DNA of 64,000 bases from Betaproteobacteria bacterium (GTDB taxonomy: Bacteria > Pseudomonadota > Gammaproteobacteria > Burkholderiales > CAIKXV01), in assembly GCA_947458265.1 (NCBI GenBank), contig CANGYF010000011.1, positions 62,001-126,000 of the forward strand. Direction: 5' to 3'. How positions within the stretch are numbered: the stretch's first letter is position 1; every line of letters starts with the position of its first letter. Below the pieces are notes generated by a model, which saw only the letters and a program-made list of their open reading frames with translations, was not told the origin of the DNA and searched no databases. Of this stretch, positions 1-64,000 are shown piece after piece. A program made the translations under genes and the position numbers.

Positions 1-1
1 T

Positions 2-982
2 CGCGAACGCAGCGCCGACCTGTCGCGCGTCACGGTGCCGGTGCTGTCGGCGGCGAACTGGGGCGGGCAGGGGCTGCACCCCCGGGGCAATTTCGAGGGC
101 TATGCTGGCGCGGCTTCGAAGCAGAAGTGGCTGGAAGTGCACGGCGGCTCGCACTGGGCGCCGTTCTACACCGACTACGGCGTCGGTCTGCAGAAGCGCT
201 TCTTTGACCATTTCCTCAAGGGCGCCGACAACGGCTGGAACCGGCAACCTGCGGTGCTGCTGCAGGTGCGGCATCCGGGCGAGACGTTCGTCGAGCGCGC
301 CGAGCGCGAATGGCCGCTCGCGCGTACCCGGTGGACCCGCTTCCACCTCGACCCCGACGGCATGCGCCTGTCGGACAAGCCGCCGGCTTCCGACGCGGTG
401 CACACCTACGAGGCCATGGGCGACGGTGCCACCTTTTCCACCGGCGCACTCGAGCATGACACCGAAATCACCGGTCCGATCGCGCTCAAGCTGTTCGTGT
501 CTTCCTCGACCGTGGATGCGGACATCTTCGCGGTGCTGCGGGTGTTCGATCCGGCCGGCAAGGAAGTCGTGTTCCAGGGGGCGCTCGATCCGCACACGCC
601 CATCGCGCAGGGCTGGCTTCGTGCCTCCCACCGCGAGCTCGATGCGGCGCGCTCGCTGCCCTGGCGGCCGTATCACACGCACCGCGAAAAGCAGCTGCTG
701 GTCCCGGGCGAGGTCTACGAGCTCGACGTCGAGATCTGGCCGACCTGCATCGTGGTGCCCAGGGGCTACAGCATCGCGCTCAGCATCCGCGGCAAGGACT
801 ACGAGTACGACGGTGACGCGGCAGTGCTGTCGAACATGAAGAACCCGATGAAGGGCTGCGGGCCCTTCGTCCATGATGACGAGACCGATCGTCCGCCGGC
901 CATCTTCGGCGGCAAGGTGACGCTGCACGCCGGGCCGAAGCATCAGGCCGCGGTTCTGCTGCCTGTCATCCCGGCTGCATAG
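2..982 (+). CDS. CocE/NonD-family acyl hydrolase, C-terminal part (5' end outside window)
   Basis: The frame is open from the window edge, so this is the last 326 or so residues of a longer gene. It holds the end of the alpha/beta-hydrolase domain, with the motif GGSHW placing the probable catalytic His at fragment residue 51, followed by 'FFDHFLKG'. After that comes the beta-rich C-terminal domain typical of X-Pro dipeptidyl-peptidase/cocaine-esterase (CocE/NonD) proteins. Family members cleave esters or amides with a Ser-Asp-His triad; the Ser and Asp lie upstream of the window. The natural substrate cannot be read from the sequence. A Bug binding protein follows in the same direction after about 95 bp and may belong to the same uptake/catabolic unit. 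Confidence 0.85.
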   Translation, partial: RERSADLSRVTVPVLSAANWGGQGLHPRGNFEGYAGAASKQKWLEVHGGSHWAPFYTDYGVGLQKRFFDHFLKGADNGWNRQPAVLLQVRHPGETFVERAEREWPLARTRWTRFHLDPDGMRLSDKPPASDAVHTYEAMGDGATFSTGALEHDTEITGPIALKLFVSSSTVDADIFAVLRVFDPAGKEVVFQGALDPHTPIAQGWLRASHRELDAARSLPWRPYHTHREKQLLVPGEVYELDVEIWPTCIVVPRGYSIALSIRGKDYEYDGDAAVLSNMKNPMKGCGPFVHDDETDRPPAIFGGKVTLHAGPKHQAAVLLPVIPAA

Positions 983-1077
983 CAGCGCATCGCTGGAAGG
1001 TGCCGGAGGCCCCGGTGCCGCACCCGATACCAAGGTGGCCTGGTCTACAGGCCTGTTTGCCCAAGGAGGGGTTGTCC

Positions 1078-2055
1078 GTGAAGACGAAGTCCGTTCTTTC
1101 GATGTTCGCCGCGGCTGCGGCATTGGTGGTCAGCATGGGTGTGCAGGCGCAGGCGCAGGCCTGGCCGAACAAGCCGATCCGGCTCGTCATCCCCTTCCCG
1201 CCGGGCAACACGACCGACATCATGGCGCGGCTGATGGCGCCCAGGATGGCCGAACGACTCGGCCAGCCGGTGATCGTCGAGAACCGGCCGGGCGCCAGCG
1301 GCATGCTGGGCCTCGACTTCGTCGCCCGGGCCACGCCTGATGGCTACACCTTCGCCGCAGGGCAGGGCGGTAACCTCGCGGTGCTGCCGCATACCAGCAA
1401 GAGCGTTCCTTACGACGCACTGAAGGACTTCACGCCGATCGCGGTTTCCACCGCCAATTACCTGGTGGTCGTCGGCGCTACCAACGCCCCGTTCAAGAAC
1501 CTGGTCGAGATGATCGCCTGGGCCAAGGCGAACCCGGGCAAGCTGACCGTGGCGAGCAATGGCGAGGGCGGATTTCCCCATCTCATCTTCGAGCAGTTGC
1601 GCATGATGGCCGGCTTCTCGTTCAACCATATTCCGTACAAGGGCTCGTCGCAGATCGCCACCGAGCTGATGGGCGGGCAGGTGATGGCGGGGGTCGATGG
1701 CGTCACCGGACTCACGCCGCACATCAAGTCGGGCCGAATCAACCTGCTGGCAGTCACCAGCAAGGCGCGTACGCCGCAGTGGCCCGATGCTCCGGCCGCC
1801 GCCGAGGCCGTGCCCGGCTACGAGTCGGGCGGCTGGTTCGGCTGGGTAGGCCCGGCGGGCATGCCGCGCGATATCGTCATGCGCCTCAATGAAGAGATCA
1901 ACCGCGCGATGAGGCACCCTGACATCGTCGAGAAGCTCACGGCGACTGGCCTGAGCATGATCTACGAGTCGCCCGATTACTTCGCCGAGCTGATCCGCAG
2001 CGAATTCGCCAAGTACGGCAAGCTGGTTAAGGCGATCGGATTCAAGCCGCAGTAG
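1078..2055 (+). CDS. Bug-family (TctC-like) periplasmic solute-binding protein
   Basis: A 325-residue exported binding protein of the tripartite tricarboxylate transporter receptor family. The GTG start at 1078 is chosen because AAGGAGG lies at 1063-1069 and because it gives a clean signal peptide (basic start, Ala/Val-rich core, cleavage near residue 26-28 after AQA). The mature part begins with the family hallmark 'WPNKPIRLVIPFPPG' and later has 'IPYKGSSQ', the ligand-lobe motif. Bug proteins bind carboxylated or amide small molecules in the periplasm. No TctA/TctB membrane genes lie nearby, so its transporter partner, if any, is elsewhere. It probably serves the upstream hydrolase. Confidence 0.93.
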   Translation: MKTKSVLSMFAAAAALVVSMGVQAQAQAWPNKPIRLVIPFPPGNTTDIMARLMAPRMAERLGQPVIVENRPGASGMLGLDFVARATPDGYTFAAGQGGNLAVLPHTSKSVPYDALKDFTPIAVSTANYLVVVGATNAPFKNLVEMIAWAKANPGKLTVASNGEGGFPHLIFEQLRMMAGFSFNHIPYKGSSQIATELMGGQVMAGVDGVTGLTPHIKSGRINLLAVTSKARTPQWPDAPAAAEAVPGYESGGWFGWVGPAGMPRDIVMRLNEEINRAMRHPDIVEKLTATGLSMIYESPDYFAELIRSEFAKYGKLVKAIGFKPQ

Positions 2056-2135
2056 CGCCACGCAGGAATGTCGATGCCGGTCTGACCGACGCGATCAGCG
2101 CGCCGCCGGTGCCGTACCGGCGGGCCCGCCTGTGC

Positions 2136-3449
2136 TCACGCCGGTGGCTTGCGCCGGGCCTGCGGCCCGATCCGCTCGCGCAGCGCATCGATGTCCTTGC
2201 GTTCGGCGCGCACGGTGAAGAACGTGCCGTCGGCATCGGACTGTTCCTCGACCACCTCGCAGCTTGCGAACACCTGCCCGCGCAGGTTCTGTGCCGACCA
2301 GGGCAGGAACAGGCTCGCCTTCGCCAGCCGCTTGCGAAAGACCGCCATGATCGCGGCATGCAACTGTGCGACGGCCTCCGGCTCGACCGCGCTCACCACG
2401 ATGCACTTCGGGTAGCGTGCGCGCAGCGCCTTCGTACGTGCGGCCCTGGCCTTCGCGTCGCCCGCCTGGTCGATCTTGTTGAACACCAGGAGGCGGGGCA
2501 CCTCGCCAGCACCGATCTCGGCCAGCACCTGCTCGGTGACCTCGAGCTGCCGCTCGAAGCCCGGGTCGTTCGAATCGACCACGTGCAGCAGCAGCGAGGC
2601 CTCGACGGCCTCCTCGAGCGTCGACTTGAACGAGGCGACCAGGTCGTGCGGCAGGTTCTTGATGAAGCCGACGGTATCGGTGACCAGCACGCGCGGCACC
2701 GCCTCCGGCACCAGCACGCGCACGGTGGTGTCGAGCGTGGCGAACAGCTTGTTCTCGACCAGCACGTCGCTGCCGGTGAGCGCACGCATCAGCGTCGACT
2801 TGCCGGCATTGGTATAGCCCACCAGCGCCACCCGGGCCACGCCCTGCGAGTCCTGGCGCCGGGCGCGCTGGGTCTGGCGCTCGTGGTCGAGCGCCTCGAT
2901 CTCCTGCTTGAGCTCGGCGATCCGGTCGCGGATTCGCGAGCGATCGGTCTGGGCTGCGGACTCACCTGCGCCGCGGCCACCGACGCCGCTGCGCTGTCGA
3001 CCCTGCGGCCCGGCAAGCTTGGCGGCCTCGCGCAGCCGTGGTGCGAGGTAGCGCAGCCTGGCGATCTCGACCTGCGCGCGCGCGGCGTTCGAACGGGCGT
3101 GCCGGTGGAAGATCTCCAGGATCACCATCGCGCGGTCCATGACCTGGCAGCCGACGGCTTTCTCCAGGTTTCCAGCCTGCGACGGAGAGATATCGTGGTC
3201 GACCAGCACGAACTCGGCATTGCCTTCGGCGAACAGCCGGATCTCCTCGACCTTTCCGGCGCCCACGTAGGTGGTCGCCTCGAAGCCCTGGCGCTTCTGC
3301 GTGAAGGTTGCGACGACCTCGAAGCCCAACGTGCGCGCGAGTTCGCGCAACTCCTTGAGGGAGGCTTCGAACTCGACGTCGTCCACCTCGGGCAACTGCA
3401 CGGCGACGGCGATGGCGCGCTGTGCGCCGGCTCTGGTTTCGATGGCCAT
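2136..3449 (-). CDS. hflX: GTPase HflX
   Basis: A 437-residue ribosome-associated GTPase that splits stalled or stress-damaged 70S ribosomes. Residues 1-200 are the HflX N-terminal domain (glycine-rich YVGAGK at about 60). A basic coiled linker at about 140-200 precedes the G domain: P-loop GYTNAGKS at 211-218, DTVG near 258 and NKID at 324-327. The length matches E. coli HflX (426). I chose the ATG at 3449; the frame is open upstream to 3719 but that part overlaps the preceding gene. A GTG at 3482 is an alternative. In many proteobacteria hflX follows hfq; here hfq is absent and glycosyltransferase genes lie upstream. Confidence 0.93.
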   Translation of the reverse strand: MAIETRAGAQRAIAVAVQLPEVDDVEFEASLKELRELARTLGFEVVATFTQKRQGFEATTYVGAGKVEEIRLFAEGNAEFVLVDHDISPSQAGNLEKAVGCQVMDRAMVILEIFHRHARSNAARAQVEIARLRYLAPRLREAAKLAGPQGRQRSGVGGRGAGESAAQTDRSRIRDRIAELKQEIEALDHERQTQRARRQDSQGVARVALVGYTNAGKSTLMRALTGSDVLVENKLFATLDTTVRVLVPEAVPRVLVTDTVGFIKNLPHDLVASFKSTLEEAVEASLLLHVVDSNDPGFERQLEVTEQVLAEIGAGEVPRLLVFNKIDQAGDAKARAARTKALRARYPKCIVVSAVEPEAVAQLHAAIMAVFRKRLAKASLFLPWSAQNLRGQVFASCEVVEEQSDADGTFFTVRAERKDIDALRERIGPQARRKPPA

Positions 3450-3511
3450 GCTGGGGTTCGGTGCTTCCTGCAGATCGGTCACGGATAGTACGCGACCGCC
3501 AGCCCTTTGCC

Positions 3512-4210
3512 TCAGTCCGGGTCGTGGTCGTCGAAGCCCTCGCGCAGGCGTCGCCAGGTCGCGTACCAGATCGGAGACATCTCGCGGTCGCGGTATTCCT
3601 CGAAGCAGGGCGTGCCCAGCGTGAAGTGCACCAGCTTCGCCTGCGGGTTCTCGGGATACTCGATCGCGAGCCAGTTCCACTCGCGCGGCAGTTCGCCGAT
3701 CAGCGCATCGTCCAGCCACGAGAAGCGGTGCAGGTACGAGCCGGGCATGCGCTGGATGAACTCGGGCGTGAGCACGCGGTGCGCTTCGTGCGCGCAGTTC
3801 CAGAGGATGACGCTCGACCAGTTCTTGCGCGGGTAGTTCTCGTTGCGGTTGCCGAGGTACTTGACGTTAGCCTTGGTCAGGTAGTCATGCTTGACCACCT
3901 GCACCGCCTTCGAAGGATCGCGCAACGACCACAGCTCGGCGATGTCGGCCTGGCACACCATGTCGCCGTCGGCGAAGATCGCCCAGCCGCGGTAGTCGGA
4001 CAGGTACGGGGTCAGGAACCGGGAGTAGATGAAGCGATTGCTGCCGTCGGTGTGCGTTTCCTTGTAGCCGGCCAGGGTGTTCTCCGCGAGCGGCGTGAAC
4101 TGCACCGGCAACGAGGACTTCTCGAGCACGCTCTGGCAGAACGTGTGGTACGCGACTGCCTCGCGCTGGTCGAAGCCGACCACCAGCGAGATGCGTCCGT
4201 CCGGCTGCAC
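3512..4210 (-). CDS. Glycosyltransferase-like protein with DxD motif
   Basis: A 232-residue protein resembling nucleotide-sugar glycosyltransferases of the GT8-like fold: an N-terminal 'SLVVGFDQREAVAYH' strand-helix, then the metal/nucleotide motif DGDM in 'AIFADGDMVCQADI', then a conserved 'SWLDDALIGELP' region. The GTG start at 4210 comes two bases after the stop of the upstream TPR gene (TGAGCGTG), which implies translational coupling. A longer in-frame ORF to 4348 exists but lies inside that gene. Sugar donor and acceptor are unknown. Together with its partner it probably glycosylates a surface polymer or protein. Confidence 0.75.
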   Translation of the reverse strand: MQPDGRISLVVGFDQREAVAYHTFCQSVLEKSSLPVQFTPLAENTLAGYKETHTDGSNRFIYSRFLTPYLSDYRGWAIFADGDMVCQADIAELWSLRDPSKAVQVVKHDYLTKANVKYLGNRNENYPRKNWSSVILWNCAHEAHRVLTPEFIQRMPGSYLHRFSWLDDALIGELPREWNWLAIEYPENPQAKLVHFTLGTPCFEEYRDREMSPIWYATWRRLREGFDDHDPD

Positions 4211-4212
4211 GC

Positions 4213-6000
4213 TCAAAGCAGCTGCTCCAGCACGGCCTTCGCCTCCTGCAGCGGCACCGACCAGTCGCCCTGCCGGTGCTGGCGCAGCAACCGGACCGAG
4301 GGATACCACGGCGGATGCGCGTCGCCGGGAAGGGTGTTCCAGTACCACATGCGTCCGGTGAAGCGCGGCACCAGCAGCAGCACCGGCTTGCCCATCGCAC
4401 CGGCAAGGTGCGCGGTCGAATTGCTGATGGTGACCACGATGTCGCAGGCCTCGATGAGTGCCGCCAGCCCGTCGATATCGCCGAACAGATCGATGCCAGG
4501 CACGGTCTCGATCGGCGCATCGGTCAATGCGCAGGTGCGCGCGACCTCGCCGCTGACGTCGCCGTACTGCAGGTTCAGGAAACCGAACCCGTCGAGCATC
4601 AGCAGTTCGCGCATCCGCTCCAGCGGCATGCTCTTGTCGTCACCGACCTGTGCGTTGACGCTCATCCAGGACAGGCCGCAGACCTTCCGGTTGCGAAACG
4701 GCCTGAGCTCACGTACCTGGCGTGCGCGTTCGCGGTCGGGCAGCAGCACGCTGCCGCGGTGGGCCGCGAACGATGTGGCGCCGGGCCTGAAGATGGCCCC
4801 GAGGCTGCCCACCGGCAACTGGACGTCGTATCCGGACTCGGGCGGCGGCTGGTTGCGCGCGGTGAACCGTGCCTGGGGAAAGGAGCGCCGGAACAGCGGC
4901 AGCAGCTTGCCCTCGACCGAGATCGTCGTGCCGGGCATGCGCTGCAGCAGGTCGGGGAACATCGTCGAATACAGCACCTGGTCGCCGATGCCCTGCTCGG
5001 CCCAGACGAACAGCCGGGCTGCGGTCGTGGTGCCGTCCCAGCGCGGCTTCGTGGTCTGCAGGCGCTCCGAAACGGGCCGGCGCAGGCGTGCTTCGTAGGC
5101 CGGCCAGCCGCGTTCGAAATCGAATCGCCCGAGGTACAGGTGCGACAGGCTGAGCTGGTCCTCGGCATTCGCTGGCGCCAGTTCGACGGCTTTCTCCAGC
5201 AGTGGCAGGGCTTCGTCCGGCCCCTCCATCCCGGCGACGAGCGCTGCACGCATCGACCAGGCGGGTGCGAAGCCGGGCTGCACCCGATTGGCTTCTTTCA
5301 GGCAAGGCAGGGCATCGGCCGGGCGCTTCAGCGACACCAGCGCCATCGCCTTGCCGGTCCAGCCTTCCGGCATTGCAGGATCGATCGACAGGCACTGCTC
5401 GAAGCCGGCGAGGGCCTCGTCATAGCGTCCCAGGCCGGCCAGCGCGACCGCGCGGTTGGACAGGACCTCGACATGCCGGGGGTCGATCTGCAGCGCACGG
5501 TCGTGCTGTTCCAGTGCCTCGGCCAGCTGGCCCAGGTCGTTCAGTGCCGCACCCAGGTTCATCAGCGTGACGAAGTCGTCCGGCTTGATCGCCAGCGCCT
5601 TGCGGTAGCAGTCGGCCGCATCCTCGAACCGGCCCTGAAGGTCGCGCACCCGAGCAGACAGCAGCCAGCCCTGATGGTGCTTCCGGTCGAGCCAGGTAAG
5701 GGTCTGCAGGTGGCCTGCGGCCGCCTCGGTATCGCCGCGCTCCAGCGCGATCAGCGCCAGGTTGAGCCACGCATCGGCATAGCGATCGTCGATCGCCACC
5801 GCCTGGCGTGCGTCCGCTTCGGCCTCGCCCAGTCGGCCCAGGCGCAGGCGTACGGCCGCCCGGTTGGTCAGCGTCGACGGGCGGTCGGGCAGGAGTTGAA
5901 GCGAGCCGGAGAACCGCGCATCGGCGCCTTCGAGGTCGTTGCTGCCGAGGCAGGCGAGGCCCTCGAGGAACAACTGCCGGGCCTGTTCGAAACTGTCCAT
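4213..6000 (-). CDS. TPR-repeat protein with C-terminal GT9-like glycosyltransferase domain
   Basis: A 595-residue protein. Residues 1-300 are at least seven tetratricopeptide repeats (for example 'AWLNLALIALERGDTEAA' and 'TLMNLGAALNDLGQLAEA'). Residues 310-595 look like a GT9/heptosyltransferase-type Rossmann domain: 'WAEQGIGDQVLYSTMFPDLL' near the start, and 'ACDIVVTISNSTAHLAGAMGKPVLLLVP' near the end, the region that binds the nucleotide-sugar in this fold. This TPR-plus-glycosyltransferase architecture occurs in bacterial protein or lipid glycosylation proteins. It is the first gene of a two-gene unit with the DxD glycosyltransferase. The true acceptor is unknown. Confidence 0.85.
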   Translation of the reverse strand: MDSFEQARQLFLEGLACLGSNDLEGADARFSGSLQLLPDRPSTLTNRAAVRLRLGRLGEAEADARQAVAIDDRYADAWLNLALIALERGDTEAAAGHLQTLTWLDRKHHQGWLLSARVRDLQGRFEDAADCYRKALAIKPDDFVTLMNLGAALNDLGQLAEALEQHDRALQIDPRHVEVLSNRAVALAGLGRYDEALAGFEQCLSIDPAMPEGWTGKAMALVSLKRPADALPCLKEANRVQPGFAPAWSMRAALVAGMEGPDEALPLLEKAVELAPANAEDQLSLSHLYLGRFDFERGWPAYEARLRRPVSERLQTTKPRWDGTTTAARLFVWAEQGIGDQVLYSTMFPDLLQRMPGTTISVEGKLLPLFRRSFPQARFTARNQPPPESGYDVQLPVGSLGAIFRPGATSFAAHRGSVLLPDRERARQVRELRPFRNRKVCGLSWMSVNAQVGDDKSMPLERMRELLMLDGFGFLNLQYGDVSGEVARTCALTDAPIETVPGIDLFGDIDGLAALIEACDIVVTISNSTAHLAGAMGKPVLLLVPRFTGRMWYWNTLPGDAHPPWYPSVRLLRQHRQGDWSVPLQEAKAVLEQLL

Positions 6001-6078
6001 GGATGGGTGGCTGCGTAGGGATGGTCCCCGAAGTTTCTCACGAGGGGACTGCGCGCGCCGGCGACTCCGGCCGCGCGG

Positions 6079-6975
6079 CTACGCTGCGTATGCGGTCCGA
6101 GCGTCCTGTGCCAGGACGACCAGCGCCCCGTCGGGGGCATGCAGCGCATGGCGCCGGCCCGAGGGCAGGTGCAGCATGTTGTGCTTCGGTACCTCGACGA
6201 GGGTGCCGTCGAGTTCCGCCTGCAGGCTGCCCTCCGCCACGAAGGTGAACTGCTCGTTGCCATGCGCATGTGCCGGCAGCGTGGCCCCCGGCGCAAGCCG
6301 CAGCACCCCGACATGTATCCGCTCGCCGGTGAGCAGGCGCCCGTGCACGCCCGGTGCCAGCAGCGCCTCGCCGGCGAGCGACAGCGAAGCGCTCGCCGGG
6401 CCGTCGCGCGGGCCGTCCGCGTCGACCATGCCGTACACGTAGCGCTTGCCGGGGCCTGGCGGCATCGAGCGCCATTCAGCCAGCGCCTGTGCGGTGGTGG
6501 CCGGCGGCTCGGCGCTGCGGCTGCCGAAACCCGCGAAGCAGTTCGGTCCGTCGTAGCGGCCGTCGACCGGCGGCCCGACGATGCCATGCCGGGTGTCCTT
6601 GACCGCGAGGAACACCAGGTCTTCGTCTGGGCAGGCCAGCCCGGTGTGCACCACCATGCCGGGGGTATGCAGGATGGTGCCGGGCCCGGCGAACACACGG
6701 TCGCCTTCGATGTCGCTCATCATCATCCCGTGCAGGATGAAGTTGAACTGTTCGTTCGGGTGGGAGTGCGCCTTGGCGCCGGTGCCGCGCGCCTGCCGGC
6801 CGAGCGTGCAGATGATGTGTTCGCCGCGCAGCACGGCGCCCACGGTGGACGACTTGCCGCTCTTGATGTCGGGCCCGGACAGCAGGCGCCGCGCGGTCAC
6901 CTCGAGGCTGGTCGGGTTGGCCGGCACTTCGCCGAGCAGGGCGAAGTCGTAGACATGCTGGATGTCGAGGGTCAT
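6079..6975 (-). CDS. Double-cupin protein
   Basis: A 298-residue protein made of two cupin_2 barrels. The first has the metal-binding motif 'HSHPNEQFNFILHG' near residues 68-81; the second has 'HAHGNEQFTFVAEG' near 230-243. Each motif has the His-X-His-X3-5-Glu spacing, followed by a later His ('TPGMVVHTG' and 'LPSGRRHALHAP'). The ATG at 6975 is used because the upstream part of the ORF is low-quality sequence inside the Bug gene. Bicupins of this type include dioxygenases and isomerases; the substrate is not evident. A Bug gene lies 28 bp upstream in the same direction, so the two are probably cotranscribed. Confidence 0.85.
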   Translation of the reverse strand: MTLDIQHVYDFALLGEVPANPTSLEVTARRLLSGPDIKSGKSSTVGAVLRGEHIICTLGRQARGTGAKAHSHPNEQFNFILHGMMMSDIEGDRVFAGPGTILHTPGMVVHTGLACPDEDLVFLAVKDTRHGIVGPPVDGRYDGPNCFAGFGSRSAEPPATTAQALAEWRSMPPGPGKRYVYGMVDADGPRDGPASASLSLAGEALLAPGVHGRLLTGERIHVGVLRLAPGATLPAHAHGNEQFTFVAEGSLQAELDGTLVEVPKHNMLHLPSGRRHALHAPDGALVVLAQDARTAYAA

Positions 6976-7003
6976 GTGCGGTCGCTTCCGGTGCGTTGCG
7001 TAT

Positions 7004-8005
7004 TCATTCGATGGCCACGCCGAGCCGCCGGCCGGCATCGCCCCACCGGGTGGCCTCGGCACGGATGAACTTCGCGAATTCCTGCGGCGTGTTCGCCACC
7101 ACGTCGTTGCCCTGCGCGACCAGTGTCTGGCGCACCTCAGGCGTATCGGCGATCGCGCGGATTTCGCGATAGAGCTGCTGCACGATGGCGGGCGGGGTCT
7201 TCGCAGGTGCCATGAAGCCGAACCAGATGGTCGCGTCGTAGCCCGGCACGCCCGACTCGGCAACCGTGGGGACCTCGGGCAGTGTCTCCATGCGCCGCGC
7301 GCCGGTGTGGGCGAGCAGGCGCAGTCGACCCGGCCTCCAGAAGCTCTCGGTCGAGAACAGGTTGGTGAGGCCGACCTGGATCTCGTTGGACAGCACCGCC
7401 GAGGTGTAGGCGGCCACGCCCTTGTACGGCACATGCGTGAGCTTGATGCCGGCCATCGCGGCCATCACTTCGGTCGACAGGTGGGCGATGCTGCCCGGGC
7501 CCGACGAGCCGTAGTTGATGCGGCCGGGCTGGCCCTTCGCCTGGGCGATCAGCTCGCCCATCGTCTTCGCCGGGAACGACGGATGGACCAGCACGCCCAG
7601 CGGTGCCGAGATCAGCAGCGTGATCGGTGCAAAGTCGCGGAAGCCATCGTAGGGAAGCCCCTTCTGCAGGGCGGAGCTGATCACGAAGGTGACCGATGCC
7701 GTGAGGATCGTATGGCCGTCGGGGACCGCCTTTGCGACCAGGTCGGCACCGACCACGCCGGAAGCCGCAGGCCGGTTGTCGATGATTACCGGCTGCCCGA
7801 GGCGCTGGGTCAGCCGTGCGCCGACCAGCCGTGCCGTGAGGTCGGTGCCGCCGCCCGGCGCGAACGGCACTACCAGGCGGATCGGCTTGGTCGGGAATGC
7901 CTGCGCCCATGCACCGCAGGCCGCCACTGCGGACAGGACCATCGTGCCGGCCATCGCCGCGACTCGACGCATGGACGTATTGCCCCTGGCTGTTTCCCGA
8001 TGCAT
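7004..8005 (-). CDS. Bug-family periplasmic solute-binding protein
   Basis: A 333-residue exported receptor. The ATG at 8005 has a strong GGAGGA Shine-Dalgarno six bases upstream; a later ATG (7972) sits inside the signal peptide. After a hydrophobic segment ending 'GAWAQA', the mature protein starts 'FPTKPIRLVVPFAPGGGTDLTAR'-like (typical Bug N-terminus). It also carries 'INYGSSGPGS' and 'HVPYKG', the two loops that line the ligand pocket. It is transcribed away from the amidohydrolase gene across an AT-rich 91-bp spacer and lies just upstream of the double cupin. No membrane subunits are present. Confidence 0.93.
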   Translation of the reverse strand: MHRETARGNTSMRRVAAMAGTMVLSAVAACGAWAQAFPTKPIRLVVPFAPGGGTDLTARLVGARLTQRLGQPVIIDNRPAASGVVGADLVAKAVPDGHTILTASVTFVISSALQKGLPYDGFRDFAPITLLISAPLGVLVHPSFPAKTMGELIAQAKGQPGRINYGSSGPGSIAHLSTEVMAAMAGIKLTHVPYKGVAAYTSAVLSNEIQVGLTNLFSTESFWRPGRLRLLAHTGARRMETLPEVPTVAESGVPGYDATIWFGFMAPAKTPPAIVQQLYREIRAIADTPEVRQTLVAQGNDVVANTPQEFAKFIRAEATRWGDAGRRLGVAIE

Positions 8006-8018
8006 CGTTCCTCCGGTC

Positions 8019-8050
8019 GCGGCGAATCGTCTTTTTTTCAGTATATTCCC
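8019..8050. promoter_or_regulatory. Divergent promoter region (candidate)
   Basis: The spacer between the divergent Bug (minus) and amidohydrolase (plus) genes has an AT-rich island in an otherwise GC-rich sequence. TATATT at 8042-8047 could be a plus-strand -10 box, and the overlapping TATACT on the minus strand could serve the Bug gene. No good -35 match is seen for either, so an activator may be required. Confidence 0.35.
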
Positions 8051-8096
8051 GCAGCATTCAGGTTTCCGCAACCGCAGGCCACTGGAGCATCTTCAG

Positions 8097-9083
8097 ATGA
8101 CGAGCATCGACATCCATGCGCACTGGTATCCCGAAGCATGGGTCAGGCTGCTCGAGGCCGAAGGGCCTGCGAACGGGGCCGAGATCGGCCGCAACCCGCG
8201 CGGCAATGTCACCTTCGCGGTGCCGAAATACAAGGCCACCTTCCAGCAGACCTACATCGACCTGCCGTCGCGCCTGCGCGAGATGGATGCAGCGCGGGTC
8301 GACGTGCATGCGCTGTCGCTGACGCAGCCGATGGTCTACTGGGCCTCCCCCGAGTTCGGCGACCGGCTCGCCCGCGCATACAACGACGGACTGGCGGAGG
8401 CGCACCTGCTGCATCCGGAGCGCCTGGTGGGCCTGGCGACGCTGCCGATGCAGGCGCCCGAACTGGCGGTGGCCGAGGTGCGGCGCGCCGCGACGCTGCC
8501 CGGCATCCGCGGCGTCTACCTGTCCACCCATGTGATGGACCTCAACCTGGACGAACCGGCCTTCGACCCGGTGTACGCCTGCTGCGAGGAACTGGGCCTT
8601 CCCATCTTCCTGCACCCGGTGAACCCGGTCGGTGCCGAGCGCATGCGCAAGTACCACCTGCGCAACCTGATCGGCAACCCGACCGACACCGCGATCGCCG
8701 CCGCGTCGCTGATCTTCGGCGGGGTGCTCGATCGCTTTCCGAAGCTCGATGTCGTGCTGCCGCATGCCGGCGGCACGCTGCCGGTGCTCGCCGGCCGCTG
8801 GGACCACGGCTACACGGTGCGCAAGGAGCTGGCGCACCTGCCCCGGCCACCGTCGGCCTACCTGCGCCGCTTCTACTACGACACGATCGCGCACGACGAC
8901 CAGACGTTGCTCAACCTGATCGCACAGGTCGGCGCCGACCGCGTGCTGATGGGCAGCGACTGCCCTGCGGACATGAGCTACACCCGGCCGGTCGATGTCG
9001 TCGAACGGCTGTTGCGCATCGACCCGGCCGACCGGGCGGCAATCCTCGGACTGTCCGCCCGCCGCCTGCTCAGGATGGACTGA
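8097..9083 (+). CDS. Amidohydrolase-2 family protein, ACMSD-like decarboxylase/hydrolase
   Basis: A 328-residue TIM-barrel metal enzyme of the amidohydrolase_2 family. The N-terminal 'IDIHAHWYP' supplies the HxH metal ligands, 'FLHPVNP' and 'PHAGG' supply two more His, and 'MGSDCPADM' supplies the catalytic Asp. This set is characteristic of aminocarboxymuconate-semialdehyde decarboxylase (ACMSD) and related non-oxidative decarboxylases and hydrolases. The ATG at 8097 has GGAG at 8084-8087. It is the first gene of a cluster with an asparaginase-fold enzyme (12 bp downstream), a Rieske ferredoxin and two Bug proteins, which suggests breakdown of an aromatic or N-heterocyclic carboxylate. This is inference from context. 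Confidence 0.88.
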   Translation: MTSIDIHAHWYPEAWVRLLEAEGPANGAEIGRNPRGNVTFAVPKYKATFQQTYIDLPSRLREMDAARVDVHALSLTQPMVYWASPEFGDRLARAYNDGLAEAHLLHPERLVGLATLPMQAPELAVAEVRRAATLPGIRGVYLSTHVMDLNLDEPAFDPVYACCEELGLPIFLHPVNPVGAERMRKYHLRNLIGNPTDTAIAAASLIFGGVLDRFPKLDVVLPHAGGTLPVLAGRWDHGYTVRKELAHLPRPPSAYLRRFYYDTIAHDDQTLLNLIAQVGADRVLMGSDCPADMSYTRPVDVVERLLRIDPADRAAILGLSARRLLRMD

Positions 9084-9094
9084 AGGAAGCCCGC

Positions 9095-10087
9095 ATGAAG
9101 AAACCACTCGTCTGCGTCGTCGGTACCGGCGGCACCATTGCATCGAAGTACGACGCGAAGCTCGGCGGCCATGTATCCGCGGCCTCGGCGGCCGACCTGG
9201 TGTCGGCGATCCCGGAGCTGCCGGAGGTGGCCGAGGTAAGGATCGTCGAGCACTCGAACATCAACAGCGCGCTGATGGACAGCGGGACGGCGTTCGGCCT
9301 GCGCGACACGCTGCGCAAGGTGCTGCAGGACCCGGACGTCTCCGGCGTCGTGGTCACGCACGGCACGGCCACGCTGGAGGAGACCGCCTACCTGATGGAC
9401 CTCACGGTGGGCAGCGAGCGGCCGATCGTGGTCACCGGTGCACAGCGCAACGCAGACGAGAAGGACGCCGACGGCCCGCGCAACCTGCTGTGCGCAGTGC
9501 GCATCGCCGCCAGCCCTTCCGCGCGCGAACGCGGCGTGATGGTCGCGCTGGGCAGCGAGATCCATTCCGCGGTCGATGCGACGAAGGTCAACCCGGAACT
9601 GCTCACCTGCTTCGGCGGCCGCGACGGCGGACCGATCGGTTCGGTGAGCAGCCAGGGCGTGACGTTCTTCTCCACGCCGGGGCGCAGGGTGCACCTCGAA
9701 GTCGACCACATCTGCCCGGACGTGCATGTGATCCGCATGGTGCAGGGCTCGAGCAACCTGCTGTTTCGCGCCTGCGTCGACGCGAAGGTCGATGGCATCG
9801 TGGTCGAGGCCACCGGCGGCGGCAACGTGAACCTGCCGTTCTACGAGGGGGTATGCATGGCGATCGACGCCGGTATCCCGGTGATCGCCGGATCGCGCCT
9901 GCCCTCCGGCGCGCCACATCCGGGCAAGGGCTATCCTGGCTCGTGGCAGAGCCTCGTACGCAAGGGGGCGATCTCGTCGGGTTACCTCAGCGGCATCAAG
10001 GCGCGCATCCTGCTGATGGTGGCGCTCGGCGAGACGAAGGACCCCGGGCGGCTGCGCGAGATCTTCCGCATCGCTGGCGGCTGCTGA
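9095..10087 (+). CDS. Asparaginase/glutaminase-fold amidohydrolase with altered active site
   Basis: A 330-residue member of the L-asparaginase family. The first threonine motif GTGGTIAS is present (Thr14). The second motif reads HGTATLEET, with Thr91 followed by Ala92 where classical enzymes have Asp (E. coli AnsB Asp90, which holds the substrate amino group). The catalytic Lys is kept (Lys164 in 'DATKVN'). The nucleophile and Thr-Lys-type relay are therefore retained while the alpha-amino anchor is lost, so the substrate is probably not Asn or Gln but another amide. It follows the ACMSD-like gene by 11 bp with AAGGAA before the ATG, and precedes the Rieske ferredoxin by 18 bp. Confidence 0.85.
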   Translation: MKKPLVCVVGTGGTIASKYDAKLGGHVSAASAADLVSAIPELPEVAEVRIVEHSNINSALMDSGTAFGLRDTLRKVLQDPDVSGVVVTHGTATLEETAYLMDLTVGSERPIVVTGAQRNADEKDADGPRNLLCAVRIAASPSARERGVMVALGSEIHSAVDATKVNPELLTCFGGRDGGPIGSVSSQGVTFFSTPGRRVHLEVDHICPDVHVIRMVQGSSNLLFRACVDAKVDGIVVEATGGGNVNLPFYEGVCMAIDAGIPVIAGSRLPSGAPHPGKGYPGSWQSLVRKGAISSGYLSGIKARILLMVALGETKDPGRLREIFRIAGGC

Positions 10088-10105
10088 GGACGGCGGAGAC
10101 GAACG

Positions 10106-10414
10106 ATGAGCGATTGGACTGACGTATGCGCGGACGGCGACGTCCCTGATGCTGGCACCCTGCTGGTGCGTGTGAAGGGCGAGCCGGTGTGCCTCTACAA
10201 CATCGATGGCTCGATCTTCGCGACCCATGACCAGTGCACCCATGCATTGGCGAGCATGGCCGACGGCTTCATCACCGAGGGCCGTATCGAATGCCCGATC
10301 CACAGCGGCCTGTTCGATATCCGGACTGGCCGGGCGTTGACCGCGCCGTGCACCATCGACCTGAAGGTCTACCCGGTGCGCGTCGAGGGCGGCCGCGTGC
10401 TGGTACGCGCATGA
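10106..10414 (+). CDS. Rieske [2Fe-2S] ferredoxin
   Basis: A 102-residue soluble Rieske protein. The cluster ligands are visible as 'CTH' near residue 46 and 'CPIH' near 63, the C-X-H...C-X2-H pattern of dioxygenase ferredoxins. Length and lack of a membrane anchor match electron carriers of aromatic-ring-hydroxylating oxygenases (NdoA/BphA3 type) rather than the bc1-complex Rieske protein. No oxygenase alpha/beta subunit or reductase is encoded nearby, so its redox partners must be elsewhere. It is probably cotranscribed with the two preceding amidohydrolases. Confidence 0.9.
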   Translation: MSDWTDVCADGDVPDAGTLLVRVKGEPVCLYNIDGSIFATHDQCTHALASMADGFITEGRIECPIHSGLFDIRTGRALTAPCTIDLKVYPVRVEGGRVLVRA

Positions 10415-10648
10415 ACGGCCTTTGCACCAACGTGGCGTCGGCGCGCAGCATGAGGCACTGAACACGCACCTGGCCGTGATCGGGGCAGCGGCCGGTGCCG
10501 CCGGCCGAAGCTGCGGTATGCTGTGAGAAAGACAGCGGTCGGACCGGTCCGGTGCCGGTATCGGCCGCACGCCGGTCCTGCGCCGGCGCATGACGCCCGA
10601 AGCCCGCGGCAGGCATGGCCCGCCCGGCGATATCTCGAGGAGGAGTGG

Positions 10649-11623
10649 ATGCGAAAGACCGACCTGGCCCTGGGTGCCGCAGTGCTGTGCATGGCGGCAG
10701 GACCGACGTTTTCGCAGGGGGGCAGCGCCGGCTGGCCGGTGAAGCCGATGCGCCTGGTGATGCCCAACGCCCCGGGCACCGGTACCGATACGCTCGGGCG
10801 CATCGTGGCGCAGTACCTGGGCGAGGAGCTCGGACAGCAGCTGGTGGTGGACAACCGCCCCGGCGCCGGCGGCGTGCTCGGCATGATCATCGGCCGCAAT
10901 TCCGTCCCCGACGGCTACACGCTGATCTACTCCTCGCCGCCCGCGCTGACGGTCGCCCCCTTCGTGCAGAAGCAGCAGCCGTTCGACCCGATGAAGGACT
11001 TCGCGTACATCAGTACCATCGGAATCACGCCGAACGTGCTGATCGTGAATCCGTCGCTGGGCGTGAAGTCGGTGGTCGACCTGGTCGAGCTCGCTCGCGC
11101 GAAGAAGGGGGCGCTGAACATGTCCTCCTCCGGCAACGGTTCGCAGAGCCACCTCGCCGGGGCGCTGCTGCAGAACATCGGCCGGTTCGAGTCGCTGCAC
11201 GTGCCGTTCAAGGGCGGCGGCGCCGTGCCCTCGGTGATGACGGGCGAGTCGCACTGGTCCATCAATCCGGCCCCGTCTTCACTCGGGCTGATCAGGTCCG
11301 GCAAGGTCGTGGCGCTCGCGCACACCCTGCCCAGGCGCACGTCGCTGCTGCCCGACATGCCGTCGATCGCGGAGACGATCCCGAAGTACAACTACAGCGC
11401 CTGGAACGGGATCATCGCGCCGGCGAAGACGCCGCAGCCGATCCTCGACCGCCTGCACAAGTCGCTGGTGGCTACCATGGCCCGCGCCGAGGTCAAGGCT
11501 GCCTTCGCAGCACAGGCGACCGAGATCGTGGTGTCGACCCCGGCCGAGTTCAGGGCGCTGGTGCAGGACACGATCGCCAGCAACATCAAGCTGGTCAAGG
11601 CCCTCGGGCTGCAGGTGGACTGA
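10649..11623 (+). CDS. Bug-family periplasmic solute-binding protein (tandem copy 1)
   Basis: A 324-residue exported Bug receptor. The ATG at 10649 follows GAGGAGGAG. The signal peptide ends near 'PTFSQGG', then 'WPVKPMRLVMPNAPGTGTDTLGR', a slight variant of the family N-terminus (Asn-Ala-Pro-Gly for Phe-x-Pro-Gly). 'HVPFKGGG' provides the ligand loop. It lies 234 bp downstream of the Rieske gene and 3 bp upstream of a second Bug gene. The two proteins are clearly diverged, so they are not a recent duplication and probably bind different ligands. Confidence 0.93.
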   Translation: MRKTDLALGAAVLCMAAGPTFSQGGSAGWPVKPMRLVMPNAPGTGTDTLGRIVAQYLGEELGQQLVVDNRPGAGGVLGMIIGRNSVPDGYTLIYSSPPALTVAPFVQKQQPFDPMKDFAYISTIGITPNVLIVNPSLGVKSVVDLVELARAKKGALNMSSSGNGSQSHLAGALLQNIGRFESLHVPFKGGGAVPSVMTGESHWSINPAPSSLGLIRSGKVVALAHTLPRRTSLLPDMPSIAETIPKYNYSAWNGIIAPAKTPQPILDRLHKSLVATMARAEVKAAFAAQATEIVVSTPAEFRALVQDTIASNIKLVKALGLQVD

Positions 11624-11626
11624 GCG

Positions 11627-12619
11627 ATGCGCCTGCCGCCATCGGTTGCCAACGCCCTCGCCGCCGTCGCGTCGGTGCTGTCGATCGTCGCCGCCGCCCC
11701 GGCGGTGGCGCAGCCGCAGCCGGCTTGGCCGGCCAAGCCGCTGCGCCTGATCGTGCCGCAGAGCGCTGGCGGCTCGACCGACCTCGTCGCGCGGCCGCTC
11801 GCGCAGCAGCTCGCCGCCGCCCTGGGGCAGAACGTGCTGGTCGACAACCGCCCGGGGGCGGGCAGCGTGATCGGCACCGACATCGTTGCGCGCGCCGCGC
11901 CGGATGGCCACACGCTGCTGGCGGTCGCCGCATCCTTCACCGCGACACCCGCGCTGCACGCGAAGCTGCCGTTCGACAGCCAGCGCGACTTCGCACCGAT
12001 CACGCTGCTGTCCGCGTTCCCCAACCTGCTGGTGGTGCACCCGTCGCTGCAGGTGAAGTCCGTCCAGGACCTCCTGTCGCTCGCCCGCGCGCGGCCTGGC
12101 CAGCTCAACTACGGCACCAGCGGCGCGGCGACCGGCACCCACATGTCGATGGAACTGTTCATGCACCTGACCGGCGTGCGGCTGGTGCACGTGCCGTACA
12201 AGGGCGGCGCACCCTCGGTACAGGCACTGATGACGAACGAGGTGCAGGTGAGCATGGCGACGATCTCCACCGTGCTGTCGCAGGCGCGTGCCGGGCGCGT
12301 TCGCGCGCTGGCCACCACCGGTGCCCGCCGGGCTGCCGTGCTGCCGGAACTGCCCACGGTCGCCGAGGCTGGCGTCGCCGGGTTCGAATATGCGTCGTGG
12401 ACCGGCCTGCTGGCGCCCGCTCGCACGCCGCAGGCGGTGGTCGAGCGCCTGCATGTCGAGGCCGCCAGGGCGGTCAACAGCGCCGAGATGAAGGCGTTGC
12501 TGGCAACCGAGGGTTCAGAGCCGGTCGGCAGCACGCCCGCCCAGTTCGCCGCGCAGATCCGCGCCGAGATCGCGCGCTGGACGCAGGTGGTGAAGGCGGC
12601 TGGTATCCGCGCGGATTGA
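11627..12619 (+). CDS. Bug-family periplasmic solute-binding protein (tandem copy 2)
   Basis: A 330-residue exported Bug receptor whose ATG follows the stop of the preceding Bug gene by three bases, so the two are cotranscribed. The signal peptide ends near 'APAVAQPQ' and the mature protein starts 'WPAKPLRLIVPQSAGGSTD'. 'LNYGTSGAATG' and 'HVPYKGGAP' form the ligand pocket loops. As with the other Bug genes in this window, no TctA/TctB genes are adjacent. Confidence 0.93.
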   Translation: MRLPPSVANALAAVASVLSIVAAAPAVAQPQPAWPAKPLRLIVPQSAGGSTDLVARPLAQQLAAALGQNVLVDNRPGAGSVIGTDIVARAAPDGHTLLAVAASFTATPALHAKLPFDSQRDFAPITLLSAFPNLLVVHPSLQVKSVQDLLSLARARPGQLNYGTSGAATGTHMSMELFMHLTGVRLVHVPYKGGAPSVQALMTNEVQVSMATISTVLSQARAGRVRALATTGARRAAVLPELPTVAEAGVAGFEYASWTGLLAPARTPQAVVERLHVEAARAVNSAEMKALLATEGSEPVGSTPAQFAAQIRAEIARWTQVVKAAGIRAD

Positions 12620-12786
12620 CCGGCCCCGTGTCATGGCCGCCCTTGTTGCGGCTGCCCCGGTTCGGGCGCACGTCGCGTGCCTTTCGTGCTATTTTGCTGA
12701 CGGTTTTTTTGCCTCGCATTCCGACCCTGAATCTGTCTCGAATCTGCAAGGCCGGGCAACCCTGAATAGTCTTTTGTGGAGCTGAC

Positions 12787-13689
12787 ATGAAGTTTAGGTT
12801 CCTGTTCTGCCTTACTGCCCTTTGCATGTCTGTCGCGACAGTCAGCACGACAGTCAGCGCGGCCGATCTCGCGGAGATCAAGGCGCGAGGTGAGTTGCGT
12901 CATCTGGGCATTCGCTATGCCAACTTCGTCACCGGGGCTGGAGACGGTCTCGACGCGGAGATCGTCCAGGGTTTCGCCAAGCACATCGGCGTTCGCTACC
13001 GCCTCGTCTACTCCGATTTCTATACGGTGGTCGGCGACCTGCTCGGTCGCAAGGTGCGCGTGGAAGGCGGGAAGGCCTTGCTGGGCGAGGCAGTGCCGCA
13101 GCGCGGCGACATGATCGCCACCGGATTCACCCGGCTGCCATGGCGGGAAACGCTGCTGAACTTCTCCGACCCCGTGTTCCCCTCGCAGGTCCTGCTCGTG
13201 ACCCGATCCGAGGCGCCCGAACGCCCGATCAAGCCGACCGGATCGATCGCGGCCGACATCCAGGCTACCCGCCAGCTCATCGGCAAGAAGAGCCTGCTGG
13301 TGATGGAGGGAACCTGCCTGGACCCGGCTGCCTACGGGTTGAGGGGGATAGGGCTGGATCTTCGGTCCTACACCAAGAGCACCAACCTGAACGAAATGGT
13401 GCCGGCAATGCTCGGTAAGGAAGCCTATTTCACCCTTCTCGACGTACCGGACCTGATCATCGACCTTCGGCGCTGGAGCGGCAGGATCAAGGTGCTTGGC
13501 CCGATTTCGGAGCACCAGGTGCTGGCCGCTGCGTTCCTGAAAGAGGCCCCGGCCCTGCGCGATGCCTACAATGAGTATCTGCGGCGCATCAAGGCCGACG
13601 GCACCTACGACCGGCTGGTAGACAAGTACTACCCGGGGATTCGAAGCTACTTCCCCGAATTCTTCGCGAAGATCCGTCCCGCGAAGTGA
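12787..13689 (+). CDS. Periplasmic amino-acid-type solute-binding protein (PBPb fold)
   Basis: A 300-residue exported protein. Residues 1-25 are a signal peptide ending 'VSAA'. The rest fits the SBP_bac_3/PBPb family: 'RGELRHLGIRYANF' at the start, 'RGDMIATGFTRLPWRETLLNFSDP' in the hinge region, then a second lobe ending with 'IKADGTYDRLVDKYYPG', the typical C-terminus of polar amino-acid binders. There are no ABC permease or ATPase genes. Instead a membrane hybrid histidine kinase starts 106 bp downstream. This suggests the protein senses a ligand for that kinase, a split version of the BvgS/EvgS arrangement, although an orphan transport role is possible. Confidence 0.85.
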   Translation: MKFRFLFCLTALCMSVATVSTTVSAADLAEIKARGELRHLGIRYANFVTGAGDGLDAEIVQGFAKHIGVRYRLVYSDFYTVVGDLLGRKVRVEGGKALLGEAVPQRGDMIATGFTRLPWRETLLNFSDPVFPSQVLLVTRSEAPERPIKPTGSIAADIQATRQLIGKKSLLVMEGTCLDPAAYGLRGIGLDLRSYTKSTNLNEMVPAMLGKEAYFTLLDVPDLIIDLRRWSGRIKVLGPISEHQVLAAAFLKEAPALRDAYNEYLRRIKADGTYDRLVDKYYPGIRSYFPEFFAKIRPAK

Positions 13690-13795
13690 TGCCCTCGCGC
13701 CGCGCGCGCTGCCTGGACCGGGTTCGCGTTCGACCGACGCGGACACCGGACAGCTGCCAGGTTGACGCGGTTGCCGCGCAGCGGCGCGTGTTCCC

Positions 13796-16759
13796 ATGAG
13801 CCGTGGCGCACCGATGCTCGAGGCCTCGAGAAGGACACGGATCAGCTGGTGGATCGCAGGGGCCCTGCTGGTGGGCTACTGCTGGGCAATGCTTGCGGGG
13901 ATGTACAGCCTGCATCAGCAGTCCAGGGCTGCCGCGGAGCAGCGTCTCATCTCCGACAGCAAGCGCAGGGCGACGGTTCTCTCCCAGGGCATCCGCGGCT
14001 GGCTCGATTCGGCCAGGTTCCTGAGCGAGGCAGTGGAGGTCAAGAGCTACTTTGCCAACCGGGCCCTCGGCGTGTCGGAGCGATACGGGCTCGATCTCAG
14101 CCGGGCGCTGATCGAGAACCTGTTCGTACGGGCACGTTCCGAGCAGTTGGAGGCGGGGAACTTCAGGTTCTACAGGTTGTTGCTGGTCACCCACGATGGT
14201 GAGCTAATCATCGATTCGGCCCAGTCGGGAGCATCGGAACCAGCCCCGTGGGACCGATGGGAACCGGGGGTCGTGAGCTTCGCCGAGGCGCCGAGCCGCA
14301 TGAACGTCCGGTTGCCGGTTCTCGTGAACGAGCAGGTGGTCGGCTATCTCATCGCCACCGCCGAAGCGTCGCTGGTCTCGGACTATCTGGCGGGTCTCGA
14401 AGGCAGCGTTCGGTACATGGAATTCGTCCTTCCACGCGGTATTGCGCCCATCCTCGATGCGAGTTCGAGCATGCCGCGCCGTGAGTTGCTGGACGCAGCC
14501 GAATCGCTTGTGCTCGGGGTCCCGACACCCATCAGCTACGAGGCCCAGCGATGGTGGCAGGCGTTGGCCGGATCGTCGGCGGCAATCGCCATCGCATGGC
14601 CGGTGCTGGAGTCCACGGCCAGCCTCGTCACGATCGTGCCCCGCTCTTCGGTGCATGGAACCCTTGCTTCTCCCCTCATGCTGCTGGTGGCCGCGGTCTC
14701 GGTACCCCTCGTCGTGCTGGCGGCCTTTGCCTTTGCGAGATCGCAGCAGCAGGCGGCGCGCGCGTTGGAGAGGGCCGAGGCGCTCGACCGTGAATCCGCC
14801 CTGTTGTTGGGGAGCAATGCCCAGTTGCAGGCCGAGGTGCAGAGCCGTCTGCAGGTCGAGCAGTCCCTGCGCGTCAAGACGGAGGAACTGGAGAGGGCGA
14901 GCATCGACCTCCAGGCGCAGACGCGCCGGGCAGAGGAGGCCAGCAAGGCCAAATCGGGGTTCCTCGCCAACATGAGCCACGAGATCCGCACGCCGATCCA
15001 TGCGGTGATCGGCCTGTCCCACCTGCTCGGCAGGACGGCGCTCGACCCGGGGCAGGCCGACCTGCTCGACAAGATCCGCCTGTCCGGCAACTCGCTGCTC
15101 GGGGTGGTCAACGACGTGCTCGACCTGTCCAAGATCGAGGCCGGCGAACTAGACCTCGAGCGCCAGCCGTTCCGGCTGCGCACCCTGATCGACGAGGCGG
15201 TCGCGATCGCCCGCGTGCAGGCAGATGCCAAGGGGCTGCCGCTCGGCGTGTCCATGGCACCCGACCTGCCCGAGGTGCTGGAGGGCGACCCGCTGCGGCT
15301 CAATCAGGTGTTGTGCAACCTGCTCGCCAACGCGATCAAGTTCACCGAGCAGGGCAGGGTGGACCTGATCGTACGCGCTGCGCCTGCCGCGGCCGGTGCG
15401 GCCGCTTCCGTCCTGTGCTTCGAAGTCCGCGACACCGGGATCGGCATCGCGCCGGAGCAGCAGGCACTGATCTTCGCGCCGTTCTCCCAGGCCGATGCCT
15501 CGACCACGCGGCGCTTCGGAGGCACCGGACTCGGTCTGTCGATCGTGCGCTGGCTGGTGGAGCTGATGGATGGCAGCATCGGTGTTGAGAGCACGCCGGG
15601 CAGCGGCAGCGTCTTCAAGGTGCAGCTCACGCTGGCGCTGGCCGATGCATCGCGACTGCCGGTGCCTGCGAATTCACTGCCGTCCGACGCGCGTCGCCTG
15701 CAGGCGGCGCGCATCCTGCTGGTCGACGACAGCGAGCTGAACCTCGAGGTGGCCAGGCGGCTGTTCGAGATCGAAGGCGCGCGCGTGGACGTCGCGCGCA
15801 ATGGACAGGAAGCGATCGACGTGCTGCGCGAGCGGCCCGCCGCCTATGGCATCGTGCTGATGGACGTGCAGATGCCGGTGCTCGACGGCCACGAGGCGAC
15901 ACGCCGCATCCGGAAGGAGCTGGGACTGGTGACGTTGCCGATCGTCGCGCTCACGGCCGGCGTGCTGGCCAGCGAGCGCCAGCGCGCCGCCGCGGCCGGC
16001 ATGGACGGATTCCTCGGCAAGCCCTTCGACGCGGAGACCGCCGTGGCATGCATCCTCAACCACCTGCGCCAACCGCCGCCGGTCGAGACGCCCCCGGCCA
16101 GCGTCCCGACCACTGTCGCCGGCGATGACGCATGGCCGCAGGTCGATGGCATCGATACCGAAGATGCGAAGGGACGGATGGGCAACGATGCAGCGCTGTT
16201 CCGGCGCATGCTGGTGCGCTGGCTGCGCGATCCCGGAGACGTCAGCCTGCCTGACGGCCCGCTGGATGGCACTGCCTTCGCCGATTGCGCGATGCGCATG
16301 CACCGGATGAAAGGCTCCGCGGGGACGCTGGGCGCCAACGGCATCCATGCACTGGCTGCCGAGGCCGAAGCGCTGTGTCGCCGCGAGGACGCTGCACTGC
16401 TGCCGGGGACGATGGCACGCCTGGCGGCGGCCATCGAGCAATTGCGGGCCGCGGCCGAATCGCGATTCTCAGCGCCCGGCGATTTGCCGGCAGGCGGGGC
16501 AGGGACGCACCGGTTGTCGGTTGGTGGTGCCGTACCGGAGGACGATTTCCATCCCGAGTCCGCGCTGCGTCTCGTGGCCCTGCTGCGCCAGCAGGACATG
16601 GCTGCGATCGAATGCTTCGAAGGTCTGTCGGCTGCATTGCAGCGGCGGCTGGATCCGGCCGACCACTTGCGCCTGTCCGAGCACATCGCACGGCTAGAGT
16701 TCAAGCATGCGGCGGCGTTGCTCGATGGCCGCTTCAACGGCGCCCACGCAAAGCGCTGA
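13796..16759 (+). CDS. Hybrid sensor histidine kinase with receiver and HPt domains
   Basis: A 987-residue membrane sensor. Transmembrane helix 1 is at about residues 17-37; a periplasmic domain of about 250 residues follows; helix 2 is at about 292-314 with a coiled linker after it. The HisKA domain has His395 in SHEIRTP, the ATPase domain has N, G1 (DTGIGI) and G2 (GGTGLGLSI) boxes, the receiver has Asp690 in 'VLMDVQMP', and the HPt domain has His836 in 'HRMKGSAGT'. This is the full four-step phosphorelay layout of BarA/EvgS-type kinases, so a separate response regulator with an output domain must exist elsewhere. The start is ATG 13796, though ATG 13814 is possible; neither has a clear Shine-Dalgarno. 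Confidence 0.95.
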   Translation: MSRGAPMLEASRRTRISWWIAGALLVGYCWAMLAGMYSLHQQSRAAAEQRLISDSKRRATVLSQGIRGWLDSARFLSEAVEVKSYFANRALGVSERYGLDLSRALIENLFVRARSEQLEAGNFRFYRLLLVTHDGELIIDSAQSGASEPAPWDRWEPGVVSFAEAPSRMNVRLPVLVNEQVVGYLIATAEASLVSDYLAGLEGSVRYMEFVLPRGIAPILDASSSMPRRELLDAAESLVLGVPTPISYEAQRWWQALAGSSAAIAIAWPVLESTASLVTIVPRSSVHGTLASPLMLLVAAVSVPLVVLAAFAFARSQQQAARALERAEALDRESALLLGSNAQLQAEVQSRLQVEQSLRVKTEELERASIDLQAQTRRAEEASKAKSGFLANMSHEIRTPIHAVIGLSHLLGRTALDPGQADLLDKIRLSGNSLLGVVNDVLDLSKIEAGELDLERQPFRLRTLIDEAVAIARVQADAKGLPLGVSMAPDLPEVLEGDPLRLNQVLCNLLANAIKFTEQGRVDLIVRAAPAAAGAAASVLCFEVRDTGIGIAPEQQALIFAPFSQADASTTRRFGGTGLGLSIVRWLVELMDGSIGVESTPGSGSVFKVQLTLALADASRLPVPANSLPSDARRLQAARILLVDDSELNLEVARRLFEIEGARVDVARNGQEAIDVLRERPAAYGIVLMDVQMPVLDGHEATRRIRKELGLVTLPIVALTAGVLASERQRAAAAGMDGFLGKPFDAETAVACILNHLRQPPPVETPPASVPTTVAGDDAWPQVDGIDTEDAKGRMGNDAALFRRMLVRWLRDPGDVSLPDGPLDGTAFADCAMRMHRMKGSAGTLGANGIHALAAEAEALCRREDAALLPGTMARLAAAIEQLRAAAESRFSAPGDLPAGGAGTHRLSVGGAVPEDDFHPESALRLVALLRQQDMAAIECFEGLSAALQRRLDPADHLRLSEHIARLEFKHAAALLDGRFNGAHAKR

Positions 16760-16827
16760 TCCTCTTCGCGCGAGGGGCTGCCGAACTTGGTATAAACGGG
16801 CGTCCACCAAGGAGGGGGTTCATCGAC

Positions 16828-18630
16828 ATGGCAGTGAAGAAGACCGGCGCGAAGGTCGTGCCCCGCAGCAACAATGTCGCATCCGCGGCATCCGCGACAT
16901 CCACCCGCACGGCCGCGAAGCGCCCCGCCGCGAAGAAGGCCGGCGCCGCGCTGCCCCGCACCTATCCGGACCTTCACGACCACATCGCCGCGCTGGGCAA
17001 GGCCGGGCTGCTGGTGACGGTCGACCGGCCCATCAACAAGGACACCGAGATGCATCCGCTGGTGCGCTGGCAGTTCCGCGGCGGCATCGAGGAGAAGGAT
17101 CGCAAGGCCTTCCTGTTCAACAACGTGGTCGACAGCAAGGGCCGCAAGTACGACATCCCGGTGGTGGTGGGCGCGCTTGCCGCCAATCGCGAGATCTATC
17201 GCATCGGTATCGGCTGCGAACTCGACCAGATCGACGCCACCTGGAACAAGGCGGCCGCCAACCCGATCCCGCCGCGCATCGTCGAGCACGCTCCCTGCCA
17301 CGAGATCGTGATCATGGGCGATGACCTCGACAAGCCCGGCATGGGCCTGGATGCGATCCCGGTGCCGATCTCCACGCCGGGCTGGGACAACGCACCGTAC
17401 ACGACGCTGTCTCAGTACATCACGAAGGATCCCGAGACCGGCGTGCAGAACATGGGCAACTACCGCGGCCAGGTGAAGGGCCAGCGGCGGCTCGGCATGA
17501 ACCCGTCGCTCGAACTGCGGCCGGGCATCTTCATCCACTGGGAGAAGGCCAAGGCGCGCGGCGAGCGCCTGCCCGCCGCGGTGGTGCTCGGTGCGCCACC
17601 CTGCATCACCTTCACCTCGGTGCAGAAGCTGCCGGAGACGGTAGACGAGTTCCATGTCGCCGGCGGCCTGGTCGGCGCGCCGGTCAACGTGGTGCGTGCG
17701 AAGACGGTCGACCTGCTGGTGCCGGCCGAGGCAGAGGTGGTGATCGAGGGCTTCATCAACACCGAATGGCTGGAGCCCGAGGCGCCGTTCGGCGAGTCGC
17801 ACGGTCACGTGAACCTGCAGGAATTCAACGCGTTCATGGACGTGACCTGCATCACGCGCAAGAAGAAGGCGATCCTCACGTCGATCATCTCGCAGGTGAC
17901 GCCGAGCGAATCGAGCCTGATCAAGCGCGTGGCGATGGAGCCGCTGTTCCACAACCACCTGAAGAACGTGCTCGGCATCCAGGGCGTGAAGAAGGTGGTC
18001 ATGCACGAGCCGCTGACCAACCTGCGCAAGGTGGTCGCGCTGATCATGGACACGAACACGCCTCGCAACGAGATCTGGCGCGCGATGTACGGCGCAGCCT
18101 CGCTGCACCGCGCGGCCGGCAAGTACGTGATTGCGGTCAACGAGGACATCGATCCGAACAATGCGGACGCACTGCTCTGGGCCATGTCCTATCGCGCGAA
18201 CCCGGCGCTGGACATCGAGATCCTGGCTCATCGGGACCAGGGCCATGGCCCGCGCAGCAAGCGCAACGGCGGTACCGATGCCTCGGTGCTGATCGATGCC
18301 ACGCTGAAGGAGAAGTTCCCGCCGATCTCGCTGCCCAAGCGCGAGTTCATGGAGAACGCGAAGAAGATCTGGGAAGAACTGGGTCTGCCGCCGCTGCGGC
18401 CGCAGTCGCCCTGGTTCGGTTATTCGCTCGGCGAATGGTCGCCCGAGTTCGACAAGGCGGCCGAACTGGCCGTGGCCGGCGACTATTTCCAGACCGGCGA
18501 GCTGATCGCCACCCAGCGCCGCAACGACGTCAAGATGAATACCGAGGTACGCGACGTCGGTTACGGTGATGCGGACGGCAAGGGCAAGGCGGGTTCGAAG
18601 GACCGCAAGAAAAAGAAGAAGAACAAGTGA
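16828..18630 (+). CDS. UbiD-family prenylated-FMN decarboxylase with basic tails
   Basis: A 600-residue protein of the UbiD family, which reversibly decarboxylates aromatic or alpha,beta-unsaturated acids using prenylated FMN. The signature 'EAPFGE' at residues 318-323 supplies the two catalytic Glu, and 'NMGNYRGQVKG' resembles the Arg-bearing cofactor loop. AAGGAGGGGG precedes the ATG. Unusual additions are an N-terminal tail of about 30 residues rich in Lys, Ala and Arg, resembling histone-H1-like tails, and a Lys-rich C-terminus. It is the first of four tightly spaced genes. No ubiX for the cofactor is in the window. A role in ubiquinone synthesis is unlikely given the neighbours; catabolic use is inferred. 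Confidence 0.9.
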   Translation: MAVKKTGAKVVPRSNNVASAASATSTRTAAKRPAAKKAGAALPRTYPDLHDHIAALGKAGLLVTVDRPINKDTEMHPLVRWQFRGGIEEKDRKAFLFNNVVDSKGRKYDIPVVVGALAANREIYRIGIGCELDQIDATWNKAAANPIPPRIVEHAPCHEIVIMGDDLDKPGMGLDAIPVPISTPGWDNAPYTTLSQYITKDPETGVQNMGNYRGQVKGQRRLGMNPSLELRPGIFIHWEKAKARGERLPAAVVLGAPPCITFTSVQKLPETVDEFHVAGGLVGAPVNVVRAKTVDLLVPAEAEVVIEGFINTEWLEPEAPFGESHGHVNLQEFNAFMDVTCITRKKKAILTSIISQVTPSESSLIKRVAMEPLFHNHLKNVLGIQGVKKVVMHEPLTNLRKVVALIMDTNTPRNEIWRAMYGAASLHRAAGKYVIAVNEDIDPNNADALLWAMSYRANPALDIEILAHRDQGHGPRSKRNGGTDASVLIDATLKEKFPPISLPKREFMENAKKIWEELGLPPLRPQSPWFGYSLGEWSPEFDKAAELAVAGDYFQTGELIATQRRNDVKMNTEVRDVGYGDADGKGKAGSKDRKKKKKNK

Positions 18631-19526
18631 CCGGCGCTGCCGGCGTGGCGTCGCAGCGGGTGGGACTGGCAGCGGGCGACGGAAAGGAACGCTTTTCCCT
18701 TCAGGCCGCACGCCTGCTGCTGGACGCAGGCATCGCGCTGTCGGTGCATGCGAACGGGCGCGAGGCGGTGGCGCCACTGATCGACGCCGGTGCGCACTGG
18801 TGTGCGACGCCGGCGGCGCTGCCGGGTGGCTGCGAGGTGCTGCTCACCGGCCTGACCGTGCCGGCAGATGCCGCGGCACTGCTGGCGGTTTTCGCAGGCG
18901 TGCCGGACGGCCTGCCCAGACCGCTGGTGGTCGACCTCGGCACGTTTGCACCGCACGACGTGCAGGCGGTCGCCGCGCGCCTGGCTGCGCTCGGCGTGGA
19001 CATGCTGGACGTGGCACAGGTCGAAGGTGGCGATGGCGTGCCCGCCCTGCGCGTCGGTGGCAGCGCGCCTGCCTTCGAGCGCGCCCGGCCCCTCCTGGAG
19101 CGGATCGGCGGAGACCTTCGCCACGTCGGTGCGATCGGAGCGGGCAGGGTGGTGGCCGGCTGCCACCGGATGGTCGAGGCACTGACCGTCGAAGCCGTGG
19201 CCGAGGCACTGACACTGGCGCGCCGGCTGGGCGCGGATGCCAGCCGGGTGCGCGCGGCGCTCGCCGGGGGCTTTGCCGCCAGCCGGATACTCGACGTGCA
19301 GGGTGCACGCATGCTTTCGCGCGACTTCGCGTCCGGTTCCCCGGCCGGCCTGCATGCCGATGCACTCGGCCGCATGGTCGACGAGGCGCATGCGCTCGGG
19401 CTGGACCTGCCGGGCACTGCGCTGGTGGCGCAGCAGTTGAACGCACTGGTCGGCGCCGGCGAAGGTGGGCTCGATTCGTCCGCGCTGGTCTGCGTGCTCG
19501 AGCGCATGGCCGGGGAGCGGCGGTGA
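18627..19526 (+). CDS. Degenerate beta-hydroxyacid dehydrogenase paralogue (probable pseudoenzyme)
   Basis: A 299-residue protein that aligns over its full length with the 3-hydroxyisobutyrate dehydrogenase family and with the gene at 20438. The NAD motif GLGVMG of the family is replaced by 'LAAGDGKERF' (residues 14-23). The substrate loop 'DAPVSGG' reads 'DVAQVEGG', and the catalytic Lys and neighbouring Asn (GAGQVAKAAN in the paralogue) are Ala177 and His180 here. The frame is open, so this is not a pseudogene by decay of the frame. The GTG start overlaps the ubiD stop (GTGA), and its own stop overlaps the next start. It may be a non-catalytic partner of the intact paralogue. Confidence 0.8.
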   Translation: MTGAAGVASQRVGLAAGDGKERFSLQAARLLLDAGIALSVHANGREAVAPLIDAGAHWCATPAALPGGCEVLLTGLTVPADAAALLAVFAGVPDGLPRPLVVDLGTFAPHDVQAVAARLAALGVDMLDVAQVEGGDGVPALRVGGSAPAFERARPLLERIGGDLRHVGAIGAGRVVAGCHRMVEALTVEAVAEALTLARRLGADASRVRAALAGGFAASRILDVQGARMLSRDFASGSPAGLHADALGRMVDEAHALGLDLPGTALVAQQLNALVGAGEGGLDSSALVCVLERMAGERR

Positions 19527-20434
19527 GCATCCAGGCCAGGCGTGGCGCGCTGCGCTGGCCGCAGGCGGCGTGGTTGCTGGCAGCGCTGATCGCCTGCAGC
19601 GGGGCCGCGCTGGCCCAGGCGCCGGGCCAGGCTCCGCCTGCGGCCGCGGCCCGCCTGCCGTCGCCAGCGGTCGATCGCGAGGTCGCCGCGCGCAAGCCCG
19701 GGGCAGCCTGGTATCGCGGCAACCTGATCACCCTCGATGCCTCGGAACCGAAGGCGGGATTCAAGGCACGCTGGAGCTTCGAACGCACCGCCGGCAACGA
19801 CATCCGGCTGGTGCTCGACGAGCAGCGCAAGGCCGGGCCGCAGTCGGGCACGGTACTGATCATCGGGCAGAAGGCGCTGCTCACGCGCGACCTGGTGCTG
19901 GCACGCCAGGGCGCGCTGATGCCCGCGGTGGATGGCCCGACGCTGCTGCTCAACCTGACCCTGCGCCTGCTCGAGCGCGCGGTGCCGGACGGGCCGCAGG
20001 CGCTGGGGCGCGAGCGCACCATCGCGGTGAAGGACGAGCAGCAGCCGCTATCCGTCGAGACGCCCAGCGCCGCCGGTACCTTCCTGCCGCCGTGGCAACT
20101 CACCGGCAAGGTGCTGCGCAAGGGCGAGGTCGTCGAGTTCGACCTGCTGCTGGTCAGCCGCGCGCGCGACGACTCCAAGGGCACGAACAACACCGCGCTG
20201 CGCGGCACCTGGCGCAACGAGGCGAAGAAGCCGCCGGAGCTGCCCGACGACCTGTCGCTGCAGGGCTGGTCGCTGCACGCCATCGCCGGCGTGGCGAAGG
20301 AGGTCAACCGACGCCAGGGCATCGTCTACGATGCGATTCCCCGCCAGGGTTTCGCGACCCTGGGCGAATTGCGCAAGGCGATCGAACTCGGCTGGCCCGG
20401 CCAGCCCGATACCGCCTATCACGGGAAGAAATAG
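19523..20434 (+). CDS. Exported protein of unknown function
   Basis: A 303-residue protein. The GTG start overlaps the upstream stop (GTGA). Residues 1-33 form a signal peptide (basic start, hydrophobic core, 'AALAQAPG' cleavage region). The mature part has no Cys and no motif that I recognise. It alternates charged and hydrophobic residues in a pattern suggesting mostly beta structure, such as 'GTVLIIGQKALLTRDLVLA'. A short block at the end ('RQGFATLGELRKAIELGWPG') looks helical. Its place inside an otherwise cytoplasmic enzyme operon, with 3-bp spacing to the next gene, suggests a link between this pathway and the periplasm, but no function can be assigned. Confidence 0.75.
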   Translation: MSIQARRGALRWPQAAWLLAALIACSGAALAQAPGQAPPAAAARLPSPAVDREVAARKPGAAWYRGNLITLDASEPKAGFKARWSFERTAGNDIRLVLDEQRKAGPQSGTVLIIGQKALLTRDLVLARQGALMPAVDGPTLLLNLTLRLLERAVPDGPQALGRERTIAVKDEQQPLSVETPSAAGTFLPPWQLTGKVLRKGEVVEFDLLLVSRARDDSKGTNNTALRGTWRNEAKKPPELPDDLSLQGWSLHAIAGVAKEVNRRQGIVYDAIPRQGFATLGELRKAIELGWPGQPDTAYHGKK

Positions 20435-20437
20435 ACA

Positions 20438-21355
20438 GTGGACAAGGACAAGGACAGTGCAATGCGCGCTGCGGCCGTCGCGATGCCGGCGATGCGGGTC
20501 GGCGTGATCGGACTGGGCGTGATGGGTCGGCCGATGGCGGCCAACCTGATGCGCGCCGGGTTCCCGGTCGCGGTCTACGCGAGGCGGGCGGCCTCGGCCG
20601 AGTCGCTGGTGGCCGAAGGAGCGGTGTACTGCGAGTCGCCGGCGTCCCTGGCCGAGCGCTGCGACGCGATCATCACCATGGTCACCGCCGACGCCGACGT
20701 CGAGCAGGTGCTGTTCGGCGAGTCGGGTGCCGCGCAGGGCCTGGCAGCCGGTACGCTGGTCATCGACCACAGCACGATATCGCCCTCGACCGCGCGCGCC
20801 TGTGCGGCTCGCCTGGCAAGGCAATCGGTGCAGATGCTCGACGCCCCGGTGTCCGGCGGCGAGGCGGGCGCGATCGCAGCCTCGCTGTCGATCATGGTCG
20901 GTGGCGAAGCCGATGCATTCGAGCGGGCCCGGCCATTGCTGCAGTCGGTCGGCCGCACGCTGGTGCATGTCGGCGACAGCGGTGCGGGGCAGGTGGCCAA
21001 GGCCGCCAACCAGCTCGCGATCTGCGTCACGCTGCAGGGCATGGCCGAGGCGTTCTGCCTGGCGCAGGCACATGGCGTGGATCCGCAGGTGCTGCTCGAA
21101 TCCTTGCGCGCTGGCGCCACCGCCAGCCGCATGCTCGAGGTCATGGGACCGAAGATGGCCAGCGGCGACACGAAGGCCGGTGTCGAGTCGCGGCTGCACT
21201 GGAAGGACCTGCGCATCGTGCTCGATGCCGCGCGGCGGTCGGGTACGCCACTGCCGGGGGCGGCGATCGCCACGCAGACGTTCAGCGCGCTGCAGCGGGC
21301 GGGCGGCGAGCGCCTCGACTCCTCCGCGATCCTCGGCATCGTGCGCCGCAGCTGA
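20438..21355 (+). CDS. NAD(P)-dependent beta-hydroxyacid dehydrogenase (3-hydroxyisobutyrate dehydrogenase family)
   Basis: A 305-residue oxidoreductase with all family features: Rossmann motif GLGVMG at residues 25-30, substrate-binding 'DAPVSGG' near 135-141, catalytic Lys188 and Asn191 in 'GAGQVAKAANQ', and a second Lys in 'HWKDLRIVLD'. The start is probably the GTG at 20438, three bases after the preceding stop; the ATG at 20462 is an alternative that removes an acidic/Lys-rich lead. It oxidises a small beta-hydroxy acid (3-hydroxyisobutyrate, tartronate semialdehyde or similar). It closes the UbiD operon, which contains its degenerate paralogue. Confidence 0.9.
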   Translation: MDKDKDSAMRAAAVAMPAMRVGVIGLGVMGRPMAANLMRAGFPVAVYARRAASAESLVAEGAVYCESPASLAERCDAIITMVTADADVEQVLFGESGAAQGLAAGTLVIDHSTISPSTARACAARLARQSVQMLDAPVSGGEAGAIAASLSIMVGGEADAFERARPLLQSVGRTLVHVGDSGAGQVAKAANQLAICVTLQGMAEAFCLAQAHGVDPQVLLESLRAGATASRMLEVMGPKMASGDTKAGVESRLHWKDLRIVLDAARRSGTPLPGAAIATQTFSALQRAGGERLDSSAILGIVRRS

Positions 21356-21393
21356 GCGCGGCCCGCACCACGGTCAGGGACCAGCGGGCAGGG

Positions 21394-21900
21394 TCAGGGC
21401 ATCCTTGCCGGGCGCTCGTCGGTCAGCTTCACCAGTGCCGTGGTGATACGGCGCGCGCCGATCGTCTCCGATTCGGTCGATTCGCTGTACTCGAGGATCT
21501 GGTAGCCGCCGAAGCCGGCCTTGATCGCCAGCTCGGTTGCCCTGCGCCGCACGATCTGCGGTGGTTCGCCATCACCGCCCGTGGCGAAGCGCTTCTTGCG
21601 CAGCGACAGGTGCACCAGCGTCGGCGACATGCGCCGCTCGGCGACTTCCCAGTTCGGCCCGAGCGGGTCCACGAACCAGAACACCACCGCGGCGGCCAGC
21701 GCCGACTCCAGCGGGATGCTGAGCGAACTGCTGATCGGTATCGAATAGTCCGGCACCAGCGGGCTTTCCGGCAGCACCCGGTTGGCCCATTCGGTCGGCG
21801 TCGTGCTGCAGCCGGTGGCGAGCAGCAGCATGCTCAGGGCGGCAGCCGATACACATCGGCCGGTCTGGCGGCGCGTTTCTGGAAGGAGGGAGCAAGTCAT
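21394..21900 (-). CDS. Small lipoprotein of unknown function
   Basis: A 168-residue protein with a lipoprotein signal peptide: 'SMLLLATGC' is a good lipobox with the modified Cys near residue 32. The mature part has a short hydrophobic stretch ('ESALAAAVVFWFVDPLG') and then a domain ending 'ITTALVKLTDERPARMP'. The ATG at 21900 is the likely start; the ORF runs further upstream without coding character. It is convergent with the UbiD operon and divergent from the lyase gene. No family could be named. Confidence 0.7.
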   Translation of the reverse strand: MTCSLLPETRRQTGRCVSAAALSMLLLATGCSTTPTEWANRVLPESPLVPDYSIPISSSLSIPLESALAAAVVFWFVDPLGPNWEVAERRMSPTLVHLSLRKKRFATGGDGEPPQIVRRRATELAIKAGFGGYQILEYSESTESETIGARRITTALVKLTDERPARMP

Positions 21901-22004
21901 TCCGTCATTATCGAACGCGCCAGCGCCATCTTGAGCGCCGAGCGTTGCCGGCCTGTCCCTCGCTATACTCCGCAGCCTTCGACCTGCTGTCTGCTCCCTC
22001 GACC

Positions 22005-23006
22005 ATGATGCCTTCCGTCCCCGCCCCGCGCCCGACCCGGCTGTTCCGCAGCGAACTGGCGGTGCCCGGCTCGCAGCCGAAGATGTTCGAGAAGGCGGCA
22101 CGCTCGGCCGCCGACGCCGTCTACCTCGACCTGGAGGATGCGGTCGCCTTCGACGACAAGGCGTCCGCGCGTGCCAACGTGGTCGACGCGCTGAACGCGA
22201 TCGACTGGGGACGCAAGACGCTCGAAGTACGGGTGAACGGGCTCGATACGCCGTTCATGTTCCGCGACGTGATCGACATCGTGTCGCGCTGCCCGCGCAT
22301 CGACCTGCTGATCGTACCCAAGATCGGCAGCCCCGCCGACCTGCATGCCGTCGACATGCTGGTCGGCCAGGTCGAGATGGAGGTGGGCCGCTCGCAGCGC
22401 ACCGGGTTGGTGGCGCTGGTCGAGAGCGCGATGGGTATTGCCAACATCGAGGCGATCGCGGCCTCCGCCGCCCAGCCCGGTTCGAGGCTGGAAGGCATCA
22501 CGTTCGGCAGCGGTGACTTCGCGGCATCGACCCGGATGCGCACCACCTCGATCGGCGGCGTCACACCGCACTATGGCGTGCTCACCGACCCGGCAGGCAG
22601 CCAGCCGGGTGCGCCGCGCGATTTTCACTGGAACGACCCCTGGCACGCAGTGCATTCGCGGCTGGTGGTTGCCGCGCGAGCCTGGAACCTGCGTCCGCTC
22701 GATGGACCGTTCGCCGATTTCCGCGACAGCGACGGGCTGCTCGCGAGTGCCCGCCGCGCGGCCGCGCTCGGCTTCGAGGGCAAGATGTGTATCCATCCGG
22801 CGCAGATTAGTCAGGTCAACGACGTGTTCAGCCCGCGCGAAGATGAAGTCGCCCATGCGCACCGGATCATCGATGCGATGCGCGCCGCAGCCGCGGCCGG
22901 GCAGGGCGCCGTTTCGCTCGACGGTCGCATGCTCGACATCGTCAGCATCCGCCAGGCGGAGCAACTCATCGATCGCGCGGAGGCGATCCGGGCTGCCGCC
23001 GGCTGA
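22005..23006 (+). CDS. HpcH/HpaI aldolase / citrate-lyase-beta family CoA-ester lyase
   Basis: A 333-residue TIM-barrel lyase of the CitE-like group. 'VPGSQPKMFEKAARSAADAVYLDLEDAV' at the N-terminus carries the acidic metal-site residues. 'IVPKIGSP', 'ALVESAMGI' and 'FGSGDFAASTRMR' are the motifs of malyl-CoA/beta-methylmalyl-CoA lyases. 'KMCIHPAQI' near the end is typical for substrate CoA binding. The enzyme probably cleaves or forms a malyl-CoA-type bond, releasing glyoxylate and an acyl-CoA. ATG 22005 and ATG 22008 are both possible starts. Confidence 0.9.
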   Translation: MMPSVPAPRPTRLFRSELAVPGSQPKMFEKAARSAADAVYLDLEDAVAFDDKASARANVVDALNAIDWGRKTLEVRVNGLDTPFMFRDVIDIVSRCPRIDLLIVPKIGSPADLHAVDMLVGQVEMEVGRSQRTGLVALVESAMGIANIEAIAASAAQPGSRLEGITFGSGDFAASTRMRTTSIGGVTPHYGVLTDPAGSQPGAPRDFHWNDPWHAVHSRLVVAARAWNLRPLDGPFADFRDSDGLLASARRAAALGFEGKMCIHPAQISQVNDVFSPREDEVAHAHRIIDAMRAAAAAGQGAVSLDGRMLDIVSIRQAEQLIDRAEAIRAAAG

Positions 23007-23268
23007 TCCAGCGCCGGCACCCGCATCCCCTGCGCGAAAAGAAAGTGTCCTGAGCCTGAAACTTTGTCGACGAAGTCTGTCTAAGTTCAGGGGGCCATAA
23101 CGCCATCCGCAGCGGTTACGCACGTGTGCGTCAGTTGCATGTCGGCCCGCATTCCAAGACGGCGCCTCTTCGGCGCCACCCAGAACGAACCATCCCTGCA
23201 CAGCGTTATCCGTGTTCGCCTGAGGGCGGCCATGGCGGCGCTGGTGACAGGTGCACGGGCAAGGACAG
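23007..23268 (+). other. 262-nt leader/spacer upstream of terC
   Basis: No gene is seen here. It contains a perfect hairpin (GGCGCC, loop TCTTC, GGCGCC) at 23161-23177. TerC/Alx genes in other proteobacteria often carry the yybP-ykoY manganese riboswitch, but the required GGGGAGUA loop is not present, so I do not call one. Whether the hairpin is regulatory is open. Confidence 0.4.
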
Positions 23269-24309
23269 ATGAATCTAGAACAGGCTGCAGATTTCGAGAT
23301 CCAGGTCGGGGAACCCTGGATGTGGGGTGCGTTTGCATTGTTTGTCGTGATCGCGCTGGCGATCGACATCCTGCTGCTGGAACGCAAGGGTTCGAAGGCG
23401 GTCAGCTTCAAGGAAGCGCTGAACTGGTCGATCCTCTGGATCGCCCTGTCGTTCGTGTTCAACGCGCTGCTGTTCCTGTACCTGTGGGACAAGTACAGCG
23501 CCCCCGAATACGTCGCGAAGTTCGGCGCCGATTTCGGATGGTTCGTCGCCTGGGAGAAGTCGCTCGAGTTCCTGGCCGGCTACCTGATCGAGAAGTCGCT
23601 CGCCGTCGATAACATCTTCGTGTTCCTGATGATCTTCACGTTCTTCGCGACGCCGCCCGAGTACCAGCGGCGCGCGCTGATCTACGGGATCATCGGGGCG
23701 ATCATCCTGCGCGCGATCATGATCCTGGTCGGCGTCTGGCTGATCCAGCACTTCCACTGGATCCTGTACGTGTTCGGCGCCTTCCTGGTCTACACCGGGT
23801 ACAAGATGTGGGCGCATGCCGACGACGAGCCGGACCTCGAGCAGAACCCGATGCTCAAGTTCCTGCGCAGCAAGATGAAGATCACGCGCGAGTACGCGGG
23901 CGAGAAGTTCTTCGTGATGAAGGACGGCATCAAGTACGCGACGCCGATGTTCGTCGTGCTGATCATGATCGGCGTGATCGACGTGGTGTTCGCGGTCGAC
24001 TCGATCCCGGCGATCTTCGCGATCACGCTCGATCCGTTCATCGTGCTGACCTCGAACATCTTCGCGATCCTCGGCTTGCGTGCGATGTACTTCCTGCTGG
24101 CGAACATGAAGGACAAGTTCCACCTGCTCAACTACGGGCTCGCCATCATCCTGATCTTCATCGGCACCAAGATGCTGCTGCTGGATGTCTACAAGATCCC
24201 GGTCTGGGCCTCGCTCGGGGTGGTGATCACGGTGCTGACCGCCTCGATGATCCTCAGCCTGAAGATCCCGCCGCGCGGCGCGGCCGCCGGCGGCGACGAG
24301 ACGAAGTAG
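23269..24309 (+). CDS. TerC/Alx-family integral membrane protein
   Basis: A 346-residue membrane protein with about nine hydrophobic segments. The family hallmarks 'LEFLAGYLIEKSLAVDNIFVFL' and 'VFAVDSIPAIFAIT' (acidic residues within membrane helices) are present, as in E. coli Alx and TerC proteins involved in manganese export or tellurite resistance. The ATG at 23269 follows AAGGA at 23261-23265, a short spacing; a GTG at 23251 would add six residues. A strong terminator follows the gene. Confidence 0.92.
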   Translation: MNLEQAADFEIQVGEPWMWGAFALFVVIALAIDILLLERKGSKAVSFKEALNWSILWIALSFVFNALLFLYLWDKYSAPEYVAKFGADFGWFVAWEKSLEFLAGYLIEKSLAVDNIFVFLMIFTFFATPPEYQRRALIYGIIGAIILRAIMILVGVWLIQHFHWILYVFGAFLVYTGYKMWAHADDEPDLEQNPMLKFLRSKMKITREYAGEKFFVMKDGIKYATPMFVVLIMIGVIDVVFAVDSIPAIFAITLDPFIVLTSNIFAILGLRAMYFLLANMKDKFHLLNYGLAIILIFIGTKMLLLDVYKIPVWASLGVVITVLTASMILSLKIPPRGAAAGGDETK

Positions 24310-24341
24310 CAGGGCGGAGCAGCCTCCGCGACGCAGCATCC

Positions 24342-24372
24342 CGGCCCCGCTTCGGCGGGGCCGTTTCATTTC
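24342..24372 (+). terminator. Intrinsic terminator after terC
   Basis: A perfect 9-bp stem (CGGCCCCGC/GCGGGGCCG) closed by a TTCG tetraloop at 24342-24363, followed by TTTCATTTC. This is a canonical rho-independent terminator for the terC transcript. Confidence 0.9.
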
Positions 24373-24487
24373 CTGCGGGCACCGCGCGCCTGTTGGCACC
24401 GGCAGCGCGTGCGCCCATACTGAGCGGGCGGGCAGCAGTGGTGCCAAGGAGCGCCCCGCCTGAGCCCGGTCGCGAGGGGAGGAACCC

Positions 24488-24913
24488 ATGAAGACAGCCA
24501 GGCAGTTGATCGAACGCAAGCCGGGCGTCGTGTCGATCGCGCCGCACGAGAGCGTGTTCACCGCGCTCGAGCGGATGGCCGAGCACGACATCGGTGCGCT
24601 GGTGGTGCTGGACGGACCGGTGCTGGCCGGCGTCCTTTCCGAGCGCGACTATGCCCGGAAGGTGATCCTTCTCGGCAAGTCCTCGCGCGACATGCGAGTA
24701 TCGGAGATCATGACCCACAAGGTCGTCTGCGTCGGACCCGACCAGACCGTCGACCAGTGCATGGCGGTGATGACCGAGAAGCGCTGCCGCCACCTGCCGG
24801 TGCTCGAGGGCAAGCGCGTGATCGGGGTGCTGTCCATCGGCGACCTCGTGAAGGAGACCATCTCCGAACAGCAATTCCAGATCGCACAGCTGGAAAGCTA
24901 CATAATGACCTGA
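24488..24913 (+). CDS. Two-CBS-domain protein
   Basis: A 141-residue cytoplasmic protein made only of a pair of CBS domains (residues about 8-65 and 73-130), containing 'GALVVLDGPVLAGVLSERDYARK' and 'CRHLPVLEGKRVIGVLSIGDL'. Such Bateman modules bind adenine nucleotides (AMP/ATP, NAD or ADP) and act as energy sensors on a partner. No partner domain is fused. The gene has its own start region after the terC terminator (GAGGGGAGG before ATG), so it is probably transcribed separately from terC and perhaps together with the next gene. Confidence 0.92.
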   Translation: MKTARQLIERKPGVVSIAPHESVFTALERMAEHDIGALVVLDGPVLAGVLSERDYARKVILLGKSSRDMRVSEIMTHKVVCVGPDQTVDQCMAVMTEKRCRHLPVLEGKRVIGVLSIGDLVKETISEQQFQIAQLESYIMT

Positions 24914-24947
24914 TGCCGCCCGGCGGCATTGCACAGGAAGCAAGGCA

Positions 24948-25700
24948 ATGGGATTCGGAAGCATCATCATCGGTGACGAAATCCTCACCGGCAAGCGGCA
25001 GGACAAGCACTTCTCGACCGTCGTCACCGCGCTCGGACGGCGCGGCCTCGAACTGTCGTGGTCCACCTACCTGCAGGACGAGCCTGCGCGCATCACCGAT
25101 GCCCTCGCCCGGGCGCTCGCCAGCGACGACGTGGTGTTCTCGTTCGGCGGCATCGGGGCGACACCGGACGACCATACCCGCCAGTGCGCCGCTACGGCGG
25201 GCGGGGTCGGGCTGGAACTGCATCCGGAGGCCGAGCGGGAGATCCGCGGGCGCTGGGGCGACGAGGTGACACCGCATCGCCTGGCGATGGGCGCCTTCCC
25301 GGCGGGAAGCTCCATCATCCCGAATCCGTACAACCGGATCCCGGGGTTCACCTTCCGCAACGTGCACTTCTTCCCGGGCTTCCCGCAGATGGCCTGGCCG
25401 ATGCTCGACTGGGTGCTGGACACGGTCTACCCGCACCTGGCGCGGGTGCCGGAAGTCGACATCGCGATCCTCGTCTACGGTGCCGGCGAGAGCCAGCTCA
25501 TCGACCTCATGAACGCCTGCGTTGCCCGATTCCCCGCGCTGAAGCTGTTCAGCCTGCCCCGGATCGCCGAGCGCCCCTACATCGAACTGGGCGTGCGCGG
25601 CGAGGCGCAACTGGCGGAGGAGGGACTCGCCTTCCTGCGCGACGGGGTGGCGGCAGGCGGCTTCACGTTCGAGCCGCGCGCTACGCTCGCGCTCGACTGA
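24948..25700 (+). CDS. Molybdopterin-binding / CinA-N-like protein
   Basis: A 250-residue protein of the MoCF-biosynthesis (MoaB/MogA-CinA N-terminal) fold: 'SIIIGDEILTGKRQDKH' is the start of the family, and 'FSFGGIGATPDDHTRQ' corresponds to the GGxGxTxDD nucleotide/pterin loop. It lacks the CinA deamidase domain, and 'FFPGFPQMAWPMLD' matches stand-alone competence/damage-inducible protein A homologues in Betaproteobacteria. The exact reaction is unclear. The gene ends inside a 13-bp tandem repeat. Confidence 0.88.
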   Translation: MGFGSIIIGDEILTGKRQDKHFSTVVTALGRRGLELSWSTYLQDEPARITDALARALASDDVVFSFGGIGATPDDHTRQCAATAGGVGLELHPEAEREIRGRWGDEVTPHRLAMGAFPAGSSIIPNPYNRIPGFTFRNVHFFPGFPQMAWPMLDWVLDTVYPHLARVPEVDIAILVYGAGESQLIDLMNACVARFPALKLFSLPRIAERPYIELGVRGEAQLAEEGLAFLRDGVAAGGFTFEPRATLALD

Positions 25701-25750
25701 CGCGCTCGACTGACGCGCTGGACTGACGCACTGGACTGACGCGCCGGACT
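25690..25750 (+). repeat. 13-bp tandem repeat across the stop codon
   Basis: Four full copies and one partial copy of a 13-bp unit (CGCTCGACTGACG and close variants) run from 25690 to 25750. The first copy supplies the TGA stop of the upstream gene. Because 13 is not a multiple of three, the TGA in successive copies falls in all three frames. Confidence 0.9.
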
Positions 25751-25756
25751 CCAGCA

Positions 25757-25784
25757 GGACGGCGCCCTGGGGCGCCGTCCTTTT
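25757..25784 (+). terminator. Intrinsic terminator
   Basis: A perfect 10-bp stem (GGACGGCGCC/GGCGCCGTCC, loop CTGG) at 25757-25780, followed by TTTT. It terminates the plus-strand CBS/MoeA-like transcript. The minus-strand side lacks a T-run, so it is a weaker stop for the convergent phasin gene. Confidence 0.88.
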
Positions 25785-25791
25785 CAGGCGA

Positions 25792-26307
25792 TCAGGCAGC
25801 CTTCTTCTTCGTGACGGTTGCCAGGTTGGCTTCAGCCATCTCGGTGGCCTGCTTGGTGGCCTTGGAGATGTTGTCGTACGCCGAGTTGGCAGCGGCGAGC
25901 GCGGACTTGATCGCCGAGACCGCGAGTTCGGTGCCGGCCGGGCCGTTCTTGGCTGCGGTATCCAGCATCGACAGCATCTGGCCGTTGACGGCATTCATCT
26001 GCTCTTCGACCAGCTTCGAGAACTGGGCCTGGGTGGTGGCCGACAGCTCGTACAGGCCTTTCGCATAGGCGGTCATCTTCTCGACCGTCGGCTCGACGCT
26101 CGCCTTGATGTCCGGCAGCGCGGCCGGCTCTTTCATCTCGCTGAATGCCTTGGCGCTGGTGACGGCATCGCCGAACACGGCCTTTGCATGGGCCAGCTGG
26201 AAGGCGACGAACTTCTCGGTCATCTCGAGGCCGAACGTGGCAAACTTCGTGGCGCCTTCGACCTGGGCCTTGGTGACTGCAGCGACTTGTTCCGGAACCT
26301 GAATCAT
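25792..26307 (-). CDS. phaP: Phasin (polyhydroxyalkanoate granule-associated protein)
   Basis: A 171-residue, almost entirely helical protein matching the Phasin_2 family: 'FATFGLEMTEKFVAFQLAHAKAVFGDA' at the N-terminus, a long amphipathic Ala-rich middle, and a Lys-rich tail 'TVTKKKAA'. Phasins coat PHB granules and limit their size. The ATG at 26307 has an AGGAGA Shine-Dalgarno seven bases upstream. The gene has a strong sigma-70-like promoter about 180 bp upstream, in keeping with the high expression of phasins. Confidence 0.93.
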   Translation of the reverse strand: MIQVPEQVAAVTKAQVEGATKFATFGLEMTEKFVAFQLAHAKAVFGDAVTSAKAFSEMKEPAALPDIKASVEPTVEKMTAYAKGLYELSATTQAQFSKLVEEQMNAVNGQMLSMLDTAAKNGPAGTELAVSAIKSALAAANSAYDNISKATKQATEMAEANLATVTKKKAA

Positions 26308-26759
26308 GAGGGATCTCCTGAGGGATGGGTGAGTCACAACCAGGAACCGGTCTTTGGAACCGGGCGTCGTGACCGGCGCAGGGGTGCGCCGTGAACGCTG
26401 GTGGGATGCGCTTCGCTGGGACAGGCGGCTGCTGAACGACATGCTGAACCATGTATCCAGCCGCGCTTGCTGCGTTGCACAATCACAATCTAAGGGTCGC
26501 TGAAGGCCTTGTCAAGCCCTCGCAGGGCATTTTGTCGACCCTGTAGAGATGTGTGATGCTGCTGTGCAGCGGGCACGCCTGTTGCGGTGCGGGGCGCCTG
26601 CACATCTGCCGGGACGCGACCCGTGCACTGGCGCTGGCCGGCGGCGCCGCCGCGCCGCGGCTGCAGGTTCCCAGGCGTTTGGGTTACCTTCGGCCGTCCG
26701 GATCGACGGCCTAGGCCGGCCGCCTGGATCCCCTGATGCGGCAACGGTGGAAGGACTCC
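26308..26759. other. Gene-free 452-bp region between phaP and the HIT gene
   Basis: It holds the phaP promoter and its long 5' untranslated region of about 170 bp on the minus strand, and the upstream region of the HIT gene on the plus strand. A short direct repeat (GGAACCGG at about 26343 and 26356) is visible. No further ORF with coding character is seen. Confidence 0.6.
26487..26515 (-). promoter_or_regulatory. Sigma-70-type promoter of phaP
   Basis: On the minus strand a perfect TTGACA -35 box (26515-26510) is followed, after exactly 17 bp, by TAGATT (26492-26487) as the -10 box. It points towards phaP and predicts a start near 26480. Confidence 0.75.
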
Positions 26760-27098
26760 ATGGCAACCATTTTCGACAAGATCATCGCTCGCGAGATTCC
26801 CGCGGACATCGTCCACGAGGACGACCTGTGCCTCGCGTTCAGGGACATCAACCCGCAGGCACCCGTGCATGTGCTGCTGGTCCCGAAGAAGCCGATCGTC
26901 AACCTGGCCGATGCGTCGCCGGACGATCAGGCCCTGCTCGGCCACCTGATGCTGGTGGCGCCGATGATCGCCGAGAAGCTCGGCGTGGGCGGCGCATTCC
27001 GGCTCAACATCAACAACGGTGCAGCGGTCGGGCAGAGCGTGTTCCATCTGCACCTGCACATCCTCGGTGGCAGGTCGTTCGCCTGGCCGCCTGGCTGA
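26760..27098 (+). CDS. HIT-family nucleotide hydrolase (HinT-like)
   Basis: A 112-residue protein with the histidine-triad motif HLHLHILGG near residues 97-105 and the HinT-type N-terminus 'IFDKIIAREIPADIVHEDD'. HinT enzymes hydrolyse adenosine phosphoramidates and aminoacyl-adenylates. The size and 'LVPKKPIVNL' are typical. The start is ATG 26760, preceded by AAGGA. Confidence 0.93.
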   Translation: MATIFDKIIAREIPADIVHEDDLCLAFRDINPQAPVHVLLVPKKPIVNLADASPDDQALLGHLMLVAPMIAEKLGVGGAFRLNINNGAAVGQSVFHLHLHILGGRSFAWPPG

Positions 27099-27135
27099 AC
27101 GAATCTGCGCCGACGCCCGACAGACGGAACCAACC

Positions 27136-28122
27136 ATGTCCACATTCAAGGCAGTACGCGTCACCCAGGGAGCCGACAAGGCGGTCGCTGCGGCGCTGGT
27201 CGATGCGACCATCGACGAGCTCGGCGCCGGCGAGGTGGTCATCGCGGCGCGCTTCGCGAGCATCAACTACAAGGATGCGCTCGCGGTCACCGGGCGCGGC
27301 CGGATCATGACCCGCTTCCCGTGCATCGCCGGCATCGATGTCGCGGGTGTGGTCGAGTCCTCTACCGATGCGCGTTTCCACGTCGGCGATCCGGTGTTCG
27401 TCAACGGCTTCGGGCTCGGTGTCAGCCATGACGGAGGCTTCTCGGAACGTGTCAGGGTGCCCGCCGACTGGGTGATCCCGGTGCCGCAGGGGATGACGCT
27501 GCTCGACGTCGGCACGATGGGCGTGGCCGGCTTCACCGCGGCGCTCGCGATCCACCTGATGGAGCTCAACGGGCTGGCCCCCGGTGGCGGACGCGTGCTG
27601 GTGAACGGCGCGACCGGTGGTTGCGGCAGCATCGGGATCGACATGCTCGCGCGGCGCGGCTACGAGGTGGTCGCACTCACCGGCAAGGCGGGGTCGCGAG
27701 ACTACCTGCTGGATCTCGGCGCCGCCGAAGTGCTGGTTCGCGGCGAGTTCGAGATGGGGAAGAAGGCCCTGGAGAAGGCGCAGTTTGCCGGAGCGCTGGA
27801 CTCCGTCGGTGGCGAGCAGCTGTCCTGGCTGACGCGTTCGATGACGGAGAACGGCGTGATCGGTGCCTTCGGCAACGCGGGCGGAGCCGACCTCGCGACC
27901 TCGGTGTTCCCGTTCATCCTGCGCGGGGTGCGCCTGATCGGGGTCAATTCGAACGCGCCGATGGCCGTGCGCCAGCAGGTCTGGGCGCGCGTGGCGACCG
28001 ACCTGCGGCCGCGCCACCTGGATCGCGTCGGTTTCCCGATCACCCTCGACCAGGTGATCGAGCACTGCTCACGTTCGGTCGAAGGCCAGGTGCAGGGCCG
28101 CGCGATCGTCCACTACGGCTGA
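27136..28122 (+). CDS. Acryloyl-CoA reductase / YhdH-type quinone oxidoreductase
   Basis: A 328-residue zinc-independent MDR reductase. 'SINYKDALAVTGRGRI' near residue 43 and 'GIDVAGVVESS' are the signatures of the YhdH/AcuI branch. The NADPH-binding loop is 'VNGATGGCGSIGIDMLARRGYEV' near 155-177. AcuI enzymes reduce acryloyl-CoA to propionyl-CoA in dimethylsulfoniopropionate or 3-hydroxypropionate metabolism; some homologues act as general enone reductases. The gene follows the HIT gene by 37 bp. Confidence 0.9.
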   Translation: MSTFKAVRVTQGADKAVAAALVDATIDELGAGEVVIAARFASINYKDALAVTGRGRIMTRFPCIAGIDVAGVVESSTDARFHVGDPVFVNGFGLGVSHDGGFSERVRVPADWVIPVPQGMTLLDVGTMGVAGFTAALAIHLMELNGLAPGGGRVLVNGATGGCGSIGIDMLARRGYEVVALTGKAGSRDYLLDLGAAEVLVRGEFEMGKKALEKAQFAGALDSVGGEQLSWLTRSMTENGVIGAFGNAGGADLATSVFPFILRGVRLIGVNSNAPMAVRQQVWARVATDLRPRHLDRVGFPITLDQVIEHCSRSVEGQVQGRAIVHYG

Positions 28123-28227
28123 GCGCGCAGCTTTCGCCCTATACGGTCCAGGGAGTCCGCCATGAACACGAGGCGCCCATCCACGCTGCTGCTGGCCGAC
28201 CTGGCACTGACCATCAACCCGGCCTGC

Positions 28228-28308
28228 TAACAGCTCGGCGGCCGGGTGCAGCATGCCGCCGGATCCGGCCGAACCGTAGTCGAGCCCGTCCGGCTTCGCA
28301 CGGACTGA
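28228..28308 (-). pseudogene. Relic of a Bug-family binding-protein gene
   Basis: On the minus strand, codons between 28308 and 28228 read 'SVRAKPDGLDYGSAGSGG' followed by 'MLHPAAELL'. This matches the conserved middle of Bug proteins (compare 'KGQPGRINYGSSGPGS' in the gene at 7004). There is no start, no signal peptide and no continuing family sequence on either side, so it is a fragment of about 27 codons left by deletion. It lies 20 bp upstream of the stop of an intact Bug gene on the same strand. Confidence 0.6.
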
Positions 28309-28330
28309 TCGACGGCAGGGGGGGGCACGG

Positions 28331-29311
28331 TCAGTCCGGGTGCACGCCCGCGTTCTTCAACAGCGCGCCCCAGCGCACGTGCTCCTCGGCCATGAAGCGG
28401 CGCAGCTCCTGCGGGGTGAGCGTGCGGACGATGCCGCCGACTTCCTCCAGCCGTGACCGGAACTTCGGCTGCACCAGGATCCGGTTGATCTCGGCATTGA
28501 GCTGCCCGACGATCGGCGCAGGCGTGCCCTTCGGCGCAAGGTAGACGTACCAGGCGGTCAGTTCATTGTCCATCACGCCCTGCTCGATCCAGGTGGCGAC
28601 GTTGGGCAGAGCCTTGATCCGCGCCGCGCTGGTGATGGCGAGCGGCACCAGGTCGCCGGCCTGGATGCGCGGCAGCATCGACTGCGGCAGGTCGACCATC
28701 AACTGCACGTCGCCGCGCCGCAGTGCCATGAAGGTGTCGGCGGACCCTGTGAAGCCGATCAGGTTGAACTCTATCTTGTTGCGGCCCGAAAGCGCTGCCA
28801 CGGTCAGATGCGACGAGGCGCCGAAGCCCTGGCGCGAGGCGATGATCTTCCCGGGGTGTGCGCGGGCCTGGTCGACCACGTCCTTCAGGGACTTGAACGG
28901 CTGGCTCGCGGTGGTCGCCCACAGCAGCGGCTGCAGCACCTGGGTGGCTATCGGTTCGAAGTCCTGTGCGCCGTTGTAGCGCGCATCCTTCTGCAGGTGC
29001 GGGTTGACCGCCATCGTGGTCATGGTCGCGAACAGCAGAGTGTGGCCGTCAGGCGTCGCGCGGCGCACCGATTCCACCGCGATCGATCCGTTGGCGCCGG
29101 TGCGGTTCACCACCACCACGCTCTGGCCCAGGGCCTGGCGCAGTTCCTCGGCCATCTGGCGCGCGAGGATGTCGGGCGTACCGCCTGCGGCGTTGCCATT
29201 GACGATCATCAGTGGCCGCGCAGGGAAGGCCTGTGCGGATGCATTGCCGGCGGCCCATGTGCCGGCCAGCAGGCAGCCGGCCAGCGCCGCAATGGTCAGG
29301 ATGCGGGACAT
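28331..29311 (-). CDS. Bug-family periplasmic solute-binding protein
   Basis: A 326-residue exported Bug receptor. The ATG at 29311 has GAGGAGG 9 bases upstream. The signal peptide ends 'GNASAQA' and the mature protein starts 'FPARPLMIVNGNAAGGTPDILAR', a divergent form of the usual phosphate-loop-like N-terminus (Asn-Gly-Asn-Ala for Pro-Phe-x-Pro). 'LIGFTGSADTF' replaces the usual 'VPYKG' loop. These changes suggest an unusual ligand. The gene lies 61 bp downstream of a LysR regulator in the same direction. Confidence 0.9.
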   Translation of the reverse strand: MSRILTIAALAGCLLAGTWAAGNASAQAFPARPLMIVNGNAAGGTPDILARQMAEELRQALGQSVVVVNRTGANGSIAVESVRRATPDGHTLLFATMTTMAVNPHLQKDARYNGAQDFEPIATQVLQPLLWATTASQPFKSLKDVVDQARAHPGKIIASRQGFGASSHLTVAALSGRNKIEFNLIGFTGSADTFMALRRGDVQLMVDLPQSMLPRIQAGDLVPLAITSAARIKALPNVATWIEQGVMDNELTAWYVYLAPKGTPAPIVGQLNAEINRILVQPKFRSRLEEVGGIVRTLTPQELRRFMAEEHVRWGALLKNAGVHPD

Positions 29312-29372
29312 CTTTCGTTCCTCCTCTCTGGTTTCCCGGCGGCATTGCGCCGCCGCCCGGTCTGCCACGCGT

Positions 29373-30245
29373 TCAGACGCGCGTGATCTCGACCAGGAAA
29401 TCGATCATGACACGGACCTTGCGCGGCACGAAGCGCGTCGGCGGATAGACCACCGACATCGACCGTCCCGGCACCCGGTGCTTCTTCAGGCATTCCACCA
29501 GCGTCCCGGCCGCGAGGTCCTGCCGGAACAGCCACCAGTTCGACTGCGCGATGCCCAGTCCGGACAGTGTCGCCTCGCGCAGCACGTCGCCGCTACGCAC
29601 CACCAGGTTGCCCTTGACCGCGACCTCGACGGTACGCCCGTCCTCGCGGAACTGCCACAGCGCGGTGCGGCTCACCACGCAGTTGTGGGACATCACATCG
29701 TCGATCCGCTGCGGCATGCCATGACGCCGGAAGTACTCCGGCGTTGCGCAGCACACCCGCGGGCCACGCGTGAGCAGCCGGCTGGCGAAGCGCGAATCCT
29801 TCAGGTCGCCGACCACCACCGCGAGGTTCATGCCCGAATCGATGAGGTCGGCATGCCGGTCGCCGAGCGTCACGTCGAGCTCGATGTCGGGGTGGCGCGC
29901 GTTGAACTCGTGCAGCCGGGGCAGCAGGTTGACCCGGGCGAAGAACGCCGGGCACAGCAGGTTGACCTTGCCCCTGGGCTGTTCCTGCGACTGGCGCAGC
30001 GCGTTCTCGACGCCCTCGAGTTCGCCGAACACCTTGCGGCAGCTCGCGTAGTACTCGCGGCCGAACTCGGTGATGTTGACCCGGCGCGTGGTACGCGCAA
30101 GCAACTGCGTGCCCAGTTCGGCTTCCAGCCGGCCGACGTTCTTGGTGACCGCCGACACCGACACACCCAGCCGCCGGGCTGCGCCGGTGAAGCCGCCGCA
30201 CTCCACCACGCTGACGAAGGCCTGCATGCCGAGCAGCTTGTTCAT
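29373..30245 (-). CDS. LysR-family transcriptional regulator
   Basis: A 290-residue regulator with the LysR winged helix at residues 5-63 ('FVSVVECGGFTGAARRLGVSVSAVTKNVGRLE') and an effector-binding domain from about 90. It is of the CrgA/DmlR-like branch with a short C-terminal tail. Upstream lies an alpha/beta hydrolase and downstream a Bug gene, all on the same strand, so it probably controls this cluster in response to the imported compound. Confidence 0.93.
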   Translation of the reverse strand: MNKLLGMQAFVSVVECGGFTGAARRLGVSVSAVTKNVGRLEAELGTQLLARTTRRVNITEFGREYYASCRKVFGELEGVENALRQSQEQPRGKVNLLCPAFFARVNLLPRLHEFNARHPDIELDVTLGDRHADLIDSGMNLAVVVGDLKDSRFASRLLTRGPRVCCATPEYFRRHGMPQRIDDVMSHNCVVSRTALWQFREDGRTVEVAVKGNLVVRSGDVLREATLSGLGIAQSNWWLFRQDLAAGTLVECLKKHRVPGRSMSVVYPPTRFVPRKVRVMIDFLVEITRV

Positions 30246-30314
30246 CGGGCTACTACCGCCGATCGCAGCTGCATCAGCGTTCCGGGCAGTGTGTCGGGTG
30301 GCGCCCGGCGCCGG

Positions 30315-31115
30315 TCAGCGCGAGGCCGCGCCGCAGAAGCGCACGAGCGTGGCGGCGAAGGCCTCCGGCTCGTCGAGCATCGGGAAATGCCCGGAGCCCG
30401 GCAGCGCTTCGATCGGCATCGCCGGTGCAGCGGCCGCGGCCCGGTCGCGCATGGCGATGGTCGGCCCCTTCGCGCCGTACAGGACCATCGCCGGCCTGGT
30501 GATCGCGGCCAGCCCGGCCTGGGCGTCGAAGCCACGCATCGCCCACATGACGTCGATCATCAGCTTGCCGCCAGCCTTGTTGCGGTCGATGTTCCAGCGC
30601 GCGAGCAGGGCGTCGTCCACGCGCGCGACCCGGTTGCGCACTTCGTCGATGCCCTGGGTCGGGATGCAGAAGTTGGCCTCGGTATGCGCCCAGCGCGCAC
30701 CCCACTCCTCGAACGTCCTGAACGGCGTCTCGACGACCACCGCCGACAGCGTGCGCGCGGCGTGGCTGGCGGCGAAGCCGATGGTGATCGTACCGCCGCA
30801 GGAGCAGCCGGATACATGGGCAGCCGGGATGCACAGGCTGTCCATGAAGGCCGCCAGTGCCGCGCAGTAGTCGGCGATGGAATAGTGCCGCGTCACCGGA
30901 TCGGAATCGCCGTGGCCTGGCATGTCCCAGGCGATCACGCGGAACTGGCGCGCGAGCGCCGGGATCACGCCGGCATACTGGTGGGCCGATCCGCCATTGG
31001 TGTGTATCAGCACCAGCGGCGTGCCGCTGCCGGCCTCGAGGTAGTGCATGCGGCCGTGGCCATTGGTCTGGACGAAGCCTTCCCGGAAGGCGGGCGTACC
31101 GGCGTTGCTGCTCAT
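30315..31115 (-). CDS. Alpha/beta-fold hydrolase
   Basis: A 266-residue alpha/beta hydrolase: oxyanion region 'LIHTNGGSAHQYAG' near residue 37, 'WDMPGHGDSD' near 63, nucleophile elbow GCSCGG with Ser105 flanked by two Cys, and catalytic His in 'GSGHFPMLDEPE' near 242. Size and motifs resemble C-C hydrolases and enol-lactone or epoxide hydrolases. The ATG at 31115 follows GAGGAGC. It lies 23 bp downstream of the flavin monooxygenase gene, so they are probably one transcript that attacks a cyclic or ester substrate. Confidence 0.88.
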   Translation of the reverse strand: MSSNAGTPAFREGFVQTNGHGRMHYLEAGSGTPLVLIHTNGGSAHQYAGVIPALARQFRVIAWDMPGHGDSDPVTRHYSIADYCAALAAFMDSLCIPAAHVSGCSCGGTITIGFAASHAARTLSAVVVETPFRTFEEWGARWAHTEANFCIPTQGIDEVRNRVARVDDALLARWNIDRNKAGGKLMIDVMWAMRGFDAQAGLAAITRPAMVLYGAKGPTIAMRDRAAAAAPAMPIEALPGSGHFPMLDEPEAFAATLVRFCGAASR

Positions 31116-31138
31116 CGATGCTCCTCGTTCGGTGAGGG

Positions 31139-32161
31139 TCAGGCGGCTTCGAGCGCCACGGCCGGGGCACGGCTGCGCACGTGCGGCATGATCTTCTCGG
31201 AGAAGGTCACCAGCGACTCGCGGCTGGCCGTCGCATTGGTCAGCAGCACGTACTCGACGCCCCCGTCGGCAAGCTTCTGCAGCCGCTCACCGATCTCCTC
31301 GGGAGTGCCGATCAGCGCCGCGTCGTCGCTGGCGATGCCGGCGTCGGCGAAGGTGGCCGGTGCCAGGTTGAGCGGCTTCTTTGCCAGCTCGCCGATCTTC
31401 TTCAGCGTTTCGATGCGGCGGGCATAGGCCTGCTGGCGCTCGGCTTCACTGTTCACGATATGCAGCGCACGGGTGACGCCGCAGCGCATGGCGTCGGGGA
31501 CGATGCCGGCCGCGGCCTGTGCCTTCAGGAATACCTGTACGCGTTCGATCGTGTCGTCAACCGAGCCGATCTGGTCGAGCAGCACGTTGTAGCCTTGGCC
31601 GGCGACGAAGGCGATGCCCTCGGGCCGGCCGGCCGCCATCCAGACCGGTGGATGCGGCTGCTGGGTGGGTGCCGGCTCGACGACGATATTGTCGAAGTTC
31701 CAGTACTTTCCATGGTGCGAGAAGCGCTCGCGGCTCGACAGCGATTTCAGCAGCAGCTCGAAGCACTCGTTGTAGCGCTCCTGCGCCTCTGACATCGGGA
31801 TGCAGAACGCCTGGAACTCTTCCTTGCGGTAGCCACGGCCGACGCCCATGTCGAAGCGGCCCTCGCACAGCACGTCCAGCGTTGCTATCTGCTCTGCAAG
31901 CAGCACTGGGTTGTGCCACGGCAGCACGACCACTGCGGTGCCCAGGCGGATGCGGCTGGTCTTCGCCGCGATGTACGACAGCAGGTTGAGCGACGCGGAC
32001 AGCTGACCCACGCCGGTGAAGTGATGCTCGACCAGGAATGCGCTCTCGAAGCCCAGTTCCTCGGCATCGCAGATGTAGCTGATGAAATCGCGATAGCCGT
32101 AACTGTCGCCCAGGGGATTGGCACCCCCCACCTTGCCGCCGCCGAACAGCCCGAACTTCAT
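31139..32161 (-). CDS. LLM-class (luciferase-like) flavin-dependent monooxygenase
   Basis: A 340-residue TIM-barrel oxidoreductase of the bacterial luciferase family. 'YICDAEELGFESAFLVEHHFTG' near residue 29, 'IRLGTAVVVLPWHNPVLLAEQIATLDVLCEGRFDMGVGRGY' near 70-110 and 'WMAAGRPEGIAFVAGQG' are standard motifs. These enzymes use reduced FMN and oxygen to hydroxylate, open or desulfonate substrates. ATG 32161 has AGGAGGA upstream. A flavin reductase is not adjacent. Confidence 0.92.
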   Translation of the reverse strand: MKFGLFGGGKVGGANPLGDSYGYRDFISYICDAEELGFESAFLVEHHFTGVGQLSASLNLLSYIAAKTSRIRLGTAVVVLPWHNPVLLAEQIATLDVLCEGRFDMGVGRGYRKEEFQAFCIPMSEAQERYNECFELLLKSLSSRERFSHHGKYWNFDNIVVEPAPTQQPHPPVWMAAGRPEGIAFVAGQGYNVLLDQIGSVDDTIERVQVFLKAQAAAGIVPDAMRCGVTRALHIVNSEAERQQAYARRIETLKKIGELAKKPLNLAPATFADAGIASDDAALIGTPEEIGERLQKLADGGVEYVLLTNATASRESLVTFSEKIMPHVRSRAPAVALEAA

Positions 32162-32352
32162 GCCATTTCCTCCTGGTTGCCTGTCGGTGATCGATGCACG
32201 GGCCGTGGTGGTCATGCGCTTGCCCTACCGCATGCCGTCGGTGCCGCCATCTGCCTCCGATCAAGCGTGCATTCTAGGCATGCGACCGGCAGGAAGGAAG
32301 CCGCGATCCAGCCATTGAGTATTTCCATCCGGTCAAGAATGTACCGGGCGGC

Positions 32353-33750
32353 TCAGCACATCGTGCCGACCGTCGCTGCCGGGTAGACCGGCATCTCCGT
32401 CAGGGCCACCACCTCTTCCACCGAGAAGCCGGGCGCGGTCTCCAGCAGTTCGAAGCGGCCGGCCGTGTCGTCCCAGCGCAGCAGCGCGAGGTCGGTGACC
32501 ACCCAGTCGACGCAGCGCTGTCCGGTCAGCGGGAAGCGGCACTGCTTCTTCAGCTTCGGCCGTCCCTTGCTGTCGCAGTGCTCCATGACGATGATCAGCT
32601 CGCTGCCGCCGGAGATCAGGTCCATCGCGCCGCCGATGCCGCCCAGGCGTGCGTTCTCGGTGCTCCAGTTGGCGACGCTGCCGGTCGCGTCGACTTCGTA
32701 GGCACCCAGGATCACGGTGTCGATACGGCCGCTGCGGGCCATCTCGAAGGACGTGACCGAGTCGAAGAACGAGGCGCCGGGGACCAGTTCGACGTACTGC
32801 CCGCTGGCGTTGTACATGTCCGGGTCTACGTGCTCGCCCGACACCATGCGGCCGTAGCCGAGCACGCCGTTTTCCGCGTGCAGCACCACGTCGCGCCCTT
32901 CGAGGTAGTTCGACACCATCGTCGGGATGCCCACGCCGAGGTTCACGTAGCTTCCCTCGCGCACCAGCTGCGCGGCACGCTTCGTGATGCCGGCGCGGGT
33001 CAACGCCGGCTTGCCGTCGTAGAGGCGGGGCTGGTCGGCCGGGCGCTTCCTCGACTGCGGTGTCTGCTTCGCGTCGAACGGGTTGGTGCTCTTCACCACC
33101 CGGGCGATGAAGATGCCAGGCAGGTTGATCAGCTCCGGCGGGATCTCGCCGACCTCGACGATCTCGTCCACCTCGACGATCGCTATCCGCGCGGCCTTCG
33201 CGAACGCCGGGTTCAGGTTCTGGCTGCCGCCGCGAAACTGCACGTTGCCGGCCCGGTCGGCGCGCCAGGCGCGCAGCAGCGCGTAGTCGACCTTGATCGC
33301 AGTCTCGAGCACGTAGGTGCGCCCGTCGATCACGCGCGACTCCTTGCCTGCTGCGATCTCGGTGCCCACGCAGGTGGCGGAGAAGAAGGCAGGGATGTCG
33401 GCGCCGCCGGCACGGCAGCGCTCGACCAGCGTGCCCTGGGGGACCAGTTCGACGTCCATCTCACCGGCGCGGATCTGTTCCTCGGAGGACGCCGGCATGC
33501 CCGGTCGCACGGTGAAGGCGGCGATCAGCTTTCGAACCTGGCCGTTCTCGGCAAGGATCTGGCCGCGCAGTTCACCGGCGGCGCCCATCGAGTTGCAGAC
33601 CACGCAGAGGTCCCGGGTGCCCTTGTCGCGCAAGGCGGTGATCAGGCTGAGCGCGAACCGGTGGCCGACGCTGAAGCCGCCGATGGCTACCGTCGCCCCG
33701 TCTTCCATGTCTGCAAGCGCCTCCTGCGGCGACGCGACCACCTTGTCCAT
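32353..33750 (-). CDS. 3-oxoacid CoA-transferase, fused alpha-beta subunits
   Basis: A 465-residue class I CoA-transferase with both subunits in one chain. Residues 1-225 are the alpha half ('GATVAIGGFSVGHRFALSLI', glycine loop near 23-29) and residues 250-465 the beta half with the catalytic Glu293 in 'AENGVLGYG' and 'GGIGGAMDLISGGSELIIVMEH'. The fused order is that of mammalian SCOT; most proteobacteria have two genes. It activates an organic acid with CoA from succinyl-CoA or acetyl-CoA. It is the first gene of the minus-strand cluster and lies about 190 bp upstream of the monooxygenase. Confidence 0.92.
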   Translation of the reverse strand: MDKVVASPQEALADMEDGATVAIGGFSVGHRFALSLITALRDKGTRDLCVVCNSMGAAGELRGQILAENGQVRKLIAAFTVRPGMPASSEEQIRAGEMDVELVPQGTLVERCRAGGADIPAFFSATCVGTEIAAGKESRVIDGRTYVLETAIKVDYALLRAWRADRAGNVQFRGGSQNLNPAFAKAARIAIVEVDEIVEVGEIPPELINLPGIFIARVVKSTNPFDAKQTPQSRKRPADQPRLYDGKPALTRAGITKRAAQLVREGSYVNLGVGIPTMVSNYLEGRDVVLHAENGVLGYGRMVSGEHVDPDMYNASGQYVELVPGASFFDSVTSFEMARSGRIDTVILGAYEVDATGSVANWSTENARLGGIGGAMDLISGGSELIIVMEHCDSKGRPKLKKQCRFPLTGQRCVDWVVTDLALLRWDDTAGRFELLETAPGFSVEEVVALTEMPVYPAATVGTMC

Positions 33751-33911
33751 CGAACTCCCTCCAGGCCTGCTGCGTTGTTGTCGTGGGGGCGATGGTAATC
33801 CCGTGCCGGGGCGAATCCAACGCCGCACCCCGGCCGCCTGCAGCGGGGCGGCGCAGGCGGCTCAGCGCATCGCCGTGCGGGCGGCCGCGTCGATGCGGTC
33901 GGGTGCAGGCT

Positions 33912-34694
33912 TCAAGGCCCCTCGGGGATGAAGCGCCAGCGGGCGACCACCTGTTCGACCACGACGATGTCGCCGGGACCGATCGGCGTTGCCGCCGCGC
34001 GTGCGGCGAACATCTGAGGCCCTTCGCCGCGCCCGGCCAGCGAGGACAGTTCGATCAGCGGGCCGAGCCTCCCGCCCGCGGCGGTGGCCATCGCCTGCGC
34101 CTGCGACCGCGCCCGTTCGACAGCGAGTGCCAGTGCCTTCTGGCGCAGCGTGCGGTCGTCGGACAGCCTGAAGGCCACGTCGTCGACCTGGTTGGCGCCG
34201 CCGGCGAGCGCGGCATCGATCGTGGCTCCCACCCGGTCGAGTGCCCGCACGGTGACCCGGATACCGTTGCGCGCGACGAAGCCGGACCCGCGCTCCTTCG
34301 GCGGCCTTTCCTGCCCGCGCAGTTCGCTGCGGATGCTGTAGCCGGTGGTCGCGATGTCCTGCGCCGGGATGCCCGCCTTCTCGAGTGCCTGGCGCAGCGA
34401 CGACATGCGTGCCGCGTTGTCCTGTCCGGCGCGTGCTGCCTCGGTGCCGGTGGTCTCAACCGCGATGCGGATCACCGCCAGGTCGGGCGAAGCCTGCATT
34501 TCGCCAGCGCCGGTGGCGATCACCTGTGGCACCTGCGGTAGCTGGGAAACCTGGGGCACCGCAGGCGTGGGCCCCTGTGCGCCTGCGGCGGCGGACAACG
34601 ACGACAGCAGCGTCAGCATCGCAAGCAGCATCCGCCGCCGCCGGCAGGCGCTGCGATTTCCCTCGTGTTCAACGTGCACTTGACCGCCCCCCAT
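33912..34694 (-). CDS. SIMPL-domain (DUF541) periplasmic protein
   Basis: A 260-residue exported protein. After a signal peptide with a late hydrophobic core (residues 22-36, ending 'AAAGAQG') comes the SIMPL domain: 'VIATGAGEMQASPDLAVIRIAVET' near residue 56 and 'GYSIRSELRGQERPP' further on. The domain forms oligomeric rings in related proteins; its role is unclear. The ATG at 34694 overlaps the stop of the aminotransferase (TGATG). A GTG at 34679 or ATG at 34631 would also keep the signal core. Confidence 0.85.
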   Translation of the reverse strand: MGGGQVHVEHEGNRSACRRRRMLLAMLTLLSSLSAAAGAQGPTPAVPQVSQLPQVPQVIATGAGEMQASPDLAVIRIAVETTGTEAARAGQDNAARMSSLRQALEKAGIPAQDIATTGYSIRSELRGQERPPKERGSGFVARNGIRVTVRALDRVGATIDAALAGGANQVDDVAFRLSDDRTLRQKALALAVERARSQAQAMATAAGGRLGPLIELSSLAGRGEGPQMFAARAAATPIGPGDIVVVEQVVARWRFIPEGP

Positions 34695-35878
34695 CAGATT
34701 GCGCCAAGCTTGCCGGACGCCGCGTCCAGCGTCTCGTCCCGCTTGGCAAAGCAGAACCGTACCACGCGATTGTCGAAGGCCTCGCGGTAGAACGCGGAGA
34801 CCGGGATTGCCGCGACGCCATGGCGTTCGATCAGCCACCGCACGAACACGTCTTCCGGGTCGCGGCTGATCTCCGAGTAGTCCGCCAGCACGAAATAGGT
34901 GCCGCGCGAGGGCAGCAGGCGGAAGCGCGAACCCGCCAGTGCGGCACGGAAACGGTCGCGCTTGCGCTGGTAGAAGGCCGGCAGGTCGAGGTACGGACGC
35001 GGGTCGGCCAGGTAGGCGGCGATCGCATGCTGCATCGGCGTGGAGACAGAGAACACCATGAACTGGTGCACCTTGCGCACCATGGCGCTCAGGGCCGCCG
35101 GCGCACAGACGTAGCCGATCTTCCATCCGGTGGCATGGAAGGTCTTGCCGAAGCTCGACACCAGCACCGAGCGCGAGGCGAGCAGCGGAGAGCGCGCGAT
35201 CCCCTGGTGTTCGCGGCCGTCGAACACGATGTGTTCATAGACCTCGTCGGACAGCACGGTGATGCCGGTGTGCTCGACGATATCTTCCAGCGCGGCGAGG
35301 TCCGCTGCATCGAGCACCTGCCCGGTCGGGTTGTGCGGGAAGTTGACCACCAGCAGCCGGGTGCGCGGGGTGATCGCGGCACGCACCCGGTCCCAGTCCA
35401 CGGCGTAGTCGCGGGCCGCGTCGAGCGGGACCCGGACCGTCCGAGCACCGGAGAGGTCGATCGACGGCTGGTAGGAGTCGTAGCACGGCTCGAGCACGAT
35501 CACTTCGTCGCCCGGGCCGGCGAGGGCGATGATCGCCGCCATGATCGCCTGGGTGGCGCCGGCAGTGACGGTGATCTCGTGTTCGACGTCGTACCGGTGG
35601 CCATACAGCGCGGCAGTCTTGGCGGCGATGCGCTCGCGCAGCGGCAGCACCCCGGGCATCGGTGCGTACTGGTTGTGGCCTGCCCGCATGGCCTGCGTGA
35701 CCGCGTCCTGCAGCGCGGGGTCGCAGTCGAAATCGGGGAAGCCCTGGCCCAGGTTGAGCGCCCCGTGCCGCGCGGCCAGCGCCGACATCACGGTGAAGAT
35801 GGTGGTACCCACCCACGGCAGGCGGTCTATCGGCGCCGGCGCCACCGGTGCGGCCGATACAGGCATCGTGTCTTTCAT
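34694..35878 (-). CDS. PLP-dependent aminotransferase (methionine/kynurenine aminotransferase-like)
   Basis: A 394-residue class I/II aminotransferase. 'LNLGQGFPDFD' near residue 41, 'HNPTGQVL' near 182, the Schiff-base Lys245 in 'SSFGKTFHATGWKIGY' and 'RFCFAKRDETLDAA' near the end identify the YbdL/kynurenine aminotransferase branch, which often transaminates methionine or aromatic amino acids. It is translationally coupled to the downstream SIMPL gene. A perfect 27-bp duplication lies immediately upstream of its start. Confidence 0.92.
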   Translation of the reverse strand: MKDTMPVSAAPVAPAPIDRLPWVGTTIFTVMSALAARHGALNLGQGFPDFDCDPALQDAVTQAMRAGHNQYAPMPGVLPLRERIAAKTAALYGHRYDVEHEITVTAGATQAIMAAIIALAGPGDEVIVLEPCYDSYQPSIDLSGARTVRVPLDAARDYAVDWDRVRAAITPRTRLLVVNFPHNPTGQVLDAADLAALEDIVEHTGITVLSDEVYEHIVFDGREHQGIARSPLLASRSVLVSSFGKTFHATGWKIGYVCAPAALSAMVRKVHQFMVFSVSTPMQHAIAAYLADPRPYLDLPAFYQRKRDRFRAALAGSRFRLLPSRGTYFVLADYSEISRDPEDVFVRWLIERHGVAAIPVSAFYREAFDNRVVRFCFAKRDETLDAASGKLGAI

Positions 35879-35888
35879 GCGCAGCTCC

Positions 35889-35942
35889 GTGCAGGACGCG
35901 CCTCGCGCGCGTCAGGTGCAGGACGCGCCTCGCGCGCGTCAG
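35889..35942. repeat. Perfect 27-bp tandem duplication
   Basis: Two identical 27-bp copies (35889-35915 and 35916-35942, each beginning GTGCAGGACGCGCC) lie 10 bp upstream of the aminotransferase start codon, in its 5' leader. The perfect identity suggests a recent event. Confidence 0.95.
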
Positions 35943-35986
35943 GGAAGCCCGATGCTAATCGTTGCCGCCCGCTTGCGCGCCGGTTC

Positions 35987-36469
35987 CTACTCCGCAGCCT
36001 TCACGCCAGCCTGGTAGGTCCGGTACACGATCACCGGAATGTCCACGCGGCCCAGGTGGGTTTCGATCAGCGCCTGCACGGCAGGCCATTCCAGGCCGCC
36101 AACGCCGGTCGCCAGGCGCGGCAGCGCGACGCTGGTGAACCTCTCCTTCAGCACCAGCCTGTGCAGTTCGCGCAGGGCGTGGTTCACGTATTCGAGCCGG
36201 GCCTTGCCAGGATTCGCGTGCTCGTGCTTCGCCGCTTCCTGGGTGAACAGCGATACGATGCGCACGCCACCGGTACCGCCCCATGCCCACAGTCCGCCCG
36301 GCTCGACATGGTGGTTCTGGCAGTAGTGCCGGAAGTCCTTGTACATCGCCGGCCAGCGCTCGCGCAGCGCGAGCGCGAGCCCGGTGGCGAAATGGTCGTT
36401 GGGCGCGATGCCGTGCGCGATCGCCTGCGCACCGGACAGCAGGATGTCCCCGCTCACTTCCCTGATCAT
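35987..36469 (-). CDS. Macro-domain protein (ADP-ribose-binding fold)
   Basis: A 160-residue stand-alone macro domain: 'MIREVSGDILLSGAQAIAHGI' is the N-terminal strand-loop, 'FATGLALALRERWPAMYKDFRHYC' the helix after the ADP-ribose loop, and 'VALPRLATGVGGLEW' the second loop. It resembles the DarG/TARG1 branch, but the Lys in the first loop (GKGIA in DarG) and the Asp in the second loop (TARG1 GCGLDRL) are not present, so hydrolase activity is doubtful; it may bind ADP-ribose or a related ligand. The ATG at 36469 has AGGGAGA upstream. No toxin gene is adjacent. Confidence 0.82.
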   Translation of the reverse strand: MIREVSGDILLSGAQAIAHGIAPNDHFATGLALALRERWPAMYKDFRHYCQNHHVEPGGLWAWGGTGGVRIVSLFTQEAAKHEHANPGKARLEYVNHALRELHRLVLKERFTSVALPRLATGVGGLEWPAVQALIETHLGRVDIPVIVYRTYQAGVKAAE

Positions 36470-36563
36470 GGTGTCTCCCTGTCTTCGAGCCATGGAAAGG
36501 CGCTCGGCAGGGACATCCTGCCGCCCGGGGGCGGCAGCCGTGTTGATCTACCGCAAGCGCGGC

Positions 36564-37544
36564 TCAGTACACGCGGTGCAGTGCCGCTTCACCGCCCAGC
36601 ACCCGCATCGCGTTCTCCAGGGCGACCTTGAACAGCGTTGCGGATGCCTGGCGGCTCACCCCGGCGATGTGCGGCGTGAGCAGCAGCCGCGATGCGGCTT
36701 CGCCGGACAGCGACAGCAGCGGGTTGTCCTTGGGCGCCGGCTCGGTCGAGTAGACATCGACCGCCGCGCCGAACAGCCGGCCGTCGGCCAGGGCTGCGGC
36801 GAGCGCCGCCTCGTCGACGATGCCGCCGCGCGATGCATTGAGCAGCACGGCGGTGGGCTTCATCAGCGCGAGCTGCGGCGCGGCGATCAGGTTGGTCGTC
36901 TGCGGCAGCAGCGGGACATGCAGCGACACCACGTCGCTGGACGAAAGCAGGGCCTCGAGCGTCATCGAGGTCGCGCCGAGCTGCGCCACCGCCGCGGGAT
37001 CGCGCGGGGCCGGGTCGAAGAATGCGATGCGCGAACCGAACGCGGCGAACGCGCGCGCGACCGCGATGCCGATCGTGCCCATGCCGACGATGCCCACCTG
37101 CATTGCGTCCAGCCCGGACAGGTTGTCGGCGACCATGCGGTTGCGGAATGGCACGTAGTTGCCCTGCTTCACCTCGGCATCGGCCCAGCTGAAGCGGCGC
37201 AGCAGCGCGAGTGCATGGCCGACCGCATACTCCGCGAGCGCACCGTTGCTGCCGCCGGGTACGTTGCAGACCGGGATGCCCAGGCGGGTCAGCGTCGGCT
37301 GGTCGAGCCGGTCGACGCCGGCGCCGGTGATCTGCACCAGCTTCAGTGCCTTCGCCGGTTCGAACAGCGCTGGTGCCAGCTTCGCCCCGACCGCCGGGAT
37401 CACCAGCACCCTTGCTTCCTTCATCAGGTCCGGCACGTCGGCCGCATCGGACGCACGAAAGGCGATCGAGGGACCCGTGGGGATGGCGACGCCGACGCGG
37501 GTGAAGTCGGACTCGGGGCGCAGGCAGAGGATGTCGGTGGGCAT
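36564..37544 (-). CDS. D-isomer-specific 2-hydroxyacid dehydrogenase
   Basis: A 326-residue NAD-dependent dehydrogenase: Rossmann motif 'VGIVGMGTIGIAVARAFAAFG' near residues 149-169, Arg in 'LLNASRGGIVDEAAL' near 232, Glu in 'VDVYSTEPAPKDNPLL' near 260, and catalytic His in 'LTPHIAG' near 289. These are the Arg-Glu-His residues of the family. It is the last gene of the minus-strand operon with cupin, creatininase-type hydrolase and Gfo/Idh/MocA dehydrogenase, where it probably reduces or oxidises a 2-keto/2-hydroxy acid produced by ring opening. Confidence 0.92.
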   Translation of the reverse strand: MPTDILCLRPESDFTRVGVAIPTGPSIAFRASDAADVPDLMKEARVLVIPAVGAKLAPALFEPAKALKLVQITGAGVDRLDQPTLTRLGIPVCNVPGGSNGALAEYAVGHALALLRRFSWADAEVKQGNYVPFRNRMVADNLSGLDAMQVGIVGMGTIGIAVARAFAAFGSRIAFFDPAPRDPAAVAQLGATSMTLEALLSSSDVVSLHVPLLPQTTNLIAAPQLALMKPTAVLLNASRGGIVDEAALAAALADGRLFGAAVDVYSTEPAPKDNPLLSLSGEAASRLLLTPHIAGVSRQASATLFKVALENAMRVLGGEAALHRVY

Positions 37545-37557
37545 TCGGGGATTCTTT

Positions 37558-37926
37558 TCAGCCGTTGGAGGTGCGGGCGGTGATGTCGCCGACCGGGAAG
37601 AAGCAGAGCAGCTTCAGCGTGGTGTCGCCGGTGTTCCGGGTCGCATGCCATTCGCCCGACGGCAGCACGATGGTGTCCCCGGCATTGAGCGGATAGCTGC
37701 CGCTGTCGGCCTCGGTGCAGCCGCTGCCTTCGAGTACGTGGATCACTTCCTCGAAGCCGTCGTGCCGGTGCGGCTTGCGCGGACCGGCGTCCGGCTGGGC
37801 GACCGGGATCTCGACGTAGCGGAGGGTGACGTTGTCGGTGCCCATCGACTGCGAGGCGATCTCGATCGACTTGCGGCCAGGAAGCCCCATCGACTTCGCG
37901 TTGGCCTGGGTGAATACGCGTGCCAT
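37558..37926 (-). CDS. Single-domain cupin
   Basis: A 122-residue cupin_2 barrel. Motif 1 'KPHRHDGFEEVIHVLEG' (residues 51-67) has the two His and the Glu that bind metal, and motif 2 'LPSGEWHATRN' supplies the last His. Such small cupins act as sugar isomerases, mutarotases or dioxygenases. AAGGAGG precedes the ATG. It lies between the hydroxyacid dehydrogenase (13 bp) and the creatininase-type hydrolase (18 bp), so it is part of one operon. Confidence 0.88.
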   Translation of the reverse strand: MARVFTQANAKSMGLPGRKSIEIASQSMGTDNVTLRYVEIPVAQPDAGPRKPHRHDGFEEVIHVLEGSGCTEADSGSYPLNAGDTIVLPSGEWHATRNTGDTTLKLLCFFPVGDITARTSNG

Positions 37927-37944
37927 GTCAGGGGCCTCCTTCGA

Positions 37945-38748
37945 TCAGCTGGCGAGCTTGAGCTGCTTGATCTCGGCGGTGCCGCCCTGGGCCTCGGCCA
38001 GCATGCGGAACAGCTCGCTGGCTTCCTTGGCGATCGCGTCGGCGATGTCCGACAGCATCTTCAGGCCCTTGTCGACGGTCGCATGCTCCGGCGCACCGTA
38101 CCAGCCGGTCGGGGCGATGGTCTTGATGTCGCGCAGCACTGGCTGGAACGCATGGGTACGGCGCAGCTTGTCCCACTTGCGGCCCTGCGAATGGTCGGAC
38201 GAGTAGTCGATGCGATCCAGGTGCACGAGGTCGGGACGGTAGGCCAGCACCGCCAGCGCCTCGATCTCGCCGCCATGGGTGAGGCCGCCGCAGTCATGGC
38301 CGTACAGCTCGGCGGCGACATAGCAGGCCTGCACGACCACCACGTTCATGTGGTGCTCGCGATGCAGCTTCTCGGAGGCCAGCGCGAGCGACGGGATGTT
38401 GCCCTCGTGCCAGTTGAGGATCAGCAGGTCGCGTGCGCCGTGGCGGGCGGTCGACTCGCAGGTCTCCACCACCACGCGCTGGTAGGTCTCGGGCGACAGC
38501 GTGATCGTGCCTTCGAACGGCATGTGCATCGGCGTCACGCCGAGCGGGCCGCCCGGCAGCACCAGGCCGTCCATGCGCTCGGCGACGGCATTGCCGATCA
38601 CGTTCGACGCGTAGATGTCGGTGCCGGTGGGCAGGTGCGGGCCGTGCTGCTCGACGCTGCCGGCAGGCAGGATCACCAGCGGGTTGTGCTTCAGCTGCGC
38701 GGCGATCTCGGGCTGGGTCAGGTCGATGAAGTATCGGGTCGGGAGCAT
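37945..38748 (-). CDS. Creatininase-family metal amidohydrolase/hydrolase
   Basis: A 267-residue member of the creatininase family. 'GSVEQHGPHLPTGTD' near residues 30-44 supplies Glu, His and Asp metal ligands. 'LNWHEGN' replaces the more common 'NGHGGN', and 'LTHGGEIEALAVLAYRPDLV' near 153-173 matches the 'HAGExET' motif. Family members include creatininase, FAPy deformylases and hydrolases of cyclic ketones such as 3-dehydro-inosose. With a Gfo/Idh/MocA dehydrogenase 19 bp upstream, ring opening of a keto-cyclitol or lactam is a reasonable guess, not shown by sequence. Confidence 0.88.
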   Translation of the reverse strand: MLPTRYFIDLTQPEIAAQLKHNPLVILPAGSVEQHGPHLPTGTDIYASNVIGNAVAERMDGLVLPGGPLGVTPMHMPFEGTITLSPETYQRVVVETCESTARHGARDLLILNWHEGNIPSLALASEKLHREHHMNVVVVQACYVAAELYGHDCGGLTHGGEIEALAVLAYRPDLVHLDRIDYSSDHSQGRKWDKLRRTHAFQPVLRDIKTIAPTGWYGAPEHATVDKGLKMLSDIADAIAKEASELFRMLAEAQGGTAEIKQLKLAS

Positions 38749-38767
38749 GTCTGTGTCCTTTGTCGGG

Positions 38768-39838
38768 TCAGGCCTTGCGAGCTGCTTCCATCACTTCGTC
38801 CACCGCCACCAGTGCACCGTTGCGGTCGATCGACTTCAGCGCGGCGTTCATCATCGCGATGGCGACGTTGCCGTTGTGGGCCGAGAGCATCGGCACGGTG
38901 CCGGTGACGCAGCTCTGCGCGAACTGCTCCAGTTCGTCGCGGAACATGTCGCTGGCCGGGATGGTGAGGTCTTCGCGCTTGCCGTAGCAGTCCTTGCCGC
39001 GCTGGATGTACAGCGCCGAGGTCTCGTGCAGCTTCGACGGCGTGTCCCAGGTGCCGAAGTCGACTTCGTAGTGCATCAGGCCCTTCGAGCCGAACACGCG
39101 TACCGAGAAGATGCCGGGCGAGGTCCAGCAGGTGCCGACGTAGGCGATCGTGCCGTTGCCGAACTTGACCAGCGACATCGACTGATCGTCGACCTCGGCG
39201 CCCACCGGCGACAGCTTGGAGGCGATCGACGAGACCTGCGAGACGTCGCCGCCGAGCAGGTGGACGATGTCGAACATGTGCACCGCGAGTTGCGAGAGCG
39301 GGCCGCCGGGCGCGCGATCCTTGTACCAGCGCCAGGTCTGCGGGGTCAGTTCGAGCGCGCGCTCGTTCGAGAAGTTGGCCTCGATGAAGCCGACGCGGCC
39401 GAGTTCGCCGGCATCGATCTTCTCCTTCATCATGCGCACGCCGGCCAGCAACCGGGCGGAATGGCCGACGGTCACGGTCACGCCGTACTGCTTCTGCAGT
39501 GCCTCGATCTTCAGGCCGTCCGACAGTTCGGCGGCGATCGGCTTCTCGGTATAGATGTGCTTGCCTGCCTTCGCGATCTGCTCAGCGACGGACAGGTGCT
39601 GCTCGTTCGGCACGGTGATGATCACGCCCTTGATCGACGGATCGGCGAGCATCGCTTCCATCGTCGGGGCCGACTTGAACCCGGTGTCGGCGAACTCGGC
39701 CTGGAAGGCATCGCGCTTTTCCTGCGACCGGCTGTAGCCGGTGACGATGCGGATGCTGGTCGAGGCGCGGGCCGCGCGGGTCAGGACCTTGGCCCAGCGG
39801 CCGAGGCCGACGATACCGACGTTGATGGGTTCGCTCAT
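38768..39838 (-). CDS. Gfo/Idh/MocA-family dehydrogenase
   Basis: A 356-residue NAD(P) oxidoreductase. The Rossmann motif 'VGIVGLGRWAKVL' is at residues 7-19, the catalytic Lys is in 'YTEKPIA' near residue 98, and the C-terminal domain contains 'GGPLSQLAVHMFDIVHLLGGD' with the His of the family. It is the first gene of the operon, with an AAAGGAG Shine-Dalgarno before the ATG at 39838, divergent from the GntR gene. It probably oxidises a sugar, cyclitol or related polyol. Confidence 0.92.
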   Translation of the reverse strand: MSEPINVGIVGLGRWAKVLTRAARASTSIRIVTGYSRSQEKRDAFQAEFADTGFKSAPTMEAMLADPSIKGVIITVPNEQHLSVAEQIAKAGKHIYTEKPIAAELSDGLKIEALQKQYGVTVTVGHSARLLAGVRMMKEKIDAGELGRVGFIEANFSNERALELTPQTWRWYKDRAPGGPLSQLAVHMFDIVHLLGGDVSQVSSIASKLSPVGAEVDDQSMSLVKFGNGTIAYVGTCWTSPGIFSVRVFGSKGLMHYEVDFGTWDTPSKLHETSALYIQRGKDCYGKREDLTIPASDMFRDELEQFAQSCVTGTVPMLSAHNGNVAIAMMNAALKSIDRNGALVAVDEVMEAARKA

Positions 39839-39852
39839 CTTGAAACACTCCT

Positions 39853-39891
39853 TTGAATTGATCGTGCGAGTGAATTCATAATACCGTATTA
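39853..39891. promoter_or_regulatory. Shared promoter region with palindromic candidate operator
   Basis: Between the divergent Gfo/Idh/MocA and GntR genes lies a perfect 13-bp palindrome, TAATACCGTATTA, at 39879-39891. TTGAAT (39853-39858) and CATAAT (39877-39882), 18 bp apart, form a plausible plus-strand promoter whose -10 box overlaps the palindrome. This fits repression by the adjacent GntR/FCD protein, whose family binds short AT-rich inverted repeats. Confidence 0.6.
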
Positions 39892-39983
39892 CGGTCGTGC
39901 GCGCCGCATGCCGCTTCTGCGTGTCGCTCCTGCGTCGCGCCGCTGCGTGCAGATTGCCGGGCCGCAAGTACACTCTGTCTGCC

Positions 39984-40700
39984 ATGGACCTGCCTGCCGA
40001 TTCCGCCGCTGCACCCGCTTCGCCCGCGCCGCTGGCGGTACGGGCGCTCGCGGCACCGCTGCGCCAGCAGGTCGTCGACCGGTTGCGCGCCGCGGTGATC
40101 GCCGGCGACCTTGCGCCGGGCCAGCGGCTGACCGAACGGGAACTGATCGACCGGGTCGGGGTGTCGCGTACCGTCATCCGCGAGGCGCTGCGCCAGCTCG
40201 AGTCCGAGGGCCTGGTCGAGACGGTGCCCAACAAGGGCCCGGTGGTACGGGCCCTGTCGCGGGCCGAGGCGGTCGACCTCTATCGCATTCGCGCCTCTCT
40301 CGAGGCACTGGCGGCGCGCCTGTTCATCGAGCGGGCGCCACCGGAGGCAATGGACCGCCTCGCCGCGGCGCTGCGCGACGTCGAAGGCGCCTATGCGGCC
40401 GGCGCCGCCGACGGCATCCTCGCCGCGAAGAACGGCTTCTATGCCGCGCTGTTCGACGGTGCGCGCAGCGACGTGCTGTCCTCGATGCTCGGCGGGCTGC
40501 ATGCCCGCATCTGGCGCTGGCGCGCGGTCGGCCTGTCGCATGCAGACCGTTCCCGAGCCCGTTCGACGCAGGCGATCGGTGGCCTGCGCGACCTGGTGGC
40601 GGCGATCCGCAGCGGCGATGCAGCGGCGGCCGAACAGGCGATCCGGGACGACACCGCGGCAGCTGCCCAGGAAGTGATGCGCCTGGTCGGCAACGACTGA
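39984..40700 (+). CDS. GntR-family (FCD domain) transcriptional regulator
   Basis: A 238-residue regulator. The winged helix at about residues 30-90 includes 'GDLAPGQRLTERELIDRVGVSRTVIREALRQLESEGLV', and the FCD effector domain follows ('YRIRASLEALAARLFIERA' and later 'HADRSRAR' with a metal-ligand-type His). FadR/FCD regulators respond to organic acids. It is divergent from the Gfo/Idh/MocA operon and upstream of a Bug gene, so it probably represses both. Confidence 0.93.
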   Translation: MDLPADSAAAPASPAPLAVRALAAPLRQQVVDRLRAAVIAGDLAPGQRLTERELIDRVGVSRTVIREALRQLESEGLVETVPNKGPVVRALSRAEAVDLYRIRASLEALAARLFIERAPPEAMDRLAAALRDVEGAYAAGAADGILAAKNGFYAALFDGARSDVLSSMLGGLHARIWRWRAVGLSHADRSRARSTQAIGGLRDLVAAIRSGDAAAAEQAIRDDTAAAAQEVMRLVGND

Positions 40701-40838
40701 ATCGTTCCCGGACAGACACGACCCGCGGCACGCTTCGCGGTAAGCTCATGGCATGACCACGATCTGCGAATGTGTGCGGACCTGCGGCCCCGCATCCCGG
40801 GGCGCCAGCGACCGCGCCGTTCAATCCCAGGAGGCGTT

Positions 40839-41855
40839 GTGACCCGATACATCCCGTCGTCCGTGGCGCATCCGCGTGCCACAACATTTACCTTCTTCGC
40901 CGCCGCCATGCTCGCCGCGACAGGCCTGGCCGTCGCGCCGCTGGCGTCCGCCCAGCAGGTCGCCGGCGGCAAGACGATCCGCATCGTCGTGCCGTTCCCG
41001 CCCGGTGGCAGCGTCGATGTGATCGCGCGCCTGCTCGCCGCGCGCATGACCGAAATGGCTGGCCAGAACTTCCTGGTCGAGAACCGCTCCGGGGCGACCG
41101 GGGTGATCGGCACCGAATATGTCGCACGGTCGGCACCCGACGGCATGACGCTGCTGCTCAATACGCTGCCGTTCGTGGTCAACGTGCCGCTGATGGGCAA
41201 GGTGCCCTACGACCCGATCCGCGATTTCGCGCCGGTGTCGCTGGTGGCGACCTCCCCGGCGATGCTGGTGGTCCACCCGTCGGTGCCGGCACGCAACCTG
41301 AAGGAGCTGATCGCGCTCGCGAAGGCGAAGCCGGGCCGGATGACCTTCTCGTCGTCGGGCAGCGGATCCAACCCGCACATTCCCGCTGAGTTCATGAAGC
41401 AGCTGACGAAGGCGGACATCGTGCACGTGCCCTACAAGGGCGGCGGTCCGGCACTGACCGCCGTGCTGGGCGGTGAGGTCGACATGAGCTTCATCAGCCT
41501 GGTCGCAGTCCTGCCGCACGTCGAATCGAAGCGCCTGCGTTCGATCGCGGTGACCAGCATCAAGCGCGTGCCGCTGGCACCCGAAGTGCCCACGATGGCC
41601 GAGGCCGGCCTGCCCGGGTTCGAGTTCAGCGGCTGGTTCGTGCTGATGGCACCGGCCAACACGCCCGCGTCCATCGTCAATCCGCTCAACCAGCTGGCGG
41701 TGAAGGCCATGCAGTCGCCCGAGATGCGCGACCGGCTCACCCGGGAAGGCGCCGAAGCCCTCGGCACGCCGCCCGAACAGGTCACCGCACTGCTGAAGAG
41801 CGAACTCGCGCGCTGGACCCGGCTGATCCGCGAGAACAACATCAAGCCTGAGTGA
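40839..41855 (+). CDS. Bug-family periplasmic solute-binding protein
   Basis: A 338-residue exported Bug receptor. The GTG start at 40839 follows CAGGAGG. The signal peptide is long (about 38 residues, ending 'PLASAQQ'), then 'KTIRIVVPFPPGGSVDVIAR' and later 'FSSSGSGSNPHIPAE' and 'HVPYKGGGP', all standard. It is 138 bp downstream of the GntR gene and probably delivers the substrate of the divergent cyclitol-like operon. Its end converges on aroG with a long hairpin between them. Confidence 0.93.
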   Translation: MTRYIPSSVAHPRATTFTFFAAAMLAATGLAVAPLASAQQVAGGKTIRIVVPFPPGGSVDVIARLLAARMTEMAGQNFLVENRSGATGVIGTEYVARSAPDGMTLLLNTLPFVVNVPLMGKVPYDPIRDFAPVSLVATSPAMLVVHPSVPARNLKELIALAKAKPGRMTFSSSGSGSNPHIPAEFMKQLTKADIVHVPYKGGGPALTAVLGGEVDMSFISLVAVLPHVESKRLRSIAVTSIKRVPLAPEVPTMAEAGLPGFEFSGWFVLMAPANTPASIVNPLNQLAVKAMQSPEMRDRLTREGAEALGTPPEQVTALLKSELARWTRLIRENNIKPE

Positions 41856-41870
41856 TGTCACCGGGGCGGG

Positions 41871-41898
41871 CAGTGACCTGGCCACGGCCAGGTCACTG
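41871..41898. terminator. Bidirectional hairpin between convergent genes
   Basis: A perfect 12-bp stem (CAGTGACCTGGC/GCCAGGTCACTG) with loop CACG separates the convergent Bug and aroG genes. Neither strand has a T-run after it, so it may work with Rho or simply protect the 3' ends. Confidence 0.6.
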
Positions 41899-41912
41899 CA
41901 TCCCGGACCGGA

Positions 41913-42989
41913 TCACTGCCCGGTGCAGTTCGCCGCCTTCGAGCGCCGTTCCTTCACCGCGGCAGCCAGCGCATCGAGCACCGGCACGCTGTCTTCCCAG
42001 GCGATGCAGGCATCGGTGATCGACTGGCCGTAGGTCAGCGGCTTTCCGGGCACCAGGTCCTGCCGGCCGGCGACCAGGTGGCTCTCGATCATCACGCCGA
42101 TGATGCGGTCGCTGCCGCCGGCGATCTGGCCGGCGATGTCGTGCGCGACCAGGATCTGGTTCTCGTGCTTCTTGGAACTGTTGCTGTGGCTGGTGTCGAT
42201 CATCAGGCGCTGCGCGAGGCCGGCCTTCGCGAGTTCCACGCATGCGGCGTCAACGCTGGCGGCATCGTAGTTCGGCGCCTTGCCACCGCGCAGGATGATG
42301 TGGCAATCCTCGTTGCCGCTCGTCGAAACGATCGCCGAATGCCCCGCCTTGGTCACCGACAGGAAGTGGTGCGGCCGCTCGGCGGCCTTGATCGCATCGA
42401 CGGCGATCTTCACCGTACCGTCGGTGCCGTTCTTGAAGCCCACCGGGCAGGACAGGCCCGAGGCCAGTTCGCGGTGCGACTGGCTCTCGGTGGTGCGGGC
42501 GCCGATCGCGCCCCAGCTCACCGTGTCGGCGATGTACTGCGGCGTGATCATGTCGAGGAACTCGCAGCCGGCGGGTACGCCGCGCCGGTTGATCTCGAGC
42601 AGCATCTCGCGCGCCACGCGCAGGCCCTGGTTGATCTGGAAGCTGCCATCGAGCTGCGGGTCGTTGATCAGGCCCTTCCAGCCGACGGTCGTGCGCGGCT
42701 TCTCGAAGTAGACGCGCATCACGATCTCGAGTTCACCGGCCAGCCGCTTGCGCTCCGGTGCGAGTCGTTCGACATACTCCAGCGCCGCACGCGGGTCGTG
42801 GATCGAGCACGGCCCGATGATCACCACCAGCCGGTCGTCCATGCCGTGCACGATCCGGTGGATCTTCGCGCGCGTGTCGTACACCAGGTCGGACACCTTG
42901 TCGTCGATCGGGAACTCGCGCACCACGTGCGACGGCGGGGCCAGTTCCTTGATCTCCTTGATGCGGACGTCATCGGTCTTGTGCGGCAT
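41913..42989 (-). CDS. aroG: 3-deoxy-7-phosphoheptulonate (DAHP) synthase, class I
   Basis: A 358-residue class I DAHP synthase (AroG/AroF/AroH type), which makes DAHP from PEP and erythrose-4-phosphate at the head of aromatic amino acid synthesis. 'VVIIGPCSIHDP' near residue 55, 'YFEKPRTTVGWKGLINDP' near 94 and 'DTSHSNSSKKHENQ' near 265 carry metal and substrate residues. The length and motifs match E. coli AroG. The ATG at 42989 has GGAGA upstream. The 176-nt leader encodes a Phe-rich peptide and a terminator, so expression is probably set by charged tRNA-Phe (see the leader entries). Whether the enzyme itself is inhibited by Phe, Tyr or Trp is not evident. Confidence 0.95.
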   Translation of the reverse strand: MPHKTDDVRIKEIKELAPPSHVVREFPIDDKVSDLVYDTRAKIHRIVHGMDDRLVVIIGPCSIHDPRAALEYVERLAPERKRLAGELEIVMRVYFEKPRTTVGWKGLINDPQLDGSFQINQGLRVAREMLLEINRRGVPAGCEFLDMITPQYIADTVSWGAIGARTTESQSHRELASGLSCPVGFKNGTDGTVKIAVDAIKAAERPHHFLSVTKAGHSAIVSTSGNEDCHIILRGGKAPNYDAASVDAACVELAKAGLAQRLMIDTSHSNSSKKHENQILVAHDIAGQIAGGSDRIIGVMIESHLVAGRQDLVPGKPLTYGQSITDACIAWEDSVPVLDALAAAVKERRSKAANCTGQ

Positions 42990-43035
42990 GCTGCTTCTCC
43001 ATCAGGCGGGGTGGATGTCGGCCATCGGCCCGGCG

Positions 43036-43118
43036 AAAAAAAACCGCCAGGCGTTGGCCTGGCGGTCGGTATCGGGTTCGGTATGTTTCAGCAGCGCCGA
43101 TCGATTCCTTCCGCCAGG
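43036..43118 (-). promoter_or_regulatory. Transcription attenuator (antiterminator/terminator) of aroG
   Basis: On the minus strand, a terminator stem of 10 bp (ACCGCCAGGC at 43066-43057, loop CAAC, GCCTGGCGGT at 43052-43043) is followed by a run of eight T (43043-43036). The segment CCTGGCGG also occurs earlier, at 43118-43111, inside the leader-peptide codons. It can pair with the terminator's first arm (CCGCCAGG), forming an alternative antiterminator. A ribosome stalled at the Phe codons would leave it free; one that reaches the stop would mask it. Confidence 0.85.
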
Positions 43119-43165
43119 GGCAGAAAGAAGCCGAAAAAAAACCAGTGGGGCGCGCGCAGGGACAT
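43088..43165 (-). CDS. Phe-rich leader peptide of aroG
   Basis: A 25-codon ORF (ATG 43165, TGA 43088) that is too short for ordinary gene finding. Its core reads 'HWFFFGFFLPLAEG': one Trp codon, then three Phe, Gly and two Phe codons at positions 9-14 (43141-43124). This resembles PheL of E. coli, which also has runs of Phe codons. It lies directly before the attenuator hairpins and the aroG gene, so it probably acts as a sensor of Phe-tRNA supply through ribosome stalling. The Shine-Dalgarno is weak, which is the main doubt. Confidence 0.85.
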   Translation of the reverse strand: MSLRAPHWFFFGFFLPLAEGIDRRC

Positions 43166-43325
43166 GTACGCACTGTATTCGATCCCGGGGGTGTGGCGCA
43201 AGGGGGCGCAGGGGTACGCAACCTGCCGCGCGCGTCAGATCGGCTTGTCGACATCACCCCTGGCGGGCAGGACAAGCAAAAGCAATCCCGGGGGGCGAGG
43301 CGGCCCGGCACGTTAAGCTTGCGCG

Positions 43326-44519
43326 ATGAGCCTCCCGAAATCTGCGCCGGTCGCGCTGCCCTTGCGCAGGCTTGCGAGCCTGCCGCCGCTGTCGCTGTAC
43401 ATCCACCTGCCGTGGTGCCTGCGCAAGTGTCCCTATTGCGACTTCAATTCGCACGAGGTGCGCGGCGACGTGCCCTGGGAGCGGTATGTCGATGCGCTCG
43501 TCGCGGACCTCGAGTCGGTGCTGCCGCTGGTCTGGGGACGCCGGGTGTACACGCTGTTCATCGGCGGCGGTACGCCCAGCCTGTTTCCCGCCGAGTCGAT
43601 CGACCGGCTGCTCGGCGCGGTGCGCGCACGGTTGCCACTGGATGCCTCAGCCGAGGTGACGCTGGAGGCGAACCCCGGCACGTTCGAGCTGGAGAAGTTC
43701 CGGGCCTTCCGCGATGCCGGCATCACCCGGCTGTCGGTCGGCGTGCAGTCGTTCGACACCGCCGCCCTGAAGGCGCTCGGCCGGGTGCACGATGCCGACG
43801 AGGCGAGGGCGGCGGTCGAGGGCGCGCTGGCGCTGTTCGAGCGGGTGAACGTCGACCTGATGTACGCGCTGCCGGGGCAGTCGCCGGAGCAGGCGCTGGC
43901 CGACGTGTCGACCGCCCTCGGGCTGGGGGCGCGCCATGTCTCGGCCTACCAGCTCACGCTCGAGCCCAACACGGTGTTCCACCGCTATCCGCCGGTGCTG
44001 CCGGACGAGGACGGCGCGGAGCTGATCGAGCAGGCGGTGCACGGGCGGCTCGCCGAGGCGGGGCTGGAACGCTACGAGGTGTCCGCGTTCGCAGCGGCGG
44101 GCCACCGTGCACGCCACAACCTGAACTACTGGACCTTCGGCGACTACATCGGCATCGGCGCCGGCGCACATGCCAAGCTGTCGCTGCCCGACCGCATCTT
44201 CCGGCAGGTGCGCCATCGGCAGCCGCAGCGGTTCATCGACACGGCGATCGCCGGCGATGCCGTGTCGGAACAGCATGACGTCGAGTCGTCGCAGATGGGC
44301 TTCGAGTTCATGCTCAATGCGCTGCGCCTGGTCGAAGGCGTTCCGGTGGCGCTGTTCGCCGAGCGCACCGGCCTGCCGATCAACGCGATCGGACCGGCCC
44401 TGGATGCCGCCGAGGCGCGCGGGCTGCTGCAGCGCGACCACCTGGCGATGCGACCCACTGCGCTGGGACTGCGCTACCTCAACGACCTGGTGTCCCTCTT
44501 CCTGCCCGACTCCGAATGA
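43326..44519 (+). CDS. hemW: Radical SAM heme chaperone HemW
   Basis: A 397-residue radical SAM protein. The cluster motif is 'CLRKCPYCDF' with Cys31, Cys35 and Cys38. 'FIGGGTPSLF' near residue 80, 'VTLEANPGTFE' near 109 and 'RLSVGVQSFD' near 139 define the HemN/HemW family. It has the shorter HemW form without the HemN N-terminal Cys-rich extension, so it is a heme chaperone rather than coproporphyrinogen oxidase. The ATG at 43326 lies in the region divergent from aroG. Confidence 0.93.
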   Translation: MSLPKSAPVALPLRRLASLPPLSLYIHLPWCLRKCPYCDFNSHEVRGDVPWERYVDALVADLESVLPLVWGRRVYTLFIGGGTPSLFPAESIDRLLGAVRARLPLDASAEVTLEANPGTFELEKFRAFRDAGITRLSVGVQSFDTAALKALGRVHDADEARAAVEGALALFERVNVDLMYALPGQSPEQALADVSTALGLGARHVSAYQLTLEPNTVFHRYPPVLPDEDGAELIEQAVHGRLAEAGLERYEVSAFAAAGHRARHNLNYWTFGDYIGIGAGAHAKLSLPDRIFRQVRHRQPQRFIDTAIAGDAVSEQHDVESSQMGFEFMLNALRLVEGVPVALFAERTGLPINAIGPALDAAEARGLLQRDHLAMRPTALGLRYLNDLVSLFLPDSE

Positions 44520-44624
44520 CCCTGGCAATCGCCGACCCGGCTGGCGCTCACCGGCGGGCGTGCCGCGTCGATCGCGCGTTGACCGGTTAGACTCCATCCA
44601 CGATCACCCCAAATGGAGGAAAAG

Positions 44625-45263
44625 ATGATCTACGAAGTGCGGACCTACGATATCAAGGGCGGCTCGCAGGCCGAAGTCGAGCGGCGATTCGGGGAAGCCT
44701 ACGAGAAGCGGAAGAAGTTTTCGGAACTGGCTGCGTTCTTCCACACCGAGATCGGGCCGCTGAACCAGATCATCCACATCTGGCCTTACGCGGACATGGA
44801 AGAGCGTGCCAAGGTGCGTGCGGCGGCGATCGCCGACAAGACCTGGCCGCCGGACATCAAGGACTTCATCGTCGCGCAGCGCTCCGAGATCTTCATCCCG
44901 TTCGCGTTCTCGCCGCCGATCAAGCCGGGCAAGTACGGTCCGATCTTCGAGATGCGCACCTACACCTACCCGTCGGGCAAGCTGCCGCTGCTGATGGACA
45001 ACTGGGAAAAGGCCATCCCTGAGCGCAGCACGCTGTCGCCATGCCTCGCCATGTGGTACTCCGACCTGGGTGCGCTGAACAAGTTCATGCACATCTGGCC
45101 GTACGCGTCGATGAACGAGCGGATGGAGACGCGCGCGAAGGCTGTCGCAGGCGGCTCGTGGCCTCCCAGCGCGAAGGCGAAGAAGGACGGCCGGGAAGCC
45201 CTGAACTACGTGGCGCAGGAAAACAAGATCGTGATGCCGGCAGCGTTCTCGCCGGTGCAGTGA
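44625..45263 (+). CDS. NIPSNAP-family protein
   Basis: A 212-residue protein with two tandem NIPSNAP (dimeric alpha/beta barrel) units. 'IYEVRTYDIKGGSQAEV' and 'HIWPYADMEERAKVRAAA' form the first. 'IFEMRTYTYPSGKLPLL' and 'HIWPYASMNERMETRAKA' form the second, so the domain is duplicated within one chain. Function is unknown; the fold often dimerises and binds small ligands. The ATG at 44625 follows GGAGGA at 44615-44620. Confidence 0.9.
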   Translation: MIYEVRTYDIKGGSQAEVERRFGEAYEKRKKFSELAAFFHTEIGPLNQIIHIWPYADMEERAKVRAAAIADKTWPPDIKDFIVAQRSEIFIPFAFSPPIKPGKYGPIFEMRTYTYPSGKLPLLMDNWEKAIPERSTLSPCLAMWYSDLGALNKFMHIWPYASMNERMETRAKAVAGGSWPPSAKAKKDGREALNYVAQENKIVMPAAFSPVQ

Positions 45264-45282
45264 CCTGCATGCGTTGAAATCG

Positions 45283-45333
45283 GCCGGCCGGTAACGGCCG
45301 GCTGCGACAGACGGCGGCATTCAGCCCGCCGTC
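45283..45333. terminator. Two hairpins between convergent genes
   Basis: GCCGGCC/GGCCGGC (45283-45302) and GACGGCGG/CCGCCGTC (45310-45333) lie between the convergent NIPSNAP and trmB genes. Neither is followed by a T-run, so they are weak terminator candidates. Confidence 0.45.
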
Positions 45334-45347
45334 CGTCCGCCGTACCC

Positions 45348-46082
45348 TCAGCGGCGCCGGAACACCAGGTCGAACACCGCGTGGCCGAGCCGCACGCCGC
45401 GCTGCTCGAAGCGTGTCAATGGGCGGTAGTCGGGCCTGGGCGCGTAGCGTTCGGCCGTGTTCTCCAGCAGCGGCTCGGCCTCCAGTACCGCCAGGATCTG
45501 CACTGCGTACTCTTCCCAGTCGGTTGCCACGTGCAGGTAGCCGCCGGGCGCGATGCGTGTCGCCAGCAGCGAGACGAACGGCGCCTGCAGCAGCCGCCGC
45601 TTGTGGTGGCGCTTCTTGTGCCACGGATCGGGGAAGAACACGTGCACGCCGGCCAGGCTGTCCGGCGCGATCATGTGGCGCACCACTTCCACCGCGTCAT
45701 GCTGGACGATGCGCACGTTCGACAGCGCGGCACGCCCGATCTTGTCGAGCAGGCTGCCCACGCCGGGGTTGTGCACTTCGAGGCCAAGGTAGTCGTTGCC
45801 GGGATGCGCAGCCGCGATCTGCGCTGTTCCCTCGCCCATCCCGAAACCGATCTCGACGATCAGCGGTGCGCGGCGTCCGAAGGCGGCAACCGGATCCAGC
45901 AGGGTGGGCGAATAGGGAATGCCGAACGCCGGCAGCAGCGCATCGTAGGCGCGCTGCTGGGCCTGGGTGATCCGTCCCTGGCGCAACACGAAGCTGCGGA
46001 TGGGACGCTGGCGCAGCGCGGCGTCCTCCTCCGGCGATGCGTCCGCAGCTTCGGCCGGACCATCGATCAAACCATTGCTCAA
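45348..46082 (-). CDS. trmB: tRNA (guanine-N7-)-methyltransferase
   Basis: A 244-residue TrmB: '[18 protein letters not shown]' near the start, the SAM motif '[20 protein letters not shown]' near residue 77, and '[16 protein letters not shown]' near 150 with the catalytic and tRNA-binding residues. It methylates G46 of tRNAs. No ATG lies at the start; the best choices are a TTG at 46082 overlapping the thiG stop (TTGA) or a TTG at 46070. Coupling to thiG is probable. Confidence 0.9.
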
Positions 46083-46891
46083 GCCGGCTTGCCCGCAGTG
46101 ATCAGGCCGGCGGTCGGCGAACTGGGCGTCGCGCTGTAGAGCTTCTTCGGCATCCGGCCGGCGAGGAAGGCCTCGCGACCGGCCTCGACCGCCTTGCGCA
46201 TCGCCGAGGCCATCAGCACCGGCTGCTGCGCGGCGGCGATGGCGGTGTTCATCAGCACGCCGTCGCAGCCGAGCTCCATCGCGATCGCTGCGTCCGATGC
46301 GGTGCCGACGCCGGCATCGACGATCACCGGCACCTTCGCATTGCCGATGATGATCTGCAGGTTCCACGGGTTCAGGATGCCCATGCCGGAGCCGATCAGG
46401 CTGGCCAGCGGCATCACCGCCACGCAGCCGATCTCTTCCAACTGCTTCGCCATGATCGGGTCGTCGCTGCAGTAGACCATCACGTCGAAGCCGTCGCGCA
46501 CCAGCGTCTCGGCGGCGCGCAGGGTCTCCGCCATGTTCGGGTAGAGCGTATGCGGGTCGCCCAGCACCTCTAGCTTGCACAGGGAATGCCCGTCGAGCAG
46601 TTCCCGCCCCAGCCGCAGCGTGCGCACTGCATCGTCGGCGGTATAGCAGCCGGCGCTGTTTGGCAGCATGGTGAAGCGCGACGGTGGCAGCGCATCGAGC
46701 AGGCTCGGCTCGCCCTGGTTCTGGCCGATGTTCGTGCGGCGGATCGCGACGGTGACGATCTCTGCACCGCTGGCTTCGATCGCCAGCCGCGTCTCGTCGA
46801 AATCACGGTACTTGCCGGTGCCTACGAGCAGGCGCGACTGGAAGGTGCGCTGGCCGATCCGCAGGGGTGTGGCTGCTGGCTGGGTGGACAT
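46079..46891 (-). CDS. thiG: Thiazole synthase ThiG
   Basis: A 270-residue TIM-barrel enzyme that forms the thiazole ring of thiamine from deoxyxylulose phosphate, dehydroglycine and the ThiS thiocarboxylate. The Schiff-base Lys is Lys106 in 'CKLEVLGD'. 'VGTGKYRDF', 'RRTNIGQNQ' and '[21 protein letters not shown]' are the standard motifs. It lies downstream of thiS (48 bp) and overlaps the start of trmB. Confidence 0.96.
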
Positions 46892-46939
46892 GTTGGGGCT
46901 CCGGAGGGGACGGCGCGAGGGGCGCCGGGTGTTCTGGGT

Positions 46940-47176
46940 TCAGCCGCCGCCGACGGCGACGACGATCTCGACGGTGTCTGCATCGGCCAGTGCGGTGTCC
47001 GCGAGCCGGCTGCGCGGCACGATCTCGCCGTTGCGTTCGAGCGCGATCCGGCGTCCGCCGAGGGCGAGCGCCTCGACCAGGCCGGCGCAGGTGAGCGGGG
47101 CGGGAAAGCTCCGGCGTTCACCGTTCACGGTCAGGCAGATCAGGGTGGCCGGTGTATCCGGATGGGAATGATTCAT
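46940..47176 (-). CDS. thiS: Sulfur carrier protein ThiS
   Basis: A 78-residue ubiquitin-like sulfur carrier ending with the required Gly-Gly ('VAVGGG'). 'LTVNGERRSFPAP' and 'LALGGRRIALERNGEIVPRS' match the family. A 14-residue extension at the N-terminus, compared with E. coli ThiS (66 residues), may mean a later start (GTG at 'VNGERR'). It supplies sulfur to ThiG. No TPP riboswitch is seen upstream. Confidence 0.92.
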   Translation of the reverse strand: MNHSHPDTPATLICLTVNGERRSFPAPLTCAGLVEALALGGRRIALERNGEIVPRSRLADTALADADTVEIVVAVGGG

Positions 47177-47269
47177 GGCGCCATTTTATCGCCGGCGGGC
47201 CGGCAGCGCGTCGGCAGCATCGGGTGGCGAACCCGGCGGGCCCAAACCGCAGTAAAATCAGCTGCGCAG

Positions 47270-47343
47270 GCGGGTGTAGTTCAATGGTAGAACGAAAGCT
47301 TCCCAAGCTCTAGACGTGGGTTCGATTCCCATCACCCGCTCCA
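47270..47343 (+). tRNA. tRNA-Gly (anticodon CCC)
   Basis: The 74-nt sequence, with CCA encoded, folds as a tRNA: acceptor stem GCGGGTG/CACCCGC, D-loop 'AGTTCAATGGTAGAAC', anticodon loop TTCCCAA and T-arm 'GTGGGTTCGATTCCCAT'. The anticodon CCC reads GGG. The anticodon stem is AAAGC/GCTCT, which leaves an A-C mismatch at the second pair; E. coli has AGAGC/GCTCT there. Confidence 0.95.
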
Positions 47344-47533
47344 GCCTGCCGATGCCGATGCAGCAGGGTCGTGCCCCGGGTGCGACGATGGCCTCCGCCA
47401 CGCTCTGTCGCCGGTTGCCCTGCACCGAAGGATGCATCAGCTCGCGGCTCAGCCAGCCATCGCGCGTCACGCAGGGCTCGATCCTTGCGTAGCTGGAGCG
47501 GATCGGTTCTTCCAGCGGGTCGTTCAGCAGCAT
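47344..47533 (-). pseudogene. Truncated, frameshifted cupin gene remnant abutting tRNA-Gly
   Basis: On the minus strand the frame from ATG 47533 reads 'LLNDPLEEPIRSSYARIEP', then 'RDGWLSRELMHPSVQGNRRQ' and 'SVAEAIVAPGA'. This resembles the N-terminus of small cupins whose next residues are usually a 'LLHRHRQTEE'-type metal motif. The motif 'LLHRHRQ' is indeed present, but in the next frame (47346-47366), after a one-base shift in the G/C run near 47374-47380. The gene then stops exactly at the 3' end of tRNA-Gly (47343); the rest of the barrel is missing. The apparent continuation into tRNA antisense is an artefact. Confidence 0.65.
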
Positions 47534-47683
47534 CGGGGGCCAGTGGAACGCCGGGCGGCGTCGATGTTGCCGCGGCCGCGTCCAGTGCTCCGGATAGAAT
47601 CGGATCGTTCCCTCCACCTGCCGAGCGCCAACGATGCCGGCTTCGCCCATGCCTGCAAACCGGTCGCAGCCCTGGACCGGCCG

Positions 47684-48889
47684 ATGAAGCGCGCCAGCCC
47701 GCAGAAGGTCGCCTGCAGCTTCGCCGCACGGCTGGTCGACTGGCAGCGCATCGCCGGCCGCAGCGGACTGCCCTGGCAGGGCACGCGGGACCCATACCGG
47801 ATCTGGCTGTCCGAGATCATGCTGCAGCAGACGCAGGTGTCCACGGTGATCCCCTACTACCTGCGCTTCCTGGAGCGGTTCCCCGACGTCCAGGCGCTTG
47901 CCGCTGCGCCGCTCGATGACGTGCTCGCTGCGTGGAGCGGGCTCGGCTACTACTCGCGTGCGCGCTGCCTGCATCGTGCCGCCTGCCAGGTGGTGGATGA
48001 GCACAGCGGCATTTTCCCGCGCGAGTTCGCCGCGGTGCTTGCGCTGCCCGGCATCGGGCGTTCGACTGCGGGCGCGATCTGCGCATTCGCGTTCGGCCAG
48101 CGGCATGCCATCCTCGATGGCAACGTCAAGCGGGTGCTCGCGCGCCACGCCGGCATCGAAGGCTGGGCCGGCGATCCGCCGGTGCTGGCTGCGCTGTGGG
48201 CGGAATCGGTCGCGCGCCTGCCGCCTGCGGTGGACGAGGCCGACGCGCCGGGGGTGGACGATCGCGGCGCGCCGGCGGTGGACGAGACCGACGCGCCGGA
48301 CGCAGCCGGTGCCGGGCAGACGGAGATCGGTACCTATACGCAGGCGCTGATGGACCTCGGAGCCGGACCGTGCGCGCGCAGCCGGCCGCGCTGTGGCGAC
48401 TGCCCGGTGTCCACCGACTGCGTCGCCCGGCTGTCCGGCCGGATCGAGGCGATTCCGGCACCGCGGCCGCGGCGCGAGATGCCGCACCGGGCGAGCGCGG
48501 TGTGGCTGCTGCTCGACAGCGAGCGCGGCGTGCTGCTCGAACGGCGGCCTCCCAGCGGCATCTGGGGCGGGCTGTGGAGTCTGCCGCAGGCGATCGATGC
48601 GCAGGTCGAGGCAAGCATCCGTGCGAGCGACGGTGCACTGCAGGCACTGGCGCCGATCGAGCATGCGTTCACGCATTTCCGCCTGCGCATCGAGCCGCTG
48701 CTGGTGCGCATGCACCGGGTGCAGGACGCCGGCGCCGCTCTGCAGGCGCATGATGGCGAGTCCGGCCGTCGCTGGGTTGCGCTCGAGCAGCTGGAGTCGG
48801 TTGCGCTGCCGGCACCGGTCAGGACCCTGCTTGAGACCTTGCGCAACGGCGGAGCCGGGCTGCAGCCTCGCTTGCCCGGCCTTTCGTGA
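47684..48889 (+). CDS. mutY: A/G-specific adenine glycosylase MutY with repeat linker
   Basis: A 401-residue MutY that removes A opposite 8-oxoG. Glu44 in 'SEIMLQQTQV' and Asp145 in 'ILDGNVKRVL' are the catalytic pair, 'LPGIGRSTAGAI' (121-132) is the helix-hairpin-helix, and Cys230, Cys237, Cys240 and Cys246 bind the 4Fe-4S cluster (C-X6-C-X2-C-X5-C). The Nudix-like C-terminal domain follows. Odd is a segment at residues 183-206 made of three 8-residue units (VDEADAPG-like) encoded by a 24-bp tandem repeat, between the HhH and the cluster. The start is ATG 47684; the ORF upstream covers the spacer without coding character. Confidence 0.93.
   Translation: MKRASPQKVACSFAARLVDWQRIAGRSGLPWQGTRDPYRIWLSEIMLQQTQVSTVIPYYLRFLERFPDVQALAAAPLDDVLAAWSGLGYYSRARCLHRAACQVVDEHSGIFPREFAAVLALPGIGRSTAGAICAFAFGQRHAILDGNVKRVLARHAGIEGWAGDPPVLAALWAESVARLPPAVDEADAPGVDDRGAPAVDETDAPDAAGAGQTEIGTYTQALMDLGAGPCARSRPRCGDCPVSTDCVARLSGRIEAIPAPRPRREMPHRASAVWLLLDSERGVLLERRPPSGIWGGLWSLPQAIDAQVEASIRASDGALQALAPIEHAFTHFRLRIEPLLVRMHRVQDAGAALQAHDGESGRRWVALEQLESVALPAPVRTLLETLRNGGAGLQPRLPGLS
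48230..48301 (+). repeat. 24-bp in-frame tandem repeat within mutY
   Basis: Three 24-bp units (48230-48253, 48254-48277, 48278-48301), each starting GTGGACGA and containing GCGCCG, encode VDEADAPG, VDDRGAPA and VDETDAPD. Unit length keeps the frame, so copy number could change without breaking mutY. Confidence 0.9.
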
Positions 48890-48937
48890 GCCGGGCGTTC
48901 CATGAACCTTGAACATTCCACCAGACGGGAGATGACC

Positions 48938-49360
48938 ATGCCTGACCTGCTCGTGCCCTTCGATGGTTCACCTGCGGCCCTTCGCGCGCTCGACCATGCA
49001 CTCGCGCTCGCGCACCAGCACGCTGGGACACGCCTGCTGGTGCTCAGCGTGCTCGGCGACGTGGACGTCGATACCCGTGAGCTGGTCGCTGCCTCCGAGA
49101 TCGACCGGGTGCTGGCGGCCGAGGCTGCCACGATGCTCGAACCGGCACGCGCGCGCCTGGCCGCGGCCGGCATCCCGTTCGACTGCCACTGGATGCCGGG
49201 TGCTGCCGCCCGGGTAATCGCCGACTTCGCGCGCGAGCATCGGGTGGCGCAGGTAGTGATGGGAACACGCGGACTCGGCACCATCCCCGGACTGCTGATG
49301 GGATCGGTGACGAACCGGGTACTGCAGGTCGTGGACTGCCCGGTCACGCTGGTGAAGTAG
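48938..49360 (+). CDS. Universal stress protein (UspA family)
   Basis: A 140-residue UspA-type protein. 'LLVPFDGSPAALRALDHALALA' at the start and 'VMGTRGLGTIPGLLMGSVTNRVLQVVDCPVTLVK' at the end form the ATP-binding G-X2-G-X9-G(S/T) signature, so it is probably the ATP-binding class. The ATG at 48938 is preceded by CGGGAG at 48926-48931. It lies 48 bp after mutY. Confidence 0.93.
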   Translation: MPDLLVPFDGSPAALRALDHALALAHQHAGTRLLVLSVLGDVDVDTRELVAASEIDRVLAAEAATMLEPARARLAAAGIPFDCHWMPGAAARVIADFAREHRVAQVVMGTRGLGTIPGLLMGSVTNRVLQVVDCPVTLVK

Positions 49361-49491
49361 GCGTCGCAAGCAGGCGCCAGAAGCAGGCGTTGGCCCCGGC
49401 ATCCGCCGGAGCCGGCCCTGCCGCCGGGGGGCGTGCACGGGTGCCGCTGGCCGACTGGCGGACGTGCGGACGACGAGGTTAGGATCGGGGC

Positions 49492-50082
49492 ATGAACTGG
49501 CCGAAGATCGGGTTCGTCGCCCTTGTGCTGTTCGGCGCCCTCCACTGGTGGTCGGGGCGCGAGGTTTCGCTTCCGCCGGGAGTGGTGGCAGCCAGCCTTC
49601 CGGTGCAGGCATCGGTGGCGGGGGAACGCGAGTTCGAGCGCAACGGCTACCGCATCCACGCGCTGGCGCGCTTCGAGATCTCCGCGCGGGTGCTCGGCAC
49701 GGAACACTATCGCCTCGACCGGGAGGCACGGCTGTCGCCGGTCGACCTGGCGCTGGGCTGGGGCAGGATGTCGGATACCGCGGTGCTGGAACGCATCCGC
49801 ATCACCCAGAGTGGACGCTTCTACTATTGGAGCACCGACGATTTCCCGATCCCGCGCCGGGAGATCGAGACGTCGAGCGCCAACATGCACATGATCCCGG
49901 CTGACGAGCGGGTCGAAGCCGCGCTCAAGGCCATCCGCAAGGGCCAGACGGTGATCGTGCGCGGCTACCTGGTAGAGGCGCGCGGGGCCGACGGCTGGCG
50001 CTGGCGCAGTTCGCTGACGCGCGAGGACACCGGCGCCGGAGCGTGCGAACTGATCTGGGTCGAGTCGGTGTCGACGATCTGA
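49492..50082 (+). CDS. Membrane-anchored protein of unknown function
   Basis: A 196-residue protein with one N-terminal transmembrane segment (residues 5-22) and an outside domain that has no family I can name. Conserved-looking patches are 'RYRIHALARFEISARVLG'-like residues 53-70, 'LALGWGRMSD' and 'SANMHMIPADERVEAALKAIRKGQTVIVRGYLVEA'. The last resembles a small beta fold. Similar proteins are seen as hypothetical in Betaproteobacteria. Confidence 0.75.
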   Translation: MNWPKIGFVALVLFGALHWWSGREVSLPPGVVAASLPVQASVAGEREFERNGYRIHALARFEISARVLGTEHYRLDREARLSPVDLALGWGRMSDTAVLERIRITQSGRFYYWSTDDFPIPRREIETSSANMHMIPADERVEAALKAIRKGQTVIVRGYLVEARGADGWRWRSSLTREDTGAGACELIWVESVSTI

Positions 50083-50292
50083 CAGCCGGTGCCGGGAGAC
50101 GCGGCAGCGCGCTGCCGCAGCCCTCCGGTGCGCAGGCAACGATGGTAGGCTTACGAGCCGTCTGCGAGCGACATTCCCGCTCGATCGCCGCCCGATCGCC
50201 ATGCGTGCTTCGCGTGAACCTCAAGGGACCTGTAGCGTCCCGCCTGCCGCGAAGCCGGCCGAGACGATGTCCACTGCCACGGTTGCCGCCCG

Positions 50293-53148
50293 TTGAACCT
50301 GATCCTCATCGTACTGCTGCCCCTGCTGATGGCGGTGCTGCCCCGGCTGGCCGGCCCGCGGCGCCGCAGGCTCGCCGCCGTGCTCGCCGCCTGTGCGCCG
50401 GCGCTCTCGCTCGCGCTGCTGCTCTGGCATGCGCCGGCCGTGTTCGACGGCTCGGTGGTGCAGGCCGGTGGCGCCTGGCTGCCGGCGATCGGCCTGAACC
50501 TCACGTTCATGCTGGATGGCTTCGGCTTCCTGTTCGCACTGCTGATCCTCGTGATCGGCCTGCTGGTGATCCTCTACGCGCACTACTACCTTTCGCCGGA
50601 AGACGATGCCTCGCGCCTGCTCGCGCTGCTGCTGCTGTTCATGGGTTCCATGCTCGGCGTGGTGCTCGCGGACAACCTCCTGCTGCTGGTCGTGTTCTGG
50701 GAATGCACCAGCCTGTCCTCGTTTCTGCTGATCGGTTTCTGGCGCGAGCGCAGCGAGGCGCGGCAGGGTGCGCGCATGGCGCTCACGGTCACCGGTGCCG
50801 GTGGCCTGGCGCTGCTCGCCGGCGTGCTGCTCATCGGCCAGATCTGCGGCAGCCTCGAACTGTCCGAGGTGCTCGACCAGCGCGAACTGCTGCAGTCCCA
50901 TCCGCTGTTCCCGCTGGCGCTCGTGCTGGTGCTGCTGGGCGCATTCACCAAGAGCGCGCAGTTCCCGTTCCACTTCTGGCTGCCGCATGCGATGGCCGCG
51001 CCGACCCCGGTTTCGGCGTACCTGCACTCGGCGACGATGGTCAAGGCCGGGGTGTTCCTGCTGGCCCGGATGTATCCGCTGCTCGGCGGCAACGACCTCT
51101 GGTTCCTGCTGGTCACTGGCACCGGGCTGGTGACCCTGGTGCTCGCGGCCTGGGTGGCGTTGTTCCAGCAGGACCTGAAAGGACTGCTGGCCTACTCGAC
51201 GATCAGCCACCTTGGGCTGATCACGCTGCTGTTCGGGCTGGATACGCCGCTGGCCGTGGTCGCCGGCGTGTTCCACATCATCAACCACGCGACCTTCAAG
51301 GCGTCCCTGTTCATGGCCGCCGGCATCATCGACCACGAGACCGGCACGCGCGACCTGCGCAGGCTGAACGGCCTTGCCCGCTTCATGCCGATCACCGCGA
51401 CGCTGGTCGCGGTGGCTGCCGCGGCCATGGCCGGCGTGCCGCTGCTCAACGGTTTCCTGTCGAAGGAGATGATGCTGGCGAAGACGCTGGCAATCGACAC
51501 CGGCACCTGGGCCGACTGGCTGGTCCCGGCGATGGCCACGCTGGCCGGTGCCTTCGCGGTAGCCTACTCGCTGAGGCTGGTGCATGACGTATTCTTCAAC
51601 GGCGAGCCGGTCGAGCTCGTGCGCAAGCCCCATGAACCGCCGCGCTGGATGCGCGTTCCGGTGGAACTGCTGGTCGTGCTGTGCGTGCTGGTCGGCGTGT
51701 TTCCGAACATCGTGGTCGCGCCGCTGCTCGACGTCGCGGTGGCGGGCGTGCTCCTGGGCAACGTGCCCGATTACAGCGTCAGCCTGTGGCACGGGTTCAA
51801 CCTTCCGCTCGCGATGAGTGCACTCGCGCTGCTGCTGGGCACCCTGCTCTACTTCGGCCTGCAGCGCGGCTACAACCTGCACCTGTACCGGGACGAAGGG
51901 GTCAGTGGCAAGCGCCTGTTCGACCGTCTGGTCGAGACGTCGGTCTCGGCGGCACGGCTGTTGACCGGGCTGGTGCAGAACGGGTCCCTGCAGCGCTCCC
52001 TCTGGATGATGCTGGTGGTGGTGCTGTGCGCGGGGGCACTGCCTTTCTTCCAGGACGGATATTCGATCGGTGACGAACTGCTGCTGCCGTCAAACGCTGC
52101 CGCAGTCGCGCTCTGGTTCGCCCTGATCGGCGCCACGATGGCCACGGTCGTGCTGCACCGGCGGCGGCTGCTGTCGCTGCTCGCCCTGGGCGCGGCAGGC
52201 CTGCTGGTCAGCCTGGCGTTCGTGCTGTTCTCGGCGCCCGACCTCGCACTGACCCAGCTTGCGGTCGAGGTGGTCACGGTGGTGCTGCTGATGGTGGCGC
52301 TGCGCCACCTGCCTGCGTCGACGCCCTCGGAGGGGTCGCTGCCGCGCCACCTGCGCGATGCGCTGCTCGCGCTGGCCGCCGGTGCCGGCATGGCTGCGCT
52401 GGCCTATGCCGCGCTGACCCGTCCGCTCGCCAGCATCTCGACCTATTTCCTCGAGCATGCGGTCCCCAAGGGCGGCGGATCGAACGTGGTCAACGTGATC
52501 CTGGTCGACTTCCGCGGCTTCGACACGCTGGTCGAGATCCTGGTGCTCGCGGTGGCCGGCCTGGTGATCCAGGCGCTGCTTGCCGGTTTCGTGGCACCAG
52601 GGCCCGCGCAGGCCGCCGATCCGCAGCAGGCCCGACCGCTGATGCTGCGGGCGCTGGCGCGGCTGGTGCTGCCGTTCGCGCTGGCCATGTCGGTCTATCT
52701 GTTCCTGCGCGGCCACAACCAGCCGGGCGGTGGCTTCGTCGCCGGCCTCGTCACCGCGATCGCGCTGCTCGTGCAGTACATGGCCGCTGGCCGGGACGGA
52801 GTGCCCGGTGCTCGCAGGGACGGCGTCCCGGTGCGTCCGATGCCGGCTGGCGAGGAGGGCTTCGACCGCTGGATCGCGGCCGGCATGTTCGCCGCCGCGG
52901 TCACCGGGCTCGGCGCCATGGCGATCGGCTATCCGTTCCTCACGAGTTCCTACGCCTACTTCGACCTGCCGTTGCTGGGCAAGGTGCCACTCGCCTCGGC
53001 CATGTTCTTCGACGCCGGCGTCTACCTCACGGTCGTGGGCAGCGCGATGATGATGCTCGCCTCGATCGGCCGGGTTGCATCCGGGCCGGCGCCAGCGCCA
53101 GCGCGCGGCGAGCCGCCGGCGGCGGCAACCGCGGGGGCCTCCGTCTGA
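50293..53148 (+). CDS. mrpA: Mrp-type cation/proton antiporter subunit A fused to B
   Basis: A 951-residue integral membrane protein. Residues 1-620 are the NuoL/MrpA proton-pump-like part ('WECTSLSSFLLIGFW' and 'AQFPFHFWLPHAMAAPTPVSAYLHSATMVKAG' with the conserved Glu, His and Lys residues). Residues 620-780 are the MrpA C-terminal domain and 780-951 the MrpB domain ('LRGHNQPGGGFVAGLVTAIALLVQYMA'). The A-B fusion is typical of the proteobacterial Pha/Sha type. The start is a TTG at 50293. With C-G it forms an Na+(K+)/H+ antiporter complex for pH and ion homeostasis. Confidence 0.93.
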   Translation: MNLILIVLLPLLMAVLPRLAGPRRRRLAAVLAACAPALSLALLLWHAPAVFDGSVVQAGGAWLPAIGLNLTFMLDGFGFLFALLILVIGLLVILYAHYYLSPEDDASRLLALLLLFMGSMLGVVLADNLLLLVVFWECTSLSSFLLIGFWRERSEARQGARMALTVTGAGGLALLAGVLLIGQICGSLELSEVLDQRELLQSHPLFPLALVLVLLGAFTKSAQFPFHFWLPHAMAAPTPVSAYLHSATMVKAGVFLLARMYPLLGGNDLWFLLVTGTGLVTLVLAAWVALFQQDLKGLLAYSTISHLGLITLLFGLDTPLAVVAGVFHIINHATFKASLFMAAGIIDHETGTRDLRRLNGLARFMPITATLVAVAAAAMAGVPLLNGFLSKEMMLAKTLAIDTGTWADWLVPAMATLAGAFAVAYSLRLVHDVFFNGEPVELVRKPHEPPRWMRVPVELLVVLCVLVGVFPNIVVAPLLDVAVAGVLLGNVPDYSVSLWHGFNLPLAMSALALLLGTLLYFGLQRGYNLHLYRDEGVSGKRLFDRLVETSVSAARLLTGLVQNGSLQRSLWMMLVVVLCAGALPFFQDGYSIGDELLLPSNAAAVALWFALIGATMATVVLHRRRLLSLLALGAAGLLVSLAFVLFSAPDLALTQLAVEVVTVVLLMVALRHLPASTPSEGSLPRHLRDALLALAAGAGMAALAYAALTRPLASISTYFLEHAVPKGGGSNVVNVILVDFRGFDTLVEILVLAVAGLVIQALLAGFVAPGPAQAADPQQARPLMLRALARLVLPFALAMSVYLFLRGHNQPGGGFVAGLVTAIALLVQYMAAGRDGVPGARRDGVPVRPMPAGEEGFDRWIAAGMFAAAVTGLGAMAIGYPFLTSSYAYFDLPLLGKVPLASAMFFDAGVYLTVVGSAMMMLASIGRVASGPAPAPARGEPPAAATAGASV

Positions 53149-53480
53149 TGGAACTGCTGCTCGCCAGTGCCATCGGCATCCTCACCACGGCCGGCGTGTG
53201 GCTGCTGCTGCGCGCGCGTACCTTCCCGGTGATGCTCGGCCTGACGCTGATCTCGTATGCGGTCAACCTGTTCATCTTCTCGATGGGCAAGCTGGCGATC
53301 GGCGCGCCGCCGGTGGTGCGCGAGGGCGTCGAGCGCTATGCCGATCCCCTGCCGCAGGCGCTGGTGCTCACCGCGATCGTGATCGCCTTCGGCATGACGG
53401 CACTGCTGCTCGCGCTGTCGGTCCGGATGCGCCATGACAGCGGAACGGACCATGTCGACGGCGACGGGGCAGCCCGATGA
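53148..53480 (+). CDS. mrpC: Mrp-type antiporter subunit C
   Basis: A 110-residue protein with three transmembrane helices (about 3-20, 27-47, 74-94), homologous to NuoK/MrpC ('LGLTLISYAVNLFIFSMGKL'). Its ATG overlaps the mrpA stop by one base (TGATG), so it is translationally coupled. Confidence 0.93.
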   Translation: MELLLASAIGILTTAGVWLLLRARTFPVMLGLTLISYAVNLFIFSMGKLAIGAPPVVREGVERYADPLPQALVLTAIVIAFGMTALLLALSVRMRHDSGTDHVDGDGAAR

Positions 53481-55114
53481 TCCCCGTTCTGGGCCACCTG
53501 CTCATCGCGCCGGTCGTGCTGCCGCTGTTGTCAGCCGCGCTCATCGTCGCCCTCGGGGATCGCCGTCGGCCAGGCGCGTGCCGCGCGGTGTCGATCGGCT
53601 CCTGCCTCTCGCTGCTGGTGGCCGCGTTCTACCTGCTTGGCTGGTCGGCGACCGGGCAGCCGGCCGTCTATTCGGTCGGCGACTGGCCTGCACCCTATGG
53701 CATCGTGCTGGTTCTGGACCGGCTGTCGGCATTGATGCTGCTGCTGACCGCGCTGCTGGCGCTGGCGGCGGCATGGTTTGCCACGTCCGGCCTGGATGCG
53801 CGCGGGCGCCATTTCCATGCCCTGTTCCAGTTGCAACTGATGGGGCTCAACGGTGCCTTCCTGACCGGCGATCTGTTCAACCTGTTCGTGTTCTTCGAAC
53901 TGCTGCTGATCGCCTCCTACGGACTGATGCTGCATGGCGGCGGCCTGCGCCGCCAGCGTGCGACCCTGCACTATCTCGTGTGCAACCTCGTGGCATCGGC
54001 CCTGTTCCTGGTGGCGGTCAGCCTGCTGTACGGGATCACCGGCACGCTCAACCTCGCCGACCTCGCGCTGCAGGTCTCGGCCGCGCCTGCGGAGGACGCA
54101 TCCCTGCTGCGCAGCGCGGGCCTGCTGCTGCTGGTCGTGTTCGCGGTGAAGGCTGCGGTGCTGCCGCTGGGGTTCTGGCTGCGCGACGGCTATGCCGCCG
54201 CATCGCCGCCGGTGGCCTGCCTGTTCGCGATGATGACCAAGGTCGGCATCTACGCGATCGTGCGTACCTGCACGCTGGTATTCGGCGAAGAGGCAGGGTT
54301 CGTCGCCAACCTCGCTGGCGAATGGCTGGTGCCGGTGGGTATCGCCACGCTGGCGATGGCCTCGATCGCGGCGCTGGCCTGCCGCAACCTCGCCGAACTG
54401 GTCGCCTGCCTGGTGGTCGTCTCGGTCGGGTCGATGCTGATCGGCGCCGGACTGTTCTCGCTGCAGGGACTGTCGGCCACGCTGTTCTACCTGGTGCATT
54501 CCACGCTGGTGGTCGGGTTGCTGTTCCTGCTCGCAGGCGAGATCGCGCACGAGCGCGGCGCGATCGGCAGCGACCTGGTGCCCGGTCCGCGCCTGCTGTC
54601 CTGGCACCTGGCGCCGCTGTTCCTGTTCTCTGCCATCGGCGTGGCAGGCCTGCCGCCGGTCAGTGGCTTCGTCGCCAAGGTCGGGATCCTGCAGGGCGCG
54701 ATCGACGGTTCCTGGGCCGCAGCGTCCTGGGTGGCGATCTTCGCCTCCAGCCTGCTGGTGGTCGTTGCACTCGCCCGCTCCGGCAGCATGCTGTTCTGGC
54801 GGTCCGCGGGCATGCCGCAGGCACCGATCCATGCCGATGCCGGACCGGATGCCGGATTGCCCAGGGCGTCGACCGGTCCGTCCTGGTTCCTTGCAGCGAT
54901 GCTGCTGCTGCTGACCGCGGGCGCGAGCCCGGTACAGCAGTTCATGGACGCCACGGCCGCGCAACTGCTGCAGCCGGCAGGCTATGTCGAGGCGGTCATC
55001 CGGCCCGACTCCGTCGGACCGCCCGATCTGATCGGACCGGGTACCGATCGGCTGCTTACCCGCAGCCTGCCCGGCAGCCTCGCGCCCGGCGCCGCCGGCG
55101 GGAGCGGCACATGA
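53477..55114 (+). CDS. mrpD: Mrp-type antiporter subunit D
   Basis: A 545-residue polytopic protein of the NuoN/MrpD family. 'FNLFVFFELLLIASYGLMLHGG' near residue 132, 'VFAVKAAVLPLGFWLRDGYAAASPPVACLFAMMTKVGIYAIVR' near 220-265, and 'GVAGLPPVSGFVAKVGILQGAI' near 390 carry the conserved Glu and Lys residues of proton-pumping antiporter modules. Its ATG overlaps the mrpC stop (ATGA). Confidence 0.95.
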   Translation: MIPVLGHLLIAPVVLPLLSAALIVALGDRRRPGACRAVSIGSCLSLLVAAFYLLGWSATGQPAVYSVGDWPAPYGIVLVLDRLSALMLLLTALLALAAAWFATSGLDARGRHFHALFQLQLMGLNGAFLTGDLFNLFVFFELLLIASYGLMLHGGGLRRQRATLHYLVCNLVASALFLVAVSLLYGITGTLNLADLALQVSAAPAEDASLLRSAGLLLLVVFAVKAAVLPLGFWLRDGYAAASPPVACLFAMMTKVGIYAIVRTCTLVFGEEAGFVANLAGEWLVPVGIATLAMASIAALACRNLAELVACLVVVSVGSMLIGAGLFSLQGLSATLFYLVHSTLVVGLLFLLAGEIAHERGAIGSDLVPGPRLLSWHLAPLFLFSAIGVAGLPPVSGFVAKVGILQGAIDGSWAAASWVAIFASSLLVVVALARSGSMLFWRSAGMPQAPIHADAGPDAGLPRASTGPSWFLAAMLLLLTAGASPVQQFMDATAAQLLQPAGYVEAVIRPDSVGPPDLIGPGTDRLLTRSLPGSLAPGAAGGSGT

Positions 55115-55671
55115 GCCCGTTGCGGCCTTCCCGCCGCAGGCTGCTGCTGCCATCGCCCCTGCTGTCGCTGTGCCTGGCTTTGTTCTGGCTGCTGCTCAAC
55201 AACACGCTCGACCCGGCGCATGTCCTGCTCGGCCTGCTGCTCGGCTGGCTGCTGCCGCTCGCCACCGGCGCGCTGTGCGGTGCCGAAGACCCTCCGGCCG
55301 CCAGCCGCCCGGGGCACCGCTGGCGGCTGCACGCGCTGCGCAGGCTGGTTTCCCTCGCCGTCGCGGTGTCGGTCGACGTGGTCCGTTCGAACATCCAGGT
55401 CGCGCTGCTGATCCTCGGCCCGGCCGGGCGCATCCGCTCGACCTTCATCGAGGTGCCGGTCGATCTGGAGGATCCGCTGGCAGTGGCTGTGCTCGCAGGC
55501 ATCGTCACGATGACGCCGGGCACGCTGTCGGCCGGCCTCAGCGCGGATCGCCGTACGCTGACCATCCACTGCCTGCACGCGCCCGACCCGCAGGCCGTGG
55601 TCGCGGCGATCAAGGCCCGTTACGAACGACCGCTGGCGGAGATATTCCCATGCTCGACCTCGCACTCCTGA
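55111..55671 (+). CDS. mrpE: Mrp-type antiporter subunit E
   Basis: A 186-residue protein with two N-terminal transmembrane segments and a cytoplasmic domain containing 'FIEVPVDLEDPLAVAVLAGIVTMTPGTLSAGLSADRRTLTIHCL', the hallmark of MrpE. The ATG overlaps the mrpD stop (ATGA); its own 3' end overlaps mrpF by 22 bp. Confidence 0.92.
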   Translation: MSPLRPSRRRLLLPSPLLSLCLALFWLLLNNTLDPAHVLLGLLLGWLLPLATGALCGAEDPPAASRPGHRWRLHALRRLVSLAVAVSVDVVRSNIQVALLILGPAGRIRSTFIEVPVDLEDPLAVAVLAGIVTMTPGTLSAGLSADRRTLTIHCLHAPDPQAVVAAIKARYERPLAEIFPCSTSHS

Positions 55672-55919
55672 CCGGCATCGGGCTGGTCTGCCTGTCGATG
55701 CTGCTCGTCCTGGTACGCGTGCTGCGCGGGCCCACGCTGCCCGACCGCATCGTCGCGCTCGATGCGCTGTACGTGAACGCGATCGCACTGATCATCCTGC
55801 TCGGCATCGCCGAGGCCGACCAGGTGTACTTCGAGTCCGCGCTGCTGATCGCGCTGATCGGCTTTGCCGGTACGGTCGCGCTGGCGAAGTTCGCGCTGCG
55901 CGGGGACGTGATGGAATGA
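55650..55919 (+). CDS. mrpF: Mrp-type antiporter subunit F
   Basis: An 89-residue protein with three transmembrane helices and the family motif 'RVLRGPTLPDRIVALDAL' near residues 24-41, followed by 'YFESALLIALIGFAGTVALAKF'. It overlaps mrpE at the start and mrpG at the end (ATGA). Confidence 0.93.
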   Translation: MLDLALLTGIGLVCLSMLLVLVRVLRGPTLPDRIVALDALYVNAIALIILLGIAEADQVYFESALLIALIGFAGTVALAKFALRGDVME

Positions 55920-56257
55920 GTGCTGCGATGGTCGACTACCTGATCGAGCTTCTGGCGTCGGTGATGATCGTCGCCGGGGCGCTGTTCACGCTGGTCGGGT
56001 CGATCGGCCTGCTGCGCCTGCGCGACGTCTTCCAGCGCATGCATGCGCCGACGAAGGCGACCACACTGGGGGTCGGGCTGGTGTTGCTGGCCTCGGTGCT
56101 GTCGACCTGGACGGCCCAGCACGAACTGAGCGTGCACGAGATCCTGGTCGGGCTGCTGCTGTTCGTGACGGCGCCGGTATCTGCCTACATGGTCGCGCAG
56201 GTCGCGCTGCGCCAGCTGCAGGACTCGGACTCGGACCAGGACCCGGACCGCTCCTAG
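55916..56257 (+). CDS. mrpG: Mrp-type antiporter subunit G
   Basis: A 113-residue protein with three transmembrane helices and the MrpG signature 'GSIGLLRLRDVFQRMHAPTKATTLG' near residues 28-52. It closes the antiporter operon. Its last four bases overlap the convergent Lon-N gene. Confidence 0.93.
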   Translation: MSAAMVDYLIELLASVMIVAGALFTLVGSIGLLRLRDVFQRMHAPTKATTLGVGLVLLASVLSTWTAQHELSVHEILVGLLLFVTAPVSAYMVAQVALRQLQDSDSDQDPDRS

Positions 56258-56835
56258 ATCTCGACGCCCTGCTGGCGCAGCAGCTTGGCGACCACGCCCA
56301 TCAGGAGGTCTGCGGTTTCCATCTCGAGCAGTCGCTGGCGCGCGGGCGATTCCAGCGGAAGGAACTCGGCCAGCCGGTATGCGACCCATGCCGGATCGTC
56401 ATGGCGGGCCGGGGAGGGCAGCTTGTCCTCGCCGATCTTCTCGATGATCACCTTGAGCATCGAGACGCAGCTGTCGAATTCCGGCGGCACCGGTGCATCC
56501 GACGGCAGCGGCAGCGTCTCGACCTCGCCGATCATCAGGCCCGAGCGATCGATGCGGGTGTCGACCAGACGGAAGCGGTCGGTTCCCTCCGCCAGCAGCA
56601 GGAAGATGCCCAGCTGCGGCATGTCCCATTCGCGGATGCGGGCGATACAGCCGATCGGCGAGGGTACGGCCGTGGCACCGACCTCCTTGCCCTCGCGGAT
56701 CAGGCAGACGCCGAACGGACTGCCGTCGCGCAGGCAGGCCTTCGTCATCTCCAGGTAGCGCTGTTCGAAGATCTTCAGCGGCAGAACGCCGCCGGGGAAC
56801 AGGACGGTACCCAGCGGGAAGATCGGAATTTCCAT
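56254..56835 (-). CDS. LON peptidase N-terminal (substrate-binding) domain protein
   Basis: A 193-residue protein made of the Lon N-terminal domain alone: 'IPIFPLGTVLFPGGVLPLKIFEQRYLEM' at the start and 'FGVCLIREGKEVG' near 42. It lacks the AAA and protease domains. The ATG at 56835 overlaps the stop of the upstream adhesin-like gene by a few bases, so the two are cotranscribed with rapZ. Function of stand-alone versions is unclear. Confidence 0.93.
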   Translation of the reverse strand: MEIPIFPLGTVLFPGGVLPLKIFEQRYLEMTKACLRDGSPFGVCLIREGKEVGATAVPSPIGCIARIREWDMPQLGIFLLLAEGTDRFRLVDTRIDRSGLMIGEVETLPLPSDAPVPPEFDSCVSMLKVIIEKIGEDKLPSPARHDDPAWVAYRLAEFLPLESPARQRLLEMETADLLMGVVAKLLRQQGVEI

Positions 56836-57515
56836 CAAAGACCCTGTCTGCCTGGCTGGCGTGGCGTGTCGCGTGCCGGTTCGCGCGCGCCCTCGCGCGC
56901 GGCATCACGCGCCGGGTCTCGTGACTCGGTTCGCAGGCGCGTCAACGACGCCTCCAGCTCTTCTACCTCGACTCTCAGCTTGTCGAGTTCCCGGCGGCGA
57001 TTGTCCAGCCGCTCCTGTGCGGACTTCAGCTTGTCCTCGGCGGACCGGTGGCTGGCCACGAGGGGGCACAGCACGCGCCACAGCGCATCGCCGACGGTGT
57101 CCGGGACGATCGGCACCGGGTCGGCGACCATGTTGTTCACCTGGTCGAGGATCGCGCCATCGGCGGCCCGGAACACCTGCGCATGCACCCGCATCGTATG
57201 GTCGTCGCAGTTGATCTGCTCGCGGAACAGCGCAGAGGCGACCTGGAACGTCCGGAACTGTTGTGGCAGCGCGAAGTCGACCCTGCGCCAGTAGGTGATA
57301 TCGGCCCCGGACAGCACGAGCTTTTCCCTGTCATACCAGAGCTCGTCCGTGCCTGGTGCCTTGATCCGGACCCAGCCGGAATCAGACCGGGCAGGCGAAG
57401 GCAGTACCCCGGGCAGCGGGATCGACTGCGCGTGCAGCGTTGCCGGCAGCAGGCAGCCGACCAGGGCCAGCACGCCCGCCAGCTGCATCGACTGCGGCCA
57501 GGCTACGCTGCTCAT
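56835..57515 (-). CDS. Exported protein, surface-adhesin-E-like with coiled-coil tail
   Basis: A 226-residue exported protein with a signal peptide ending 'TLHAQS' near residue 30. The central part ('SGWVRIKAPGTDELWYDREKLVLSGADITYWRRVDF' area, residues about 46-82) resembles the surface-adhesin protein E domain; a long charged coiled coil follows (about 158-200), then an Arg/Pro-rich tail. Its ATG overlaps the rapZ stop (ATGA). The assignment to adhesin E is tentative; nothing shows surface location. Confidence 0.7.
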   Translation of the reverse strand: MSSVAWPQSMQLAGVLALVGCLLPATLHAQSIPLPGVLPSPARSDSGWVRIKAPGTDELWYDREKLVLSGADITYWRRVDFALPQQFRTFQVASALFREQINCDDHTMRVHAQVFRAADGAILDQVNNMVADPVPIVPDTVGDALWRVLCPLVASHRSAEDKLKSAQERLDNRRRELDKLRVEVEELEASLTRLRTESRDPARDAAREGAREPARDTPRQPGRQGL

Positions 57516-58348
57516 GGCAATTCCCGGTGCCGCTTGATTACGCGCCCCCCATCGGCGAAGGCACGGGCGAGTTGCTCCACCAGGTACACCGAGCGATGCT
57601 GGCCTCCGGTGCAGCCCACCGCGACCGTCAGGTAGCTGCGGTTATCCCTTACGTACGAGGGTAGCCATTGCGTCACGAATCCCTGGATATGCGCGAGCAT
57701 CCGGGCGACCTCGGGCTCGGCCTTCAGGAAGGCGATCACTTCGGGATCGCAGCCGTTGAGCGGGCGCAGCCGCGGGTCGTAGTGCGGGTTGGGCAGGCAG
57801 CGCGCGTCGAACACCAGGTCTGCATCGCGCGGCAGCCCGTGCTTGAATGCGAACGATTCGAACAGCAGGGTGAGCTGCGAGCGGTCGATGCCGATCACTT
57901 CGAGCACTCGCAGGCGCAGCGCGTTGGCCGACAGGCGCGAGGTGTCGATGCGGTGCCCGAGTTCGCCGACGCTCTCCAGGATCTCGCGTTCGCGCTTCAG
58001 GCACTCCTCGAGCGTGAGCGAGCCGTCTGACAGCGGATGCCGTCGCCGGGTTTCGGAGAAGCGCATCACCAGCGTGTCGTCGTTCGCTTCGAGGTACATC
58101 ACGCGCACGTCGTGGCCGGTGCCCCTCAGTCGTGCGACCTCGGCCGGGAGGGATGCGAGCGTGTCGCCGCTGCGCACGTCGATGCCGATCGCCACGCGCT
58201 GCTGCCCCTGCGACTGCAGGTCGGCCACCAGCGGCGCCAGCACGCTCACCGGCAGGTTGTCCACGCAGTAGAGCCCGTGATCCTCGAGCACGTGCAGCGC
58301 GATGCTCTTGCCCGACCCGGACAGGCCGGTGATCAGCGTGATCTGCAT
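57512..58348 (-). CDS. rapZ: RNase adapter protein RapZ
   Basis: A 278-residue protein with the P-loop GLSGSGKS at residues 8-15, 'DNLPVSVLAPLV' near 30, and the C-terminal RNA/metabolite-binding domain with 'FDARCLPNPHYDPRLRPLNG' and 'VGCTGGQHRSVYLVE'. RapZ binds glucosamine-6-phosphate and controls sRNA decay by RNase E in enterobacteria. It follows hprK by 37 bp in the conserved rpoN block. Confidence 0.95.
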   Translation of the reverse strand: MQITLITGLSGSGKSIALHVLEDHGLYCVDNLPVSVLAPLVADLQSQGQQRVAIGIDVRSGDTLASLPAEVARLRGTGHDVRVMYLEANDDTLVMRFSETRRRHPLSDGSLTLEECLKREREILESVGELGHRIDTSRLSANALRLRVLEVIGIDRSQLTLLFESFAFKHGLPRDADLVFDARCLPNPHYDPRLRPLNGCDPEVIAFLKAEPEVARMLAHIQGFVTQWLPSYVRDNRSYLTVAVGCTGGQHRSVYLVEQLARAFADGGRVIKRHRELP

Positions 58349-58385
58349 GGCGGACGCAGCCTGCGTTGCGCGTTGCACCGGGGCT

Positions 58386-59336
58386 TCAATCGGCACCGTC
58401 CGGGCCGGCCATCAGAGACTCCTGCCGGCGCATGAATTCCTTCGTGCTGTCGAAGCCACGCAGTTCGAGCACGAAGTTGCGTACCGCCGCCTCGGTCAAC
58501 ACGGCGAGGTTGCGCCCGGCGGCCACCGGCAGGATGACCTTGCGCACTGGTACGCCGAGCACGTTCGCGTTCTCCGGGCGCAGCGGCAGCCGGTCGAGAA
58601 CCGCCATCTGCTCCGCGGTCGCGCGCTGCAGCTCGACGATCAGCTTCAGGTTCTTCTTGATGCGGATCGCGGTCTCGCCGAAGATCGTGCGGATACTGAG
58701 CATGCCCAGCCCGCGCACCTCGAGGAAATCCTTGAGCAGCGGCGGACAGCGGCCCTCGATGATGTTCGGTGCGATGCGGTACAGCTCAACCACGTCGTCG
58801 GCGATGAGCCCGTGGCCCCGGCTGATCAGTTCCAGCGCGAGCTCGCTCTTGCCCACGCCGCTCTGGCCGGTGATCATCACCCCGACGTCGAGCACGTCGA
58901 GCAGCACGCCGTGCATCTCGGTGAACTCGGCCAGTGCCCGCGCGAGGTAGGGGCGCAGTATCCACATCACCTGGATGCTGCTGAGCGGCGTCGACAGCAG
59001 CGGCACCGGCAATGACTCCGCCAGCGCCAGCACCTGCGGCGGTACCGGCTGGCTGTCGGAGACGATCACGCAGGCGAGGCTGCTCGAGCGCAGCTTGTCG
59101 ATCACCTGCGCGGTGCCCTCGGGGCCGAGTTCGTCCAGGTGGCGGATCTCGGTCGGGGACAGCACCTGGATCCAGTTCGGATGGATCACGTTGAGGTGCC
59201 CGATCAGCCCCTGTGCCGAGGCGTTGATGCGCTGGCTGTCCAGCCAGTTTCCGGGCGATGCACTCCCGCCGGCCCAGGCGAGCTGCAGCTTGCCCCGGGT
59301 ATCCTCAAACAGTTGAGTCGCGCTGACCCGTGGCAT
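58386..59336 (-). CDS. hprK: HPr kinase/phosphorylase
   Basis: A 316-residue HprK with N-terminal domain, then 'MHGVLLDVLDVGVMITGQSGVGKSELALELISRGH' (P-loop at 157-164, His142 of the catalytic site) and 'EVRGLGMLSIRTIFG'. It phosphorylates and dephosphorylates HPr at Ser. The ATG at 59336 lies 32 bp inside ptsN, so the two genes overlap. In Betaproteobacteria it works with PtsN and HPr of the nitrogen-type PTS; HPr and EI genes are not in the window. Confidence 0.95.
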   Translation of the reverse strand: MPRVSATQLFEDTRGKLQLAWAGGSASPGNWLDSQRINASAQGLIGHLNVIHPNWIQVLSPTEIRHLDELGPEGTAQVIDKLRSSSLACVIVSDSQPVPPQVLALAESLPVPLLSTPLSSIQVMWILRPYLARALAEFTEMHGVLLDVLDVGVMITGQSGVGKSELALELISRGHGLIADDVVELYRIAPNIIEGRCPPLLKDFLEVRGLGMLSIRTIFGETAIRIKKNLKLIVELQRATAEQMAVLDRLPLRPENANVLGVPVRKVILPVAAGRNLAVLTEAAVRNFVLELRGFDSTKEFMRRQESLMAGPDGAD

Positions 59337-59802
59337 TGGGAGACCAGTGGGTGAAGAGTTCGTGGGCGGCGGGCGCGGACTCGGCGGCGGCAAGCCGGTC
59401 GCGCATCGTGCGATCGCTGAACACCTGGGCCAGCTGGGCCAGGATGTCGAGGTGGAGGTCGGTGGCACGCTCGGGCACCAGGAGCGCGAACACCAGCGAT
59501 ACCGGCTGGCCGTCGGGTGCATCGAACGGAATCGGGCTGCGCGTGCGGACGAACACGCCGATGGCATCGCGCAGGCCCTTGATCCGGCCATGCGGGATCG
59601 CGACGCCCTGTCCCAGGCCGGTGGATCCGAGGCGCTCGCGTGCGAACAGGCTGTCGAACACGGCGCTGCGGGCCACCCGGTGGTGGTTCTCGACCAGCAG
59701 TCCGACCTGCTCGAAGACCCGCTTCTTGCTGCCCAGGTCGGCGTCGACGAGGACGTTGGTTGCGGGCAGCAGGGCTGCTATCAGGTTGGTTTCGGCGGGC
59801 AT
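59305..59802 (-). CDS. ptsN: PTS IIA-like nitrogen-regulatory protein PtsN
   Basis: A 165-residue EIIA-Ntr with the phosphorylated His71 in 'GVAIPHGRIKGL' and 'VFALLVPERATDLHL'. It links the PTS-Ntr phosphorelay to potassium, nitrogen and sigma-54-related processes. Its 3' end overlaps hprK by 32 bp. Confidence 0.95.
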   Translation of the reverse strand: MPAETNLIAALLPATNVLVDADLGSKKRVFEQVGLLVENHHRVARSAVFDSLFARERLGSTGLGQGVAIPHGRIKGLRDAIGVFVRTRSPIPFDAPDGQPVSLVFALLVPERATDLHLDILAQLAQVFSDRTMRDRLAAAESAPAAHELFTHWSPNATGQRDSTV

Positions 59803-59826
59803 GCTGCGGTTGGCTTGATGTAGTAA

Positions 59827-59847
59827 GGGCGGGCACCTGGCCCGCCC
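59827..59847 (-). terminator. Hairpin between hpf and ptsN
   Basis: A perfect 8-bp stem (GGGCGGGC/GCCCGCCC on the plus strand, loop ACCTG) lies in the 51-bp gap between hpf and ptsN. On the minus strand it is followed by TTACTAC, a poor T-tract, so it is probably a partial terminator or processing stop rather than a full stop. Confidence 0.5.
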
Positions 59848-59853
59848 GGGGGG

Positions 59854-60180
59854 CTACTCGTCTGCGTCGGCGGCGGGGGCGGGCGCTGCGCTGCGCCGGT
59901 CCTGCTGCTTCTCCTTGTGGCGGATGACCGCCCGGTCGAGCTTGTCGACCAGGCTGTCGATCGCAGCGTACATGTTCTGGTCTTCGCTTTCCGCGAAGAT
60001 GTCCTTGCCACGGACGTGGACGGTTGCCTCGACCTTCTGCTTCAGCTTGTCGATCGACAGGATGACGTTGATGTCGATCACGTGGTCGAAGTGGCGCGTG
60101 ACGCGGTCGAGCTTTCCGTTCACGTAGTCGCGGATGGCGGCGGTGACTTCAACGTGGTGTCCGGTGATCTGGATGTTCAT
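59854..60180 (-). CDS. hpf: Ribosome hibernation-promoting factor
   Basis: A 108-residue short-form HPF/YfiA family protein: 'MNIQITGHHVEVTAAIRDYVNGKLDRVTRHF' start, then 'VEATVHVRGKDIFAESEDQNMYAAIDSLVDKLDRAV'. It binds 16S rRNA and stabilises inactive ribosomes in stationary phase. The position just after rpoN is conserved in proteobacteria. The ATG at 60180 follows AGGGAGAGC. Confidence 0.95.
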   Translation of the reverse strand: MNIQITGHHVEVTAAIRDYVNGKLDRVTRHFDHVIDINVILSIDKLKQKVEATVHVRGKDIFAESEDQNMYAAIDSLVDKLDRAVIRHKEKQQDRRSAAPAPAADADE

Positions 60181-60243
60181 GCGCTCTCCCTGTCGTGTGT
60201 TTGCGTCTGTTTTCGCACATGCCGGCGGCACCGGCAGGCTTCG

Positions 60244-61722
60244 TCAGATCGTCTTCCGCAGGTTGACCGGAAGGATCTGCAGGGATTCGCGGTACTTGGC
60301 GATGGTGCGCCGTGCCACCACGATCCCCTGCTTTCCTAGGATATCCGCGATCTGGCTGTCCGACAGCGGTTTGCGGGTGTCTTCGGAGCCGACCAGTTGC
60401 CGGATCAGTGCCCGGATGGCCGTCGCGGAGCAGGATCCGCCGCTCTCCGTGGACACGTGGCTGCCGAAGAAATACTTCAGCTCGAAGATGCCGCGCGGGG
60501 TGAGCATGAATTTCTGCGTGGTCACCCGGGAGACGGTGGACTCGTGCAGGTCGAGCACCTCGGCGATCTCGCGCAGCACCAGCGGCCGCATCGCCACCTC
60601 GCCATGCTCGAAGAACTGGCGCTGCCGGTCGACGATCGCCTGCGATACCCGCTGGATCGTCTCGAAGCGCTGCTGGACGTTCTTGATCAGCCACTTGGCT
60701 TCCTGCAACTGGCTCGCCAGCTGGCTGTGGGAGGAATCCCGGTTGCGGCGCAGGATCTCGGCGTACATCCGGTTGATGCGCAGCCTGGGCATCGCGTCCG
60801 GGTTGAGCGAGGACACCCACATGCCCTTGGTCTTCTTCACCACGACATCCGGGATCACGTAGCGTGTGTCGATCGCGGCGAACGGCGCGCCAGGGCGTGG
60901 ATTCAGCTTGCCGATGAGTTCCTGGACACCGCGCAGCCGGTCCTCGTCGCAGCGCAGCGTGCGCCGCAGGCGGGTGAAGTCGCGCGCGGCCAGCGCGTCC
61001 AGGTGGTCGCGTACCACGATCATCGCTTCCGTGCGGCACGGTACCGACTCCGGCATCGCCTGCAACTGCAGCCCCAGGCATTCGCCGAGCGTGCGTGCGC
61101 CGACGCCGAGCGGGTCGAAATGCTGCAGGTGCTTGAGCGCGATCTCGAGCTCCTCGATCTCGACCGCGGCCTCCTCCGGCAGGATGGTCGCGATCTCGGA
61201 CAGGTCCTGTGCGAGGTAGCCGTCGTCGTCCAGCGCTTCGATCAGCAGTTCGATGATGACCTTGTCGCGCTCGGGCAGCGGCGTCAGAGACAGCTGACCG
61301 AGCAGGTGCTCACGCAGCGTGGGTGCGCTGGCCACCTGTTGCGAGTATTCGCTGTCCTCGTCGCTGTCGCGTGCGCCGAAGCTGCCTTCGTCCGACGACC
61401 AGCTGGAATCCGGCAGGCCGTCGAATTCGAAGCCATCTCCGTGCTCGGCGGCCTGGTCGGTCGGACGGTCGTCGCTGCGGGCTTCCGGCTCGGGCTCGGT
61501 CACCGGGAGGCTGGGCTGTTCCCCGGACAGCGCGCCCGCCGGCAGCGCTTCGAGCGCCGGGTCGCCGTCGTCCTCGCGCTCCAGGAGCGGGTTGTCCTGC
61601 AGGAAGCGCTCCAGCTCCTGGTTCAGGTCGATCGTCGACAACTGCAGCAGCCTGATCGACTGCTGCAGTTGCGGCGTCAGCGTCAGGTGCTGGGAGAGCC
61701 GGAGTTGAAGGGCGTTCTTCAT
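60244..61722 (-). CDS. rpoN: RNA polymerase sigma-54 factor
   Basis: A 492-residue sigma-54. Region I is Gln/Leu-rich ('LRLSQHLTLTPQLQQSIRLLQLSTIDLNQELERFLQDNPLLE', first 48 residues), region II is acidic (about 50-110), and region III ends with the helix-turn-helix and the RpoN box 'ARRTIAKYRE' about 20 residues before the end. It directs transcription from -24/-12 promoters with activator ATPases. Confidence 0.97.
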   Translation of the reverse strand: MKNALQLRLSQHLTLTPQLQQSIRLLQLSTIDLNQELERFLQDNPLLEREDDGDPALEALPAGALSGEQPSLPVTEPEPEARSDDRPTDQAAEHGDGFEFDGLPDSSWSSDEGSFGARDSDEDSEYSQQVASAPTLREHLLGQLSLTPLPERDKVIIELLIEALDDDGYLAQDLSEIATILPEEAAVEIEELEIALKHLQHFDPLGVGARTLGECLGLQLQAMPESVPCRTEAMIVVRDHLDALAARDFTRLRRTLRCDEDRLRGVQELIGKLNPRPGAPFAAIDTRYVIPDVVVKKTKGMWVSSLNPDAMPRLRINRMYAEILRRNRDSSHSQLASQLQEAKWLIKNVQQRFETIQRVSQAIVDRQRQFFEHGEVAMRPLVLREIAEVLDLHESTVSRVTTQKFMLTPRGIFELKYFFGSHVSTESGGSCSATAIRALIRQLVGSEDTRKPLSDSQIADILGKQGIVVARRTIAKYRESLQILPVNLRKTI

Positions 61723-61821
61723 CGCGTCCGACGATCGGGCAGCCTCCGCCTGTCGCGCGAGGCAGCAGCAGGGATGCTTGTGTGGAGGCGGGGGATTCTC
61801 GGGAGCATGGCCTGGACGGGA

Positions 61822-62544
61822 CTACAGCCGGAAATGCTCCCCGAGGTAGACCTTCCGAACGTTTTCATTATAGACGATTTCCTCCGGCTTCCCGGATGCC
61901 AGGACGGTGCCGTCGTTGATGATGTACGCGCGGTCGCAGATGCCGAGCGTTTCCCGCACATTGTGGTCGGTGATCAGCACGCCGATGCCCTTCTCGCGCA
62001 GGAAGCCGATGATCTTCTGGATGTCTATCACCGCGATCGGGTCCACGCCCGCGAACGGCTCGTCGAGCAGGATGAAGCGCGGCTCGGTCGCCAGCGCGCG
62101 GGCGATCTCGCAGCGCCGTCGTTCGCCGCCGGACAGGCTCATCGATGGATTGCCGGCCAGGTGCGAGATGTGCAATTCCTCGAGCAGTCCGGCCAGGCGG
62201 GTCTCGACGTCGGCGGGGGACAGGTCGCGCAGCTGCAGCACTGCGCGCACGTTGTCCGCGACCGACAGGCGCCGGAAGATCGAGGCTTCCTGCGGCAGGT
62301 AGGACAGTCCGAGCCGTGCCCGCCGGTGGATCGGCAGCCGGGTCAGTCGCTCCTCGTCGATATGGATCTCGCCGGCGTCGACCGGCACCAGGCCGACGAT
62401 CATGTAGAAGCAGGTGGTCTTGCCGGCGCCGTTCGGGCCTAGCAGGCCGATCACCTCGCCGCTGCCCACCTCCAGCGAGACCTCCTTCACGACCTTCCTC
62501 GAGCGGTAGCGCTTCTGCAGCCGGTCGACGCGCAGTACGCTCAT
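61822..62544 (-). CDS. lptB: LPS export ABC transporter ATP-binding protein LptB
   Basis: A 240-residue ABC ATPase with Walker A GPNGAGKT (36-43), signature LSGGERRR and Walker B '[16 protein letters not shown]'. It powers LPS transport from the inner membrane with LptF/LptG. It lies 83 bp downstream of lptA and 99 bp upstream of rpoN, in the conserved order. Confidence 0.96.
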
Positions 62545-62627
62545 CGCGGCAGGCCACGGGCGCAGGGCGCCTGGCGGCGACACGTGCCGGTCCGGGCCGA
62601 CGGGAGGGGGCTTTGCATCATGCTCAC

Positions 62628-63299
62628 TCAGTCACGCGGGTTGGCGATGGTGGGCGACGGCTTGATCTTGACCGATGGTGGCAGGGGTTTCGGCTTGTCG
62701 GCAGCGGTTCCCGGAGCACCCTTCTCCTCCTCCTTCGGCTTGGGCTGGATCACGGCCCTTACCCGTCCCTCCGGGTTGTTGCCGGTGGCCGCGCCCTTGC
62801 CGCCACCGATCACCCGGAACACCTCGGTCTGCATCTCGTAGAGCATGTAGTCGCCACGTACCTCGTCGGCGCCGCGCAGCAGCCGGGCACGCGTGAAGAA
62901 CTGGACGATCTCCTTGCGACCGTCGTATTCGAGGCGATCCGCCCAGCCCTCGACGAACTCGTCCACGCCGTCGCGTTTCTGGCGGAAATAGGCCTGCGCC
63001 TTCGGGCTGCCGTAGGCGATGCCGTAGTTGAAGCCCTGCTTGTCCTGGCGCACGACCACCCGGTCGCCGCGGATCACCAGGGTGCCCTGCGTGATCTGCA
63101 CGTTGCCGGTGAACACACTCTCCTGCTTGACGTCGTCGACCTGTACCCGGTCGGCCTCGATGTTGATCGGCTTCTCGCGGTCGCCCTTCTCGGCGGATGC
63201 CGGCTGGACCAGCAGCCACGGCAGCAGCGCCAGCAGCGCAGCGCCGGCGACCCGGCGGGCGCCGGACAGGCGGGAGTACGGCTTCGGGGCTGGCGGCAT
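62628..63299 (-). CDS. lptA: LPS transport periplasmic protein LptA
   Basis: A 223-residue exported protein with a signal peptide ending 'QPASAEK' near residue 37 and the OstA/LptA beta-jellyroll: '[40 protein letters not shown]'. A charged, Pro/Lys-rich tail of about 40 residues follows. It forms the periplasmic bridge for LPS between LptC and LptD. Confidence 0.95.
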
Positions 63300-63334
63300 G
63301 GTGGCTGAGGACAGACGTTTCGGGAGGGGCGGGA

Positions 63335-63916
63335 TCAGCGACGCGCCGACGGTGACTGCCAGGTCGTGCGTACATCCCGCAGCAGCTCGAGCTGCCGCGT
63401 GTTGTAGTCGAATTCTAGGCCAACCGCATCGGTGCGGGAGGTCGCGTTCCGGATCACCACCGGCTGGTCGGTACGGGCGAAGTGCCTGTCCGGTGTCACG
63501 ACCAGGCTTTCGGTCAGCAGCACCAGCTCGCTCTGGTTGGCCACCGGGGCACGGGTCAGCCGGACGTTCCCGGTCAGCTCGATGGTCGCGCCATCGCTCG
63601 ACAGCCGCGCGTTGTCGGACCGGGCCGTGACTTCCAGTCCTTTCGTCGTGAAGTGCGCCAGGCGGGGCTCTTCCAGGTGGCTGCTGTCGTCGTCCAGATA
63701 ATGCGTCATGCGCCGCGCGCGCAGCGTGTGCAGCACCAGGCCATCGGCGCCAGTCTGGCGTGCGACGAAGTTGTCGACGATGAAGTCGGGATCGTGCCGC
63801 CGCACCGTGTCCGGAGGGCTCGCTTTCTGGACCACGGCCTCGAGCCAGAAGCTCAGCGCCGTCAGCAGCAGCACGACGAACACCGGGAAGGCAAGGGCCA
63901 GCCGGTCGCTCAGCAT
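63335..63916 (-). CDS. lptC: LPS export protein LptC
   Basis: A 193-residue protein with one N-terminal transmembrane helix (about 8-27) and a periplasmic LptC domain ('DFIVDNFVARQTGADGLVLHTLRARRMTHY'). It connects the LptB2FG complex to LptA. The gene lies 35 bp upstream of lptA. Confidence 0.93.
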   Translation of the reverse strand: MLSDRLALAFPVFVVLLLTALSFWLEAVVQKASPPDTVRRHDPDFIVDNFVARQTGADGLVLHTLRARRMTHYLDDDSSHLEEPRLAHFTTKGLEVTARSDNARLSSDGATIELTGNVRLTRAPVANQSELVLLTESLVVTPDRHFARTDQPVVIRNATSRTDAVGLEFDYNTRQLELLRDVRTTWQSPSARR

Positions 63917-63953
63917 GGCAGCGGCGCCGGCACCCGTTCGTTCGAGCGGCCGC

Positions 63954-64000
63954 TCATCGGTCCGGCTCGTCGAGGAGGTCGTGTCGGCCGATGCCGTGCA
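63954..64000 (-). CDS. C-terminal end of an upstream gene (possibly kdsC), cut by window edge
   Basis: A minus-strand frame open from the window edge ends at a TGA (63956-63954) with the residues 'HGIGRHDLLDEPDR'. In the conserved order of this block the gene before lptC is usually kdsC (KDO 8-phosphate phosphatase), which fits by position, but 14 residues are too few to confirm it. Confidence 0.35.
   Translation of the reverse strand, partial: HGIGRHDLLDEPDR

Follow-up and report, generated by a model that had tools for sequence, protein, structure and literature searches.

A predicted phenylalanine-sensing attenuator upstream of aroG in a Burkholderiales genome and its relatives in a wider family of aromatic leaders

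In E. coli, aroG is repressed by TyrR, and its annotation holds no leader gene at aroG. Attenuation is described there for pheL-pheA and pheST, in which a Phe-rich leader ORF is followed by a competing antiterminator and terminator and the signal is charged tRNA-Phe (PMC11802643). In C. glutamicum aroR-aroF (Neshat et al. 2014, as described in PMC4046766 and PMC11802643), a leader peptide with Phe-Tyr-Phe precedes the DAHP synthase gene and is reported to increase transcription under Phe limitation. The leader ORF of S. meliloti rnTrpL/trpL begins at the 5' end of the transcript, and leaderless trpL has been proven (PMC7298713, PMC10117765). A uORFC-13-1 motif was predicted upstream of aroF in Acholeplasma (PMC8632094), and two shikimate uORFs with Phe/Tyr were mentioned in a study of five genomes, none from Burkholderiales (Stav et al. 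2019). No description of a Burkholderiales or proteobacterial aroG attenuator was found in the open-licence literature, and an earlier prediction elsewhere is possible (notably Vitreschak et al. 2004).

We analyzed the region upstream of aroG in a 64-kb stretch of DNA (the window; Table 1). It contains a regulatory-codon ORF ahead of a biosynthetic gene, an intrinsic terminator between the two, a covarying antiterminator that shares an arm with the terminator, and a geometry suited to ribosome stalling. The ORF, the placement of its codons, the competing pairings, and their conservation are evident from sequence and comparison. The region is very probably a ribosome-mediated transcription attenuator of aroG that senses charged tRNA-Phe.

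Table 1. Features of the aroG leader region in window coordinates
Feature	Position	Strand	Basis
Leader peptide ORF MSLRAPHWFFFGFFLPLAEGIDRRC, 25 codons (ATG 43165-43163, stop TGA 43090-43088)	43088..43165	(-)	Read directly; kept in all ten genus members
Regulatory Phe codons 9-11 and 13-14 around Gly12	43124..43141	(-)	Sequence, genus comparison, stall model
Trp codon 8 (TGG), not conserved in genus	43142..43144	(-)	Genus comparison
Strand 1 UUCUUUCUGCC, 5' arm of 1:2 protector hairpin, overlaps Phe codons 13-14	43119..43129	(-)	Folding
Strand 2 core CCUGGCGG (segment 2, CCTGGCGG), pairs in 1:2 hairpin or with strand 3	43111..43118	(-)	Model and family comparison
3' arm GGCGGAAGGAA of 1:2 hairpin	43105..43115	(-)	Folding
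Strand 3, terminator 5' arm and partner of strand 2 in antiterminator (stem 43067-43057 / 43052-43042; 10-bp core 43066-43057 / 43052-43043)	43057..43067	(-)	Model, covariation, terminator scan
Strand 4, terminator 3' arm	43042..43052	(-)	Covariation, terminator scan
T8 tract of intrinsic terminator	43036..43043	(-)	Terminator scan, sequence
Putative -35-like hexamer TTGCGC (3/6 consensus), 18 nt before -10	43196..43201	(-)	Sequence; genus comparison
Putative -10 hexamer TACAGT, ends 6 nt before ATG	43172..43177	(-)	Genus conservation; family-wide -10 peak
aroG, 3-deoxy-7-phosphoheptulonate (DAHP) synthase, regulated gene; ATG at 42989, 46 nt past T tract	41913..42989	(-)	NCBIfam AroG equivalog
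Divergent hemW-like gene, other flank of leader region	43326-44519	(+)	

The original prediction described a 25-codon ORF with a Trp codon and then five Phe codons in six at positions 9-14, followed by an 8-nt segment, a 10-bp terminator core with an eight-T tract, and aroG. Direct reading confirmed the ORF base for base (codons 9-14 are TTT TTT TTC GGC TTC TTT), and the remaining elements are all present as described. That prediction had overlooked the 1:2 protector hairpin and the probably leaderless, Shine-Dalgarno-free start. An ORF with five Phe in six codons occurred in none of 1,000 dinucleotide shuffles of the 336-nt intergenic region (either strand). The terminator scan returned a single site, against 0.3 expected in shuffles, and the 140-nt leader, at -56.8 kcal/mol (z = -4.3), is more stable than any of its shuffles. 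The idea that a chance ORF happens to precede an ordinary terminator serving an unrelated purpose could appeal to the 8-nt segment match, which on its own is modest evidence (P ~0.03 in the window). It is opposed by the shuffles and by conservation and geometry across dozens of lineages, comparative data that refute it unless all are convergent, and we consider its probability close to negligible. Viewed through the relatives, the segment match itself becomes strong evidence. One other short ORF in the 64 kb has five Phe in six codons (MFFFFFLRSFEPALPLPSASP at 18626, minus strand). It appears to be antisense to the Lys-rich tail of a coding region and was taken as chance.

Ten members of the genus, including the window's own genome, were compared. 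All ten retain the ORF, the aromatic run, the PLAE/fixed segment 2, and the terminator; the leader start codon is ATG in nine and GTG in the other (L010). Codon variation was counted in seven members whose ORF has 25 codons. Every position varies in codons 2-8. Six sites vary in codons 9-17, four of them third positions, and Phe codons there swap between TTT and TTC; codons 18-24 are invariant. Third-position variation followed by invariance would follow from codon-level constraint on the first stretch and RNA-level constraint on the second. Segments 2-4 do not vary in the genus, and the covariation described below stems from outside it only. Conservation of the Phe run and hairpins in relatives, the comparison proposed with the original prediction, was found within the genus and, in a mixed-aromatic form, at aroG of many Burkholderiales, Xanthomonadales, and Rhizobiales.

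The leader transcript was modeled up to a point just before the terminator 3' arm is made, with a ribosome footprint assumed, not measured, to reach 16 nt upstream and 13 nt downstream of the first A-site base. The 1:2 hairpin has 11 bp and overlaps the strand 2 core, whose alternative target in the terminator 5' arm is CCGCCAGG. With no ribosome, the model gives probabilities of 0.61 for 1:2 and 0.37 for the 2:3 antiterminator. The 2:3 value is 0.98-1.00 with the A site at codons 8-12, 0.60 at codon 13, 0.18 at codon 14, and zero at codons 15 to 22. The regulatory codons thus sit where, under the assumed footprint, stalling would mask strand 1 but keep strand 2 accessible. A modeled ribosome at the stop codon makes 1:2 and 2:3 equal (0.44 each), which counts against attenuation. 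Antitermination would have to be kinetic, decided co-transcriptionally as in classical attenuators, because in the model the terminator dominates the full-length leader at equilibrium in every state (P34 ~0.97). The 1:2 hairpin is largely kept within the genus and is weak across the family, with 63% of cells paired for the hairpin as drawn in the window.

From these features we infer a course of events that covers transcription start, translation, stalling, read-through, tRNA dependence, and physiological effect. Transcription would start probably at or next to the leader AUG, and translation of the ORF would begin without the aid of a Shine-Dalgarno sequence. Under a shortage of Phe-tRNA, the ribosome would stall at Phe codons 9-13 and cover or disrupt strand 1, leaving strand 2 free to capture the terminator 5' arm the moment it is transcribed. 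This capture would pre-empt the terminator, and RNA polymerase would continue into aroG. When Phe is plentiful, the ribosome would run over strand 2, or the 1:2 hairpin would lock strand 2 after its passage, and the terminator would form.

A short aromatic-rich ORF followed by a terminator was found upstream of aroG at 64 examined loci, which are related by descent, such that counts are not independent events. An automatic rule gave 65 loci, from which L033 (wrong ORF) was removed; a near-copy of L009 was also left out. They belong to the Burkholderiaceae, Oxalobacteraceae, Comamonadaceae, and some Rhizobiales and Xanthomonadales. Leaders include MSAKFYFYFFWHLKPLADREG in Burkholderia/Caballeronia/Paraburkholderia, MTRFFFTTYFYFSDSNLEAVE in Oxalobacteraceae, MSALRAYFFAFFWFPVSGGREASA in Comamonadaceae, and MITVATSYFWYFSYDSSLAAGGSRSI in Bradyrhizobium, and further genera are Cupriavidus, Devosia, Mesorhizobium, Stenotrophomonas, Dyella, and Rhodanobacter. 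A nearly invariant triple runs through the family, made up of GGCGG within the ORF and, within the terminator, CCGCC and GGCGG. The first element occurs at the homologous place in nearly all of 61 anchored leaders, and it lies in frame 2 in 50, frame 0 in five, and frame 1 in two; retention in all three frames indicates that the constraint acts on RNA. A ligand-binding riboswitch was dropped as a candidate, since little is conserved beyond the ORF, triple, and terminator.

Covariation was found for both competing pairings. For 2:3, 88% of cells are paired (16%-49% in slid controls) and 17 cells changed on both sides, compared to 8.4 in shuffles (0 of 500 as high); the 3:4 terminator pairing is likewise supported. 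The position flanking the triple covaries through all three strands, with U-A in 20, C-G in seven, and A-U in one for 2:3 (35 sequences) and A-U in 24, G-C in eight, and U-A in one for 3:4. The mutual exclusivity of segment 2 and terminator-arm pairing, as originally proposed, is borne out by this covariation in the wider family.

Aromatic codons keep a fixed register with this scaffold. In 60 aligned leaders, Phe, Tyr, and Trp crowd into codons -11 to -4 from the GGCGG codon (100% at -6 and -7) and make up 0%-7% of codons from -2 to +3. They nearly vanish from -2 on, which is where a modeled stalled ribosome starts covering strand 2. Modeled stalls at -15 to -5 give a mean antiterminator probability of 0.82-0.91, which falls to 0.47 at -4, 0.04 at -3, and then zero. 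The ORFs were selected for aromatic density, and this selection cannot account for the register with GGCGG. Another possibility is that the main product is a terminated RNA or peptide that acts in trans, as described for rnTrpL/peTrpL of S. meliloti, with attenuation secondary. The outline of rnTrpL is similar, with a short leaderless ORF and a strong terminator at its end (PMC7298713). Against this, the peptide outside the aromatic run differs among lineages, and conservation is seen in where the codons lie and in pairing with the terminator of the neighboring aroG. We judge a mainly trans-acting product to be very unlikely.

A covariance model built from 35 leaders was run against 300 genomes drawn from the order, where 86 full-length hits reached E < 1e-5. 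Each of the best 30 immediately precedes aroG and has an aromatic leader. Among 20 weak full-length matches that were fetched, 14 are upstream of aroG (12 with an aromatic-rich leader) and six are elsewhere. A sample of 370 genomes from the class contained nine with a match, seven of them full length, and four of those seven outside the order. On the AroG tree, leader presence is strongly clustered (13 changes compared to 33.7 when shuffled), and the leader is absent from Pantoea, Enterovibrio, Photobacterium, and Rhodocyclaceae-type rows of that tree. Searches of Rfam 15 gave no gathering-score match for 20 related loci and, under relaxed thresholds, only sub-threshold, unrelated families for the window and four loci.

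The model also matched attenuator-like loci at other genes. Four loci in one family of the order (L154, L159, L160, and L161; about 1490-1760 in match orientation) combine an aromatic leader (such as MITFSAVFNAYFYWYRSSRRLQGASLD), the GGCGG element, and a matching terminator. The gene behind them encodes a ~205-residue protein with no significant Pfam match (one example scanned), making this leader a putative orphan aromatic attenuator. At L151:1499-1690, a leader ORF (MNQNRFAFYGFYWWRPA) and terminator precede a gene for a class I tRNA synthetase of the W/Y type, which judging by its sequence is probably trpS, and the leader is a likely Trp attenuator. At L152 (about 1548-1646 in match orientation), a Leu-rich ORF (MELFIAALLSLLLLSRLKD...) and terminator lie ~360 nt before a leuA-like gene, a probable Leu attenuator caught by the same covariance model.

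The codons in the stall window bear on the signal that is sensed. On average, the genus has 4.1 Phe, 0.2 Tyr, and 0.5 Trp codons in a stall window, versus 3.3, 2.3, and 0.7 in other lineages, and 35 of 63 leaders in the wider family have Phe, Tyr, and Trp codons together. Within the genus, codon 8 is W, R, or F and the Phe run is kept, which indicates that Phe is constrained and Trp is not. Phe attenuation of aroG, as first predicted, is supported in silico by comparison; the accompanying suggestion of Trp input fared poorly, and Trp co-sensing in the window's species was downgraded because the Trp codon is not conserved in the genus. The same attenuator might sense aromatics generally in this species too, through Phe with Trp or any slowed aromatic decoding. 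The mixed leaders of the wider family and the position of Trp codon 8 inside the modeled stall-competent stretch point that way, against which stand the variable codon 8, the near absence of Tyr, and the codon means of the genus. We regard general aromatic sensing here as unlikely. A wider leader family that senses Phe, Tyr, and Trp has probably been narrowed in this genus to a nearly Phe-only codon set.

No Shine-Dalgarno sequence was found upstream of the leader ORFs, where anti-SD pairing averages -1.3 kcal/mol compared to -1.6 when shuffled; the aroG starts of the same loci average -6.4 kcal/mol. Across the family, a -10-like hexamer score peaks 12-13 nt upstream of the leader ATG, and TACAGT, TACATT, or TAGAGT is at the same distance in eight of ten genus members. 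From the position of this hexamer, the window transcript probably begins at or beside the leader AUG, i.e., it would be leaderless. The best -10 in Burkholderiaceae and Oxalobacteraceae is ~31-53 nt upstream of the leader ORF, and these leaders would have a short SD-less 5' UTR. A strict consensus scan calls no promoter at the window leader, and the promoter is weak by consensus. Because a Shine-Dalgarno sequence is missing, translation of the leader ORF, in which codon-type constraint is seen, would depend on initiation that is leaderless or free of an SD in some other way.

In most congeners, the conserved block begins at the -35-like hexamer; farther upstream the sequence diverges, and the neighboring gene differs. 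From this divergence and the change of neighbor, the promoter, leader, and aroG look like one self-contained unit. In the hemW-aroG gap, GTCGACAAGCCGATCTGA at window positions 43235-43252 (minus strand) corresponds to the 3' end (...AVDKPI, stop) of a gene in congeners. That gene directly precedes the aroG leader in three of them (L003, L005, and L006); it is gone in the window, where hemW adjoins instead, which places a probable rearrangement breakpoint immediately upstream of the window's aroG promoter.

The aroG product scores 587.8 bits against a cut-off of 568 for the NCBIfam AroG equivalog (NF006723). No class II DAHP synthase was found in the genome (97% complete assembly), and the second PF00793 match looks by sequence like KdsA beside enolase rather than a second DAHP synthase. 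On these grounds, we infer that the leader controls the only DAHP synthase found in the assembly. A PF00425 search found only one chorismate-binding (TrpE/PabB-type) gene (G000:C11:3922-4680). No similar aromatic leaders were seen in the stretches fetched at pheA and at this one trpE/pabB-type locus.

Placed together, these leaders may form an old and uncatalogued family of aromatic attenuators, SD-less and in many cases leaderless, that guards entry to the shikimate pathway in Burkholderiales, Xanthomonadales, and Rhizobiales. Such a family would read tRNA-Phe, -Tyr, and -Trp in one leader, and each lineage would have adjusted the codon mix, almost to Phe alone in the genus of the window. We give this broader account an even chance. 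It offers a testable view of how the committing step of aromatic synthesis is controlled in a large group of environmental and plant-associated bacteria, by a route that differs from TyrR repression of aroG in E. coli. Because codon identity varies by lineage while the RNA scaffold stays fixed, these leaders offer a natural series in which to study how the codons determine the amino acid sensed and how SD-less leader peptides support attenuation.

Several known systems resemble the window leader in part. C. glutamicum aroR-aroF, as described in the papers cited above, likewise has an aromatic-codon leader peptide in front of a DAHP synthase gene, but it is from an Actinobacterium and has three aromatic codons versus five Phe here; the likeness is by description, and sequence homology is not expected. 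Acholeplasma uORFC-13-1 is a predicted Phe-containing uORF with a terminator before a DAHP synthase gene, but it is from another phylum, has an RBS, and is set beside the window leader by description only (PMC8632094). Actinobacterial trp attenuators share a short conserved triple common to antiterminator and terminator (gGCC-rGCy-GGCC there, GGCGG-CCGCC-GGCGG here), although they belong to trp operons of Actinobacteria (PMC1262725). S. meliloti rnTrpL/trpL is an attenuator of an aromatic pathway gene with the leader AUG at the transcript 5' end, as predicted here, but has Trp codons and a trpE(G) target. E. coli pheL-pheA and pheST share the Phe-rich leader ORF, the competing antiterminator and terminator, and the charged tRNA-Phe signal predicted here. 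Their target genes are different; in the window, strand 2 falls within the ORF, past the regulatory codons, and the leader start is SD-less and probably leaderless. The predicted mechanism is of a classical class; its distinctive traits would be an SD-less start and a lineage-tuned codon mix in a widespread, apparently uncatalogued family.

Follow-up and report, generated by a model that had tools for sequence, protein, structure and literature searches.

Bacterial pseudogenes can form by frameshift plus deletion. Elements of the ICEclc type are described as inserting themselves into tRNA-Gly genes, at the last 18 bp (PMC10732049). Both are of relevance for a locus in the 64,000-nucleotide stretch of DNA analysed here (the window, from genome G000), where an earlier note had placed a cupin gene remnant truncated exactly at the 3' end of tRNA-Gly and had suggested a past integration or excision event that removed the rest of the gene. 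None of the papers found on two of the three subjects asmA, mutY and cupin is, judged by title, about this locus. Its features are as follows.

47270..47343, plus strand: tRNA-Gly, anticodon CCC (ARAGORN).
47344..47533, minus strand: cupin pseudogene, N-terminal half, truncated at the tRNA 3' end (translation and comparison with relatives).
47586..47603, plus strand: promoter-like element TGCTCCGGATAGAATCGG between the divergent remnants (putative role).
47634..47687, plus strand: asmA remnant of 17 codons, MPASPMPANRSQPWTGR and stop (read from sequence and compared with relatives).
47684..48889, plus strand: mutY, A/G-specific adenine glycosylase, intact, with HhH-GPD and NUDIX_4 domains.

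The Rfam tRNA model matches 47270-47340, and 47343 is the A of the tRNA-Gly CCA. On the minus strand the remnant begins with an ATG at 47533 and reads MLLNDPLEEPIRSSYARIEPCVTRDGWLSRELMHPSVQGNRRQSVAEAIVAPGAR. Codon alignment with six intact copies places a one-base deletion near 47369/47370, which shifts the frame to ..TLLHRHRQ just as the earlier note had read it, and cupin homology extends to ~47344; the remnant thus does stop at the last tRNA base, within an uncertainty of a few bases, as about two codons are left past HRHR and the ancestral spacer is unknown. Everything beyond these two codons, plus the spacer, has been lost. Since the remnant alone matches no Pfam model (0 families for both versions submitted), the family call rests on relatives: the N-terminal halves of six relatives' cupins are 59–72% identical to the remnant and continue into full cupins, which confirms the cupin N-terminus recognised earlier. 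The intact copies of G010 (E 1.9e-14, 53.6 bits) and G007 (58.2 bits) lie well above the Cupin_2 cut-off of 27.2 bits. The window copy is homologous to Cupin_2 members and is itself not a functional member; owing to the one-base deletion and the lost 3' part it is not a complete ORF with both cupin motifs. On the strand opposite to mutY, an open frame of 552 codons (window 47258-48916, minus strand) runs antisense through mutY, through the cupin remnant and into the tRNA; gene callers might pick it up, but high G+C content is its likely cause.

The comparison with close relatives proposed by the earlier note covered all 11 genomes of the genus in the collection. An intact cupin (~130 aa) was found beside tRNA-Gly in 6 of the 10 other genomes and was absent in 4, and foreign DNA after the tRNA was found in G007. 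The intact gene, which points at the tRNA, adjoins it in G010, G005, G009 and G001, and lies on split contigs in G004 and G007. Between the tRNA and the last cupin base that aligns there are 28 bases in G010, 155 in G009, 343 in G001, 921 in G005 and 5235 in G004, the last two containing inserts of 0.9 kb and 5.2 kb respectively. From its ORFs, the G005 insert presumably carries a gene for a PEP-CTERM protein; those of the G004 insert (L048 / L171, G004:C82) we take to be a two-component system, a phosphoethanolamine transferase, a PAP2 protein and a diacylglycerol kinase. A wider cupin search gave 17 loci, and tRNA-Gly adjoins the cupin on G010's own contig and not in the other 16. A second tRNA-like match in G009 is tRNA-His. 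By this sequence comparison, the feature at 47344-47533 is a pseudogene whose orthologue is intact at the corresponding place in relatives.

As to substitutions, the remnant carries 3 changes at the 21 columns invariant in the six intact copies, and each intact copy carries 0–2. Its differences overall are still biased to third codon positions. This bias weighs against decay: either the gene began to decay recently, or the substitution pattern does not fully bear the decay out. Judging from the alignment, inactivation of the cupin was probably recent on the genus scale. The missing half has no other copy in the assembly: with the full G010 cupin as query, the window genome returned the remnant and eight weaker matches of 23–33% identity. 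The best of these eight is a separate cupin-like frame of 128 codons at window 37600-37785 (minus strand), which matches the G010 cupin with 32% identity across 62 residues (E 4.2e-7).

The gene on the other side of the promoter-like element has been eroded as well. An asmA of ~800 codons, divergent from the cupin, is present in G010, G007, G005 and G009 (the G010 protein is AsmA, PF05170, E 1.3e-51); it sits between cupin and mutY in G010, G007 and G005, and the G009 contig ends after asmA. In the window its first 14 codons are joined in frame to the last two or three, and the stop of this short frame overlaps the mutY start at 47684 as ATGA, the same overlap that the full asmA has in G007, with identical sequence in G010. 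A protein search, run with no positive control of its own, found no asmA elsewhere in the window genome; the same protein matches G005, G007 and G009 at 54–75%. The promoter-like element is recognisable also in G010, in G007 and, in the absence of the two genes, in G006. The 17-codon frame could, from its arrangement, act as a leader that couples mutY translation to the old asmA promoter. Two deletions therefore flank the old divergent promoter region, and each stops at a conserved neighbour, of which one (the tRNA) is an attachment site in a relative and the other (mutY) is a protein gene. That the junctions are a fault of assembly and do not exist in the organism is extremely improbable. The assembly is a draft in 33 contigs and contigs of G007 break at the same site, but in the window the site is far from the ends of a contig of at least 126 kb. 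The one-base deletion and the conserved-column changes show decay independently of the junction, and an assembly fault would have to account for each of two separate deletions.

We consider decay by spontaneous deletions bounded by selection to be the best explanation for the truncation, and hold it with good though not full confidence. The ancestor would have had, as some relatives still do, a divergent pair between tRNA-Gly(CCC) and mutY, with the cupin towards the tRNA and asmA overlapping mutY. Both genes would have become dispensable in the window lineage; one deletion, of ~0.23 kb if the ancestor resembled G010, would have taken the C-terminal half of the cupin and the spacer up to the tRNA, and another of ~2.3 kb the interior of asmA in frame, so that 17 codons remain and their overlap with the mutY start is kept. 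Any deletion running into the tRNA or mutY would have been selected against, so that the surviving junctions are flush. The intact pair in relatives and both truncations are directly observed; the order of events, the spontaneous mechanism and the selection behind the flush ends are what we infer from them. Since both deletions stop at conserved neighbours and only one of these is an attachment site (in a relative), decay bounded by selection accounts for the locus better than integration does. It should be noted, however, that with an ancestral spacer of ~24–28 bases or more, chance alone would be somewhat unlikely to give a flush junction.

For this reason a deletion linked to an integrase keeps a modest probability, although we think it unlikely: an element would have integrated at the tRNA-Gly 3' end, and either its aberrant excision or a recombination of the tRNA core with a pseudo-site inside the cupin would have removed the C-terminal half and left the junction flush with the tRNA. 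In its favour is the locus in G007. There, contig C778 (L166 1-77) opens with 58 bases unrelated to the locus, followed by TTCCCATCACCCGCTCCA and then by the spacer and the intact cupin. TTCCCATCACCCGCTCCA is the exact sequence of the last 18 tRNA bases without the rest of the tRNA, the next base, C, being shared too (19 in all), and these are also the last 18 bases of the window tRNA-Gly. Contig C346 of the same genome (L167 1-138) has the tRNA followed by other, foreign DNA. Among 100 genomes, 24 have any copy of the 18-mer and G007 alone has two. An element is, as read from these contig ends, integrated at tRNA-Gly in G007, and the genus thus uses the tRNA 3' end for attachment. The body of the element and its integrase were not found in G007, since neither contig reaches more than ~64 bases beyond the site; the element's tRNA-side end, 72 bases long, occurs once in that genome. 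Phage_integrase profile matches in G007 number three. Contigs C422, which ends in tRNA-His-like sequence, and C783, with several ORFs that we take to be recombinase-like, were considered as source of the integrase, and neither is linked to the tRNA-Gly site. The tRNA end is also carried by viral contigs, where 72 stretches match a 20-base version of it; 43 of these are part of a complete tRNA-Gly and 29 are not. One viral contig, L089, has the tRNA-end sequence at both ends, with what is presumably an integrase gene next to the first copy.

The 5.2-kb and 0.9-kb inserts between tRNA and cupin could be counted on the same side, but neither G004 nor G005 has an attachment repeat there (best 12 and 13 of 18), and in G007 the cupin remained whole despite the integration. 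The window genome has one copy of the tRNA end only, a second being absent with up to 3 mismatches allowed. Of the missing cupin half and the tRNA-derived repeat for which the earlier note had proposed to search the genome, neither is present. A profile search with Phage_integrase found nothing on the window contig (C11) and five matches on other contigs. In the intact cupins, the 18 bases leading up to the break position agree with the core at 4 (G010), 4 (G007) and 6 (G004) positions, against background means of 4.7–5.0, and thus show no resemblance to it. Downstream of the tRNA, the best match to its end is 13 of 18 in the window and 10–13 of 18 in 14 related loci, which we take as chance, with no shuffle control. 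Finally, the asmA deletion shows a flush end that arose without a tRNA. Of the integration or excision event suggested earlier, it holds that the cupin was originally complete, reaching further towards the tRNA, and that the tRNA 3' end serves as attachment site in the genus; that such an event made this break does not follow, as the break has no attachment copy, integrase on the contig or core-like sequence, and the mirror deletion on the mutY side stops at a neighbour that is not a tRNA. A combined version, in which a tyrosine integrase would have cut the cupin precisely at the tRNA core without leaving an attachment copy while asmA became a 17-codon leader coupling MutY translation to the old promoter, appears very doubtful to us.

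Gene loss at this locus can be followed further in the genus. In a tree built on two genes only, thiG and trmB, the closest group to the window genome is formed by the four genomes without cupin and asmA (support 0.867). In this sister clade (G006, G003, G008 and G002), which has lost both genes, only a short gap separates the tRNA from mutY. In G003, asmA-upstream sequence is retained (0/300 shuffles reach its score), and in G006 the promoter-like element (3/300); both speak for decay. The spacers of G002 and G008 show no significant match to the window (46/300 and 109/300). This, the two-gene basis of the tree and the use of the tRNA end as attachment site in a relative count somewhat against decay. 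A different element of the form GTATCCTGA is found upstream of mutY in G006, G002, G008 and G003 (L172-L175) and also near mutY in G004; by its position it is possibly a replacement promoter after the loss of asmA and cupin. In G003, tandem repeats of the last eight bases of the tRNA, CCGCTCCA, directly follow the tRNA (L175 2220-2252).

Outside the genus, 15 loci were chosen because tRNA and mutY lay on one contig. Five of them (G055, G037, G023, G044, G035) have asmA between tRNA-Gly and mutY, four (G032, G033, G057 and G025, the last with a partial asmA match) have asmA plus further genes, and in three (G031, G029, G051) mutY comes directly after the tRNA with asmA missing; G059, G046 and G052 have other DNA without an asmA match in between. 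The large tRNA-asmA intervals of G032, G033 and G057 presumably encode a PAS/GGDEF/EAL protein, a cytochrome oxidase cluster and an ABC transporter, and no integrase was noticed there on reading of the ORFs.

Taken together, one tRNA-bounded locus within a genus shows a series from the intact pair through the half-eroded to the absent one. We see it as an ordinary but clear snapshot of gene-pair loss, a clean comparative example and not a new system, and the analysis also documents the use of the tRNA-Gly end as attachment site in a relative. That a truncated gene ends flush with a tRNA does not suffice to prove an integrase, as the same flush end occurs at mutY.

The ICEclc-type elements and the G007 site have in common that the repeat is the last 18 bases of a tRNA-Gly gene, but the ICEclc core is GTCTCGTTTCCCGCTCCA, from a different tRNA-Gly sequence (PMC10732049). 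Moreover, the G007 site has neither an integrase nor an element body linked to it, and the window is without any repeat. With single-domain Cupin_2 proteins (PF07883) the remnant shares the N-terminal region and the first metal-motif residues HRHR, whereas the frameshifted window copy is without most of the cupin barrel. With bacterial pseudogenes made by frameshift and deletion, the locus shares the frameshift, the partial deletion, the changes at conserved columns and the complete loss in a sister clade. It differs from typical cases of this kind in that each of the two eroded genes stops flush against a conserved neighbour, and in that asmA was shortened in frame with its mutY overlap kept.
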